Shown in pieces: positions 1 through 64,000 of a stretch of DNA of 64,000 nucleotides. How positions within the stretch are numbered: position 1 is the stretch's first letter; each line of letters begins with the position of its first letter. The stretch covers positions 6,708,501-6,772,500 of the forward strand of contig JAGUCH010000002.1 in NCBI GenBank assembly GCA_019096065.1, written 5' to 3'. The notes below the pieces were generated by a model. That model did no database searches, had not been told where the DNA came from, and was given only the letters and a program-made list of their open reading frames with translations. A program made the position numbers and the translations under genes. Source of the stretch: Paracyclopina nana (taxonomy: Eukaryota; Arthropoda; Copepoda; Cyclopoida; Cyclopettidae).

Positions 1-1220
1 GCCAAGTTGACTAGAACAAAATCTCTGCTGGAGAACAAAATCAGAGAGCTTGAAGACCGTCCTTCTACAGACCGTTTGTTCCAGGAAAACCAGCAATATC
101 AACTTGAGTTGAAAAAGTTACGGGCTGAAACTCGAAGCTTGGAAGCTCAAAATCGTTTTGCGGACGCGAAAATACGCGAGCTCCAAAAGGCCAACAGCAC
201 ATCTGTGCTAAGGAGCAGCACAAGTAGCAATGATGAGCAGCCTGATGTTTTCAAAATGCCGAGCATGAAGAACACGCCAGGTCGAACTCGAGCCACTCGT
301 ACACAATCGGAAGTGTCAATGGCCCGACGACCTCCACAAGGGGCTGGATCGATTTTCCTCATGGATGAAGAGGCTGGTGAAATGTTTTCCAGCTCATACT
401 TATCCGACCTCAAGGATGGAGTGTGCAAGGTGGATCAGCCTGGACGAATCAGCGAGCTGGCAAGAAGGAATACCATGCAACCCGCCCATTTAAAGTCGTC
501 CTACCCCTGTGAAACTCAATTCAGGCCAGCGAATGAGTTCACTGATGACGACTTGCGTAACGGCAAGATTCAGATGTTGACTGAAGCAACTGCCAACTTA
601 AGCGTTGACTCGCCAGCTCTGAATACTCGTAGGCAATCTTCCATAAGAATGAGCATCAGTTCAAGGAGAGAAGTAAAAGAGAACAGGAGCCCTGTCAGGC
701 CTAAGATGGTTGAAACTCCACCTCAGCCGAGTGGCCTTAGACCTCGGAAGCGGCCTAGCATGAGCAGTGCTGATGTGGAGAATTTCGAGCTGAATAAACG
801 AGCAAGAAAAGAACTATCTTACTCCAAGCCTGGACCACCAACTCCTGCTCGCAGACACAACCGGAGCAACAGCAGCTTGAACTCCTCTATCAAATCCACC
901 ACTTCAAATCAGTCAGTGGCGACAACTAACACGGTAATTACTTTTTGAACATTCCAGTCATGGCTTGGTGATCATGGCAAATGGGTCATTTCATATTTTG
1001 CTGTTATCTAATGGCATTCCTATTTTCATTTTAGGCATTTGAGACACCGGCTAAGGTCCATGACAAGACTCCTCTTCTGGATTCTACTAACAAGTCTAAC
1101 CGCTCGTTAAGGTCCTTGAAGACTCCCATGAGTTTGAAAAAGGTGATGACTCGTGCGTTTAGAAGCAAGAGCAAGTACTCTGTCAAGAAGACGGTGGACA
1201 CCCCAAAGCAGCATTCATAA
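1..1220 (+). CDS. NuMA/Mud-like spindle protein, C-terminal part (partial gene)
   Basis: The 3' end of a gene entering from the left edge. Exons are 1-933 and 1035-1220 (GT-AG, phase 0), giving the last 372 residues. The first ~65 residues look like the end of a coiled coil. Residues ~140-180 carry a block very close to the LGN/Pins-binding stretch of NuMA: RISELARRN, then PAHLKSSYP, then a DDDLRNG motif, matching RIAELQQRN / PPHLKTCYP / DEEMKTG in human NuMA. The tail is basic, Ser-rich and Lys/Arg-rich, as in NuMA, whose C-terminus binds microtubules and chromatin. The family links dynein to cortical Pins/LGN to orient the spindle. The N-terminal half is outside the window. Recognition rests on the short LGN-binding block remembered from human NuMA, so a fast-evolving unrelated coiled-coil protein is the alternative. 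Confidence 0.75.
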
Positions 1221-1347
1221 CAACTTCTTCCCTTTCACATTCATATGATTCGTATTTTGTACAAATGGTTATTCTTTACTGACTAATATAATGAACAGAA
1301 TTTCCTCTATTTTTCTCATCCTTGTTACAATTAATCACATTTTGAAG

Positions 1348-4300
1348 TTACTTAGGCACTAGCTTGGCATGGCTCCAGCCATGAAAGCAACGCGTGAATC
1401 GTTTGCTCTCCTTGCCCATCAATGTCAGGAACAGTTTTCGTGGCTTCTCTGGTTGCTTGGCTCTCAAATTCTGTATGTAGACTTGTGCGGATTTGTAGCT
1501 AAGCTTAACCTCTACCTCGGAGCATCGAGGACCCATCCACAGGAAAACTTGGTCCCCGGTATCCAAAATCATGATGTCATCATGGGCCAAATCATCCTAA
1601 CAAAGTTTAAGTGAGCACTACAGAGGCTACAAATATTTGATGCATTTACCTGACAAAAATCACTGCACTTTTCACTGACAGTAAAGTAGCCTTTTTCGTT
1701 GGAGCACCTGAATAGACGAGCATTGCTCATAAAGTCAGCCTCATTGTCGTATGTCTTTTTGCCACCGAGGCCAACCCAAAAGAAATTATTGGGTTCCTCA
1801 CCCTCGTTCAGTATTTGAACACTGAACCTCTCTGGATCGTACATGTCTTTGACTATGTTTTCGGCAACTTTAGCTTCCTCTGGATCCGATTTGGACCCTA
1901 TCCAGACATACACAATCCCAGAGCGGTCTTGTGGATCAAAAGGCACCTATAAAAAAGTAGTATTCAAAGTATTCTGCTGTTATTGATCTCCAGCAGATTC
2001 TTTAGACTGACCTTCAGAATATAGCAAAAGCAAGAATTCAGGTATGAGGCGTCAGTTTTGACCTGGATACATCTACGACAAAGAGCTGAGCCATTGGATC
2101 GGATATGGTAAAACTCTGGTTGAGAGGTCCAATTAGGCTCTAGCTTTTGTGCCCTTCGGCTCCCTCTTTTGATGACGAGTCCGTTGGCAAAATGGGACAT
2201 AAACTTAAGATTTTCCTGTTGCTGTTGCATCTTCACCACCTCCAACTTCTCACCAAACAGGGCTTCAAATTTCTTCTGAAGGCTAAATGTGAAAGTCAGC
2301 CATCCCATATTGCTAGAGTCGCGACCCTGGAATTAAGTGTCAGGAAAATTAGCGAAGAAATATTGAAAGTGTTAGCATTCCTAAGGAACGAACATGTTAG
2401 CTTAGTTATTGAAAGTAATTTACGAAGGAACTTTATTGCTAAAGCTCCATCTTATTTCACAATGCTAAGTCCAAAATGTCGTACTTCGCCCAACATCATC
2501 TCTTTGGGCTCACATATTCGGTCTCGCTCATTGATGAAATAACAACCAACTTTGCAATGGTATTTACGTAAATTTCGGAGATTTTGAATAACATGGATTT
2601 TGTAGCTCAAGTGGCTATAGAGCTGTTGGCCAAAATGCTGACTAGTATGTTTAAGAACTCATGCCACAAAATAACCCTAATTGAAACTTATTTGTTTTAT
2701 AAACATAGAGTGTAAGTCGATATGTAACATTAACTAACTGCCTTCTCAATAAAGAACAATCAATGAAACCAATCACCTATAATGTTTCTACATAGGTGGT
2801 AAGGCAGTTAATGTTATATAAACTCAACATGGGTAAAGCATCAGAGTTTTAAACAAGCTATAAATAAGTTCAGAAAACTTTTGAAATTTTCGGGTTTGGA
2901 GACTTGACCAGATGACAATTAGCGGTAAAAGGAGCCTCACTCTTTTTCGATTGGCCTAAATGTGATCTGGGCTGTAACCTTTATATGAATGAAATTAACT
3001 ATGTCAAAGTGATCGTGTTGCGAAAGTTTCTGAAACTGTTGCAATTCAGCCTAAATATTCTTGGATATCTTTGCGCTAAAGCTGAGTTTTATCCTTTTTT
3101 GTCAAATTTTTCGTACTTTTTAGCTTTAATGTAATTACCTGCCAGAAATAGACAACTACGCATTGGTAATCATCTTCAGGCTCTTCTTCATCACCGTTTT
3201 CTTCAGATTGAGTTGGATCTTCTGCAGGTACCCAGTACCTACACAGGTATACATAAGAATCGGCGCTATAGAAAATGCCTCTTTCTTCCTCAGGTAGTTT
3301 GACAAATTTTTTGCCCTCAAGAACAAAGGCCTCCATTTTTTCGAGGTCTTCATTCCACTCCTCAGCCAAATGTAGAGCTTCGTCGGCCGCCATTGAAGGT
3401 TGCCTTGGCGTGAATAGTGCTGACAAGTCCACCTTGGTCTCTTGTTCCCGAGCCCACTTTTGAAGGTCAGCCCCCGTTCTCTGGACCGAGTGAGCTGTTC
3501 TTGTAAAGTCGACCGCGATAACGTCATCCCAACCAATGAATTTTGATTTGAACACTTGGGATTCAGTTCCCTCTGACACTCTGTGGATCATGGCGAATTC
3601 AGGACGGATTAGCATTGCAAACAGCTCTGATGATAGCTTTAGTGCTGCGGCTCGAACCAGTCTAGTGGACTTCTTGCCGACCCAGACAAAAACGTCAGAG
3701 TAGCAGTCCAGAATATAGACATTCTTAGTCAAGAGATGCTCTTGCTTCATCTTATTAGCAGGCACCTATCAAATTGCAAAAATTAGAAAGGAGTTTTTTT
3801 TAAAAGCAACGATAGAAAACTAACCTCCACTTGAGGAAGTTCCAAATAGCCCATTCCAAGTCCAACTACGTAAAGACGAGGGATGACAGCCTGAAAACTG
3901 TCTGGAACGTGAGGTTTTGGAGCCGTTCTTGGCTCAATCTTGTCCTCGTCTGCATCTTCTACGATCTCTAAATCAGACAAGACTTGCCAAAAGTCTGGAG
4001 GCTCGTGTCCTTGGATGAAAATTTTGATGCTTGCTTTGTCCTTCCGCTCATTTTTGTTGATCTTCTCCGCCATCAACCTTGCTTTGGACTTGAGCACATT
4101 CTTACATTTAAGACCGTACCATACATAAATCCTGAGGCCTGCATCAACCAAAAATACATGCCGAGGATCCAATGAGTCAGCTGATGTTGGCACTGGTTCC
4201 AAATGTATGCTTCCGCCTAGGGCATGAGCCATGGGCTCGTGAATCCTATACGTCCTAGTAGTATACTCGATTTCTTCTACTGTATAGAAACCCGAGGCTG

Positions 4301-6212
4301 TCCGAGCACCCTAAAAGAGCAGAAAATCTTTCATTGATGAGCCGCTGACAGAACATATTTAGAGCAGATTTGCAATTGCTCTCTTGGGTCAACTTACCTG
4401 AATGTAAGACAAACTGGGACCAAATAGCTTTAGGAATTCTTCGGACTCATCAGCCTGTTCTTCTCTGATGGTCCTACAGTTGGCTCCAAGGTAGTTTCTC
4501 AGATTTACAGAGTGGATAGCCGAGCAGGTCCTCTTATCCAAAGTGGCCTTCTCTCCAATCCAAAAAAATATTTTCCAATCTAAAGCCCCAGCCTCGTCAA
4601 TGAAAGTATGCAGCACTATGTAGCAATCGCCTTCGTAAAACTTTCCGTGGGCTGACTCTTCTATCTGGTTTGGGTAGAAATTCTCGATTTCCCATACAGT
4701 CAATCCGGGAAATTGACCGACATCCTCGTCGAAAAATTCACTGTAGTCTAATGGTGGTTTCTCCAAGGCTTCATCCCAACGTTTAGCCTTGATGGACTCC
4801 TCTCCATGTTGAAGGTCTTTTTCTGGACTTTTTTTTTCCTTCGCAACGGCTTTCATGCCTTTTAAAACTTGCGCTTGCTTTTCATCAGGATCTCCATTGT
4901 CTCTGTGACGCCTACGAAGCCTCATTTTTCTAGCAACTGGGTCAGACTTTTGTGGCTGTTGCTCAGCAATTGACTTGGGCACAGAGGCACCTGCCAACCT
5001 TAGTTGATGTTGCAATGAGAAGTCAATGTTGTAAAACTCAACACCAGCTCCTTTCCTCATTTCTACTGGCTTTGGAGGCATCATCAGGTCAGGGTTTCCT
5101 TTCAGGTCTAGTGTTTCCAATTCCGTCAAGTGAATGGCGTCAGGTAACGTAATCAGTTTGTTTCTTGCCAAAATCAGCCTCTTCAAGGAGCCACAACGAC
5201 ACAGACCCTCAGGGATCATTTCTAATTGATTGTCTGCCGCAGAAAAGATCTCCAGACTGCCAAGTTTGCCAATCCCCGAGGGAATACCCTCAAAGTCCAA
5301 TTGATTTTCGTTCAGGTACAGCTTTTTCAGCTTGCTTAATTTGCACAGAGTTGCTGGCAAAGATTTGAATTCGTTCCTGCTTAATATGAGCGTCTCCAGC
5401 AAGGGCCATTTGTCCAGGTCTGCACTAACCTCAGTGATTTGGTTGGACCCCAAGTTAAGTCTTTTGAGACCAGGTAGTGTAAACAAGCCTTCTGGTATTT
5501 TAGTCAGCTCGTTTTCGGAAAGGTCAACATCGGACAAGTGAACCAAGGCTTCTAAGTTGACAGGAATATTGGATAGCGATCGTTGCGTTTTTCTCATGTG
5601 CAAGGTTCTTAGTTCAGTCATTGCTGGAAGGGGACGGATTTGAAAGTGAGAGAGAGGATTGTTGCTCAGCACCAGGGTTTGGAGGTTTGTTAGCCTTCTA
5701 AGTTGCGGAGGAAGAGCTTCTAGATTGTTGTAACTAACATCTAGGGTCAAGAGATCGGTCAGATTCATGAGCATTTGAGACGGGACAGACTCCAACTGAT
5801 TGTGCGACAAGTTCAGCGTGAGCAAGCTCTTGGCCCTACAGATCCCTTCAGGAACTTCAGTGAGCTCGTTGTGAGACAAATCGAGCGTTGACAGCTCTTC
5901 ATTATCAAAAGTGTCAGGACTGATGTTTTGTGCAGTTAATGCATTTCTGCTCAGGTTGAGCGTTCTCAAGCTCTTGAGGCTCTTGAGCTGGTCTTTTTCT
6001 ATGACAGTCACGTTGTTCTTCTTCAGCGTCAAGTGCTCCAACTTTTGCAAGCAACTTATCTCATCTGGAATGGCCTTCAGTTGTGTGCTGGTCAGCTTTA
6101 GCCAACGAAGACTGGTCATGTCTTCCATGACCTCAGGAAACCTGTCGTCCTCGAGGTTGTTTAAGGTCAAGTCAATGCCCCTTATGAAGGGGAGGACACC
6201 AGTTCCGGCCAT
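1348..6212 (-). CDS. fliI: Flightless-1 (LRR plus gelsolin-repeat actin regulator)
   Basis: Six exons on the minus strand: 6212-4398, 4310-3825, 3765-3139, 2326-2012, 1946-1650 and 1596-1348, joining to 1262 residues (human FLII is about 1270). All five introns are phase 0. The N-terminus starts MAGTGVLPF, aligning with the start of vertebrate FLII, so I chose that ATG rather than one seven codons upstream. About 16 leucine-rich repeats fill residues ~1-400, then a charged linker, then gelsolin-like domains (e.g. [60 protein letters not shown]). Flightless-1 binds and remodels actin and acts as a nuclear-receptor and Toll-signalling cofactor. The 812-bp fourth intron is exceptionally long for this locus and holds a small inverted repeat. 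A CAG-like acceptor sits 2 nt before the ATG, hinting at a spliced 5' UTR. Confidence 0.97.
2722..2817. repeat. Small inverted repeat in the long flightless-1 intron
   Basis: Arms of about 20 bp (TGTAACATTAACTAACTGCC and its near reverse complement ending at 2817) flank about 60 bp. This resembles a decayed hairpin MITE and may explain why this intron (2327-3138) is over ten times longer than its neighbours. The rest of the intron is AT-rich and shows no coding signal I can support. Confidence 0.6.
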
Positions 6213-6884
6213 ATCTGAGGCCGAACACAACACCTATTCCTCACCACTCCAAGGCCTTACTTGCAGCGTTCGGCAAGGCGCACGTCGTTAATTGGCTGAA
6301 TTACCACAGGTAGAAAACCAGCCCGTTTTCGTAGTCGGCCAGCTCAATAGAGTTTGAGCGCGTAGTTGGGAAATTCCCCCAAATGTTGAATACTTGAGCT
6401 AAGAATAGCGAATTGGCCTCGGCCTTGTTGGACGCCGGCCAAATCTCAAAAATGACGTTGTATCCTTTCAGAGCAATCGTGATCTCATTCTTCGACCTCC
6501 TATTTTTGGCGGCTTCTCCTCGTCCCGATCACTTTCACGGAAAAGGCACAAAGAATTATCGACTTTTTTCAGCTTCTGCGATCGTTTCACTACCTTCATT
6601 TGCACCTAGGTCGTTTGACAGAAATTTGAGTTTGTTTATTAGATTTAATGCCGAGATTAAAGTTGCGGGTCAATCACGCAACCTCGGTTTAAGAATAGGG
6701 CGTGACCTTTTTAGTTTGTGCTGCACCCAAACCCGATTTAAAATCTGCGACATCAGAAATTAACACACAAACAGCACAAACACATATAAACTGTTGTATT
6801 TCCCACGAGTGACGCCTGACATAATTTTACAGTTATAACCGCAATTTTCCCGTGCCGTTTGTGCTTTTTTCACTGTTATCTACT
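6213..6884. other. Spacer between flightless-1 and the SLC17 gene
   Basis: It probably carries the flightless-1 5' UTR and promoter. On the minus strand a stop-free stretch of roughly 75 codons (ending TAA at 6301) has protein-like composition, but it has no in-frame ATG and I recognise no family. A donor-like GTAATT near 6300 and the acceptor at ~6214 could bound a 5'-UTR intron of flightless-1. No other gene is supported. Confidence 0.4.
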
Positions 6885-8444
6885 TTAGTTCCATGATTGG
6901 AGTTCATCTGTACCCCACAATTGAAATATGATAAATCCAGGAATATACACTATGGCCGATATCCAAAATGCTAATTGCCACTGCTCCAATGAATTTTCCA
7001 CGTTCAATAAATGTCCCGTGGTTTGTGGAGCTAAAAATCCACTCAGGTTGGACACTGTGTTCGTGACTGCAAATATTGCTCCTGCATGCCTGGGTGCGAA
7101 GTCCAAAGGCCTTAATGAGATAGACAAGGTTTTCACGATTTATGCAAATGTTGCAAGTATAGATACCCAGTTTTACAACCTGGAACAGTAAACGTGTTAA
7201 ATCCAACAGAAATAATGAAAAACATAACGGCTAGCCAAGCTCTGCAGCCCATGTATCCAGCCAAAACTACGGTGACTGCTGGCACCAGAAGGCCTAAAGC
7301 AGTGTTTATTTTGCGCACTGCGATCGTACTGAAGAGGCCTCTGTTAATTATAAGATCAGTGAGCCATCCGCCAAAGACGCAAATGATTGATTGTGCCATA
7401 AATGGCAACGACGCCACCACACCATTCGACTTCATGTCAAACCTAAAGAAGCAGCAATGGTGCTCTGATCATTCATGCCGAAGAAAGTCACGAGTTACCG
7501 TAACACGGTGCTTAAATAAGTCGGGAGAAGACTGTTCAGTTGGTAATTTCCCCAGTTGCTGGCCAAATGTCCAGCAGCTACAGCCCACACATGTTTGGAC
7601 GTTAAAATGTCCTTCCATGGGACATGAGTAGTCCCCTCTCCCATTTGACCCTCCATTGCATTTTCGATCAAATCCTTTTCCTCTTTGGATATCCATGGAT
7701 GCTTTTGCGGAGAATCGTAAGCTAGTGCAAACCACATAATGCTCCACACAAAAGACACTCCTCCAGTGAAATAGAACAAGACAGGCCACCCAAATTGGCT
7801 TATAATTAAGCCTCCTAGAGGAAATAAAATACACGTCCCCACGCTACAGCCAGTCACATAAATGGAGACAAGCCTAGAACGCTCCATAGGAGGGGACCAA
7901 ATGCCTAGCAGTGAGGAAACATGCAATAACGTAATGTAGCAAGTGATAGAAAAAATCGCTTACCTATGAGTCCATGCATAGCAGGAAAGGTGACTCCATG
8001 ACAAAATCCTATAAAAATTCGAACGCTAAATAACCAAATGTAACCAGTCCACGCCAAAGTTGGGGTTATTACAGTCAAGACACCAGAAAGCAACATAGCA
8101 AAGCCCCAAACGCGTTTATACCCTATTTTGACCGCAAGTTGAGGTCCAATTGCTTGGGTACAAATATACCCATAGTAATAGCTAGCCAATAAGTCTCCTT
8201 GAGATCCAGGATCCCAATCAAATTCGCCAGAGCTCACTACGCTAGCATTTCTTTCACCGTGGTCTATGAGAGAAGAAAAGGGACAAATAGACACATTTGA
8301 CCCTGCGAAAGTTGCGCTTTTTTGCTTGGCCATTGCCACAATTCCTATGCTAAGGTTAAGTCTGCAAAAGTATACTGTCAGGGTTCCGAAAAAGCCAAGC
8401 CAAGCTAAAGTATATCTGGCACTTATTTTCTTGAAGAAATCCAT
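6885..8444 (-). CDS. SLC17 family anion/phosphate cotransporter (sialin-type MFS), copy A
   Basis: Four exons, 8444-7964, 7904-7499, 7442-7167 and 7110-6885, joined by 59, 56 and 56 bp introns, give 462 residues, the usual SLC17 length. The first membrane segment is followed by YFCRLNLSIGIVAM, the family signature. FCHGVTFPAMHGL and WSPPMERSRL in the middle and LSGFLAPQTTG near the end match sialin and insect inorganic-phosphate cotransporter-like proteins. About 12 membrane helices are expected. The family couples proton or sodium gradients to transport of organic anions, sialic acid, glutamate or phosphate; the substrate cannot be read from sequence. It is divergent to a related copy at 8718, the start codons about 270 bp apart, suggesting an inverted duplication. 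Confidence 0.93.
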
Positions 8445-9200
8445 TAAATTGCTGCTGTGTTCAGCTTAATTCAAGTTTCTTGAGGGCAAACTTCTATAAG
8501 AACTTTTACTTTAAAATCAAACAAAACATAAATTTTGCAAGATGTGATCATGCATTAAAAACGAGTAGAAAAAAAGCGAAGAAAAAATCACAAATACTAT
8601 ATAGAGATATATGTAGTATATAAATTAAAGGTCAAGTTATGTAACAAATGCAATTGATTTCTGATAGGCAAGATTATAATGCCTAAAAGCATGCACCTCA
8701 GTTGATCGGAGCTCATCATGGAGTGGAAAACAGCTTTTTCATGCAGATACATTCTGTCTTACATGGGCTTCTTTGTCACGCTCGTTGTGTACTTTTGTAG
8801 AATTAATTTAAGCATCGCAATAGTGGCCATGACTGATAACTCTACATCTGGGGAGCCAGAGTTCAGCTGGTCTCCTAGAGAAAAGACTGATTTACTGGGT
8901 TGCTATTACTATGGCTATATCCTAACTCAAGTTATTGCTGCTTGGTTAGCCTCAAAAGTGGGATTCAAGATGATCCTTTTTGTGTAACTACATTAACCAT
9001 TATCGTGAGAGCCAAGCAACGACTAGATTTATAAACCTGTGTAGTTGCGACCAAATGCCATCTTAAAACGAAACGGTTTTCTTGTATGGCATTAACATAA
9101 AGCGACATTCGCCCGATGAAGCAAATATAAAAAGCTGAAAAGTTGCGATTTAGTCAACTAGCATCATGTTTTTCAAGAAATTGAGTAAAAGAGAAAATAG

Positions 9201-9388
9201 TATTTTACTTGCTGCTTTTCGGGACTGAGAAGGTAAGTAAAAATTGCCCTAGGTGAGTAAATGAAACCAAGCCGAATCTTGAACCGAGCGAAGCGAGGAG
9301 AATAGTGAGGCGAGGTTTTATTTTACTCACCGAGGGCATTATTTACGTTACCTTCGAAGTCCTGAGAAGCAGCAAGTCAAATTTTATT
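9201..9388. repeat. Hairpin MITE-like inverted repeat in intron 1 of SLC17 copy B
   Basis: Left arm 9201-9268 and right arm 9313-9388 are inverted copies, sharing the block TTGCTGCTT and the block GGTGAGTAAA. The loop is about 45 bp. This shape is typical of a small non-autonomous DNA transposon. It sits in a 690-bp intron, far longer than the 56-59 bp introns of copy A. Nearby, 9496-9534 holds a 19-bp unit repeated twice in tandem. Confidence 0.75.
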
Positions 9389-10372
9389 AACTGTGACCGA
9401 TTTTCCGAGCGAAATGAACTTGCCGGAATGCCATGTTGTGACGTCACGGGGTTTGCAAAAAGCTGACACGATCGGCAAAGTGAATTTACTCGCGAGTAAA
9501 ACCGGTTACAGTTAGTAAAACTGGTTACAGTTAGAAAAGGGCAAGTGTAGAAGGGCAATAGAACAAACGTTAAATTAGAATCCAATTGCTAAAAAAATCA
9601 AGAAAATTAAGGCCCATATATTTGATGAGTCAAGCACACATTTCAAAGAAAGGTTAAAGCATGTCGCCTGCAGGACCACATTTATCACTTCAATTCTTAC
9701 AATATGCTCCCCTTTCCTCGCAGATTATGGTTATGCCTGGATTTATGCCTCAAGAGTTTTCTTAGGATTTTGTCATGGAGTGACTTTCCCACTATTGCAA
9801 GGATCGTGGAGTGTTTGGGGGCCTCCTTTGGAAAGAACAAAGTTGATAGCCATTTATACGGCTGGAAACAGTTTTGGTACCTGCCTTATTTTTCCTATTG
9901 GTGGGTTTTTGGCAAACTCTTCATGGGGCTGGAGATCTATATTTTATTTCACTGGCACTGTTGGTCTAGTTTGGTGCAGTTTCTGGCTTCTGATTGCATA
10001 TGACTCGCCATCTAGACACCCAAGGTATGCAGCTATCAATACATTATGCTTCTCATATATGGGCAATACTTCTTTTAATTAGAATTTCTAAAGATGAGAA
10101 AGATTATATTGAATCAAGCATTAGAAAGCATCAAGAATCTGTGTCACTGACAAATTCAACTCCATGGATGGCCATTTTGACAAGTCCTGTTGTATGGTCA
10201 GTTGCTACGTCACATTTGGCCAGTAACTGGGCAGTTTATCAAATGAATTACTACTCCCAACTTATTTGAGCGATATTCTAAATTTTGACATCACTGACAA
10301 TGGCTTGCTATCTGCAGCCCCGTTCATTCTCCAATCTATTATGACATTTCTCGGAGGCATGGCAATCATCTT

Positions 10373-10760
10373 AAGTGCTGCCACCTGCCATCATAAAATA
10401 TGTACAGACAATTAGGTGAATCCACAACAATGTCAACAGTTCCAGTTCTCTCGTTAAAATATCTCTAACTTCCCGATTGTTAGAAACTTACTTTTAAAAG
10501 CTAGATTTGTACTCAAGCGGGAATCTTTAAGGCAATTAGGCCATGACTATTCAGATTGATTTTCAGCTCATAGATGCCATAATTACGATAAGTAGAATTT
10601 AGAGCTAATTTAAAGCTATAAATTCACAAAAACCATGGTGCAAATGCTTTATGTATGTAGTGATGGTCTCAAAACGTGTCACCAGCTTTTCTATTCTCTT
10701 TTTTAACTTAATAGCAAATTAAACAATAAGGAGCAAATTATGCAGGTGGCAGTGCTCTAG
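10373..10760. mobile_element. Non-autonomous TIR element interrupting SLC17 copy B
   Basis: The left end AGTGCTGCCACCTGCCAT near 10374 is mirrored by GCAGGTGGCAGTGCT near 10742-10756, giving terminal inverted repeats of about 17 bp around ~390 bp of AT-rich DNA without coding capacity. The flanking GAGGCATGG and GAGGATGG could be a mutated 8-bp target duplication, which would fit a hAT-type MITE. The insertion lies exactly where the conserved GGW block of the transporter is split. Confidence 0.6.
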
Positions 10761-11515
10761 ATAAATGAAATATGAGGATGGTATACTGATGTCATACGAT
10801 CTAAAGGATGGATGAAAACCATTACTTTGAGAAAATTCAACAATTTCATAGGACTGGTCGTTCCAGGAGTTTGTGTTGTTTTGGCAGGCTATGCTGGCAA
10901 CAATGCTGGCCTTGCCATAGCACTTTTCACTATCATGATTGGTTTCACAGCTTTTACAGTGAGTGGCTGTAAAGCTAGGTAAGTTATACCAAAAATAAGT
11001 TATACATGTATATTTCCCATTCTATCACATCTGATGTACTTTTTTTATACTTTTCAGCATGATGGAATTTGCTCCTAATTATGGAGGCATTATTTATGCA
11101 ATTTCTAATACCGTCAGCAACCTTAGTGGATTTTTAGCACCTTTGACAACAGGAAGGCTACTGGATGACAATAACACTATTTCTCAATGGCAGCTGGCGT
11201 TTTGGATTTCTGCTGTTATAAATATTCCAGGATTAATAGCTTTCCAGATCTTCGGAACTGACCAAATACAGCCATGGGCTCAATAAACTAATAACTTGAT
11301 AATGTAGTGAACATAAGTAATTTGCCAAAATTAAAAATGGGTTTGATGTTCGTTTGGTACATTGACAAAGTTACGGTCAGGCTTTTTATTTTGTAGAGCA
11401 CATGTAAGAAGATATTTGACCATAATTATAAATAATTGCTGAAACAAAAGGGCAAAAACGCAAAACCGGAGAACTCAAGATAGAAGCAGTTGTAGTAGAA
11501 TGTACAAAGATTAAA

Positions 11516-13494
11516 TTAAACAATTTCGTACCGATCACCGAGCAAGATAGTTTCTGTTGAATGCTTCACCGAAGACTCATTATCCACCTCATAGCAGTCA
11601 AGAACCTGAGCGTAAAAAACGAAGTTTAGTACCGATGCGCAATTTACAGAATTTAAGTTCACCTCAATGCCAGAGTAGGACTTCTTAGAGAAAAATGCAA
11701 CCTGAACAGGGAAAAAGTCATCTGGATTGCCCCCACAAGAAAATTCCATACTCCCACTTTTGTTCTTAGCATCTATGAGAGGAAGTTGCCATAAGAGAGC
11801 CCCTCGCTTTTCATATGTATACTCTCCATCACATTCTGCAACAACTGGAGCTCCGCTTCCATGCCTGAAGACAACAATGACATGATTAATTTCATTGAAC
11901 ATCATAAATAAGCATTTGGCTCACGGTATGGGGATTGTGATCACAACATCTTGCAGTTCGAGTTGATCTTGCTCCAGCTCATATTCAATATTGACATCAC
12001 ATCCTCCCTGCCCATTTTCAGATGGCCAACAATTAACTTAAAAGTAAAGAATTAGAGCCGATGAAAATTTCATAGAATCAAACAGATTGCAACAACTATG
12101 CTCAAATAGGTGAAACACTTGTGAGCAGGAAATTAAGCACATTTGAGATTGAACGCATACTTGACAAAGGTATGTTGGACTCGTCTGTGGTTTGCAGCCT
12201 CCACTTGAGGACACCAACGTCAGTGTTGAGCGGGAAGGGCTTGGTTTGATTTTTCAATGCAATCTGCGTTTTGACTTTCAGCAGCTCTTTGTCAATATTA
12301 GGATGGGTTTGCAGTTGCACCAGATTGTTGCTAGGGTTTTTCAGTTGAAGCTTAATGCGGCCAAAAGTGTCGTCAGAGATGCGCAAGGTCAGCATGCCGA
12401 GTAATTCCATATTTTCTAAGCCACCGTCACGCCTTGCCACGACTGTCATCTTTTCCTCGAGCTTTGCATGAACACTGAAAAATGATAAAATTATTTTCCT
12501 TAACACTGGAATTCTTCTCAAGCAAACACTTACCTTTCAGTTTTGATGGCAGGCTGATTGACTGCGGCCTTAGCAGCTGCTGTTTTACCACTAACCAGAG
12601 TCGATCTAGGCGCATCCGAGGCCACGTTCTCTCCCTCAGATTTTAGTTGGTCAACAAAGCTGTCTACATCTTTGGATTTGCCACCTAGCTTCATAGCTTT
12701 GGACGTCATGGGCTTGCGTCTACAAAACAAGATTAAAACAAAATCTCTTGATGCAAAAAAGTAGCAAGGTGTCTTACGGAGCAGCACTATAAGTCGGCTT
12801 GGGCGGCTCAGCAGGCGTGTCAACAGACACTCCCGAGTAGCCTCCACCGCCCCCGCTTCCAATGGATCGGGCAGGATCAGCTCCAAAGCCTCCCATGCCA
12901 CCTCCTCCTCCACGTTTGGCGGTCTCCATCCTTTGCCTTTGCAACTCCTTGGCTTTCTCACGCATTTTCGTTTTGGCCTCTCGCTCTTGCGTCTGCCTGA
13001 CGGCTTGATACACCTTCTCCTCGTGCGAGTCCATCTCGACGAATGTGCGAATCTGGGCCAAGTTAACGCTCTCGCGGTAACCGAGGGCAACAATTTCATC
13101 AAAGGCAAAGATGATTTGAAAGGCGTTCTCGATGATCTCAGACTCCTCCATGCTTCGGCAGTATTCAGGGACGACCCTGGCGAAGAGCCTCAACGTCTCC
13201 AAGTCTTCCAGGATGTTGGACGTCTTCGTCGTGATTAACAAAACGTACAGCTTTTCTGTGGGCTGGTACACATAGCGAACCGACTCGGTCTCCACGAACG
13301 TGTGCTGCTTGACACCCGCAGGCATTAATTTTGGAAAGGCTGCCAATAGTCCCTCGATGCGAGCCTTGGTCATCTCTACGAATTGACGCGACACGAGAGC
13401 CTTTCCCGAACGAGTACAAACGGCGGCAGCAAGCAGAACCTAAGTTGTCGGATGTTAACTGACCCTTGCGTGGAAGATTGTGATTTCTTACCAT
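11516..13494 (-). CDS. ARCN1: Coatomer subunit delta (delta-COP, archain)
   Basis: Seven exons give 522 residues (human 511): 13494-13492, 13439-12778, 12719-12534, 12474-12161, 12036-11925, 11864-11663 and 11605-11516. The first exon holds only the ATG, immediately followed by a donor; the join yields MVLLAAAVCT as in other delta-COPs. SRQFVEMTKARIEGLLAAFP and RYVYQPTEKLYVLLITTK mark the longin domain. ALKNQTKPFPLNTDVGVLKW and FSTET-like HSTETILLGDRYEIV mark the C-terminal mu-homology domain. Delta-COP is part of the COPI coat for Golgi-to-ER retrograde traffic and reads arginine/aromatic signals on cargo. The last intron is 57 bp and stop-free in frame, so its retention would add 19 residues. 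A Gly-rich linker lies near residues 180-200. Confidence 0.97.
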
Positions 13495-14089
13495 GATTCT
13501 TCTTGGTCAAGTCGGAAAGAATAAAAGAGGGCAGCAAAGCTCGAAAACCTCGCTGAGAAAATGAAAGTTATTCGACCGAAAATTTTGCCGAGATCACACT
13601 TGACGGACCGACAAAATGTACCAGCTAATGATTGTCAAAAAAGTTGTAGACGCTCTTTTCAAAAATGTCGCCGATATGTCATTGACGGGACAAAATATGA
13701 TAATTTCTATTAGTATTGTACTGTTTCAAAGGGCAAAAGTTCATCTGGTGCAAATCAAATGAGTTATTTCACCTCTACAACTGTTAATATTAGCCTTAAT
13801 TTTTTGCTACTGCATCGTCTCATGGTGACGTGGATCAGCAGACAGAGAGATGATGTCAAGTACCCTTAGACATCTGTGGAATTCCTGGTGAATCATATGA
13901 TAAACGCTACCAGACAAATATTATGGATGACTTTTATAACTAACTTCAGGCATTATATGAAGTGCCAATTCTGGAATTCAATGCCCAAAAATAAGGTTTT
14001 ATCCGTCAAATCGTCACAGGTCTTTGTCAAAGTTTCCGTTTCCGATATTTAGATTTAAAGAATTTCTGAATCAAGTCCGCAGTTTCAAA
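13495..14089. other. Divergent promoter region between delta-COP and a coiled-coil gene
   Basis: About 600 bp of AT-rich DNA between two divergent start codons. It holds no credible ORF, repeat or RNA gene. An upstream in-frame extension of the coiled-coil ORF to ~14024 has no ATG. Confidence 0.5.
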
Positions 14090-14731
14090 ATGAACAGCGA
14101 TGGCTATCCTGCTGATATATTAGGTGCAATGGGCGACATAAGACGGCAATTACATGCTAAAAACAATGTCATTATCGATTTGGAAACCAAAACCGAGGCA
14201 ATCGAGAGAAAATTGAGAGATTCGACGGCACCAAACTTGGAAAAATTACGAGAGCTGAACCGGGTTAAGAAAGCCAAGTTAGCTGAATTAGATGCTAGCG
14301 TAGCATCAAAAGCAAGAGTCAGGGATAGAGAAATGCAAGCTCACTCTGGTGCTATGGCTAATTTGGATTTATTGGAGGAGAAGAAAGAAGAAATTGCTCA
14401 GAAATACCACGAGGAAAAAGTTCTTAGTTTCAAAAATGGGCGAGATTTTTTTGTTGCGGCTCAAGAAGTGTATCACGCAACTATCATGCTAGGCGGCACT
14501 CTTGATATTTGTTCGAGGAGTGATACCGAAAATGCATCGTCAGTTGCCGACTTGCTGAAACAAACCGAGGCCATTAAGATGAATGTCAGAAATAAAAGGA
14601 ATCGTTTGGCTGCTAAGCCTTCCCTTTTAAATTGCCAGCGACTTGAGCAAGAAATTAACAAAAATCAAGTCTTATCCATGGACATTGATGAACGAGAGGA
14701 ACGCGTACAGCTTTACTATAAATCCCTGTAA
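14090..14731 (+). CDS. Coiled-coil protein of unknown function
   Basis: A single-exon ORF of 213 residues starting at ATG 14090. Residues ~10-120 and ~160-210 are rich in Glu, Lys, Leu and Arg with heptad-like spacing, predicting two coiled-coil stretches around a less charged middle (YHATIMLGGTLD). I do not recognise the family; size and shape would fit a kinetochore or vesicle-tether subunit, but no motif supports that. An AATAAA at 14736-14741 lies directly after the stop. RCL1 follows on the same strand with a U-rich acceptor-like tract between (14778-14790), so the two may be co-transcribed. Splicing from a donor overlapping the stop (CCCT/GTAAAA) to that acceptor is an alternative but gives a poor-looking tail. 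Confidence 0.7.
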   Translation: MNSDGYPADILGAMGDIRRQLHAKNNVIIDLETKTEAIERKLRDSTAPNLEKLRELNRVKKAKLAELDASVASKARVRDREMQAHSGAMANLDLLEEKKEEIAQKYHEEKVLSFKNGRDFFVAAQEVYHATIMLGGTLDICSRSDTENASSVADLLKQTEAIKMNVRNKRNRLAAKPSLLNCQRLEQEINKNQVLSMDIDEREERVQLYYKSL

Positions 14732-14735
14732 AAGA

Positions 14736-14790
14736 AATAAAGCTCACAGGCTCCAACTACGACCTAGTTTCCTCAAATCTTTTCTTTCAG
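14736..14790 (+). promoter_or_regulatory. Poly(A) signal followed by acceptor-like pyrimidine tract upstream of RCL1
   Basis: AATAAA at 14736-14741 is followed about 45 bases later by TCTTTTCTTTCAG ending at 14790, 90 bp before the RCL1 start codon. This order (poly(A) signal, short gap, U-rich tract, AG) is what intercistronic regions of trans-spliced operons look like. A cis-spliced 5' UTR is the plain alternative. Confidence 0.4.
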
Positions 14791-14880
14791 AAAGATCTGG
14801 CTTCTCTGTTCGAGAGTTGTACGAATTATAAACAACAACAACGCTCGCACGTGAAGAACAGCTAGAAGAAAAGTGCCAAA

Positions 14881-16014
14881 ATGAATTCCAGCAGGAGCTC
14901 ACATATATTAGAGTACGAGGGAAGCAACTATTTGAGGCTCAGGCTTGTCCTTGCAACCTTGAGTGGGAAATCATTGAGAATCACCAAGATCCGTGCCAAA
15001 GACACTTCTCCCGGACTCAAAGAGTTCGAGGCTAGTCTCATCAGACTTTTTGACAAGATCACAAACGGATCAAAAGTTCAAGTCAGCGAGACTGGCACAG
15101 CTTTAACTTACACCCCAGGGTTGCTAGTTGGTGGCAAAGTGGAGCACGACTGTAGCCTTGAACGTGGCATTGGATACTATCTGGAGCCTCTGTTGTCCAT
15201 TGCACCATTTTGTAAGAATCCGCTCAATGTCACATTGCTAGGAGTGACCAATAATGACGTCGATCCGTCACCGGATCTTTTGAAGCAAAGTGCTCTGCCT
15301 GTTCTCTTGAAATTCATTTTGGTGGAAGAGGGTCTAGAATTGAAGGTTGAGAAGAGGGGATGTCATCCTGGAGGAGGTGGGCAAGTGAAATTTTCCTGCC
15401 CGGTTCGCAAAACCCTGAGGCCGATTCAGTGGATTGATCAAGGCAAGATCAAACGAATTCGAGGCGTGGCTTGGGCCACTAGACTTTCTCCTGCAGTACC
15501 GAACAGAGTAATTGAATCAGCCAAGCAACTTCTTCTCAAGTTCATCCCCGATGTGTACATCTACAGTGATCAGAGCACTGGTGGCAAGTCAGGAAAGTCG
15601 CCTGGCTTTGGACTTGTCTTAACAGCAGAAACGACTACAGGCGCGCATTTGACTGCAGAAGTCGTGTCGAAACCTGCGAAGCAAGGCTCCGAGCCCACTA
15701 TTCCAGAAGATCTTGGCAGTGAAGGAGCAAAACAATTGCTTGAAGAAATCTTTCGAGGTGGCTGTGTCGACTCAACAACGCAAAGTTTGGCCATGCTTAT
15801 GATGGCATTGGGGCCCAGAGATGTCTCCAAAATTGTCACCGGGCCCTTGTCGAACTATTCGGTTGCGTTTTTGAGACACTTAAAGGACGCTTTTGATGTT
15901 ATGTTCAAACTGGACGAAGTAGAAAATGAGGACGAATTGCAAGTGGGAGCTGATAAAGTTGCTCTGGCTTGCGTTGGCGTTGGCTTCACAAATCTTAGCA
16001 AAAGAACAACATAG
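14881..16014 (+). CDS. RCL1: RNA 3'-terminal phosphate cyclase-like protein, rRNA processing factor
   Basis: An intronless ORF of 377 residues (human RCL1 373). It starts with LEYEGSNYLRLRLVLATLSG and contains SPGLKEFEASLIRL, GRGIGYYLEPL-like ERGIGYYLEPL and HPGGGGQVKFSCPV, the features of the RTC/RCL1 fold. RCL1 lacks cyclase activity and acts in the nucleolus with BMS1 in pre-18S cleavage in the small-subunit processome. An AATAAA overlaps 16019-16024 right after the stop. It lies between a coiled-coil gene and RPC9 on the same strand. Confidence 0.95.
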   Translation: MNSSRSSHILEYEGSNYLRLRLVLATLSGKSLRITKIRAKDTSPGLKEFEASLIRLFDKITNGSKVQVSETGTALTYTPGLLVGGKVEHDCSLERGIGYYLEPLLSIAPFCKNPLNVTLLGVTNNDVDPSPDLLKQSALPVLLKFILVEEGLELKVEKRGCHPGGGGQVKFSCPVRKTLRPIQWIDQGKIKRIRGVAWATRLSPAVPNRVIESAKQLLLKFIPDVYIYSDQSTGGKSGKSPGFGLVLTAETTTGAHLTAEVVSKPAKQGSEPTIPEDLGSEGAKQLLEEIFRGGCVDSTTQSLAMLMMALGPRDVSKIVTGPLSNYSVAFLRHLKDAFDVMFKLDEVENEDELQVGADKVALACVGVGFTNLSKRTT

Positions 16015-16249
16015 CCCCAATAAAGTTATCTCGTTAAACAATGCTGTCTGTAGAATATTTTTGCGATTGAGCTAAGCATGCTTTTCGTCAATTGACATGG
16101 CTGAAGTTGGCTTTCAAGTCTCATGCTGGTTGCTCTCGAGTTTGGAGAGGTTTTTGCAGTGACGTCAAAATGTTCCGCACACCTATGAGAATGGAAAAGA
16201 ATAACAAAATGTAAACACTCAACAGTGACCAGACGACTACCCTGATATC

Positions 16250-16684
16250 ATGGAAATTGTCGAAGTTTGTGATGCCGTGCCTTGCAATGCTGAAGTTTTG
16301 ACATTTTTACAAGAGAACCGCAAAACTCTTGCTCAAAAATCCGCCAAGGACAAAACTCAAGCCAAAGCTGCCACCGTAGTTCTTGAGGCATTGAACTACT
16401 TGGAAAAAACTCCTGCCGGAAAATTGTCTAAGACGTTGACTCAAGATAAGCTTAGTGAGTTTTCTGGTTCCTTGGACAAGTACAATTTGACAGCTGCTGA
16501 AAGGCTGCAAATCATGAATCATTGCCCGAGAACTGCTGTGGAAATTCAATTGCTTATAGAAGACAGTGAAGAGCGGCTAACAGAAACTCAGGTTGAGGAA
16601 CTACTGGAAATCGTCAGAGTTCAACTTTTGGAGGAGGGGAAGATTGACAACGAGCCAATGGAAGACCAGGCTGATGATTCGTAG
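16250..16684 (+). CDS. CRCP: RNA polymerase III subunit RPC9 (CGRP receptor component)
   Basis: An intronless ORF of 144 residues (human 148). The N-terminal half begins with a helix (EVCDAVPCNAEVLTFLQENR). The core LTAAERLQIMNHCPRTAVEI and IEDSEERLTETQVEELLEIV match the human LTKAEKLQLLNHRPVTAVEI and VEESEERLTEEQIEALL closely. RPC9 pairs with RPC8 to form the Pol III stalk that helps initiate 5S rRNA and tRNA transcription. RCL1 ends 235 bp upstream on the same strand; an acceptor-like GGTTTTTGCAG lies about 90 bp before the ATG and is followed by a CRE-like TGACGTCA. Confidence 0.93.
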   Translation: MEIVEVCDAVPCNAEVLTFLQENRKTLAQKSAKDKTQAKAATVVLEALNYLEKTPAGKLSKTLTQDKLSEFSGSLDKYNLTAAERLQIMNHCPRTAVEIQLLIEDSEERLTETQVEELLEIVRVQLLEEGKIDNEPMEDQADDS

Positions 16685-18486
16685 CCCTGTGCTTTTAGCT
16701 AAAATAGTTAAATGTATTGTGTTCAGCCTGATCTGCATTCAATATCGCATCCTTTTCTGTGGATGTCTTGTGAAAAATAATTCGTAAATTATGTCTTTAT
16801 AAACTAAATGTGTCAAAATTATCTGCTTAGTTTCAGTTGAAGATGAAATTCTAGGTACCTCTAAAAATCAAAGTGCTAAAAAAGTATTCGTTTGCTATGA
16901 ATCGATAGGGTTTTTCTTGAAGTACGATTAATGTAATTGCTTTTTTTAAAAGCAGAAATGCACTTTACATGTGAAAGAGTGCCAATTTCGTTTGATCAAG
17001 CAACGGATCTATTTACATGACGGCTAGTAGGTATCAGTTTTCACTCAATGTCAACTGCATAAGAATTTTTCATAAAGTGCGATCAGGCATAATGACAAAT
17101 AATTAATTCACGCTCTCACTCATTCAAGCCATAAACGTCAAGTATTATGCTTTGCAAAAAAGCGCACACTTCGCTTTTCTTTTTCACACAAACTGGAACA
17201 CGAAGCACTGTGCGGATAAAATAGCCATGAGAATTGAGAGCATTTCACTCAAGAAAAGAGGATTACCACTTCTAATTAACTTATCCGTTTTGTGAGTAAT
17301 CCTGTTGCGTCAGAGTCGAGGAATGTGTAACATGCTACAAAATGGTGCAAAAAGTGTAATAAGGAACGATGGCGTCTGTTACGTAGTACAGTCAGCGCAC
17401 CCTAGCGTGAAAAGCCGTGTAGTATGTTCACTACAGAGGCAGCTAAATAGCAATTCGAAATTCGCCAAAAAATTGGCCTTCCCATATGATTTCTCAAAAA
17501 TTCGATAAATAATATTTGATCCCTATTACATTTCATGCTACTTAGTTTAAAAAAATCAGGCCAATCAGCAGAAAATAGCGGGAAAATGCTGAAGTTCTTC
17601 AATTGCAATGTAATTTGAAATTTTCCGCCTTTTTTTAGACCAATCAGAGCAGAGTTAAATAATGTTGGCTTTTATGGCGCTACCAGATAAAAACTTTTTT
17701 CATCACGTAATTAGTGATTTGGGCTGTTTTATGAAAATACTGGCAACTTTTAGCAGCATTGGAGTGCGTAACCTTAAAATATTTTTTTCACACTTTTCCG
17801 TCAAAGCGTCATGCGTAAACAGCTGTACTACCTTACAGTGGCGCCATCTAGCATGATAAATTTCAAAATCAGCTCTTATAGCGTGATGCCATTCGCTCTA
17901 TACCAAAACAAGCTGATATATCATGGAATAAGAATTCTAGCTAAGTGTCATTGAAATAACTTTTTCGGCATTTTCAAATTTTAGGGTGGTCCTAATTTAG
18001 CACCTATATGAAAGGCATTTCAGAACGTATTTACAAGTTGGGGTGGTCGAATATACCGATCACCATATGCTGCGAATAACTTAAAATATTTTAGTAGTTA
18101 GTGCGTGGAAATTCCATCAATAATTTGGCGGGGCAAACTAATCCTTTTCGCCATAATTATTGCGGGAGGCAGCACCATTAGCTTCCTCCTCAAATTGGTG
18201 CCACCCACCAAGAAAATAATCTTTATTCTCATGGGAAAATAAGATTTCTTTCAGCGCTTCGCGTCATCCAAAATTACACAGTGGCGCAAGTATCAATCCG
18301 AAAATTAGCTACTATTTCAAGGTGAGCCGAGGAAATATCGCCCACTGTGGCTACTTATTCGCACTGGTACTCTTAGCCTACTTTCCCTCAACCATAGCAC
18401 AATAGTTTGACACGGTCAAAGACGCTCGGCAGTCGGTGTGGATACGCGTAGGGGAGAAGAGCTATCGCACTATTTGCCTAGGTGAC
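16685..18486. other. Intergenic region without supported genes
   Basis: About 1.8 kb of AT-rich DNA. Two CCAATCAG boxes (near 17560 and 17640) suggest promoter-like or repeat-derived sequence. No tRNA T-arm, snRNA motif or conserved ORF was found. The short ORFs here have no family resemblance. Confidence 0.5.
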
Positions 18487-20612
18487 ATGCAATTCTTCCT
18501 TGACTTTGCGATTAGCCTTGCGTTTGTGGCCTTTTTCGTGCAAGGCCAAGATGAGGGGAACGTCTTCAAACCAAATCCCTTGTCCCCCGGGCCGTGGGTG
18601 AAAATGTCACATGGGGAAATATGGCCCAAGCCCGCGTCGCAAACTACAACTCGCTCCTATTTTATCGTGGATGACCCTAAAGGCTTCCGTTTTAACGTAA
18701 GTGATGCGCATTGAGCCATAAAGGGCTATCACAATTTGTCGCTGTTCCTGCAGTTATTGGGAGAGGCCAATTCGTGCCAAATATTGCAAAAGTCCGTGAA
18801 AAGGTTTCACGGTCGAGCTTTCCCAGGGAGTTTAAGTGCTCGCAAGAAGAAGGCCCTGTTATGCAATGGCTGCAGTCCACATTTCCACGGATTATTGGAC
18901 ACGCTAGACATTCACCTGAAGAGAAATGATGAGTGTGAGCTTTGGCCCCACTCGCAAATGGATGAGTCGTGTAAGTACTCTAGATGCGAGCCACTCGTTC
19001 AAGTGCCATGCATAATTGATTGATCTTTATAGATGAACTTGCGGTGCGGCTAAAGGACAATGATCAAGGACATGCCGTACTCACTGCGAACGCTGTCTGG
19101 GGCGTTTTGAGAGGATTGGAAAGCTTCACTCAGCTCATCTACGCCACGAGGGAAAACGGATACGTGGTAACGACTATAATGCTCCTCGCCATCTTATTGC
19201 GGTTTTTGGATACTCCTCTAGTTAGGTTGCACCAGAGCAGCCATGCGATTCACGTTTTATTTACCATGCCTACATTCATAAATAGCACATGCTTGCTTCC
19301 AGTACCAGATCAACGCAACAGAGATCCAGGATCAGCCCAGATTCTCCTTCAGAGGCGTGATGCTGGACTCGAGTAGGCACTATTTGTCCATGAAAGTCCT
19401 AATTGATCAACTAGACTTGATGGAGATGAACAAGATGAATGTGTTTCACTGGCATTTGACCGATGACCCATCTTTTCCCTACCAGAGCACAACTTTCCCC
19501 AACCTCACAGAGTTTGGAGCGTTTGACCCAGTCACTCATATCTACACTCCTGCAGATGTCAAGAGGATAATTGAGGAGGCGAGGCTTCGGGGAATTAGAG
19601 TCATTCCGGAGTTTGACACACCTGGCCACACCAAATCATGGGGATTGGGCATGCCTGACTTGTTGACTGCATGCCAGGACGAAAATGGAGCCAATACTGG
19701 CATTTTTGGCCCAATCGATCCCACTCTGAGATCCACTTTTTCATTCCTTTCCGACTTCTTTGACGAAATAACCGCTGTATTCCCTGACAAATACCTACAC
19801 ATTGGAGGTGATGAAGTGGACTTGACCAGCTGCTGGTAAGCATTAAACATGAGCGAAGCAACATTTGGCGAACATGCCCTCTTTCTGTTTCAGGAACTCA
19901 AATAAGGAGCTAAATGAGGTGCTGAAAAACTGGGGCATGCCATTTGACTTCAAAGGGCTAGAATCTTTCTACATCCAGCAGCTTCAAATTCTCCTAAGCT
20001 TGAAAAGGAACAAAAAGACATCAATTGGTGAGCAAAAGCTACTTCTTTAGTATGAATCATATGCTATTATCGCTCTTTCAGTCTGGCAGGAAATCTTTGA
20101 TAACGGCGGCCTACTTCATCCCGAGACCATCATTGAGGTCTGGAAGGGTTGGGGTCGAGGGTGGCAATACGAGTTGGATTTGGTAAGCTGCTTCACTCGC
20201 CTTTACTAAAACCCTTCTTGCGTGACCCTTGCCATATTTGCAGATCACAAAGTCTGGCCATTCTGCCATATTGTCAGCGCCTTGGTACTTGAATTATGTC
20301 AAGTATGGATCAGATTGGGTGAAATTCTACAAAGTGGATCCCCTAGCATTCAATGGCAATTTCACTCAGAAGAACCTCGTGCTGGGAGGCGAAGTGTGTC
20401 TCTGGGGAGAATTTGTCAACTCCATCAATGCCATACCGAGACTTTGGCCTAGGGCCTCAGCAGCTGCCGAAGTTTTATGGTCGCCCAAAATTGATGAGAT
20501 GAACAAAGCAGCCTCTAGGCTACAAGAACACGAGTGTAGAATGATGAGTAGGGGTTACCCAGTCCAGCCTGTAGTTGGTGCTGGATTTTGCCCAGTGCAA
20601 TGGAACTTTTAA
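18487..20612 (+). CDS. Beta-hexosaminidase (lysosomal, GH20)
   Basis: Seven exons (18487-18696, 18754-18970, 19033-19166, 19309-19835, 19894-20027, 20082-20182, 20244-20612) join to 563 residues, the size of HEXA/HEXB. The chosen ATG at 18487 opens a clear signal peptide ([11 protein letters not shown]). The GH20 pieces are [44 protein letters not shown] and HIGGDEV, whose Asp355-Glu356 pair forms the substrate-assisted catalytic centre. [15 protein letters not shown] closes the barrel. It removes terminal N-acetylhexosamines from glycoconjugates in lysosomes or, in arthropods, from chitin and glycans. Similarity to vertebrate HEXB is strong and continuous. The 142-bp third intron is the longest. 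Confidence 0.96.
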
Positions 20613-22974
20613 TGCATTAAAGTATACACAATCCGAAATTATATACCAACAAACAACAACTAGCACAAATATATGCACTTTTGAAGCATTCTAGTGCCAT
20701 CAATATTGGTCTTTCAATTCTCTAGTACCCAAAAAAGTCTTTTGGTGGTAAAATTAAAATCCTGGCCTATCCCTTCCTTTCACATAAAATTAAAAATGAA
20801 CATCGAGCAATACCACGGGCATTCTATTTTTTAGGCATTATAACCTCTCATGACCCCCTCTAATAAAAAATAATATAACACTTCTAATTGCATACCAAAT
20901 ACGATGGGAGGAGGTAGCGGTAAAAGGCACACAAGGCACGTAATGGTTAACCGTACTTAGATCTACGTTTTAAGATCTACAGGATGTTAAAACGTTTAAC
21001 GATCTACGACCATATTTTTAAGGTCTAAGGTGGAGCAGCTGGAGACAATTATGCAGCAGTGTTTTAAGATCTGTAGGCGTCTGTTTGATCTATTTGCATC
21101 TGTTTTAAGATCTAAGTGACTTTTTGTTTGATTAGCCTGTCAGTTTCACATTTTTAAAAAACTTTTCAGCCAGAATCTTTGGGAAAGATACTGTCTAACC
21201 GCTTTGATGGTGCTTTCCATTTTTTGTAATTGCTCATTTCTCCTTTAAAAAACTGAGCAAAAGGTGATTTTTTTTATCAGGAAGATTGGATAATATTTTT
21301 ATTACAATGAAATTTTCATACGTATCATTTCAATGGTAAGCGTGATTTTTATAAATCGGTAAAATTCGCAATAGATTGTAAAAACCACACTATCAGAGAA
21401 CTTTTCTTGCCACATCATAATGTGCCAAGTGTTCAAATGTGACGAGTGTGCCTTTTAATGCCACCCCCAGGGGTAACAGGAGTGGAGATAAATTGCTGAA
21501 AGTCAATTGAGAGCAAATTGAAACTTTTCGTTTAATATGCTTGATGCAAAATATCTTTATTTGAGAGCATTTTAGAGACTTGCTTATCAAAAAAAAAGTT
21601 AGATGTCCCTTTTTTAAAAGGGGCCATTGATAATTGATAACTGTTTGAACTAGGAGTTTATGAAGGGAAGGGATATGCCAGGATTTTATAATTGCAACGC
21701 AGCAAACCCAAGGGACATTCAGAATACACATAATTTTTTCAGTGATGGACATTGTTTTGGGTCAGGAACCTACCTAAGTCAATGTGGTCTCTACCAGTTT
21801 AAGTGAATTAGCAAATGAAGCTCTGATCAACACTTTTTTTGGATCAAATATAATGAGTATCGTCGGGAAAAGGTCCATATGTGTCGTGTGCTTGATGGTT
21901 TATAGGTTAAGAAAGGTATCTCTTAAAACTTCGTTAAAAGAACTTAAAAAGGGACGTTTCCATTCACTTATGAATTGAGATACTTATAAGATTAAAGGTA
22001 ATTTTATGTATCTTTGAATTTTATTGAGCTAAAAAGCTTGGGCTTGTTTTCAGTCTGCCTACCGTCTGTTTCTGGAGATACAAAGCAACATATGTAGAAA
22101 GAGTTCATACACTCTCTGATATTTCGATTTTTTGGCTAATTTCTCAGTAAAAAGCTTATATGCGAAAGATGAAGTATCCATTTTTTGAAAGTTGAAACCA
22201 AGCCTGTAGTAGTTTTGTATCATTAATTTTGTTTACGTTAGTTTGTGAATGTCACAGTTTTCTATGATTGCGTAAAAGCTCTCCAGCGTCTCAAGAAAGC
22301 TCACAACATTTGGCTGCAGAGCTCTCATGCCTAGAACCATCAGCTATAAATTCGAATCGGCATACTTTACTTGTTGTCGTCCAGCTTTCGTATACATCTG
22401 CCAGTCACCCCTTGACACTGTCGCTATCACGCATTGCACCAGAGATCATTTTTTGACTCTCTTAATCAAGTACAATTTGTTGGCAAGGAAAATGGACAGA
22501 GCCTCAGAAAATAAACTAAAGATTGTTACCCATATCCGTCGCGTTGCCGACTTCCCGTTGTAAAAGAAGTGGAGTTATCCGTTGGTTTTCTACTTTCTCA
22601 AGTTGGCGTTTTCAGTAAAATTTTGATCTGGTGCAATTCGTGATGTATCCATTCTGGCAACTCTGCAAGCCGAGCTCCAAACGTTTTCTGCGTTGCAACA
22701 AAAGCAGCAGAAGGAAAAAGACTTGATCACTTTTTCTGTTCACCATCAATTTTCGCTAAAGCAAGGCGCGTCAAGAGTCAACAACCAAATTGTTTTCGCA
22801 ATTGGACGCTGCATGTCAACAACGCTAAAGAAGTTAAGGCAGAATTGAAGGCAAGTTTTGACTTGATCGTTCAAGACCAGCAACAGCAGCGAGAGTTGAG
22901 TAAATCGAAGCTAGCGCCATTAACAGCGGCGGCGGAAAAATAGGCTTGACAGTAATAGTACGTGCTTTACTGAA
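20613..22974. other. Intergenic region with a short TTAAGATCTA repeat cluster
   Basis: About 2.4 kb between hexosaminidase and MEPCE. At 20955-21120 the core (T)TTTAAGATCTA or a one-base variant recurs about six times at irregular spacing. The remainder is AT-rich with no supported gene or RNA. Confidence 0.5.
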
Positions 22975-25043
22975 ATGGCCTCCCCTGAAGTGGAGAGGCC
23001 TATGACGTCTCCTGCTCATCACCATCATCATCCTGGAGGGTATGTAAGACCCCCACCAAGACTATCTAATAGTGGAGACAAGCGTAAAGCGCTTCATTTC
23101 AGGTAAATTAAAATAATGTGGCATAATTACTCTTTTAGCAGTGGTCTATTTTTTCAGGTGCATGTCCTCAAAGTTTAAGTTTGATTCACATTCATTTCAA
23201 ATTTTTGAACCAGAGCCGAGTTGTAAAATGTAACAAATGAAAGTCCATAGCTTTCTCGGGAAATCTTCCACTTTCGCTATCACATTCTTATTGAGTTATC
23301 GCGGCTGCAAAGTTTCTGAGCGGATTTAAACTTTAATTTTTTAAAGCATCTCTTCCAATTTCGTATTTGCAGGCACAACAAAAACAAGTTTGCCGCTTCT
23401 AATCAAACCAATAATGCCTCCAGACGCAATTCGTCTGGTTCCAACTCTTCTGCCGTCAATGTTCGCAAACGGAGCTACTCATTCACGGAGGGCCACGTCA
23501 AGTCGGTGACATCTGTGACCCCTGCAAAGAGATGGAAGAAGCACTCCTCAAAAGAAGCGGCTTCCAAAAAGTTCCTTTTGGGCGGCAACATCAGAGACCC
23601 ATTGAACTTAAACAGTTTGTCTGACGAGAAAGTTTCCAGAGTTGTCAATGCTGTGACACCCGAGTCGTCTCCGATTCCTACTCCAAAGCATCGCAAGGCT
23701 GAATACAAAATCGAAGTATTTATTCCACCAAACATTTCCGACCCTCTGAACCTTATGCAAGATGACAATGACGATGACTATGATGCCAGTTTTAACAAAA
23801 AGAAGCCCAGGCACAGAAAGAGGTATCACAATCGAAAAGTGGAGCCGGAGAGCCCCAAGGAAGTGAAAAAGGTCAGGTTCGACGCTAGCATATCTGACTG
23901 TAGAGTTGACGAGCATGCATCGAAGCAAGATGAAATGCCATCAAGTGCGCCACAATCTAACGATGACCAAAGCAGAAAGAAGACGGTGGTGAAGCCATCA
24001 AAAAAGAGCTTGAAGTCCAAGTTAAAATTTCAGTTCGGCAACTACGCTCGCTATTATGGATACAGGTTGGAGGGGAGCGATCCACGGCTTCAGTATTTCG
24101 ATATGGATTGGTTCCGCGGCAAAGATGTGCTAGATATAGGATGCAACGTTGGAGAGGTAAATTTCAATATCAGATCCTAATTTTACGCGTAGATTGAGAT
24201 GATAGAGATACTATGTAATGCGACCTGCTTCATTTTTAGGTTACTATGGTAATTGCAAGAGACATGGGCCCCAAAAGTATTCTAGGCATTGACATTGACC
24301 CTCTCTTGATTGAAAAAGCTCGCAAGACCGTGAGCCAATATGCCAATCGCAAAGTTCCTTCTGCAATGGCAACACCCAACCCAGACATGTCCTCATCAGA
24401 GCCCTCTTCACAAAAAGAGCAATTGTTTCCTCAAAGTCTGCCAATGATTTTCGGTCCTCTGGACCCAACTTCTTCTATTGCTTCTAATGCTACCTCTTGT
24501 CACCAACAAATGCCAGCTCAGGTCTTGTTGAACCCTAGTCTCTTCCCTCACAACATCAAGTTTTTGTGTGATAACTATGTACTTGAGGACGATGATCTGC
24601 TTGAATTTGCGCAGCCAGAATTCGATGCCATCTTGTGCTTGTCAACCACCAAATGGATCCATTTGAATTTTGGAGATGATGGCCTTAAAAGAGCCTTTAA
24701 GAGGATGTTCGCTCAGCTTAAACCAGATGGGGTTTTGATCCTAGAGCCACAAAGCTACGCGTCTTATTCCAAAAAGGCTCGGAAGCTCAATGCTACTACA
24801 AGGGAGCATTTCACTGGCATGAAACTGATGCCAAACCAATTTGTGGAATATCTTGTCAAAGAAGTTGGATTTACTGGAGGCGATATCGTTGCGACTCCTG
24901 AGCATTCCGCTGCAGGATTTCGGAGGCCAATACATGTAAGATTTTCACAAATTGCGAGTGGCTTTCAATGCATTTTAGCGAAACCTGCTATTTTTTGTCT
25001 CTTTCAGGTATTCAAAAAGCCATCGTCTTCATCATCATCCTAG
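22975..25043 (+). CDS. MEPCE: 7SK snRNA methylphosphate capping enzyme (Bin3/MEPCE)
   Basis: Four exons, 22975-23102, 23373-24156, 24240-24935 and 25008-25043, join to 547 residues. The N-terminal ~290 residues are low complexity, basic and Ser-rich, with a His run near residue 16. The Bin3 methyltransferase follows: FGNYARYYGYR, then DIGCNVGE (SAM motif I, residues ~297-304), GIDIDPLLIEKAR, CLSTTKWIHLNFGDDGLKR, GVLILEPQSYASY and the closing ATPEHSAAGFRRPI. MEPCE caps the 5' gamma-phosphate of 7SK RNA and stabilises the P-TEFb-inhibitory 7SK snRNP; Drosophila bin3 also represses translation. A 100-residue Ser/Pro/Gln insert splits motif I/II from the rest of the domain. The gene closes with a tiny 36-bp exon. 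Confidence 0.95.
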
Positions 25044-25659
25044 ATGCATTCGCAACCCAGAAATGCATGACGAAAACGCATTGTCACATTCATTAAATTA
25101 ACTATATCGAGCCATTTGAGGAAATTAAACATCCGTCTGCCTTTTTAAAAGCATTCTCGTCTAGTTGGAGCGTTCATTAAAAAACTCGCGTAGCATAGAT
25201 TGGCTAAACGAAACGTTATTTTTCAGAATTTAGTTGTGAGTCGAGTGAAGGGATTTTACCATGCTTACTTTTTTGGCGATACCTAAGTAGTAAGTACGGC
25301 CGAACTGAAGCTGATTCAAGCTCACATTAAAAAAAAAAAGAAATAATTTTGCGGAGTCACTGAAGTGTTAAACTTAACCTTCTGATCACATCAGTGACAA
25401 CTTTCTGGTGGTTTTGAGAAGTATCCTACAACATCGGCTGCATTTAACCTGGTACCGTTGAGGAAAATTATCCATCAGCTGACGCGTGTCACTAAGGCAC
25501 TCATTGAGAAACAGTTTTTAGCCGTGAAGTAAATTGAGAAGTCCAAAGGGCTTAGTTGCCGAATTCATCATCTTGAGATGATTCACATTTATTGTTGAAA
25601 AAGAGGACCGTCAGATGACGACATTTTGAGTTATACGCCATCCCTAGCGAAACGTCACC
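25044..25659. other. Spacer between MEPCE and the SEC23IP-like gene
   Basis: About 600 bp with an A-rich run near 25330. It probably holds the MEPCE 3' UTR and the next promoter. No gene or repeat seen. Confidence 0.4.
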
Positions 25660-28600
25660 ATGTCAAGTAAAAGGCCAAGTGTCAACCCGCTCCTTGGAGC
25701 CAGTAACTTTAAGATTGAGGACTCGTTCGGACCTCAGCCTGCTCTGATAGTTCCTACTGCCACCTCAACTCCAGCATCGGCCTCAAACGATCCGTTTTTA
25801 GGCGTGAAAACGCATCAGCAGTCGTCTTCCCTCGGTCCTCCGCCCGTCATGAGCCTTGGTCCTCCTCAGCCCGGCCTCTTTCTCCTGCCGACCTCCACGG
25901 GAACCCCTAACCCACCGCCGGTCATGACTTTGACTGGTACCAAGCCGAGGTCCAGGTATGTCCCACCCCCTGGCATTCACGCATCATCAAGCTCTGGAAG
26001 CTTAAACATGATGTCATCTGTCATGACACCAACCTCCATGATTCCACCCACAATACCAGCCATGCAGAGCTCACCGTCCATGCCTGTCATCCTTCCGCCA
26101 GCGCAGACAATCAGCTACAGGCAAGGCCCGGAGCTTTATCCTGGGCAAAATGACAGGGCTGTTGAATTACCCAAGGTGGCAGCCCCAGATGAGCCTTTGT
26201 TCCACTGGTACTACAAAGTCCTAGAGAAGCAGTACAATGTGCTCAATCCCACGTAAATATTTTCATCCCTACGTGAATTGGCATTTTGTTGACCTATTTC
26301 CCTCGTAGGCAAAATTCCAATACTGTCACCGAGAGCTGGCGACCCTTCTCCATGCGAGACTCAATGTCCCTCGAGTATTGCTATGGACTCGACCACAATA
26401 CAAACGTCTTGATTGCCACTGACGGGGGAAGGTGCTATTGGTTGGCCTTCCCATATGCTATGTTGAATCATGAACTTTTTTCATTTAGGTACGACGTGGA
26501 TATTCCAAGGCGTAAAAAGGTACCCGTATACTGGCGAGATGGCCTCAATGATGAAATGGAGGTCAGGCGTGCTTCTTGGTTTTATAAGACAAGTGTCAAC
26601 ACTTGGATTCCCTATGATGAGGAATTGGCGTCGCGGTTGGAGCAAGAGTTCCAATCCTGCCATCAGACAGGGTCATGGAAACGCGAGATCCGAATCAAGA
26701 ACGACGAGTCCATTCGCATGATCTCTCCTTCTATGATCTACCATTTTCCCAACGAATCCAGCATTGTGGGTGGCAAGCTTGATGAATGGGGACAGGTTCA
26801 GCCTCCCTCTCAGGATCCAAGCCATGTTCCGAGGGAAGTTCATAGAGGCTTAGCGGAGAGCATTGCAGATGACATTCCCGATGGAGAGGATATGGCGTGT
26901 GACCATCTAGTTTTCGTGATCCATGGCATCGGCGCCGCATGTGACATAAAGTTTAGGCCAATTCACGAGGTCGTTGACAGCTTCCGTGACCTCACGTATA
27001 CGCTGAGCAAGAAGCACTTTCAAAGGGCCCACTTGACCGAGCAAGTGTCGCGAGTTGAATTCTTGCCTGTGAATTGGCACAAGACTTTACACGGCGAAGA
27101 CACTGGCCTCGATCAGAGGCTGAGACCGCTGACGCTCAAATCGATACCGAAGTTGCGCAACTTTGTCAACGATACGCTGCTCGACATACTCTTTTACACG
27201 AGTCCCATTTACTGCCAGAAGATCTTGGACACTGTGGTGTCCGAGGTCAACCGGCTGTACACGTTGTTCTGCGAGAGAAACGAAGACTTCAAGGGCAAAG
27301 TGTCCATCATGGGCCATAGCTTGGGCTCATTGATCACATTTGACTTGCTGTCACACCAGACTGCGAGTGACCAGGTACCGAGAGAAGTGGTGGAGAAGCC
27401 TCTGCCAGAGACTGATCTCACGTTGGAGCAAGTCTTTGCAAAGCTAGATATCTCCGAGTTCTCCGATGCTTTCACCAAGGAGGGCATTGACATGGAATCC
27501 CTCATGCTGTGCAGTGAAGAGGACTTGAAGGAAGGTGGCCTCCCGTTGGGACCTCGTAAGAAGCTTTTGAAGTACCTGGAGATCAGAAAGGCAATCACGG
27601 AGCACAAGTTGTCAGGGCTTGAGGAGTACCAGGAAATGAGCATCACCAGCGAGGTGAAATACCGAATAGGACCGGCGGGGACAGGTCAGCCGAGTGTGTT
27701 CTATCCCAAGCTGGATTTTGAGCCAGCTTCTTTTTACGCCCTCGGCTCTCCAATTGCTTTGTTCCATGCAGTTCGTGGCATTTCTGACTTGGGTGCTAAT
27801 TTCAAGCTGCCCACGTGTCCGAAATTCTTCAACATTTTCCACCCGTATGATCCAGTGGCGTACAGAGTTGAAAGCATGATTGACAAGGAGTTGGCCAACC
27901 TGCGCCCAGTGACCATTCCTCATCATGCTGGCCGCAAACGAATGCACTTAGAGCTGAAAGAGACCGTGACCAAGCTGATGACTGGCGATCTGAAAAAGAA
28001 GCTCATGGATTCAGTGTGGTCGTCTTTGAGTGCCATTTACAACTCTGCCACTGGAGCGACGATGAATGAGCAAGTCAACGAGGCTGTCGAGAGGAAATTG
28101 GAAGAGGACGAGGCCCTCGATTCGGTGAATCCATCACTAATCAACTCCCAATTGAATGATGGCAAGAGAATTGACTATGTGCTGCAGGAAGCGCCGTACG
28201 AGTCTTTTAACGAGTATGTCTTTGCTCTTGGCAGCCATTTGTGCTACTGGAATTCAGAGGACACTTGTCTCATGATCCTCAAGGATATCTATGCCACCTT
28301 GGGAGTGGTCAGTGATGAACAGTTGGCCATGAATGAGGCTGGATATTCATCAATGAGTTTGCCAGCAGCTCAGCATCTAGACGATGTACCAACAGCTATT
28401 TTGAGACCTGCTGAGCCCAGTCCTGCTCCAGCTCCCTCCAGTTTGGTGCCTCCTGGCTCCATGCCAGCATCATCCTACACGACTCCAACAAATGCTGCTT
28501 TACCACCACAGCCCCAGCCGCAGCCTCCTGTAATGATGATGCCATCAACAGCCTTTGTTGGCGGTCCCCCGCCAGCTGTCAACAATATTGGGAGGCCACG

Positions 28601-28718
28601 AAGAGCGATCTATCCCACAGCAGATCCCTTGAGCACTTCAGGAGTTGGCATGGATCCAACGGCACCCGTGTCGGACAAGGCCCTAGGGCCGCCCCCCCCC
28701 ATGGGTTTCACTAGATAA
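25660..28718 (+). CDS. SEC23IP: SEC23-interacting protein / DDHD phospholipase
   Basis: Two exons (25660-26252, 26309-28718) join to exactly 1000 residues, as in human SEC23IP. Residues 1-~180 are Pro/Ser-rich, like the SEC31/SEC23-binding end. A WWE-like block follows (FHWYYKVLEKQ, WRPFSMRDS). The hydrolase core has FVIHGIGAACD and the nucleophile elbow GHSLGS near residue 530. A SAM domain lies at ~567-632, then the DDHD domain at ~670-860 (FYALGSPIALFHAVRG, FFNIFHPYDPVAYRVE, RIDYVLQEAP). The tail is Pro-rich. The family acts at ER exit sites, hydrolysing or binding phosphatidic acid and PI4P. DDHD2 is the closest alternative, but the long Pro-rich N-terminus favours SEC23IP. Confidence 0.95.
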
Positions 28719-28914
28719 AACTATTTGTCATTATGATTTTATTGTAAAATGTAACTTTTTGCTAGGCTTGGTAGCCACAAGCGGTTGCGAGATTTTTGTT
28801 ATTTTAACTTTTAGTTGATCGCTAGGAATTTTTTCACAAGAAAAGCCTTTGACTAGAAAGCTGGGAGTGAGGAGGTAGCAAAAATGAAAGAGTATTTCAA
28901 TGACTTTATAGTTA
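28719..28914. other. 3' flank of the SEC23IP-like gene
   Basis: AT-rich 3' UTR sequence leading into a large gene-free repeat block (28.9-33.4 kb). No poly(A) hexamer is obvious. Confidence 0.4.
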
Positions 28915-29038
28915 TTTATTTCGAGCTGGGGCACATAAAGTAGGGTCATTAAATAGCTGAGCGAGGATTTTAAAATGGGAAAACTCGAGTACAGCTTTAC
29001 TAGCCCGAGCCTGCGAGGGCTGTAATTGTACGAGTATT
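28915..29038 (+). repeat. Dispersed repeat R1, copy A (one arm)
   Basis: A ~120-bp unit beginning TTTCGAGCTGGGGCAC and ending TGTAATTGTACGAGT. It is nearly identical to 29296-29414 but lacks the inverted right arm seen there. Confidence 0.85.
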
Positions 29039-29259
29039 GGAATGCTGATCCAACTGGCTGAGGTTCAAATCTTGGATGATTCTCTCTTTTTTCTAACTTC
29101 TTTGGAATGTTGATTAGTTCCATGGAATATGAGGGGCATTAAACTACTTAAAATCCCTCGAATTTGATTCCAGGGCCGTTAAGAATTTAATATCCCCCAA
29201 ATTGCCTAGAAAGAACTGTGATATAAAAGAGCTGAGTCGGATCGGTAAACTGAATTATA

Positions 29260-29488
29260 ACACTCGAAAATCGTATTACAGTATATAAATTTTTTTATTT
29301 TGAGCTGGGGCACGTAAAGTAGGGTCATTAAATAGCTGAGCGAGGATTTTAAAATGGGAAAACTCGAGTACAGCTTTACTAGCCCGAGCCTGCGAGGACT
29401 GTAATTGTACGAGTGTTTTTCCATTTTAAAATCCGAGGTCAGCTATTTAATGACCCTACTTTACGTGCCCCAGCTCGAAATAAATAAC
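29260..29488. mobile_element. Dispersed repeat R1, copy B, palindromic (MITE-like)
   Basis: The unit of copy A recurs at 29296-29414 and is followed at once by an inverted copy of its first ~75 bp (29415-29488, ending in GTGCCCCAGCTCGAAAT). The whole is therefore a long hairpin with a loop that itself can pair (ACTCG..TAC / GTACGAGT). The upstream 29260-29295 part also recurs, degenerate, at 46505. Such structure fits a non-autonomous foldback or MITE. Confidence 0.8.
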
Positions 29489-29877
29489 TATTATGTTATT
29501 GGAATCGATAGGCCAGGATTTTTATTTTATCACCAAATAAACCCTTGTGACATACGCTTTGAGAAAATATATAATTCTTGGGTGTTGTAAGTAGTTTGGG
29601 TTAGGTCCTTCGCCAAGTCAATGTGTGCATTTTTCCTTCCAAGTGAGACTTCAATGGCCAGTTCAATGATCAGCAAGGTTAGCTTTCAAAGTCAAAAGCG
29701 ACAACATTTTCATTAAAGCTCTATTTTTTGTGAAAGTTTTTTTGTATAAATATTTGCAAATTGTCTAATTCTGTGCCTTTAAACATGCGATTTTTCACTG
29801 AACTTAGATGAATTGCTGAATGTAAGGGTTTGAATAAGAAGCATCTTCACATTACTAAAAACATGTTTCGTTTGGTC

Positions 29878-31138
29878 TCAAGACTTTTGCCCCTAGCCGT
29901 TTACCCCTGATATGTTTGCCCCAGGCCGTTTGCCCCTGTAGACATTTGCCCCTAAGATTTTCGTCCTTAGAGACAGTCACCCCTGAGACATTTGCCCTTT
30001 GGATTTTTGCCCCTAGACAAGTTTGCCCCAAGGATTTTTGCCCCTGGATATATTTGCCCCTTGGACTTTTGCCCCTTGGACTTTTGCCCCTTGGACTTTT
30101 GCCCCTTGGACTTTTGCCGATTGGACTTTTGCCCTTTGGATTTTTACCCTTGGATTTTTGCCCCTTGGATTTTTGCCCCTTGGATTTTTGCCCCTTGAAT
30201 TTTAATACCAAGGGATGTTTGCCTCAGGCACTTTTGCTCCAAGTACCAGTGAAATTTTGCCCTTGGGAATTTTGCTCTGGGTTATTTTGCTCGTGGGTAG
30301 GTTGCCACTGCACTTTTGACTCGAGTTGACAATTTGTCCAATTTGAAATGAACTTTCAGCACCTATTGGACAATAAAAACTGCCTAAAATAAGTCATTTT
30401 AGGGATAAGATTATATATTGCCTCAATCCAATCAGCTTATTAAAAAATTAATAAAAATATTATTTATAAAAAGCAGAAAAAAATTGATTGTTTTGGATAG
30501 GATCAGGTTAGGTTAGGAGTCCGGTTGAAGAAGGGTCTTGTAAAATTATTATAAAATGCAAATCATCAGGAAATAGTCAAGGGAAAATATTGTTGGCAAC
30601 CATTTTGGAGGCAAAAGTCCAGGGGGGAAAAGGCCAAAGGGTAAAAGTACAAGGGGCAAAAGTCCAGGGGGCAAAAGGCCAAGGGGCAAAAGGCCAAGGG
30701 GCAAAAGTCCAAGGGGCAAAAGTCCAAGGGGCAAAAGTCCAAGGGGCAAAAGTCCAAGGGGCAAAAGTCCAAGGGGCAAAAGTCCAAGGGGCAAAAGTCC
30801 AAGGGGCAAAAGTCCAAGGGGCAAAAGTCCAAGGGCAAAAGTCCAAGGGGCAAAAGTCCAAGGGCAAAAGTCCAAGGGGCAAAAGTCCAAGGGGCAAAAG
30901 TCCAAGTGGCAAAAGTCCAAGGGGCAAAAGTCCAAGGGGCAAAAGTCCAAGGGGCAAAAGTCCAAGGGGCAAATATATCCAGGGGCAAACATCTAAGGGG
31001 CAAGCGTCTTCAGGGGCGAAAATACCAGGGGCAAACATGTCTAGGGGCAAATGTGTCTAAGGGAAAATGTCTTGGGGGCAAAAGTCTTTAGGGGCAAACA
31101 TCCTAGGGGTAAATGGCTAGGGGCAAACGGCTAGCAAA
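29878..31138. mobile_element. Foldback-type element with arms of 15-bp tandem repeats
   Basis: The left arm (about 29878-30310) is a tandem array of a 15-bp unit CCTTGGACTTTTGCC with variants. The right arm (about 30605-31138) is the same array in reverse orientation, about 20 near-perfect GGGGCAAAAGTCCAA units. Outer ends also mirror each other: CCCCTAGCCGTTTACCCC on the left and GGGGTAAATGGCTAGGGG on the right. GGATATATTTGCCCCTTGG near 30043 has its exact complement near 30970. About 290 bp of AT-rich spacer separates the arms. Because the unit is 15 bp, every frame stays open, producing long spurious ORFs that are not genes. Confidence 0.85.
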
Positions 31139-31577
31139 GTGCACGCAGCCGTTTCGTATATATGTTCTGCAAGCGAGAATTCACACTTACTTGGGTGTCA
31201 ACTCAGGTCAAGTTGGCAATATATTCTACATTTGACTAACGCTATTTGTAAAGTGCGGATTTTCAAAGTTGGTAGATTAGCACCATCCATTACGCAAAGG
31301 CCCTTTAAAATTGGTGTTAATCCTAATTCTTATCAATGAACTCATAACTATCTAAAATATTAAAAATTTTGTTGCGAAAGAATGTTCGCCTGTCGATCCA
31401 CATGATTTAGAAAATATAAGCAACTTAATTTTCATTTCCCTGAAGAGTTCTGAGTTTCTCATTTAATTCTGACAGAAAATTGCTTTTGTGATATTGTTTT
31501 TTCAGATATTTTAGGAAGTAGACGAGCAATTAACTTAGATTTTTGACAGTCTTTCTGCTTCTTCCCACTTCACACCT

Positions 31578-32508
31578 ATAATTAAAATCACACCTCGGCG
31601 TGATTCCGTGAAATCTAAATTCAAATAACACGGACATGGAGTAAACTTCAGATGAAAAACACAGACAGAAAAACTACTTCCAAATAGTTGAAACAATATG
31701 TAGGGCAAGTTTATCGTATAAACTATATCAGTTGAGTAAATATAAAATTAAGTTTCCAAGTTTTGCGATCAGCTCTTGGTACATAGTCTTCTCCATGTTC
31801 TCCTCTAGAGTGGACAAGATCAGCCACATTCCCAGTCTCTCCATTTTGCTGTAGCCTTTAAATACTGTGCCATAATCATCTTGCAACAATTGAAGCCAAA
31901 AGTCATAAAAAATACTTGAAGTAGGAGATAAGAAATTTCATACCATTTTTTAAGATAGACAAAAAGCTTAAAAAAATTATTGTGATGATTTTGAATAATG
32001 CCAATATGGCTAACACAGTGAACCACAAACACATAAATTAGCCAAATTTCTCCAAAAATGAATTTTTGAGACAATATATGCATACAGCATCAATTGTCTG
32101 CACAGTTCTGTAAACTCCAAAGTTTTTATGAGTACAAGCCTAAAAAAGTAAATTCAATCCCTAACATCCCTAAATGTTACGCTATTTTTTTGGTATTTGG
32201 TAATTGTACCGAGAAACCATGAACCCCTCAAAATTTCGTTCCGATAGGAGCTGTAGTTTGAGCTGTACCTTGGTAAATTTTTTCCAAAAAAAGTTCAGCT
32301 GTTGTTAAGAACGAGATACTCTCATCAAATCACAGCTCTCTAATCAAGACTAGTCGACCCAAGTTTTAAAAATAAATCCTACTTTAATGATTCTTGTTCA
32401 GCCATTTCTGTGTAATTCCAATCATAAGCTTATTTCTACTTCGTCAGTGTCCGTGTTATTAAAATTCTAATTTCACGGAATCGCAAGAAGATGTGATTTT
32501 AATTTTAG
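31578..32508. mobile_element. DNA-transposon remnant with ~60-bp terminal inverted repeats
   Basis: Left end 31580-31637 (ATTAAAATCACACC, then GATTCCGTGAAAT, then AATAACACGGACA) is mirrored at 32447-32506. The ~810-bp interior is AT-rich and has no transposase-like ORF, so the copy is non-autonomous. A degenerate copy of another repeat (32198-32340) lies inside it. Confidence 0.75.
32198..32340 (+). repeat. Repeat R2, copy 1
   Basis: About 135 bp starting TTGGTAATTGTACCGAG and running through AAGTTCAGCTGTTGTT to ACGAGATACTCTCATCA. It is over 90 percent alike by eye to 32840-32975, same orientation. Confidence 0.85.
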
Positions 32509-32683
32509 TGGTCAAATGAGGTCATTTCCGTATTTCCGTGTTTCCATGCGTCCGTAATATGAGGGGACCCGATGATTGATAAAGTCAAAGCATATCATTC
32601 TGCGGTAGATTGGTCTAATTTAATTTTCTAAAATGCAAGAAGGTGCATGACCTCTTCAGTAAAATGTACGGGAAACCGTACCT

Positions 32684-32990
32684 AGTCTTAGAGCCCTCTA
32701 TTTTGATGAGTAAAACGTTCTCAAAACTCAGTTCACAAAAACAGCCCAAAGGTGGCCGGCCGGCCTACCGTAGCACGACAACTGCCCATTTTTGCTCCAC
32801 CGTTTATTATGTTATGTTATGCAATTTTTTATTCGCAATTTGGTAATTGTACCGAGAAACCATGAACCCCTCAAAATTTTGTTCCGATCAGAGCTGTAGT
32901 TTGAGCTGTACCTTAGTAAAATTTGTCACAAAAAGTTCAGCTGTTGTTGAGAACGAGATACTCTCATCAAAATCAAGGGCTCTACCTAGT
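32684..32990. mobile_element. Repeat R2, copy 2, as the right arm of a hairpin MITE
   Basis: The R2 unit at 32840-32985 ends GAGATACTCTCATCAAAAT then GGGCTCTACCTAGTCT. The same block lies inverted at 32684-32740 (CTAGTCTTAGAGCCCT, TATTTTGATGAG, ACGTTCTC). The two arms define a ~300-bp palindromic unit without coding capacity. Confidence 0.7.
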
Positions 32991-33421
32991 CTCACCAGAT
33001 TAAGCGCTTTTTTGTCTGTTTACTCTGTTATGACGATTGCAGCGCCCTCCAATTAATGACAAAATCTTGTTTGGTTGAGTTTAAAAAAAGTTGCCTTTGA
33101 GCTTCGCCAGTCCGAGTCATTATGTCCTTAGCCTACTTGCAGAAAATGTGCTCGACCCTAGCTGTCCACAATGCAATGTGAACATCTACATTTGTTGTAG
33201 CTTTTTCCATGTGTATGCGTGACGTTTCTCCGTGAAGTGACTATTTCATGTTTTACATTAGGCTACAATCCGCTCAAAACACTGGTCACGCTGGTCGACC
33301 CTTAAGTACAGATTGCTGAACGTCAACAAACAAAAATCAAAGTTCTAGGAAAAAATTCGTCAACCGAGATTGAGTGCAATGAGGAAAGTGCTTTCACGGC
33401 GCTAGAAGTTTAACGAACATA

Positions 33422-33787
33422 ATGAATCGTGGCTGGCCTAGCAACCGAGATCAAGGAGGCAACTCTAGAGGTACTAAACGGACGAGGTCACAAAATGAGA
33501 GGCCAGACGACAGTAAGCCATCAACTAGTCAAAATGCTAGTGGAGGGACTAATAATGATGACGTTGACGTTCCGCTATCGAAGCGAATCAATCGCCTGAA
33601 CATTGAGTACCAAGACAAGGGCGACGGCCAACAACTGAGTGAGACGTTTCAAGAGAAATATCCGTATGAACCGAATTCGACATACTACAGAAATAACGAA
33701 CTCCTATATCACTTACACGAGGAACGATCTCAAAGAAGTCATCAGGCGGCTTTACACAAAGCACTCAATTCGCATTTGAAACTGTGA
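33422..33787 (+). CDS. Small basic protein of unknown function
   Basis: A single-exon ORF of 121 residues starting at ATG 33422. The N-terminal half is polar and disordered with a basic cluster (GTKRTRSQNER), a possible nuclear signal. The C-terminus YYRNNELLYHLHEERSQR is likely helical; its spacing of YY, N, L, H and R loosely recalls the C-terminal helix of vertebrate FAM104/VCF p97 cofactors, but that is only a hint. The stop codon is 10 bp from the convergent PELP1 stop, so their 3' UTRs must overlap. It could also be an unannotated fragment. Confidence 0.55.
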   Translation: MNRGWPSNRDQGGNSRGTKRTRSQNERPDDSKPSTSQNASGGTNNDDVDVPLSKRINRLNIEYQDKGDGQQLSETFQEKYPYEPNSTYYRNNELLYHLHEERSQRSHQAALHKALNSHLKL

Positions 33788-33797
33788 TACTTTATTA

Positions 33798-36026
33798 TTA
33801 AGCAGGAACAAAATCCTTAAGCATAGTCTCCGTGTCAAGAAATTCTTCACTGTCATCACTCTCGTCTATACGAGCAACCTTCGGTTTGGGCTGCTCTTCT
33901 AAGATTACACGGTTTTTGACCGCTTCTGGGATATAAATAGAGTCTCGACTGAAATCGTATGCCTCATTTACAATGCGATCGCTTTCCTCCCTGGATGGTA
34001 GGGCTTCGAGATCGGGGTAATCCTTGTTGTCCTTAACAGAAGCTTCCTCTTGAAAAGGTCGCTTCTGAGACCTCTCTTTCAACTTTTCCTTCATAGCATG
34101 AATTTCTCGACTTGCATCGTTTGCCTCTGGATGGATAGTCTCAGCGGGGACAACTTCAGAGGGAGCTTCTACCTGACCAAGTGCAGGCTCCACTGAAGGC
34201 TTGATAGACAGAGAGTTGAGTGAGCGACCAGATGTCTCCATGTAGAAAACATGAACTTTCATGAGGTCTGCCTTGATTTCATCTATAGTTTTAACTTGCA
34301 AAGGCAAATCCAAATGCAGAGATGATCTCAAAGGGTGAATCAAATTCGTGCATAGGCTCAGGCCATGCTGGCACACATATTTGATACTTCCAGATTCCCG
34401 TGAAGCTGCTGCTTGGAATAAATGACTGAAGAGCTGCAAAGAATGGCTGGCCTTGCAATGCCCTTTTTCCAGGAGAACAACCAAAGTCTCATACAGATGT
34501 CTTCTTGCAATATCAGGTAATAGTGATTTTGCAAATTCTTGCTCCATGCCAAGTCCAAGCAGAACACATTGAATCTGCTTCATCACACTTTGATCTAAGA
34601 GAGGGCCTGTGGTCTTAAGTAGGACTCCCAATGCTTTTAAGGAGGCCTCCATCAAAAGCAAGCTTTTCATTCTTTTGCCATTCTGGAGAATGGGCTCGTC
34701 CACAGGTTTCTTTGTGTTCTTTTTCCTTGGAGCTTTCAACAAAGCTATGTCTTGATCAGGAGGCAGGATGTCACTGAGAATGTAACTAGTCAATTCGGTT
34801 TGATCCAAACCTGAAGTAGCCTCAAGCGATTCACACAACTCAATCACCAATTCATAGGTAGCAACCCTCAAGGAGTCCCAAGGCTCAGTAAAGTTTCTCA
34901 AGTCACTCAAAACTTCAACGACAAGCTTCGTCATCTCGGGCACATAAAGAGCTAAGGATTGTTTGCAAACTCTCAGCAGCGTCATCACAACTCTCATCGA
35001 GGATGTCATGAGCTGCGGCAGAACGAAAAGGAGAATCTTGGATTCATTTCCAGCGGACTTTGCCAAATCGCTCAGATGATTTTCGAACACGCGAAAGATC
35101 ACATTGAACAATAAGCCAGGTCTGACTGCCTTTGGATGGGGAAAAGGAACGAGAAGCAGTTCACTGATGCATTGGCACAAAATGTCAAATTGGTTTTGGT
35201 GAAAAGCCGCCTTGCTGAACAGATCTTTGCTGGGACTCGTGAGCATTTGAAACGGCTCGGATGACCTCACATTACTGCTGGATGGTTGGAAGTTGACGGA
35301 AATCGATAGAATATTCGCTAGAACGTCCTCCATAGTGAACGTCAGTCGCTGAAACATGGTCACAAAGTTAGCCTTATGATGGATTCCTTCTTTGCCTCCA
35401 CCTCCAAGTCGTGGCATCAAGGCTAAGCATTGTGCCAAGGTCTTGCTTGACAGTTTGGATTGAGAGGTCATATTCGCCAAAAGGAACTTCTCCACTTTAC
35501 CTTGATTGGAGCCACATGACCCGGGGTAGTTATGGAACAGGACTTGAATAGTCAGCACAGCATCATTTTCTAAACCACTGCACTTGCCAGTCATATTCAA
35601 AAGACCTTCGATTATAGGAGCGACAATGGTGGTTAAATATCGGGATATTTCGGGAAATTGAGGGGCTCTTCGTACAATGGTCCTCAAAGCCGAGCACGCT
35701 AGCCTTAAGAACCCTGGTCCCACTTGGCACTTTTGTATCATAGGATGTACAGCTTTTAACCAACTGGATCCTTGCTCCAGGAAAACTGGATCCGAGCACT
35801 CCATGCATAGTGCCTGCAGGGCAACAAGACCATTAGTTTTGCCATTGGACTTTTTACTATGTAAGCAAGTGTTGATGGATGCAATAAGTGATTGCAGCAT
35901 TTTTTCTGAACATGTATGCAATACTCCATTTGCTTTTAGTTGCTCAGTATAGCCAACAACAATGTCGATGTCTTGGTCCTCGTGTAAGATGTCATGGCCA
36001 TCGATCAAATCAAGTAACATGGACAT
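33798..36026 (-). CDS. PELP1: PELP1/Rix1-like 60S ribosome maturation factor
   Basis: A single exon of 742 residues from ATG 36026. The N-terminal ~550 residues are helical-repeat (RIX1/PELP1 domain), e.g. TNGLVALQALCMECSDPVF and FLRLACSALRTIVRRAP. The tail is acidic and ends ETMLKDFVPA, resembling the end of PELP1 (TAAMLADFID). In the Rix1 complex PELP1 works with TEX10, WDR18 and SENP3 in ITS2 processing and pre-60S release. The start codon directly follows TTTTTTTCATTGCAG, a textbook acceptor, and NOP2 ends only 28 bp upstream on the same strand. AATAAA (minus strand, 33791-33796) sits directly after the stop. Confidence 0.85.
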   Translation of the reverse strand: MSMLLDLIDGHDILHEDQDIDIVVGYTEQLKANGVLHTCSEKMLQSLIASINTCLHSKKSNGKTNGLVALQALCMECSDPVFLEQGSSWLKAVHPMIQKCQVGPGFLRLACSALRTIVRRAPQFPEISRYLTTIVAPIIEGLLNMTGKCSGLENDAVLTIQVLFHNYPGSCGSNQGKVEKFLLANMTSQSKLSSKTLAQCLALMPRLGGGGKEGIHHKANFVTMFQRLTFTMEDVLANILSISVNFQPSSSNVRSSEPFQMLTSPSKDLFSKAAFHQNQFDILCQCISELLLVPFPHPKAVRPGLLFNVIFRVFENHLSDLAKSAGNESKILLFVLPQLMTSSMRVVMTLLRVCKQSLALYVPEMTKLVVEVLSDLRNFTEPWDSLRVATYELVIELCESLEATSGLDQTELTSYILSDILPPDQDIALLKAPRKKNTKKPVDEPILQNGKRMKSLLLMEASLKALGVLLKTTGPLLDQSVMKQIQCVLLGLGMEQEFAKSLLPDIARRHLYETLVVLLEKGHCKASHSLQLFSHLFQAAASRESGSIKYVCQHGLSLCTNLIHPLRSSLHLDLPLQVKTIDEIKADLMKVHVFYMETSGRSLNSLSIKPSVEPALGQVEAPSEVVPAETIHPEANDASREIHAMKEKLKERSQKRPFQEEASVKDNKDYPDLEALPSREESDRIVNEAYDFSRDSIYIPEAVKNRVILEEQPKPKVARIDESDDSEEFLDTETMLKDFVPA

Positions 36027-36054
36027 CTGCAATGAAAAAAACGACAAACATTAA
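36027..36054 (-). promoter_or_regulatory. 28-bp NOP2-PELP1 intercistronic gap ending in a splice acceptor
   Basis: Between the NOP2 TAA and the PELP1 ATG there are 28 bases, with a T7 run and CATTGCAG abutting the ATG. There is no room for a promoter and no poly(A) hexamer. It looks like a trans-splice acceptor within a dicistronic transcript; a cis-acceptor used from an upstream exon is the alternative. Confidence 0.5.
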
Positions 36055-38115
36055 TTAATTGACCTTTTGCTTCTTTTTCTTGGGCTTCTTTTTCTCGACG
36101 CTTTCAACATTAGATACAACATCGGCAGAAGTAGCCTTCTCCTCCAGCTCCATCGCTTGATCTTCGCTAATTTTCTTCGATGGTTTCTTCTTTTGAACCT
36201 TCACGCTGTCCTTAGTCTGAGAAAGCATTTCAGAAGCCTGCTTTTTCTTCATTTTCTTCATCTTTCGCTCCAATTTGCGTCCACTATCCTTTTCTACTGT
36301 GATTGGAGCCTCTTCTTTCTCCTCCTCCTCAATTGCTTTGTCAGCTACTTTAGTGGGCTTGGCTTGCTCCTCCTCATTATTCTTAGGGTCATTATTGAAG
36401 CTGGTGGGTATCTTGTTATCCAACTTCTTGAATTTGGCCACAAAGAAACCATCCATGTTGTGCGAGTGAGGGTAGAACCTTCTGCAGTGCTCAAGGCTGG
36501 GATGGTAGCGAAACTCCTTGAATTTGGTGAAACCCTTGACTCCAAAGTCAAGACCAGTGGAAACGAGCTTGACATTTCGCTTTTTGAGAGCATAATCCAC
36601 TATGGCCTCATTCTCCTCTGGAAGAACTGAACAGGTGGAGTATACAATGTAACCTCCAGTTTTGGACTTGGCATCTACGCAATCAATGGCAGCCAAAATG
36701 AGCTCTTTTTGCAGATGAGAGCACAATTGGAAGTCACGGTGGTCCTTGGACGTCTTGACAGACTGATCTTTTGCAATGACACCAGTGCCTGAGCAAGGAG
36801 CATCAAGAAGTACACGGTCGAACCCTTTCATAATGCCTGGCAACTGACGACCATCGTAAGTGCACACAACTGTGTTCGTGATACCGAGGCGGTGCAAATT
36901 ACCCACGACAGCCTTGCACCGATTCTTGTTAGCGTCATTGGCATACAACAAGCCAGTGTTCCTCATCAGGGCGGCAATGTGCGTAGTTTTGCCACCCGGA
37001 GCAGCTGCCATGTCGAGGACCTTCTCATTTTCTTGAGGAGCCAAAGCCATTACAGGCAAAAGAGATGAGGCACCCTGGATCATATAGTGACCAGCCAAGT
37101 ACTCTGGAGTGGCTCCGAGGGGAACTTGAGAGCTGTAAACCACCAGACCAACTTTGGACCATTTTCCAACGGGATCCAAGTTCACACCTCTATTGATCAG
37201 GGCTTGGGCCAAATCACGCCTCTTCGTTTTCAAGCTATTGGTGCGAATCGTCATTGGCCTTTGCACCTCGTTAGCTTCCAGTGCCTCGACAAGCTCATCT
37301 AGATTGAACACGTCCATGAACTTGGACATCATGTACTCGTTATAGTCGTAGTACGAGCAAAGATCCCTTCTAAGGCACTCTAGGTATTCTTGCCTACTTT
37401 TTTCTGGGTCACGCTTTTCTTTGAAGTTCTTGAGGACATCAATAATATCCTTGATTCTGCTCTGGATAATTTGCAAGTCAGGAGGGCGACTTTTCTCTTG
37501 TTCGATTTCTTGACCGGAGGGCAACTGGAATACTTCCTTTTCGCCAATGTTGAGCTTCATCTCCTCCTCTGCTTCTTTAGCTTCTCGTGCCAACTTTTTC
37601 TTCAATTTTTTGGCCTTCTTTTCGATGGGGAACTCATCATCATCTTCATCCATTTTATCAACCGACTCATCCGAATCGTCCTCATCTTCGTCGGACTCGG
37701 AACCACCTACTTCGTCGGAATCAGAGCCTCCTTCATCGTCTTCCTCCTCCTCGCCATCGCCAAAATCATCGGCTAAATCTTCATCGTCATCAGAGTCTTC
37801 CATGAGCTTTCTCTTTTGACCCTTGGGCTTCAACCAATCGTCATTGTCATCGGTGAATCCGTTAGTAGCCATTTCTTCGAGCTCGTCCTCACTTTCTTCC
37901 TCCGTGACTTCATCGTCAGATACAGCTTTTTTCGCAACTGGACGTGCCTTTTTTTCAGTGCGGTTCTTGAGCCGTTTCTTCTGCCTGCTACTAAGTGCCT
38001 TTTCATCTGGCTTCTTCTTGATTGCACCTGTCTCGATCTTAGGAGGTGCTTGCTTTTTAGCCTTTCTTCCTGGGCCTTTTTTAACAGCCTCTGTAAAATC
38101 TCCTTTACGTCCCAT
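36055..38115 (-). CDS. NOP2: NOP2/NSUN1 rRNA (cytosine-5) methyltransferase
   Basis: An intronless ORF of 686 residues. The N-terminal ~200 residues are Lys-rich then strongly acidic. The catalytic domain has MTIRTNSLKTKRRDLAQALI, DMAAAPGGKTTHIAALM (SAM motif I), LLDAPCSGTGV (motif IV Cys) and YSTCSVLPEENE (motif VI catalytic Cys), and a family-specific CRRFYPHSHNMDGFFVAKF. The tail is a Lys-rich nucleolar signal. It methylates a conserved cytosine of the large-subunit rRNA and is needed for 60S assembly. It is divergent to CYB561D2 (395 bp between starts) and upstream partner of PELP1 in the tightest gene pair of the window. Confidence 0.97.
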   Translation of the reverse strand: MGRKGDFTEAVKKGPGRKAKKQAPPKIETGAIKKKPDEKALSSRQKKRLKNRTEKKARPVAKKAVSDDEVTEEESEDELEEMATNGFTDDNDDWLKPKGQKRKLMEDSDDDEDLADDFGDGEEEEDDEGGSDSDEVGGSESDEDEDDSDESVDKMDEDDDEFPIEKKAKKLKKKLAREAKEAEEEMKLNIGEKEVFQLPSGQEIEQEKSRPPDLQIIQSRIKDIIDVLKNFKEKRDPEKSRQEYLECLRRDLCSYYDYNEYMMSKFMDVFNLDELVEALEANEVQRPMTIRTNSLKTKRRDLAQALINRGVNLDPVGKWSKVGLVVYSSQVPLGATPEYLAGHYMIQGASSLLPVMALAPQENEKVLDMAAAPGGKTTHIAALMRNTGLLYANDANKNRCKAVVGNLHRLGITNTVVCTYDGRQLPGIMKGFDRVLLDAPCSGTGVIAKDQSVKTSKDHRDFQLCSHLQKELILAAIDCVDAKSKTGGYIVYSTCSVLPEENEAIVDYALKKRNVKLVSTGLDFGVKGFTKFKEFRYHPSLEHCRRFYPHSHNMDGFFVAKFKKLDNKIPTSFNNDPKNNEEEQAKPTKVADKAIEEEEKEEAPITVEKDSGRKLERKMKKMKKKQASEMLSQTKDSVKVQKKKPSKKISEDQAMELEEKATSADVVSNVESVEKKKPKKKKQKVN

Positions 38116-38510
38116 GCTTCAATGAGATATCTTCAACCTGGCGATTTTCACGTGTTATTATTGTTATTGTGAAAATTGAAAACAACGCGTCGATTTAGAG
38201 CCGAGTCGGTTTAGTAATCACAATGTACTATTTTACAAGAACGCATCAAGCATAGGTTTAGCTCAAGTAATGTGGGATAAGTAATTTTGGAAACAATCAT
38301 AAAAGCAAAGAGTAGGTTCTTAATTTCTTAAGTAGTCACCTTTTTTCATAAAAAAGTGAAATTTGCCTTAAAAATTGTGGTGTACTTCGGACGGCAATAA
38401 CAAACTCTCTGGCTTCAGTGCCTTAGTGAGCGAACGGTGAACCGTTAATCTCTTCTCAGCCATCGAGGGAAAAGTGACACCACCAAATTTTTACCTGCAA
38501 CTTTTTCACC

Positions 38511-39551
38511 ATGGTTGTTCATCTAATTTCATTGGCACTCACTGGCTTTTACTTTTACATTTCGAGCCCCGGGACAGACCTTTTTTCATGGCACCCTTTT
38601 TGTATGAGCTTAGCTGTTATCTTGCTTGCACTTCAAGCAATTGTCATATTCTCCCCGGAGAGTAGCCTCACTCCAACCTCTAGTAAACCGGTAAAAAGCT
38701 TCATTTGTGAAAAGTGTGACAAGAATTTAAGACTTCTTTTGTTTCAGGAAAAGGTGCAGTTACATTGGATACTGCATTTATTTGGACTTGTGTCTATTGC
38801 CTTTGGATTTGGTGCAGTTTATTTTAATAAGGAGATAAACAACAGGAAACATTTCACAACGTGGCATGCGTAAGTGTGTTGGCTTATTATTATTCCGTCA
38901 CTTTTACATATTAGTGGATTTTTAGCAAATTTGGCCTTGCATCTGTTGCTGGAATGGCTGCCGCAGCCTTTGGGGGGCTGCTGGCCAAGTACAGCCATAA
39001 GATGAGAGGCTTGGTAAAGCCTGTCAACATGAAACTTTATCACGCGACAGCTGGTATGATTATCTTTTTATTGGCTATGGTCACGTTGAGCTTAGCCACC
39101 TATTCCAACTTCTTCCATAATCGCATGGGAATGTACCCATGGGTTGGACGCATTTGCCTTTGGGCTCCCATCATACTGGTGAGTCACCTTAATATTTTTA
39201 GTGTGTGAACTGCGCAGGCTTTGGTATGCCAAAGTTAATTAAGTTTGGCTGTCCTGCAGATAGCATAAATTCGCTTATAAATGTAGGTCATCAGGTCTAG
39301 GGACAGTTGCTATTGTTCGCTTTCATTGGTGGTTCCTTGTATAAGCTTTCCTGCTGCCATAGCAGTATGATTGTTTCGCATCAAAGGAACACTAAATATT
39401 TCAGGCTGTTTGTGTGGCACGACAAGTGACTCAGTCTTATTTGCCAAGAATCCTAAAGCCAAGAGATAGCGCACTGGATGCCAAGGCGAAAACCATTCAG
39501 GCCAAAGTCGAAGCAAAGGTCAAGAAAGAAAAGCCACGTAAAGAAGATTGA
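38511..39551 (+). CDS. CYB561D2: Cytochrome b561 domain protein 2 (transmembrane ferrireductase)
   Basis: Four exons (38511-38690, 38748-38869, 38926-39178, 39405-39551) join to 233 residues (human 222). Six membrane helices are expected. Candidate haem histidines lie in FSWHPFCMSLA, QLHWILHLFG, TTWHAKFG and KLYHATAG; FSPESSL is a family marker. The protein moves electrons from cytosolic ascorbate across ER or endosome membranes to reduce ferric iron. The first intron is 57 bp and stop-free, so it can be read through in frame; homology shows it is an intron. The C-terminal Lys-rich tail ending KKEKPRKED is longer than the human one. Confidence 0.93.
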
Positions 39552-39720
39552 GAACCTAGATAAACGCTACGGCCGCTAAGCAGATCATGATGGCAACTCT
39601 CACTTCTTATGACCATTAATTATTTATTCTGCAAAACACTGATGGGACCTTTCTTTATAGCACAAAAGAAACAATAATTACGTGAGGCGCATGTATAATG
39701 TTGCAGTATGAACATATAGC

Positions 39721-41566
39721 TCAAAACCTCAGATGCGGCTTGTTATTGGCCAAATACCTGTAAAAAAGGCCAATTAAAATAAGTTGAGGTATAGTGAAAA
39801 AATAAATACCTGTCGAGAACCTCCCAGAAGACCATGAGACGAGCTCGATCCAAATGTCGCTTATTTCGTGACAGCTGAATTGTATTTACAGCCCAGTTTG
39901 CAACATTTTTCTCCAAAATGGACTCGTCCCACTTGAGATGAAAACCGCAAATCTTAGAGAAAATCACGGTTGGATTTCCTTCCCAAGGCCATCCCTTGAA
40001 CTGCCACGCTTGGCCCATCACAAATACTGCAACAACTCTGTCCCTAAGAGCAGACGAGACCATAAGTCAATTGTTTACTACGGAAGACTTAAAACCTTAC
40101 CAATCAGCGGGACTTAGTTTGATAGGGTTATCGATCACCCGATATGGAACAGTTAAACCGCCTTCTTTTCGCCTCTGAATCAAGAGTTCGTTATCTCGTT
40201 TCATACCCGCGGATTTGGCTTTCACCTCTTCAGTTGATACAAAACGAAGGTCCTGCAAAATTTCTTTCGCATTGTACATGGTCACCATAGATTTGGGAGC
40301 TGCGGGTATGATGATGATGGGTGTGCGGGAAGGCCGTTTTCCGCCGCTGCTAGGCGAGTTGGGAGAGTTCACTGATGGTGGAATGCTCTTTGCTATTCCA
40401 TTCGCATTGTTATTTTGAGGCTGAGGCTGAGCCTGCTGCTGCTGCTGCTGCTGCTTGTTCCTCGCTCCAGCGTTGCCCTCGGTGACGCTCCTTAAGGTCA
40501 TGCCAGAGAAAGTTCCCGTGGTCTCGATGTTGAAGCCATGCGTGTCTTTGCCGTGAAACTGCTCCTGATCGTAACGATTGTAATTAGGCAGCTGTCGAGG
40601 AGGCTGAGATGGAGGGGCCATCATCGGAGGAACCACGCCAGTTCTGGGAGTTTGGTGCGGAGGCTTGATCACCTTTCCTTCCTCTCTAGCTTTGACCGAG
40701 GCCAAAATAGCTGTGATTGTTTTCGAAAAAGTTTTGCCTGTGCTCTGCAGTATAGTAGTACGAGTTCTGTACTGCTTTTCTCTGTCGAAAACAGTGCTTG
40801 TTTCTCCCCTTTCAAGATAGCTACCGAGGCTTTGAGCCTTAGCATCCTCATCTTCAGGCTTGATCCTAGTTCTCCTGATGGAATAGAATTTGGCACGAAT
40901 TTCAGCAATTTTGTCTCGCGTCAAATCCTCTGATAGATTCTTCAAGTTGGCCTTGTTGATGGAGAGCATGCCATCTTGGGGTGCATCTAATTTGGCTGCA
41001 AGACGCTCCTTGATTTGTTGCTCGGACGCTTTGGTATCTAGCTTCGCTTTTTTGGCTGGACCCGCTTCAATCTTGTCTTCTGCCATGCGTTTGACATGCA
41101 TGGGCATTTCAAGACGAGCCTGAAAAGAAAGTCGAGTTCAGCACATCTATCAAAACGTAGGGCGTGACAAAGTGTACTTACCGTCTTGTCAATCGATTTC
41201 GGTACTTGAGTGTTCGTTCCATGGAGGTAATCGAGAAGAACACGACGATCAGGACGACGCACAACGGGAACTTTGTCACCGGCAGCTTGCTGGACATACT
41301 TAGGATGCGACAAGTGCTCATTTTTCAAAAAATACAAAAGACAACCAAGCGTGTAATGCTCTTTTTCCTTCTTCTCAGCACTGAAACAAAGTAATCGTTC
41401 GTAAACTAGGTCTGGGCTGCGATTTAATCACTCACCTATATGCAATGAAGTTAGTCAAGGACGTGGCCGGCCAAGATAGCTCACTGAAAATAATCTGGCC
41501 GTCTCTTTCTTCGATAGACTTTCCTTCAATTGTGTACTGCCTAAGCAATGACAAAGAATCCGCCAT
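39721..41566 (-). CDS. CDC73: Parafibromin/Hyrax, Paf1 complex subunit
   Basis: Five exons (41566-41436, 41380-41182, 41119-40101, 40043-39810, 39757-39721) join to 539 residues (human 531). The start [18 protein letters not shown] and [11 protein letters not shown] / PVVRRPDRR give the N-terminal fold. [12 protein letters not shown] and [14 protein letters not shown] lie in the middle, and the Ras-like C-terminal domain has VTVPYRV-like [25 protein letters not shown] and [13 protein letters not shown], ending PHLRF. The Paf1 complex promotes Pol II elongation, histone H2B ubiquitylation and Wnt target transcription. A CAG run (40436-40455) encodes a short polyglutamine not in the vertebrate protein. 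Confidence 0.97.
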
Positions 41567-42064
41567 TTTAGCGATTTGTTTCGAAAATCCTCAGAAATGC
41601 AAAGAAGCAGCTTCAGTTTCAAACTATATCTTGGTTTTTGTTTGTTTGTGTTTTGCGGAAAATGGAGGAGCTGGAGATTTCTGGACATATGATAGTTTTA
41701 TGTGGACAAAAGGTATCTAAAAGTGCCAAAATTTACGGTGATCCCATACCATACTGAAATTAACACTTTGACGAGATTGCTGTACAGGCCGCTAGCGCTT
41801 CAGATAATGATTCGTTCAAACAGCATCTTTTGAGCGTAGCGCGCTAGTGTATAAACGCGTGGTGGCGGAATGGTTTGAAATCATTTAGGTAATATTTGAT
41901 AAAAAGTACTAGGCGGTGCAAGCTCTATAAAAATGATTATCGAAACAAATTCGATTATTATTCACAATTTAACGTATTTATGAAAAGTGAAGCTAAGCAG
42001 GAATGGACATCTCCTTATGCTTAGAGCTAGTTTGGACAAAAATTGTAACAGCATCTCTCATTGC
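41567..42064. other. Spacer between CDC73 and the S49 peptidase gene
   Basis: About 500 bp, AT-rich, probably CDC73 promoter/5' UTR and the S49 gene 3' UTR. Nothing else seen. Confidence 0.4.
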
Positions 42065-43111
42065 CTAGGATTTTATGTTTTCAAAGAATTTAGTCTGCTC
42101 CACGGATTGCGCATAATACAAAACTTGCAACTGATGAGCAAAAGCTGTCTGTTCAAGTCCCATCATCATGAATTCTGCTCCCATTTGAGAGAATGGCCAT
42201 TGCTTAGGAGGACTTATTTTCTCCACTGACACCTTCTTTTCGCCACCGAATTGGTGCTGAACAAAGTTGTGCATTGTGTCAATACCATCAATCAGGCCTA
42301 GATCAGCCGCCTTTTGGCCGACCCAAACCTCTCCGTTGAATATTTTCTCATCATTTGCTTTCAGCTTGCCTTGCCTTGCACTTTTCACCTGATTCTTAAA
42401 GTTTTCATGCAAAACGGCCAAGATGCTTTTGATGATAGCTTCATCTTTCTCGTCACGGGGCTTGAAAGGGTCTGAAAAAGCTTTGCTTTCTCCAGCTGTC
42501 AATGTTCTCCGTTCAATTCCCAACTTTTCAATTGCTTTATGAAGTCCAAATGATTGGGATATGACTCCAATGCTTCCAACAATGGAACTTTTAGAGGCAT
42601 AAATTGTAGGGGCTGCAGTAGCTAGCCAATAACCTCCAGAGGCTGCCATGTCCTCAATGAAGCTTATGACAGGCACTTTGGCTTCAGATGATTTTTGTCC
42701 GATGAAGTCAGCAATCAGCTCAGACTGAACTGCTGATCCTCCAGGTGAGTTGATGCTAAGAAATACGGCTTCAAGTCTCTTCACTTTGAAAGCTTTGTCA
42801 ATGAGCTTTTCTGTGGTTTGAATATTGAGGGGCTTTTGCCCTCCAAATCGCGGTCCAGAGCCTGATGCAATCATGCCATGCAAATTAATGACAGCAATCT
42901 TGGGCTTCTTCTTGTTGTCAATCCTTCTTTTCCACGATTGAGGCAGAAATCTACCCAAGACACTTGGAGGCAACTCTTTGTTTTTCATTTGCCATGTTGA
43001 ATTAAACCTGGCATTGTAAAAGGGGCCTGTCCTGCGAGCTAACATTTTTGAAATGAGATTGCTAAACAGCTCAGTTGCATAAGATAGCACACCGTTGTTT
43101 TGGTCAATCAT
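42065..43111 (-). CDS. S49-family serine peptidase (SppA/SohB-type)
   Basis: An intronless ORF; the first in-frame ATG is at 43111 (348 residues), but the frame is open for ~20 codons upstream with no ATG. The S49 core is complete: KIAVINLHGMIASG, AVFLSINSPGGSAVQSELI, VISFIEDMAASGGYWLATAA and SIVGSIGVISQSFGL. The catalytic Ser158 (in ASGGYW) and Lys210 (in GESK) lie 52 residues apart, as in bacterial SppA, so it should be active. MLARRTGPFYNARFNS near the start resembles a mitochondrial targeting peptide. In bacteria these membrane peptidases degrade signal peptides. The family is bacterial and plastid-type and uncommon in well-studied animals. NOP58 ends 135 bp upstream of this ATG on the same strand. 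Confidence 0.85.
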   Translation of the reverse strand: MIDQNNGVLSYATELFSNLISKMLARRTGPFYNARFNSTWQMKNKELPPSVLGRFLPQSWKRRIDNKKKPKIAVINLHGMIASGSGPRFGGQKPLNIQTTEKLIDKAFKVKRLEAVFLSINSPGGSAVQSELIADFIGQKSSEAKVPVISFIEDMAASGGYWLATAAPTIYASKSSIVGSIGVISQSFGLHKAIEKLGIERRTLTAGESKAFSDPFKPRDEKDEAIIKSILAVLHENFKNQVKSARQGKLKANDEKIFNGEVWVGQKAADLGLIDGIDTMHNFVQHQFGGEKKVSVEKISPPKQWPFSQMGAEFMMMGLEQTAFAHQLQVLYYAQSVEQTKFFENIKS

Positions 43112-43170
43112 GCCAGCAATCACGAAACCTGCCTTCTCCTGATTCAGCGTGAGAGCGTTCCTGCTCAAAG

Positions 43171-43245
43171 CTTGTAAAATTGAAAAATGATTGAAAATTC
43201 ATTGTTCATGCACTCTCAAATAAAGAGGTTATTTTTACAGAGTAA
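43171..43245 (-). promoter_or_regulatory. NOP58-S49 peptidase intercistronic gap with acceptor-like tract
   Basis: Only 75 bp separate the NOP58 stop from TTTTTCAATTTTACAAG (AG at 43172-43171). No AATAAA occurs on the transcribed strand. After that AG the first ATG met (43111) is in frame with the peptidase, which supports use of this site as a 5' splice entry, cis or trans. Confidence 0.45.
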
Positions 43246-44956
43246 TTAATGAGCCTCTTTAGACTTCTTCTTCTTCTTCGTTTTCTTAGGGCTTGTAGAT
43301 GGTGGAATGTCCTCACTGAGAAATTAAAGAATTAAGAAGGCTTTCTCATTAAAGGAAGAATTATATGAATACCTATTGTCTTTTATACATGAAGGCTCTT
43401 TTTCTGCATCATCCTGCTCTTTGGTCTTCTTTTTCTTTTTCTTATTTTTTGCCACTTCAGTATCATCATCTATAACAATTTTTTCAACCCATTCTTCTTC
43501 AAATTTTCTCTTTTTTGTTAAGGTGTTGTCAGCAGCAGTCTTGTATTCAGTCACCTCAATTTTTGACTCATGTTTGTCAAATTTTGCACTTGCCTTTCCA
43601 GAACCACTTATTTTATAAGAATGCCCACCTTCCAGCATTCGTAACCTACCTTCAACTCTTGCTCGGGCTTCAATTCCCAACTCACCCTTTGTCAAAGACT
43701 CGTATCTGTATTGGAATTGAAAGTAATTACACGATGAAATGAAACAGCAAGAATTGTTCATACCTGGCCTCAAGTTTGATGTAAGTTGACAGATCTACTT
43801 TGTCTTTGCTAGCTTCCAATGACTCGGCAAGTGCGTCAGTACGACATGCAAGAGATGCCTTGGCTGCAAGCATTCTTGATGCTTTTCCTTTAAGTGCTGT
43901 TGAAGCATGGCCAACCACTTGGGCATGGTAAATAATACCATACTTAGGAGTGTCATGTTTCGTTTTCAGAGCCTTGAAAAGAGCTTTTTCAGCGCCCAAT
44001 ATTTGGACAGTTGACGCAGGATGCTTAGCCAAGTTGATTAGGGAACCAGCATGTGAAATAAGCCTTGCGCCTATCAACTCTCCCACAACAGCTGTCAAAT
44101 TGGGAGCGATTGCAATCATGCGGTTTTTCAAGTATTCATATAGCTGAGCCCGATACTCTTGAATCTCCATTATTTGCTCACATAGGTGCCGAATATTCAG
44201 CATATCAAAGTCAGAAATCTCTGTGCCCATGCTAACTTCTGCAGATTCCTTTACCCGAGCCTCTATCTCTTCAGGGAGGATGTCACTCAAGTCTGTGTCT
44301 TTACAATGATCTCTTGTACCCATAAGTTGAATTGCTCTAATGTATGCAATGTTATCTGCGACAATTTTACCCAATTCTGGAAAATGCCAACCATACCATT
44401 CTCTAGCTCGCATAATGTAGTTGTTCAGCTCTTTGTCAAGATCATCAAGAAGAGATATTGCTTGCACAATCATGGTGTCAATTTTGTCTGGACTGAACTT
44501 AAGCTGATACCGAGACAAGGAATGTCCCAGTCCCAAAGACATTGCCTTCATGTCTGCTTCTTCAACTTCTGGCATCAAATTGTTTAGCTGACCCCGAATA
44601 CAACGCATCAACTCACTAACTTTGCTGTCAGCGATACAATCAACTTTTAGCTCAGATTTTATCGACTGACCAAGCTTTGCATCTGCTACAGCAAGTTTCT
44701 CTTGAGCTTCTTTGGCAAACAACTTTTGTAGCATTTTTCTCAGACCCTTAGACATTTTGCCTTCTATGAGAGCTTCAGCAGACTTAAGGGCATCAGTGGT
44801 GTCACTGAATTTCTTGAACTTTTTCAGCTTAATGATATTTCCGGCAGATTCCGGTGTTTCAAAGTGTTTATAGAGATCATCACACTTCTTTAGTTTCTTT
44901 TCATCCAGAAGCTTGAAAATAGCAAATCCGGCTGGTGTTTCAAAGAGCACCAACAT
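43246..44956 (-). CDS. NOP58: NOP58, box C/D snoRNP core protein
   Basis: Three exons (44956-43764, 43705-43373, 43315-43246) join to 531 residues (human 529). The start MLVLFETPAGFAIFKLLDEKK is diagnostic. The coiled-coil and Nop domain follow, with REWYGWHFPELGKIV, NLTAVVGELIGARLI and PKYGIIYHAQVVGHAS (kink-turn RNA and 15.5K contact). The tail is a Lys-rich KKE-type sequence ending KKKKKSKEAH. NOP58 with NOP56, fibrillarin and SNU13 guides rRNA 2'-O-methylation. It is the first gene of a same-strand series with the S49 peptidase and CDC73. Confidence 0.98.
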
Positions 44957-45354
44957 CTTTCAAAATTCAAACCTAACATGTGCTCCTTTGACGAAAAAAT
45001 TGCGTTGAGAAGCCGCAGCAGTACCACTGAAGAAATCAAAACATCGAACTGCTGAAGATCGACAAACAGCTCGCTACCCAAGCTTGTTTAAAATATTCAT
45101 CATGTTTCTTTTGATCTTCGAGCTAGAATGCAATTTTCCCAGTAATTTCATTTCCATTAAAATGGGGAAAAAAGCTAAACACATTTTTCTCAATGGAATA
45201 CAAACTAAAAGAGGAATTTGATGCAAAAGCAACGCCTACTATTTAATGCTCCGTTTCATTCTGAAGTGATTGACAGCAAAAAGAAGAGAAACCAACGCTC
45301 GGGATTTTAACTACAGTTGGCTGAATCAAGAATCCAACGCTCTATTCTTTACAT

Positions 45355-46260
45355 TTTTAAAAGCTACTTTCATATCTTGCCAATAACAAGGGCACAAAGG
45401 TCTTGCCGGTAATTGCCCGAATTTTGGCATTATCTCAGCAATGCAAAGTCAGAAAATTATTCTTATTACGTTTTCGAAAGCTGCATCAAAATATCCTTAT
45501 TATTTTTTAAATAGTAAAAGCAAAATTCTCTATAATTTTTAACCCTATTTTCATGTTTGGCACACAACAAGTACAAAGTCTTGTCGGTAATTGTCCGAAT
45601 TTTGGCATTATCTCAGCAATGCATAGTCAGAAAATTATTCTCATTACATTTTCAATGCATCAAATTATGTACATTATTTGATAAAATAAGCCATTTTTCA
45701 TTCTGTAAGTTTTAAAAAGCTACATTCATATCTTGCCCACAACAAGAGCACAAAGGTTGCAGCAGTAATTGCCCGAATTTTGGCAATATCTCAGCAAAGC
45801 TAAGTCAGAATATTATTCTGTTTACTTTTACAAAAGCTGTTTCAAATCAACTTTTTTTAAAGCTAAATTGTAATTCCTTTTGTTTTTAAGAAGCTACAAC
45901 TCCAGCAAGAGTTTGTTTGATTTTTCATGAACTCCATGTGCGCCGTTTAGTTATTGTGTATTGGTGGTCATAAATGTGGTCGCTAACATTTGTCTCAAAT
46001 TATCTTAATTCTTTGTTAAATGATATAAGCTTAATTGTAATTCCTTATATTTTTAAAAAGGTACTTCATATTTGGCACACAACACTCACACTAAGGTATC
46101 AGGGGTAATTGCCCAAATGGCATTAAGTCAGCAACGCAAAACCAGAAAATTATTTTGTTTGCATTTTCGAAAGCAGCCTCAAATGATCTTTATTAAGATA
46201 ACTCAAATATCAAGTCTTTGTAATTTTAAAAGCTACTTTCATAATTGGCTCACAGCTAAG
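45355..46260 (+). repeat. Decayed ~175-bp tandem repeat (satellite-like)
   Basis: A unit containing CTACTTTCATATCTTGCC, then ACAAAGGTCTTGCCGGTAAT, then TTGCCCGAATTTTGGCA and CTCAGCAATGCAAAGTCAG recurs at about 45363, 45545, 45720 and 46063, with a rudiment near 46230. Spacing is ~175-182 bp, or twice that. A second shared block (AACTCCATGTGCGCC / AACTCGATGTGCGCC) lies at 45930 and 46350. A GTG-rich low-complexity stretch follows at 46376-46450. No gene is supported from 44957 to 47313. Confidence 0.8.
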
Positions 46261-46504
46261 CAAAAAACAGACTATCATGGCTCCTCATTCCAAGTACTTT
46301 TGCAACCACTTACTAGCTTACATTTAGGATTCATGTTATTTCTATTTTTTAACTCGATGTGCGCCTTTTAGTAATTGTGGGCCGGTTGTGTGCTTTGTGG
46401 GTGTTGTGGGCATTGTGAGCCAATTGTGCGCATTGTGTGCCTTTTAGTAGGAGCGACCTATAGCGGAGCAGCATTTTCTAGGGCATGGGGCAGCCTTGTA
46501 ACTT

Positions 46505-46600
46505 CATTAAAACACTCAAAAATTGTATTACAGAATATAAAAATGTATATACCGAGCTCGGGAACATAAAATAGGGTACGGTGTTCTGATCATCGCTCAG
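46505..46600 (+). repeat. Dispersed repeat R1, degenerate copy C
   Basis: AACACTCAAAAATTGTATTA, then a TATAAAAATG-type run and GAGCTCGGGAACATAAAATA match the 5' part of copy B (29260-29330) with many substitutions. Confidence 0.65.
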
Positions 46601-47313
46601 GAAAGTTATAATGACATGTCTTCAATTCCTGAAAGGGTTTTAGTCAAATATTTGGGAGGCCTCGCTAAAATGAAAAATGACGGATTTTTAAATATGTGAA
46701 TCCCTCTTATTACCTTCTATTAACTTTCTTTAAAACCTTTTTATTAGTAGTACACGAATTTAAGCTTATAATATATGTGTCAGGTAACTTCAGAGATAAA
46801 AAACCGTATGGTTGATGCGGTTTTTTCTGCATTACTTTGCTTAAATAAGTGATAGGTCAGTTGCATTTAGTTTTAGGAATTAGCTGAAGACGCTGGATGA
46901 CCCATCTATCGTCTTTAGAATTAGCCATTGTTCATTTGTTCACTTTTATTTTTTTTTAAATTCATTTTAACAAATTTTCTTAATGAACTTAATGGTGTAA
47001 AGCTACTCCGTAAATTAGTAATTTTTTTTACTCCATTGAAGAAAGTTTATGCGTCATGCATTAAAAAAATATATTTGTCTAAGCAACTTTTAAAAAAAGC
47101 AAAGTACGTGAATGGAATGTTCAGCGTGAACAAATTATTTTATTAACTGCTTTGATTGAACAAGTTGTAACGAGACCTTACAAATTAATAATCAAAAATG
47201 AACACTACTTTACCAAGTCTGCAAGTTCAACCCGTATCTTACGTTGTAAGTTCAACTAAGAAAGTCCGTCAGGAACTGGAAATAAATGGACTTCAGTCCC
47301 TCGAGAAAATAAA
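46601..47313. other. AT-rich spacer upstream of ENOSF1
   Basis: About 700 bp of very AT-rich DNA with a short hairpin at 46795-46826. No gene, RNA or repeat beyond that is supported; the last ~100 bp is probably ENOSF1 5' UTR and promoter. Confidence 0.4.
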
Positions 47314-48899
47314 ATGGCGACCACAATTACAGATGTTTTAGTGGAAGATTTACGCTTTCCAACTTCATTAGAGTTGGACGGATCAGATGCCAGTCACCCA
47401 GACCCAGACTATTCAGCAGTTTATGTCACTATCGTTACTGATAATGAGCGCTGCAAGGGTTACGGGATCAGTTTTACGATTGGCCGGGGCAATGAAATCG
47501 TTGCGCATTGCGTGGACTCATTGAGGTTCCTGGTTGTTGGCAAGACAGTAAAGGTAACGCCAGTCCCATAATTGTCGCTCCTCAGTTACTTCAAATTTCA
47601 GTTTCATAAGGATGTCACATCTAATATGGGAGATTGGGTGAGGACGTTGGCTCACGATGGTCAACTGCGCTGGATAGGACCAGAAAAAGGAGCCATTCAC
47701 ATGGCAGTGGCTGCTATTGTCAATGCTTTTTGGGATTTGTGGGCAAAAATGGAAAATAAGCCCGTGTGGAAACTTTTGGTTGACATGACTCCTGAGCAAG
47801 TAGCGTCTTTGATTGATTTCAGGTCAGACAAGTCACTTGCTCTATTGATAACTTAGAAGCTTCAAAAATTGACATACATAGATACATGGAAGACTGCATT
47901 ACGAAAGAAGAAGCCATTGAGCTATTAAGAAAGCAGGTACCATTTAAAAAAGAACGCGAAATTCAGATTGCCCTAGAGGGATTTCCCGCATACACTACTT
48001 CTGTTGGTTGGTTGGGATACCCAGACGAAAAAATCCATAATTTGGGGAAAGAATATTTGAGCAAAGGATTTACAGCCTTCAAAATGAAAGTAGGATCGGA
48101 CTTGGAGGATGACAAGAGGCGCTTGAGGCATTAGCACGCAGAATATTTGAAGCCAATTGTTGGTTTTCAATATATTTTTCCCACAGAATCTTGCGGAAAA
48201 CTATTGGTCCGGATTGTCTAGTGATGGTAGATGCTAATCAAAAATGGAGCGTGCCACAAGCAATTCAATGGATGAAAGAGCTATCCGACTTCAAGATCCA
48301 TTGGATTGAAGAGCCCACTAGCCCCGATGATGTACTGGGTCACTTGGCAATCAGCAACGCCTTGAAGGACATGCACATAGGCGTTGCCACGGGTGAAATG
48401 TGTCAAAATCGTGTGATGTTCAAGCAATTTTTGACTTCAGGAGCTATGCAATTCTGCCAGATTGATGCAGGCAGAACAGCAGGCATCAACGAGGTTCTAG
48501 CTGTCTACCTGATGGCAGCCAAATGCAAGATTCCAGTTTGTCCGCACGCTGGAGGGGTAGGCCTGTGTGAAATGGTTCAGCACTTGCAAATGTTTGATTT
48601 TATTGCTCTCTCTGGAAGTACTGAGGGAAGAATGATAGAATATGTCAATCATCTACATGAGCACTTTGTTTATCCGCCCAAAATGGACGACTCGAAGTAA
48701 CGTCAACATCTCCACTTTAATACATTTAAGCTATTTTGCCATTTTGATTAGATACTTTCCTCCTGAGGCTCCAGGTTACAGTACTGAAATGTTGGAGGCA
48801 TCAGTGAGGAGCTACGCTTACCCAAATGGTCAAGTGTGGAGGGATCTCTTTCAAGGTGGCAAATATGTTGACCCCAGCCGCAAATTCAAAAGGCTATAG
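47314..48899 (+). CDS. ENOSF1: Enolase-superfamily L-fuconate dehydratase (ENOSF1-like)
   Basis: Five exons (47314-47553, 47602-47822, 47882-48127, 48187-48696, 48752-48899) join to 454 residues (human 443). DVLVEDLRFPTSL and GQLRWIGPEKG match human ENOSF1 almost word for word. The barrel carries the KxK base (FKMKVG), metal ligands in MVDANQKW, WIEEPTSPDD and GVATGEMC, and the catalytic His in PVCPHAGGVGLCE. It dehydrates L-fuconate and related sugar acids, probably in mitochondria. The third intron (48128-48186, 59 bp) must use a GC donor (GAG/GCATTA) because no GT fits the conserved join, which is unusual. Confidence 0.95.
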
Positions 48900-49094
48900 C
48901 TTCTAGCGATTTATATGCTTAACAAATAATAACATAACATGAAGAACTCTCGTTTCATGGCCCTAGTGGCATAAATTGCAATAAAAGCCCTTTCAAGATT
49001 TTCCGTGCTAATTAAATAACCTAAAAAATTACCTGATCTGATGCGATGGTTATAATTCAAAAAAGTTATTTGCTAAGAGAGGGACATTCTTTTA

Positions 49095-52000
49095 TTATTG
49101 TTCAGCAAAACGGAATTCCTCGAGGTAGTCGAGGATGAACGTAACAATATACTTGCAATTAATGCCAGTAGGAAAGTGGGTCTCATAGGAGCGAATCTTG
49201 GTCGAGACCAACTCGGCCAAAGAGGCCGCACCATAAGAGGTCAAATGTCTCCGCATAATGTAGAGGCTGAAGTTGGTGCCAGCTAGCACCTTGACAATTG
49301 TTGAGGCTGCCTTTTGTACATACGACTCAGATATTGAGAACTCCTTGGCCACGCTGCGCATCTTCTCCAACATGAACACCCGTAAAGGCTCCAAATTATC
49401 CACTCGACTTTCAAAAGACTTGCGATCTTCGCTACCAGGAGGACCAACCTTCAAATCTATCATGGAGGATAATTTTGACAGCTTCTCCAGGGACAAAGAG
49501 GTATTAACCGATTCGGCGACTCCCTTAGACTCGAGCCGCAATGGCGCTTTTGTGGGCTCAGGAAATATCCCGAGAGGCCCGATGACCTTAGACAAATTTT
49601 CGATCGCTTTAGATAGCTTCCCTTGTTCGACGAGGTTCACCCTGTCAGTGGGCATGAAATAATCCACAGTCTGGTCCAAGAGCTCACTAATTTGTACGCT
49701 TAGTGGAATGCTTCCCGCAGAGGCATTGGCCAGTTCCTTGACGAGAATAAGTCTGAGTTGGGTTCTGTTTGATGGCCGCTGCTTTCGGATTAGCTCGTAC
49801 ATAGTATCCTCGTTGTGGCCAGCAAGCCTCCAAGTGTGCATCATCTCATCACCCAAAACCAGCGCTCGTCCTTGAGCAAGTAGATTTTCACAAAGGAAGC
49901 CCAGCAGCGAGCCTTTCGGCCTCGGTGGAGGCTGCAAAAGATCGCCGGAGCCCAAGTGATGGTAGTCAATGGCATTGTTGTTCTTGGGGGTTGGTTGCTT
50001 TTGCTTTTTGGACTGGTTAGTACAAAATCTTTCCCCATGTCCGGAAACTCCACATTTTCTGCACTCCGTGAAAGGACAATCACGAACGTGATGGCCTTTG
50101 ATGTCGCATTTGAAGCAAGTAATAATGGGAGGATGGGGGCAGCCTTTGGACATGTGCCCAAGCTTGCCACAATTGCGACACTCTATGTCAGGGCATTCGC
50201 TCACATGATGTCCTTTCTGTCCGCAGCTCATACAAGAAGCAACGACGACAGCAGCAACGGGTGCTTCATTCGTACAAATGGAGTCAGAATGACCATTCTC
50301 TCCACATTTGCGGCATTTGATGATGGGGCATTTGTTGATGTGATGTCCGCTAATTTTGCAATATGCGCACTTCTCAACTTGCCTTTCCTTGCAATCTTTA
50401 CCAAAGTGGCCGGCCTTTTTGCACTTGTAGCAAAACAAATCAGGGCAATTCTTAAAAGTGTGTTCCTTCGACTCGCATAGGAGGCAAGAGCCTTTGAGAT
50501 TATTGGTGGCTTGCTCCACCACAAACATTTTCACTCTTCGATTTGGCTCCTCTTCATCATCGCTGACCAGGTCTACAACTTCCTTTTTGATCACAACTTT
50601 GGTGTTGCTCTCTTTATGCAAAAGCGTGTGGTGTTGGGCAGTGCAGCCATCAAAAATGCAGCCACTGTTCGCGTTTTTGCAGTTACTGTGATTGTGCCCC
50701 GTTGCCAAGCATTGGCTACACAAATTCACGTATTTGTTAATAGTGTCCCAACGCTTTAGCACTGTCATTTCTTTGAATGATTGACAATTGATAATGGCGT
50801 GATGGGATGATCCACAGCAGGGACAAATTCCCTGTTTTGCAGCCAGGGGAGTGCGGACTTTGCCAGCAGCGAATCTTCTAGGGGGAGAAGGAGGTGTAGG
50901 AGGCCTTGGCATAGACGAGTAAATATTCAAAGGCATTTCCCAAGGTGAGGGGGACCTTGTAGGCGAAGGCAGCAGCCTTACGGGTTTTGGCGAAATCGAT
51001 CTTTTGCTTTCCAACCTTTTGGCAGAAACAGCTGGTCTCTCGCGAAGAGGGGAAGTGTATCGCGTTTCAGTCAAGGAAATTCTCATTGAGAGAGGCGAAA
51101 CATTACGATTCGGCGAAAAGGTCCTTTTCTTAGGAGAAAACGACCTTTTTGGAGACGGGCGCTTGTAATCATTTGGAAACAAAGGCCTGCTTCTTGGTGA
51201 CAAATTAGTTTCACTTCCATTTCTAGGTGAAGCAGATCTTCGTTTAGGAGACACTGGCCTTAAGGGTGATAGAGGCCTCCTCCATGGAGAAATGGGCCTC
51301 TTTTCAGGGGGAGGCCTGTTTTCAAATGCTATCCTATCGCTTCTGGGCAGATTTTGCCTCTCGAATTCAGGTGGCGGCAAATCAAACCGAGGCATCCATT
51401 CCTCTCTTGTGGGCCATGTGGCATTGTTAGCCAAAAGTGGAAACGCAGAATTCCAAGAGGGTGGCAGCCCGTGGAATCTGTTGAAATTTTGCTCATTGTA
51501 CTCCTCCAATCCAGGCGAAAGAGGTCTTCGATAATGAGGGGATCCCCTAATCCCACGAGAGTAGGGTCTTCGATGGACAGCTCCATCCTCGTAAGGGGGA
51601 AATATTGCAGTGCTATCACGAGGCAACGGCGAAAAAGAACGCGTGCGAACTGGAGAAAATGGCCGCCTTCGAGGAGGAGAAGCCAACCTTCCACTTGAGG
51701 TCTCTTTGTCCCACACATGAACTGGACTCCTTCTGGAGATCTTGACTTTACTCTTGACATCTTTAGGGCTTCGCCCTCGTCTATGAGGACTTCGACTATG
51801 CCGTGGACTTCGACTATGCCGTGGACTTCGACTATGCCGTGGACTCCGCCGGCGTTTAACGCTTACTGCCTTTTTATCGTCCTTGCTGCTAGGACCTTTC
51901 TTTTTCTTCAGCTTCTTAGCTTGCTCTCTCTTTTCATCTCTTATCTTGTAAACGTCCTTGATGTCCTTGGAGGCCAAAAAGTCATGAAAGGCTCCCTTAT

Positions 52001-53303
52001 TCTTGGGCTTCTCTTTGCTTCTTCCTGATGAAGACCGCCTGTCATCAATCATCTCAACGACTTCAATCTGACCTTTGTCTCTGTTGGCAAAGGGGTCTTC
52101 CCCAGCAAGAATCATTGGTTCACAAGAACGAGCTGGTCCTGTGGGCGTGGGGAGACTTGCGCTGCTCTTGACGCTTTTCTTGGGTCGACTTCTTGATTTC
52201 TTAGCATCCTTTCTGGCTTTCGTAGAAGGGACTGGGAGGCCTTCCAGAAAATGTTCAGCTTGCACGCGCATTGGATCACGACCTTCACCAAAGCGGTCAT
52301 CTTGCTGTCCCTTCCCACGATCTCCTTCGGACTCAGGTCTCGCTTCCTCATGAAAACTATTTACACGCGCAAATTCATGGAACGCAGGACCAATTTTGGG
52401 AACAGGCTCGGGAAAGTGTGGCATTTCTTGAAACCTGTCTAGTTGATGATGCTGATGATTTGGCCTCGGCTCATGCATCGGTGTAAATTCTTCATAAAAT
52501 CCTCTTCTTCCCAGCGACGATTCAAATCTGCGATCATGCTCAAATGGTGGCAAGGGCTCAGGATAACTCTGATCAAAAAGCGGTGAAGCCTCTTGATATC
52601 CTGGATCAAACATCGGCCTCAACTCAGGAAATCTATGGTCGAACACGGATTCAGGCTCTTGAAATCTCGAATCAAGCCTAGGCCTTGGCTCCGGAAATGA
52701 TTGTTCAAACATGGGACCAGGCTCATGGAATCTTGGATCAAACACAAGTTCAGGTTCTCTAAAAAACTGCTGGGGCTCACTTTGTTGGAAATCGTCAAAG
52801 TTGTGATTTCCATTATTTCCATCTTGATAATCGAAAGGTTGATGCTCAAAATTGCGAGCGGGCTCAAAATAACTGCGATCATCAGAGGGCTCTGAATGTC
52901 TTCTCTCTCGTGACCTAGATCTCCTGCCATGATGATCCCGACTTTGATGTCGGTGACGTCCGCTGCTCCTCTTCTTATGGCTGTCACGATCAATGACCTC
53001 TCGATCCATTTTGCGAGGCTGATGGCTCGTGTGCAATTTCTCCCGTAAATCAGTGACGACATCAGACCGAGGTGCAAAATTAGGATCCTCAAACTCAAGC
53101 TCTGGGATGTGATTGAAACGCTCTCGATTGGTGTCCACGATTAGGTTGTCCAATGGCTGGTCCCAATTTGGATTCTCGCCTTCCGAATTCCGACGGAATC
53201 GAGACTGAAGCTTTCCACGTAAGTCGATTTTGGTGTTGCCACTATTGAGGCGATTCCTCAAGTCCTCGGCATTGCCAAGGCGGGATTTGATGTCCCGTGG
53301 CAT
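49095..53303 (-). CDS. Large zinc-knuckle/SR-rich protein with BEL/Pao Gag-type zinc module
   Basis: An intronless ORF of 1402 residues starting MPRDIKSRLG. Residues ~180-275 are imperfect ~18-residue repeats around EPxPxFDxxF. Residues ~440-830 are rich in RS/SP pairs (RSPRHSRSPRHSR). At ~827-897 lies CPCCGSSHHAIINC, then LCSQCLATGHNHSNC and QHHTLLHKE, the cysteine/histidine module that precedes the protease in BEL/Pao retrotransposon Gag-Pol. About eight CCHC knuckles (e.g. CYKCKKAGHFGKDC, CRNCGKLGHMSKGC) follow to ~1095. The last ~285 residues form an alpha-helical domain I do not recognise. There is no protease, reverse transcriptase or LTR, and the frame is intact, so a host gene that absorbed a retroelement module is likelier than a live element. 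A nuclear RNA-binding role is inferred. Confidence 0.8.
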   Translation of the reverse strand: MPRDIKSRLGNAEDLRNRLNSGNTKIDLRGKLQSRFRRNSEGENPNWDQPLDNLIVDTNRERFNHIPELEFEDPNFAPRSDVVTDLREKLHTSHQPRKMDREVIDRDSHKKRSSGRHRHQSRDHHGRRSRSRERRHSEPSDDRSYFEPARNFEHQPFDYQDGNNGNHNFDDFQQSEPQQFFREPELVFDPRFHEPGPMFEQSFPEPRPRLDSRFQEPESVFDHRFPELRPMFDPGYQEASPLFDQSYPEPLPPFEHDRRFESSLGRRGFYEEFTPMHEPRPNHQHHQLDRFQEMPHFPEPVPKIGPAFHEFARVNSFHEEARPESEGDRGKGQQDDRFGEGRDPMRVQAEHFLEGLPVPSTKARKDAKKSRSRPKKSVKSSASLPTPTGPARSCEPMILAGEDPFANRDKGQIEVVEMIDDRRSSSGRSKEKPKNKGAFHDFLASKDIKDVYKIRDEKREQAKKLKKKKGPSSKDDKKAVSVKRRRSPRHSRSPRHSRSPRHSRSPHRRGRSPKDVKSKVKISRRSPVHVWDKETSSGRLASPPRRRPFSPVRTRSFSPLPRDSTAIFPPYEDGAVHRRPYSRGIRGSPHYRRPLSPGLEEYNEQNFNRFHGLPPSWNSAFPLLANNATWPTREEWMPRFDLPPPEFERQNLPRSDRIAFENRPPPEKRPISPWRRPLSPLRPVSPKRRSASPRNGSETNLSPRSRPLFPNDYKRPSPKRSFSPKKRTFSPNRNVSPLSMRISLTETRYTSPLRERPAVSAKRLESKRSISPKPVRLLPSPTRSPSPWEMPLNIYSSMPRPPTPPSPPRRFAAGKVRTPLAAKQGICPCCGSSHHAIINCQSFKEMTVLKRWDTINKYVNLCSQCLATGHNHSNCKNANSGCIFDGCTAQHHTLLHKESNTKVVIKKEVVDLVSDDEEEPNRRVKMFVVEQATNNLKGSCLLCESKEHTFKNCPDLFCYKCKKAGHFGKDCKERQVEKCAYCKISGHHINKCPIIKCRKCGENGHSDSICTNEAPVAAVVVASCMSCGQKGHHVSECPDIECRNCGKLGHMSKGCPHPPIITCFKCDIKGHHVRDCPFTECRKCGVSGHGERFCTNQSKKQKQPTPKNNNAIDYHHLGSGDLLQPPPRPKGSLLGFLCENLLAQGRALVLGDEMMHTWRLAGHNEDTMYELIRKQRPSNRTQLRLILVKELANASAGSIPLSVQISELLDQTVDYFMPTDRVNLVEQGKLSKAIENLSKVIGPLGIFPEPTKAPLRLESKGVAESVNTSLSLEKLSKLSSMIDLKVGPPGSEDRKSFESRVDNLEPLRVFMLEKMRSVAKEFSISESYVQKAASTIVKVLAGTNFSLYIMRRHLTSYGAASLAELVSTKIRSYETHFPTGINCKYIVTFILDYLEEFRFAEQ

Positions 53304-55645
53304 TTTTGATCAAGTCTACTCGAACTCAAATGCTGAGAATATCATATAAGAGTTACATGCGAACACAGTCAAGTCTACCTCATCGAGTCAAACACCACTA
53401 TTCATGAAGTCGATGAGATAGACCGTTCTCGTGTATAAAATGATCATGAACACTGAGAAATGCATTTAAACTAAAATTATCAAATTGCAGCACGCTTTTA
53501 CCTGAGCCGTTCTAGTGAGCGAAGCTTCCACAGCCACGCAGTGTCGCCAATCGTTGATCCTTCACTTAGACGTAAATCTGCAAATCTTGTTATTTTTGGA
53601 TGACGTAACACTTATGGAACAAGCTCCGATGGAGAGAGCTGAATTGAAAAAAATCGGTAAAGAAGATTCCCTCGTGTCGCGTGGAAAAAACTTTTGAAAA
53701 TATGCAAGACATTAATCTGATCAATTTTTTAGGGAAAAGTAGCGAAAACAGCAGAAAGAAACTTTCACCACTAGAACCTTTTGCCTTAAAGAAAGAGATG
53801 TAAGTTCTCAAAGTTTAGGCGGTTTTATTCAAACTGCAAATCAAATCTGATTGAAGTCTTCATGTAGATCACGTCAATACGCTTGATTGTCGTTAAGAAA
53901 ATGCTACACACGTTTCAACAGAAGTTACTTTTGCTGATTTGAATCCGATCAATTCCCCTCAGGTGAAATTATGCTGCGCTGCAATGTAACGTAGATCCAA
54001 GTAATTAATTGTCATACCATTTATGGTGTTCTCTCTTTGAAAAAAAAAAGAATTAAAGCTGAAAAAGTTTGAGTTTGTTTTTTCTCCATCATGAGCGAAA
54101 GCCACTCAATGTGGATGTCATATGGAGAGGAATACACACGCTGCTCTCCAAAATTCTTTAAAACATTTTTAATGGGTTTTTCCAGAGAAGTCCGTTCTTT
54201 AGTTATTAACGTCTTTGGGTTTTTCTCACTCATACTGATGGAACGAGCTTGAGCTTGGCTTGAAAGCTTGAAACTAAAGCCCAGCTTGAGCTACATAAGC
54301 AAAAAGCAAGGGATCGCTCGAACCAAATTTTGAAAAGCTGGGAAAAGCTTGAAGCCCAAAAATTGCAAAGCTTAAAAAAGCTTGATACTAAAAACTTATT
54401 CTATAATCTAAAGAAAAAAAGGGTTTACTTTTAATAATTCGCAAATTCCTAATTTTCTAAGACAAAGCAATGCTTAATTTAAAGTTAAAGCTATTTCTGT
54501 CAATTTTTGCATTTTTGTGGGTAATTTTGTCCTATGTTGGGATTAATCAAAATTTTTTAAATCAAATTGCAAAAAAGTGAAAAGCTTGAAATGTGAAATG
54601 TTGAGCTTGAAAAAGCTTGATAACAAGTTTCAATAACTTGGGATCGCTTAAACGACTTTCAAAAAGCTTGAAGCTTGATCAATTTCCGGATCAATTGGGC
54701 TTTGCCAGATAGATTACTAATCCCCAGGCTTTGCTTACGGAGGCTCTGGTAGTAATGATTTTTGCCGCTAGGAGGAGCTAATGATACCCCAGCTAATAGC
54801 AGCGTAGGCTAAGCGGGCTGAAAATTGAATTTCGATCTGTTTCTGTTTGCACCCGCCCCACTACTAGCCCCGATCTAAAAATATTGAAACTCCGATCAAT
54901 TTTAAAGCAAGCAGTAGTTGATATATTTCAACTACTTCACTAATATAGTAGTCGTCTAATTTTTGAACAGCAAGGGTTAATCTAATTGTGTAGTCATTCT
55001 ATGGGCAGATTGAGTAATAATTGCATGCTTTGTAGGACAATTTGCCCAATAAAATCAAGCTTGATGCACGGTGGAGCTTTCAGGAAAAGGCAGAAAATCT
55101 CTCGTTTCTTGACAAGAACGCCAAATATTGAGTTTTTTAAAGTCAAAAAGCCAAATGATAACGATTATGCGAAAAACTAGTTGAAGCGACTTTGAAAAAG
55201 AATCGGAGGTTACTCCTAATGCCATCTGTTTTACCTTATTTGGAAAAATGTAACTACACCGTGAGCAAAGCCCAAACTGTACTCACTCAGCGGGGTCACT
55301 CTAAGTTGACCCTACTTACTTTAGCGGAAAAAGATTAACAGATAAATGTAAGGATACATTTTATAAATATTCCTTCTTCATTGCTTATTGCCTCATTTTT
55401 TCTTTCTGTTAAAGTGGTAGTGGTTGTCATCTTCTGCTCAATAGTCACAATGCATTGGCATCACGAGGCTGAAATTATAGAATGAATGTAGCTTGAAAAT
55501 TCACGCACATGTAGTAGCTTTGAACGAGCGTGTTTGAATGCACGTAGCGCAATTGAAGTGCGCCTAGCATGCCCGAGCCGCGTCAGAAGAACCTGTCTCC
55601 CGATTTTCAGGGCCACTTTTACTAGACAGATATACTTGAAGCAAA
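53304..55645. other. Intergenic region with AAGCTTGA-rich repeat patch
   Basis: About 2.3 kb. At 54235-54680 AGCTTGA/AAGCTT motifs recur more than ten times at irregular spacing, a simple-sequence-derived patch. The short ORF at 53515-53697 lacks an ATG start and any recognisable domain. No RNA gene was found. Confidence 0.5.
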
Positions 55646-58027
55646 ATGGACGACGACTACAATGGCACCATACATGACGAGGCTGAAAATGCGACTGCTC
55701 CAACCGAAGAAATCCCATCTTACGTTTGCTGTGTCGTCACTGAAAGTGTGTGGACATGGTTTGCAAGCATCCTCTTCACATTAGTACTATTTTTCATAGC
55801 CACTTTGAAGTACTGCAGAAAACATCTCTCCAAGCCCAAATATGAGAGCAAAAACTTATCGCTTTTGAAGAAAAGCCTTATAGTGGACGATGGAGATGCA
55901 TTGGGTAAAATCAGGTAATTCTAGTTAACGTGATGTGGTAGCTTGATGTTAATTGTACATAATTGTTTGTCCTAGGTTGACGCCAGTAAAGGTCGAAGAA
56001 TTTGTCAAATACTGCCATCAACGGAGAAAGCATGCAATCATAGACCCGTTGGAGTTTGACAAAACATTAGAGCATATTGGACAGCCCATATCCTTTCTCA
56101 TTGCTCGCCAAAACGAGAACAAAAACCAAAATCAGGATGTCATCGCTCAGGATGGCAACAGAGTGAAACTTCTTGGGCAGAAAAATGACTACATCAACGC
56201 CACTAAATTGGTGCATAACCGGGATGGAGTTGGTTTTTTGGACCGTTCGTGGATTGTCACCCAAGGACCCATGGACAACACAATTGAAGACTTTTGGAAA
56301 CTGGTGTGGCAGCAAGATACTCGACTCATAATCATGCTGACCAAAACTTTTGAGGTTGTCCGCTTAATGTGCTCGCAGTATTGGCCCGCCAACAAAAAAA
56401 CTGCGGAATCCTATGGCCAATTTTCGGTCACCCTAGAAAAAGAAGAATGCTTTGCGCACTATTCAGTGCGACAATTTGGCCTCTCACATGGAAATGAAAG
56501 TAAAACTGTGATGCAGTTTCACTACACTTCCTGGCCTCTGTCTGCTCAGCCAGATAGTGCAGATTTGCTGCATTTTCGTCGCCACGTCCGCTCTTGCCTA
56601 GAAAACGGGGATGCTACTATAACTGGGCCACCTTTGATTCACTGCCATGACGGCGGTGGTCGCTCGGGCACATTTCTGGCAATAGATGCAAATGCCACTA
56701 TGGCAGATGCAAGAGGAGAAGTGGACAGTGAGTAGCATAAATATTATGACATGAACGAAGCATGAGGCGGCAATATTTAAGCACATTTTTGCGGCAATGA
56801 ATCAATTTTATTTTTACTTTACAGTTCTTAACACCGTAAAGTGGCTTCACCAGCAAAGAGCTCAATTGGTGTCCAGACCAGCTTTCTATAGACTAATTTA
56901 CGATGTGCTTGAAGACTATATAAAATGTGGGGATACCAGCCTAGAGCTTAGTGACATGATGTCTGACAAATCATTGCGCTTGAGAGAGGCTGAATTCAAA
57001 ACTTTGGCTACTCTGAGGCCGCAATACACAATAGGAGATTGTGCAGCGGGCCACCGCTCAGAAAACCGAGACAAAAACCGAAATGTGCTGGTTGTGCCGC
57101 CTGACGAGAACCGGCCTTACCTCACTTCTTTTCAAAGCAACAGCACGACTGATTACATCAACGCAGTGTTTGTGGACGGCTATTTCCAACCCAAGTCCAT
57201 GATTGTCACAGAATGGCCAATGCTGTCCACGATGGCCAACTTTTGGTCCATGATATACGACCATGAATGCTCCACGGTTGTAGTCTTGAACAACCCTCCG
57301 ATCCCTGGAATCGTGACAAGGAATAACAATAAGAGCTTCGTGAGATTTTGGCCCGAGGAGGGCCAAGCTTCATACGGTCCAGTCTTTTCCGTGCAGGCTG
57401 TAGACTCCAGGGAGAATTCTGATTTCACCTCGTGGCAGCTGAGATTGGGGAAAAAGGAGATTGCCCCGCATAGAAAGTTCCATGCCTTGTCCATGGACGA
57501 CAAGAAGAGCTCAAAAAAGAGCAACAACAATAATACAAGCGTATCGTTGTCAACAATGCTTTTGCAAGGGTTGGAGGCCCCGCCTAGGCTCGTGAGACTG
57601 TACCAAATCAATGCATGGCCTCAAGATACCAATGTGCCTGAAAGCCCCAGCCTGCTGATGAAGCTATTAGGAGACGTTCAGCAATGGCACGACGAGGTCA
57701 GGGAAAATAACATGAACAGTGATGGCAATTCGGAGCACTTGAACAGAACTGCAGTGGTGTCATGCGATGGGACGTCTCGCGTCGGAGTGTACTGCGCCAC
57801 ACTGACCTCAGTTGAGCAGGTATTAAAATAAAAAATCACCCTTTTGACTCAGCATTTGAGTCCATGAAATTACTTTGTTTTTTTAGGTGGCCGCAACCAA
57901 AAAGGTGGACATTTTCAATGCTGTGAAATGCACAAGGAAATACAGGCCAAGACTCGTCGATTCCCTTGAAGAATATGAGTATATTCATAACACAGTGAAG
58001 CAATTCATCATCAATATTTCTCAGTAA
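55646..58027 (+). CDS. Receptor-type tyrosine phosphatase with two altered PTP domains
   Basis: Four exons (55646-55914, 55976-56727, 56825-57819, 57887-58027) join to 718 residues. A ~32-residue outer segment with two N-glycosylation sites and no signal peptide precedes one membrane helix (~33-55), then tandem PTP domains. D1 keeps DYINAT, TQGPMDNTIEDFWK and the Cys313-X5-Arg319 loop (HCHDGGGRSG). However, the general-acid loop reads WPL (Leu278 for Asp) and the KNRY phosphotyrosine loop is not recognisable. D2 has CDGTSR, only four residues between Cys654 and Arg659. Both domains therefore look catalytically weak or dead. The D2 end (KVDIFNAVKCTRKYRPRLVD) is typical of receptor PTPs. Possible roles are phosphotyrosine binding or scaffolding. 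An upstream ectodomain exon may be missed. AATAAA overlaps the stop codon. Confidence 0.9.
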
Positions 58028-58350
58028 ATAAACATATTTGAATGTTCCCGCAATTATCTTTCTTATGGCCCAAGTGCGCGTAAACGTTAAATGCCAAACC
58101 TTTGCTGTACCTTCCTTTTGCAATGGCGCACCTACAGTACAGGTGAGCCTTCCGTCAAATTTTTTGAGTGTTACCAGAGTAGTTAAAGGGACACCTTTTG
58201 TAAGCGTGGCTTTTTCCCTCAACAACACGCGCTAAAAAAGGTCCAGGCCTGGGACTCAAGGTATTTGACCAAAACAAAAAAGTTCTGGGCTTCGGGCGTA
58301 GCGAGTGAAGCGGAGAAAGTAGAAAAATGACTTGAAAGAAAAATTGGAAA

Positions 58351-60110
58351 ATGATTCTTCGGCTGGTTGTCCTATTTGCCGGAGCGGTCTTTTTGAGGCC
58401 GTCCGAGGCCGCAAGGTCGATGGTTGTTCACCAAAACAAAGAACGGTGCGAACCGATCGTAATTGAGATGTGCAAGGGGATCCCGTACAACCAGACCCGA
58501 TTCCCTAACTTGATGGGCAACAATAACCAGGATGAGGCTGCAACTGACATGAAAAACTACTCACCGTTGGTGAAAATCCAGTGCTCGCCCGATTTCCAGC
58601 TTTTTCTGTGCTCCATGTTCGCCCCTCTGTGCACTATTCTCGACAAGCCTTTGCTGCCGTGCCGCGACCTTTGCGAATCAGCTCGGAAAGGCTGTGAAAA
58701 CCTCATGGAGACGTTCCGCTACAAGTGGCCAAAGGATTTTGAGTGCTCAGGATTTCCAGTCAGCGGCTCTGACGATTTATGCATGAGCAGACAGTCCTCC
58801 GGACCAATTCCAAATGACCGCGATCTGGAGCGTTACCGCACCTCAACATCAGCGCCCAAGTTACCAGACACGTACGAAGAAATGATGGATTTTGTCTGCC
58901 CAGCGCAGCTGGCAGCCCCAAAAGATCTCGACTATCGCCTTCGCATCGGAGCTGTTCTGTCGCCTGATTGTGGTGCTCCCTGCGATTACATGTTTTTCAA
59001 CACAGAGGCCATAGGCATGCTCAACAATTGGATCGGAGTTTGGGCCATCATGGCTCTTTTGTCTTGCTGCTTCACGATGGCTACTTTCCTCGTTGACAGA
59101 TCAAGGTTTCCCTACCCTCAGATGGCAATCATACACTTATCATTGTGCTACATGATCGTGTCACTCATCTTCGTGGTCGGCTACATGATTGGTGACCAAG
59201 CCTCGTGCGGGGAGCCCTTTGACCCAGAGCTGCCGAACGTTGAGCCAGAAAGACTCATTCGCCAGGGCACAATACAAGACTGGCGCTGCTCCATCCTTGG
59301 GATGAGCCTGTACTTTTTCACAATGGCTGGCAGCCTTTGGTGGGTGATGCTTACTCTCTCCTGGTTTCTACAAGCTGGCCTGAAATGGGCGCCGGAGGGG
59401 ATCGATGGAAAGTCTTCCTACTTACATGCAGTGGTCTGGACCGTGGCGGCCATCCAAACAATCGTCACAATTGTTCTCAAGAAGATCGAGGGTGACATCT
59501 TGGGTGGAGTCTGCTTCGTCGGCCTGTGGGACTCCAACAGTTTGCTGTACTTCGTCATCGTGCCTTTGGTCCTCTACCTCTCTCTAGGCTTCATTTTCCT
59601 CATAATGGGATTTGCCTCCCTAATTCGCGTGCGTTCCATCTTCCGCAAAGATGGAGCAAAGACTGACAAGTTGGAGAGCCTTATGTGCAGAATAGGTAAA
59701 TTTTACATCCACCGTCTCATTTCAGTCAGCTTACCCTTTTTTAACATTTCTCAGGCTGCTTCTCGCTTTTGTACATGCTACCGGCTGCCACAGTGGTGTG
59801 CTGCTACATTTATGAATACTCGTTCATGGACTCGTGGATGTCACACTGGCAGGAAAAAGTGTGCCGGGACCCTGAGCTGAGTCAGACTTGGCAAGTGCCT
59901 TGTCGGCATCCCGGCCAGTTTAACCCCATCAAGGAGAAACCCGTCATGTGGCTGTACATGGTCAAATACATGGCCATCTTCCTCACAGCCATGTTCTCTG
60001 GTACATGGGTGTGGTGCCGCAAAACAGTTGCCACTTGGAGGCACGTTTACCATAAGCTGAGCGGACACGAGCCTCCAATCTATGACCAACCTCACCAAGC
60101 CCACCTTTGA
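58351..60110 (+). CDS. fz: Frizzled Wnt receptor (Fz1/2/7 type)
   Basis: Two exons (58351-59695, 59755-60110) join to 566 residues. A signal peptide (LVVLFAGAVFL) precedes the cysteine-rich domain with ten Cys: RCEPIVIEMC, YNQTRFPNL, FLCSMFAPLCTILDKPLLPC, RDLCESARKGC. SMFAPLCTILDKP and KTFRYKWP-like ETFRYKWP favour the Fz1/2/7 group. Seven membrane helices follow, with LSWFLQAGLKWAPEGID and WVWCRKTVATW; KTVATW at residues 538-543 is the KTxxxW Dishevelled-binding motif. The short tail ends PHQAHL and lacks the usual ETxV PDZ ligand of that subgroup. It transduces Wnt/beta-catenin or planar polarity signals at the plasma membrane. EIF2B5 converges on it, stops 125 bp apart. Confidence 0.96.
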
Positions 60111-60234
60111 ATAGTATTACTTTTATAAAGAAAAAAGTACTTGTACTCTACATTGCAGCTTCTACACTCAGCTGTGAAAACTTAGTTGTGTATTATTATC
60201 ATTGATAGCATTGACGTGAATACATCCGAGATTT

Positions 60235-62387
60235 CTAATCTTCATCTTCACTCGAGTCGTCTTCCTCCTCAGCAAGCCACTCAATGAAAGGTTCGACTTT
60301 AGTCTTGACACCGGTTACGCATGAAAGGCTCTTGAACCAGCGGAAAATTGCTTCGTCCGCCAAAACGTCTTGTTCGTAGAGAGCGTGAATGATTTTGGCC
60401 ACAATCGCAAGGAAAGAGGCGTTGGCGGAGCAAAAGTTCTCAATAGAAGCCAGGCAGTCTGCTTGAGCCCCATCTGACTTGATATACTTGGCCAGAAGCT
60501 CTTGGAACAGGCTGATGCATCTTTTCACCTCGATCAACAGCTTAGCAGGGCTGGAAGTGTCCTCAGCTCTCTCTAATGCAATTTTGAGGATGGACACCAC
60601 AACACTTTGAACAACCTGGCTCTGAGTCACGGCATACGCATGCCTCGAAGAGTTGACCTCCAGTATCAGGTTGTCAACTTTGACACCTTCTTTGGCTCCT
60701 CGCACCAGTGATTCGAAAACTTCATTGTCGAACACATGGAATCTTGCGTCGTCGTCAATCTCAATGTTGTTGATGGCATCATCTAATTCCAGGTCCGAGT
60801 CATCCTCATCTCCACTTGAGGCATCGTCGGTTCCAGCCTTGCAAATAAATATTTTCCCCCATTTGGCCTCATTTCCGCGGTCTTCGTGGTTCACAGCATC
60901 TTCATCTGAATCCTCATCCTCATCTTCGTCATGCGCATGGTAGATCACAGCTTTTGGGCCAAAAATTTCGCTCACAGCCGAGCTATCTTCCTCGTCGTCT
61001 GAAAAATCCGATTTGGGCTTCTCGCTAACCACCCAAGTTTCTGGCTTCAGAGTGATGCAATCGCTCAAATGGACTCGGTCACCGAGCACACATTTTGAAT
61101 CAAGAAGGCAACTTTTTCCCACGATAGCGTTTTTTCCAACCACGCACTCTTTGAGCACCGATCCGTCTCCAATGGCAACGCCGTCCATTATGATGCAATT
61201 ACGAATGGATACTTTGGTGCCGATTCTACAATTGGCCCCAATAGCCGAGCGAAAAATCGACGCATTTTCTCCAATGGTGGTCTTCGGGCCCACAATGACA
61301 TCTTCTTCCAAGGAGCTTCCTCGTTTTTGTTCAACATCAATGCTCTTGTAGATGTTGTGCCTGCTGTAGGTGAACATGGAGGGACTCTTTCCAGGAGCAA
61401 TCTCGGGCACAATGGGGTACAGCCACCGGCGCAAAATGTCGAAATGAGCAGCAAAATAGGAGTGCAAGTCTGAAATTCGAGCCGCATGAGAGTCGTCGCC
61501 AAGCTCGTGCATATACAATGTGTTGTCAGTGAGGTCGTTCTGAATGACTCCTTTCACAAATTCGTCGAGGGTTTGGCAGTCAAAGTTATCAGCGAACAAA
61601 GGAGGAACAGCCTGAGTGCAAATGGCGATTCCAGAATCAAGCAAGTCGAACTTGAGGTCAATTGCTTCGTCTGACTCAAACACTTCTAGTGGGACTTTGA
61701 AACTGCTGTTGGCGCCGGGCCGCTCATGGTGAAGAATTCGCTTTGCGCCATTAGCAGCTAAAAACACTTCTTTGGCCATTGTCCGGAGATGATGGCCAGG
61801 GAGTGCTTTCTTGTATACTAATGTCATGGTGGCGTTTTTGTCGTCCTTGGCTCGTTTCCTGCAAATCAAGAATGGTGAGCCATTCAGCTGATAGTTCATA
61901 GCAGTATGTTATACTTGTGCTCGCTAAGGACATCACAGAGGTTGACATTGCCGATGCAATCGCCGAACACAAGGATGAAATCTTGTCTCAGCACTCCTTT
62001 AGCGTCGATGTCACGCATCGCATCTCCCAGAGACCGGCACTCTTCGTTCGTCAACGGAGTCACGTTCATCACATTCACTCCTTGATCTGCCGTCCATTCC
62101 CTCAAGTGGGCCTTGATGTCCTGAGCGAACGAGGTGCAGTACACGAAGCACTCCTCCACTCCGGATATCTTGAGGAGCTCCAGAGTGTAGCTGAGAATGG
62201 GCCTTCCCGCAAGAGGCAGAAGACACTATGAGGAAAGCGTTGAAAAATTGAAAAAAACCTGAACTCAACATACTCTTGGCGTCGTGATGGTAAGAGGGCC
62301 GAACTTGCTGTCGTACGAGTCGGCGATGATGACGGCTAGCACCGTCTCGCCTTTCCGAATGTCACAATTTTCCTTTTGGGATCCCAT
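60235..62387 (-). CDS. EIF2B5: Translation initiation factor eIF2B subunit epsilon
   Basis: Three exons (62387-62274, 62225-61915, 61858-60235) join to 682 residues (human 721). The start MGSQKENCDIRKGETVLAVI leads to the nucleotidyltransferase-like domain: PLTITTPRCLLPLAGRPILS and LGDAMRDIDAKGVLRQDFIL. Then come left-handed beta-helix hexapeptide repeats (VIVGPKTTIGENASI, NCIIMDGVAIGDGSVLKECV), an acidic linker, and the C-terminal W2/HEAT domain ending EDDSSEDED, which bears the eIF2-binding aromatic/acidic boxes and the GEF activity. eIF2B recharges eIF2 with GTP and is the target of the integrated stress response. Confidence 0.97.
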
Positions 62388-62517
62388 CGCAGCAGCGGAA
62401 TTGCATCAGAGCACAGCAGCATCAACAACATCACCAGTCACCGGCGACGACGAATCGATCTCGACCCCGAGCCAGCGTCGGAGCGGCGCGATTATTAAAA
62501 AATTAATTAGGGTGCTT

Positions 62518-64000
62518 CCATGACCGACCCAGGAGGTCCCCCTATGGTCTCGTTGGGATTTTTTTACCTGATCCCTCAGGACTTATACCCCTGGAGGCAT
62601 AAGTCCTCCTACCATAACAGGTTTTTATTTTACTTTTTAAGTTTTTTAGATTTTTTAGGTTTTATAGATTTTTTTGGATTTTTTAGGTTTTATAGATTTT
62701 TTTTGGATTTTTTGGGCCGCCGAGTTATTTTTGAAAGTTTCGCCCGCGGCTTTACCGCCGGATCACTACCCGATCACCATAAGTATGATACCGGTAATGA
62801 TACCGGCGATAAAGAGGACCCAATGAATGACCCCCCCGCGCCAGCGAGAGAGGTCATTCAGGGCCTCCAAGGCCGCCACCGACCTCTTGAGGAAGCTCCG
62901 GTGGAGCTTCCGCCAAGGGTAGGCAATTTGGACCGCAATTACGGTTGCAAACTGCCTGGTGGCGAGCCTTGAAAAACGCCGCGTTAACTTATTTAAGTTA
63001 AACATTTTGAAAAATTACTAAAAGTTTTGAAAAAATGGAGGAAAACCCGAAAAATGAGAAATCAGGGAAGTGAGAGGGGCTAAAGGGGGGCTTAAGGGGG
63101 GTTAAGAGAGGCTATGGGGAGCTAGAGGGGGGTTAGAGGGGTAATAAGGGGCGAGGAAGGGATAAAAGTCTGGGATTACAAAGATTTAAAAGGGCTTCGA
63201 CTACTTCCGGTTTTACTTCCGGTTTAAAATTGAATCAGAAAATTTGTTAAATCAAAGCCTTAGATTTGATTTTAGGGGGGCCTAGGGGGTTAAGGTCAGA
63301 GCCCAGAGGGCAAGGACCAAGGTGGGAATGGGGGGATTTAGTTGAGGGAGGGCTTAGATTAAAATTTCAAAAAGTTAAAATAATTATAAAATGGCGGACT
63401 TAAAATTTGGGCTTTTTTTTTTTGGTTACCTACCTTTTTTTATGGAGATTGAGGCACTAGTTGGCCGGCTAGAGATGCGGCCGAGGTGTTGGAAGAGTTG
63501 AGGAAGAGATGCGATCTAAAAAGATCGGGTTTGACGGGTTGAAAGTCGACGAAAAGTTGAGAGGGTTGAGGTGACAAACGTTGACTTCGAGGGTCACTGG
63601 AGAACTGCCACGTCACCCTCCCAAGAGCCCTTTTATACCTTTTGGTCGGCTCCGCCAGCAGGCCCAGCGGAGCCGCCTGAGGGCCCAGCAGTGGGCCTAG
63701 GACGCCGAGCGTCGTTTCCGTGGGCCTTTCGAAAAAGTTCGAACTCAACTTTTTTCGCTTTTTCGCCACCAATTATTGAGAAACTTGGCAAGTGGGAGTG
63801 ATATCTAATGCATTTTGAAAAACAATTGAAGATGCTGCGATTTATTGAGGAAATTTGAAAAAAATGCGAACAAAAAGCCGGCCGTCTTATTTTCGATCCA
63901 CCAATTCCGGTATTGCGTCATAAAAATGCCCGATCGATTTGGCGCCTTTTTTAGTAGGCCGTATACTGTTACAATGGGCCTAGTAAGGAAACTCAAAGTC
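62518..64000. other. Unassigned, strand-asymmetric segment, possible transposable element
   Basis: Composition changes sharply past EIF2B5. There is a GGACTTAT...ATAAGTCC hairpin near 62580-62606, T-rich ~35-bp tandem repeats at 62640-62715, runs of G at 63070-63160 and 63275-63350, and paired CTTCCGGTTT motifs near 63205. On the minus strand a TATAAAAGG box lies at 63629-63637. An ORF at 63005-62766 (minus, 79 codons) is basic with a hydrophobic C-terminal segment; I recognise no family. A second minus ORF (63772-63440) and a plus ORF (62520-62972) look fortuitous. Together these suggest the regulatory end of an element or gene cut by the window edge. Confidence 0.4.
63629..63637 (-). promoter_or_regulatory. 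TATA box in the right-edge segment
   Basis: GGTATAAAAGGG on the minus strand is the best core-promoter TATA match I noticed. About 30 bases downstream lies GTGGCAGTTCTCC, a plausible start region. It would transcribe leftwards through the G-run-rich DNA. Confidence 0.5.

Follow-up and report, generated by a model that had tools for sequence, protein, structure and literature searches.

Signs of a splice-resolved transcription unit joining NOP2 and PELP1 in the copepod Paracyclopina nana

Two 60S-assembly genes, NOP2 and PELP1, lie only 28 bp apart on the minus strand of a 64,000-nt window of the Paracyclopina nana genome (the window being the whole stretch of DNA that was analysed). The question that this locus raises is whether the two genes are transcribed as one unit and, if so, how the downstream message is set free from the upstream one.

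The gene pair and its spacer

NOP2, an rRNA m5C methyltransferase of 686 aa, occupies positions 38115-36055 (stop TAA at 36057-36055), and PELP1, a RIX1-domain protein of 742 aa, occupies positions 36026-33798 (ATG at 36026-36024); both are encoded on the minus strand in a single, intronless open frame. The coordinates and the anatomy that a sequence-only reading of this DNA had given for the pair, with a same-strand stop-to-start gap of 28 bp, are correct, and its naming of the two as NOP2 and PELP1 is upheld by Pfam (Methyltr_RsmB-F, E = 3e-72, for NOP2; RIX1, E = 1.1e-21, for PELP1) and by solved structures (a NOP2-type 28S rRNA methyltransferase chain, 8fkt, E = 2.7e-184; a PELP1 chain, 9dum, E = 3e-20). 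We take PELP1 to be a member of a Rix1-type complex. Its RIX1 match starts at residue 34 of the protein and at position 28 of the profile, so that PELP1 apparently misses no N-terminal coding exon.

Signal strengths were derived from a home-made gene finder run on the window plus 20 kb on each side (104 kb), in which 49 introns were predicted. Donor and acceptor matrices were built from the 31 clean ones (48-270 nt, mostly 54-62; all predicted, none cDNA-confirmed), leaving out 18 doubtful ones that included the intron predicted across the NOP2-PELP1 spacer. The spacer itself (TTAATGTTTGTCGTTTTTTTCATTGCAG, 36054-36027, minus strand) is occupied over its whole length by an acceptor signal: a run of seven T at 36041-36035 is followed by a CAG at 36029-36027 that directly abuts the PELP1 ATG, which confirms the T-rich tract noticed earlier, and two overlapping branch-point-like TTAAT motifs (36050-36058, minus strand), recognized by the rule YTNAY, which was not fitted here, overlap the NOP2 stop and put the branch A 25 nt (36051) and 29 nt (36055) upstream of the exon. 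This 3' splice site scores 11.0 bits with a matrix not trained on it, equivalent to the 14th position among the 31 clean predicted introns. Only 42 of the 13,309 AGs on both strands of the 104 kb reach at least this score, and among the 260 AG|ATG sites in the same DNA the spacer is first by 4.6 bits (the runner-up has 6.4 bits); at the 19 predicted starts, 0.004 acceptor-ATG abutments of such strength are expected. Since the 28 bases of the gap form a complete acceptor signal that ends at the start of PELP1, the pair is probably one unit whose two messages are separated by splicing. The spacer also contains an ATG: on an unspliced mRNA it would open a short out-of-frame ORF (MFVVFFIADVHVT, 36010-36051, minus strand) that overlaps the PELP1 start, while splicing at 36026 would remove it.

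The distribution of promoter signals bears on the same point. A CACGTG E-box is found at 38149-38154 (no strand assigned), 33 bp before the NOP2 ATG; for PELP1, the nearest upstream CACGTG is NOP2's own, 2122 bp away, and the 300 bp that precede its ATG lack CANNTG altogether. The motif is a core-promoter signature of ribosome-biogenesis genes, present in a 500-bp window in 21 of 25 core fly genes of this class (PMC2570694), and it occurs 8 times in the 104 kb, as compared with an expectation of 11.4. RCL1, another ribosome-biogenesis gene whose name was confirmed, has a CACGTG 27 bp before its ATG; NOP58, also confirmed by name, has instead a CACATG 20 bp before its ATG, so that in this DNA not every such gene carries the CACGTG signature. 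That NOP2 has an E-box while PELP1 lacks one nearby is circumstantial evidence for one promoter.

Other features of the pair contribute less. The rough chance that 4284 nt of coding sequence remain intronless is 0.006; the intronless state of NOP2 and PELP1 is nonetheless weak support for an operon, because 4 of the 19 genes predicted by the gene finder are single-exon. The fusion of NOP2 and PELP1 by the same program is likewise a weak support, as it also fused NOP58 with SppA and gene6 with RCL1. It had been noted that the gap contains no poly(A) hexamer: this is true of the spacer, but AATAAA or ATTAAA is present within 250 nt of only 8 of the 19 predicted gene ends (within 28 nt for 6 of 19) and absent from the other 11, so that its absence is poor evidence for co-transcription and was dropped as such.

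Readings of the pair

What was originally described as a dicistronic unit is supported here in the form of one unit resolved by splicing: the acceptor, the E-box, the spacer ATG, the lack of an excess of cis donors in NOP2 and a second pair described below all point in this direction, and we consider it likely that NOP2 and PELP1 are co-transcribed and that PELP1 is released by splicing at 36026. According to the mechanism that we propose, the NOP2 promoter would drive one NOP2-PELP1 transcription unit; the spliceosome would recognize the 3' splice site in the spacer and yield a PELP1 mRNA starting at ATG 36026, while NOP2 would keep almost no 3' UTR; and the preferred donor would be a trans-spliced leader (SL) RNA that caps PELP1, as happens in the sea squirt Ciona, whose operon genes abut. 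From the genome sequence we infer that the genes are co-transcribed, that the acceptor is used and that the donor acts in trans, with decreasing confidence towards the last: a trans-spliced leader is the leading reading for the donor that joins the PELP1 acceptor, but a tentative one, which falls somewhat short of probable. That the pair behaves as an operon is on firmer ground than that it is an SL operon.

The main rival to a trans-spliced leader accepts the splice site but places its donor in cis: PELP1 would carry an upstream 5' noncoding leader exon joined to the spacer acceptor, and this exon would either be shared by both genes or belong to PELP1 only, in which case NOP2 would sit inside the first intron of PELP1. 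We regard this as possible, if rather doubtful. An arthropod needs no SL in order to share a promoter, and the best donor upstream of NOP2 is a good one (CAG|GTAAAA, 38489-38497 with the G at 38494, minus strand, 9.0 bits), some 380 bp upstream of the NOP2 start codon. However, this donor is upstream of the NOP2 E-box and only 17 bp from the ATG (38511, plus strand) of a divergent cytochrome b561 gene, whose exons were identified by Pfam; a leader ending there would probably have to begin within the b561 coding exon. It could also hardly be shared with NOP2 by splicing, since no acceptor above 3.4 bits is present in the 400 nt that precede the NOP2 start codon. About 1% of GTs reach 8 bits. 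The NOP2 coding sequence has no excess of cis donors: 2 of its 101 GTs reach 5.7 bits (6.4 bits each), versus 4.2% of the 6300 GTs in the window.

It is unlikely that no splicing is involved, that is, that an unspliced dicistronic mRNA is translated as such or that transcription of PELP1 starts separately in the T-rich tract, where TTTCATTG presumably resembles an initiator. A spacer devoid of hexamers fits read-through weakly, but the presence of a 3' splice site of full strength right at the ATG, and the recurrence of this arrangement in the second pair, would be left unexplained; in addition, an unspliced message would lose scanning ribosomes to the spacer ATG, and PELP1 has no nearby E-box for a start site of its own. 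Precedent for translation without splicing is nevertheless provided by the 159 annotated dicistronic gene pairs of Drosophila (PMC4528330).

Finally, it is very improbable that the spacer belongs to a 37-nt intron (AAG|GTCAAT to CAG|ATG, 36027-36063 with the donor G at 36063, minus strand) of a single gene for a NOP2-PELP1 fusion protein: the gene finder picked this intron and its removal preserves the frame (phase 0), but retention of frame has a chance of 1 in 3, the donor, which has C at +3 and scores 4.9 bits, ranks 30th against the 31 clean predicted introns, the length is below the shortest of these (48 nt, n = 31), so that neither the donor nor the intron length is normal, the analogous removal of 33 nt in the second pair shifts the frame, and NOP2 and PELP1 are separate chains in solved structures.

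Search for a leader RNA and for similar pairs

Among the results that weigh against the trans-spliced leader proposed in the sequence-only reading are that no SL RNA gene was found in limited searches and that the layout of the pair recurs in only 1 of 40 further sites. Four pattern searches, three of them with pieces of different types of copepod leader and the fourth with a generic pattern, turned up no SL RNA gene with an Sm site. With up to 3 mismatches allowed, the genome contains no match to a 27-nt piece of the calanoid copepod leader or to a 26-nt piece of a siphonostomatoid one. The core of the third copepod leader type gave, with at most 1 mismatch, 240 scattered matches versus 35 for the reversed control, an ill-matched control as it contains CG; its 8 exact matches showed nothing leader-like by eye. 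A generic donor-plus-Sm pattern, GGTA-N(15-44)-AATTTTTGG, was matched 257 times, versus 134 times for its control. Among the matches listed, on contigs C1 and C2, there are two families of repeated strings whose pairs are 99-100% alike over all 310 bp, and which for this reason look like dispersed repeats; a third family is represented by a single fetched copy, and Rfam recognized nothing in the five stretches fetched for this pattern. A scan for an Sm site plus hairpin over about 0.3% of the genome, with 25 5S loci left out, gave 4 matches, none convincing by eye, and the amphipod leader core CCCTTTACCAA is absent from 129 fetched loci.

In calanoid copepods SL RNA is carried by 5S rDNA arrays, and these were also considered as carriers here. 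Two such arrays, at C1:913544-939931 and C1:1277459-1285895, differ in structure: the units of one are about 470 bp long and contain two types of 5S, and those of the other measure about 346 bp. Rfam found only 5S in the 4 loci scanned out of 30; on visual inspection a GT and a run of T were seen in the spacer of one array, but there is no GT in the other, and the 5S-spacer candidate was therefore set aside. The regions upstream of U1 and U2 genes (n = 15) were tried as a probe for an SL promoter and rejected, as inspection by eye showed only a weak YTCAAA-like block near -55, which is too short for a search. A compact cluster of U2, U5 and U1 snRNA genes spans about 2.4 kb at C2:9132421-9134829 (L061, L068).

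The generality of the arrangement was assessed with the acceptor-ATG string TTTTTTNNNNNCAGATG, which occurs 97 times in the genome as compared with 38 times for its reversed control. Three recurring identical strings, assumed to be repeats, account for 23 of the 97 sites and were excluded; 40 sites were picked by eye for a pyrimidine-rich context and read over 360 bp each, PELP1 being the 41st and 33 being left unread. The ATG opens a frame through the end of the stretch in 7 of the 40, and a layout like that of NOP2-PELP1 is seen in one (L099, C3:7510219-7510578). In this second pair the C-terminus of a Canopy protein (PF11938, E = 8.5e-12) is followed by its stop, 29 bp and the CAG|ATG of a TIP30/HTATIP2-like protein; the latter identification has E = 0.006, with no Pfam match for the 43-aa piece. 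The acceptor scores 12.8 bits and has a branch-like CTGAC at -23, while the best of the 6 upstream GTs reaches 2.9 bits and would give an intron of 33 nt, whose removal would shift the frame on a hand reading. If one gene per 5.5 kb is assumed, a same-strand stop 10-40 bp upstream is expected at about 0.3% of sites by a rough estimate, and the corresponding rough chance of a layout like L099 is about 0.02 for the seven sites with an open frame and about 0.1 for all forty.

A two-gene scan of the fetched DNA returned 10 merged rows with NOP2-PELP1 at the top, the other 9 being predicted introns; it thus yielded no further tight pair, but it also overlooked L099 and is therefore insensitive on short stretches. 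As for the other predicted starts, an acceptor of at least 7.8 bits lies within 51 nt of the ATG in 3 of the 14 examined (NOP58, a gene for a 1402-aa zinc-knuckle protein, and b561) and in none of the remaining 11, so that the addition of a leader is no general rule among these starts.

Two other groups of closely spaced genes were observed. A gene for a bacterial-type S49 (SppA/SohB-like) peptidase (42065-43248, minus strand, PF01343), a type of enzyme unusual in an animal, follows NOP58 on the same strand after 134 bp; the gap between them contains weak acceptors only and no AATAAA. A three-gene row at 14090-16684 (plus strand) consists of a gene with no Pfam match, RCL1, and a gene for an Rpb4-family protein, which we interpret as RPC9/CRCP; the intervals between them are 149 and 236 bp. 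There, an acceptor of 11.0 bits is found 90 nt before the RCL1 ATG (the 95th percentile of the null is 10.9), but RCL1 has its own E-box, and an AATAAA follows the stop of the first gene.

Comparison with known systems

Operons resolved by leader trans-splicing are known in nematodes (PMC1657053), in tunicates and flatworms (PMC4122922), and in chaetognaths (PMC12460157). The closest model for NOP2-PELP1 would appear to be the Ciona operon. In the operons of Ciona intestinalis no intergenic DNA separates the genes, the first gene tends to have a single exon, and predictors wrongly merge the genes into one (PMC2760879); NOP2-PELP1 is similarly near-abutting, on one strand, with a single-exon upstream gene and fused by the predictor. 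The differences are that leader-bearing downstream mRNAs are documented in Ciona, whereas NOP2-PELP1 is known from the genome, and that the former is a chordate and the host of the latter an arthropod. Nematode SL2-type operons also hold genes that lie on one strand, are transcribed together and are separated at a 3' splice site, but in C. elegans about 100 bp separate the poly(A) signal from the acceptor (PMC1657053), as against 28 bp and no hexamer here. Two features of SL operons are thus observed in the sequence, the very short same-strand gap (28 bp) and the acceptor of 11.0 bits abutting the downstream ATG, the use of the latter being probable.

Among arthropods, Drosophila offers a different comparison. 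Besides the dicistronic pairs mentioned above, 130 of its genes have a common promoter and 5' noncoding exons, and one named pair contains a ribosomal-protein gene; these genes are, like NOP2 and PELP1, on the same strand and closely linked in an arthropod, but they depend on a cis-spliced common leader exon or on internal initiation, with no spliced leader (PMC4528330), and SLs are stated to be absent from insects (PMC7346339). For this reason an SL does not follow from the earlier argument alone, according to which separate promoters can hardly account for the arrangement: close same-strand pairs in Drosophila need none. In line with the accompanying statement that several crustaceans have SL machinery, leaders have been published for copepods, which use SL trans-splicing (PMC4664967), and for amphipods, in Parhyale (PMC5111886). 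NOP2-PELP1 departs from the copepod systems in that the tested pieces of their leaders have no leader-like match in its genome. The word polycistronic is absent from PMC4664967, and operons are given as unreported for copepods and amphipods as of 2021 in PMC7986045.

We would go one step further and suggest, with reserve and as a conjecture that may well be wrong, a Ciona-like operon system in this genome, with many same-strand pairs abutted by a gap-filling acceptor, an undescribed SL, and ribosome-biogenesis genes sharing a Myc-type promoter. In the literature searched no leader operons were found for arthropods, though copepods and amphipods have leaders; if true, these would be, so far as that literature shows, the first SL-resolved operons in Arthropoda. 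A compact arthropod genome with operons would provide a direct test of how operons originate once trans-splicing exists, and of whether growth genes join operons first. Should the donor prove to be in cis, the locus would remain a clear example of a promoter that two 60S-assembly genes probably have in common.

Some further features of the genome were recorded along the way. The cuticle RR domain (PF00379) has 80 matches and the repeat (CCTAA)n stands at 4 of 10 contig starts, both of which indicate an arthropod; the cuticle matches spoke against a glass sponge, which had also been considered. Contig C1 opens instead with 1.5 kb of (GGCCT)n (L050, C1:1-1500). Arginine kinase loci (L079-L082) are found on C8, C7 and C3; at L080, where two exons were compared (the other copies by eye), a two-domain arginine kinase, 3ju5 and creatine kinases match better than Limulus-type or other arthropod arginine kinases, the organisms behind these structures (two-domain, Limulus-type, other arthropod) being assumed by us. 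Within the window, a minisatellite at 29882-31134 is made of 15-bp units, GGCAAAAGTCCAAGG, preceded by units in the opposite orientation; it is open in several frames and gives rise to false ORFs.
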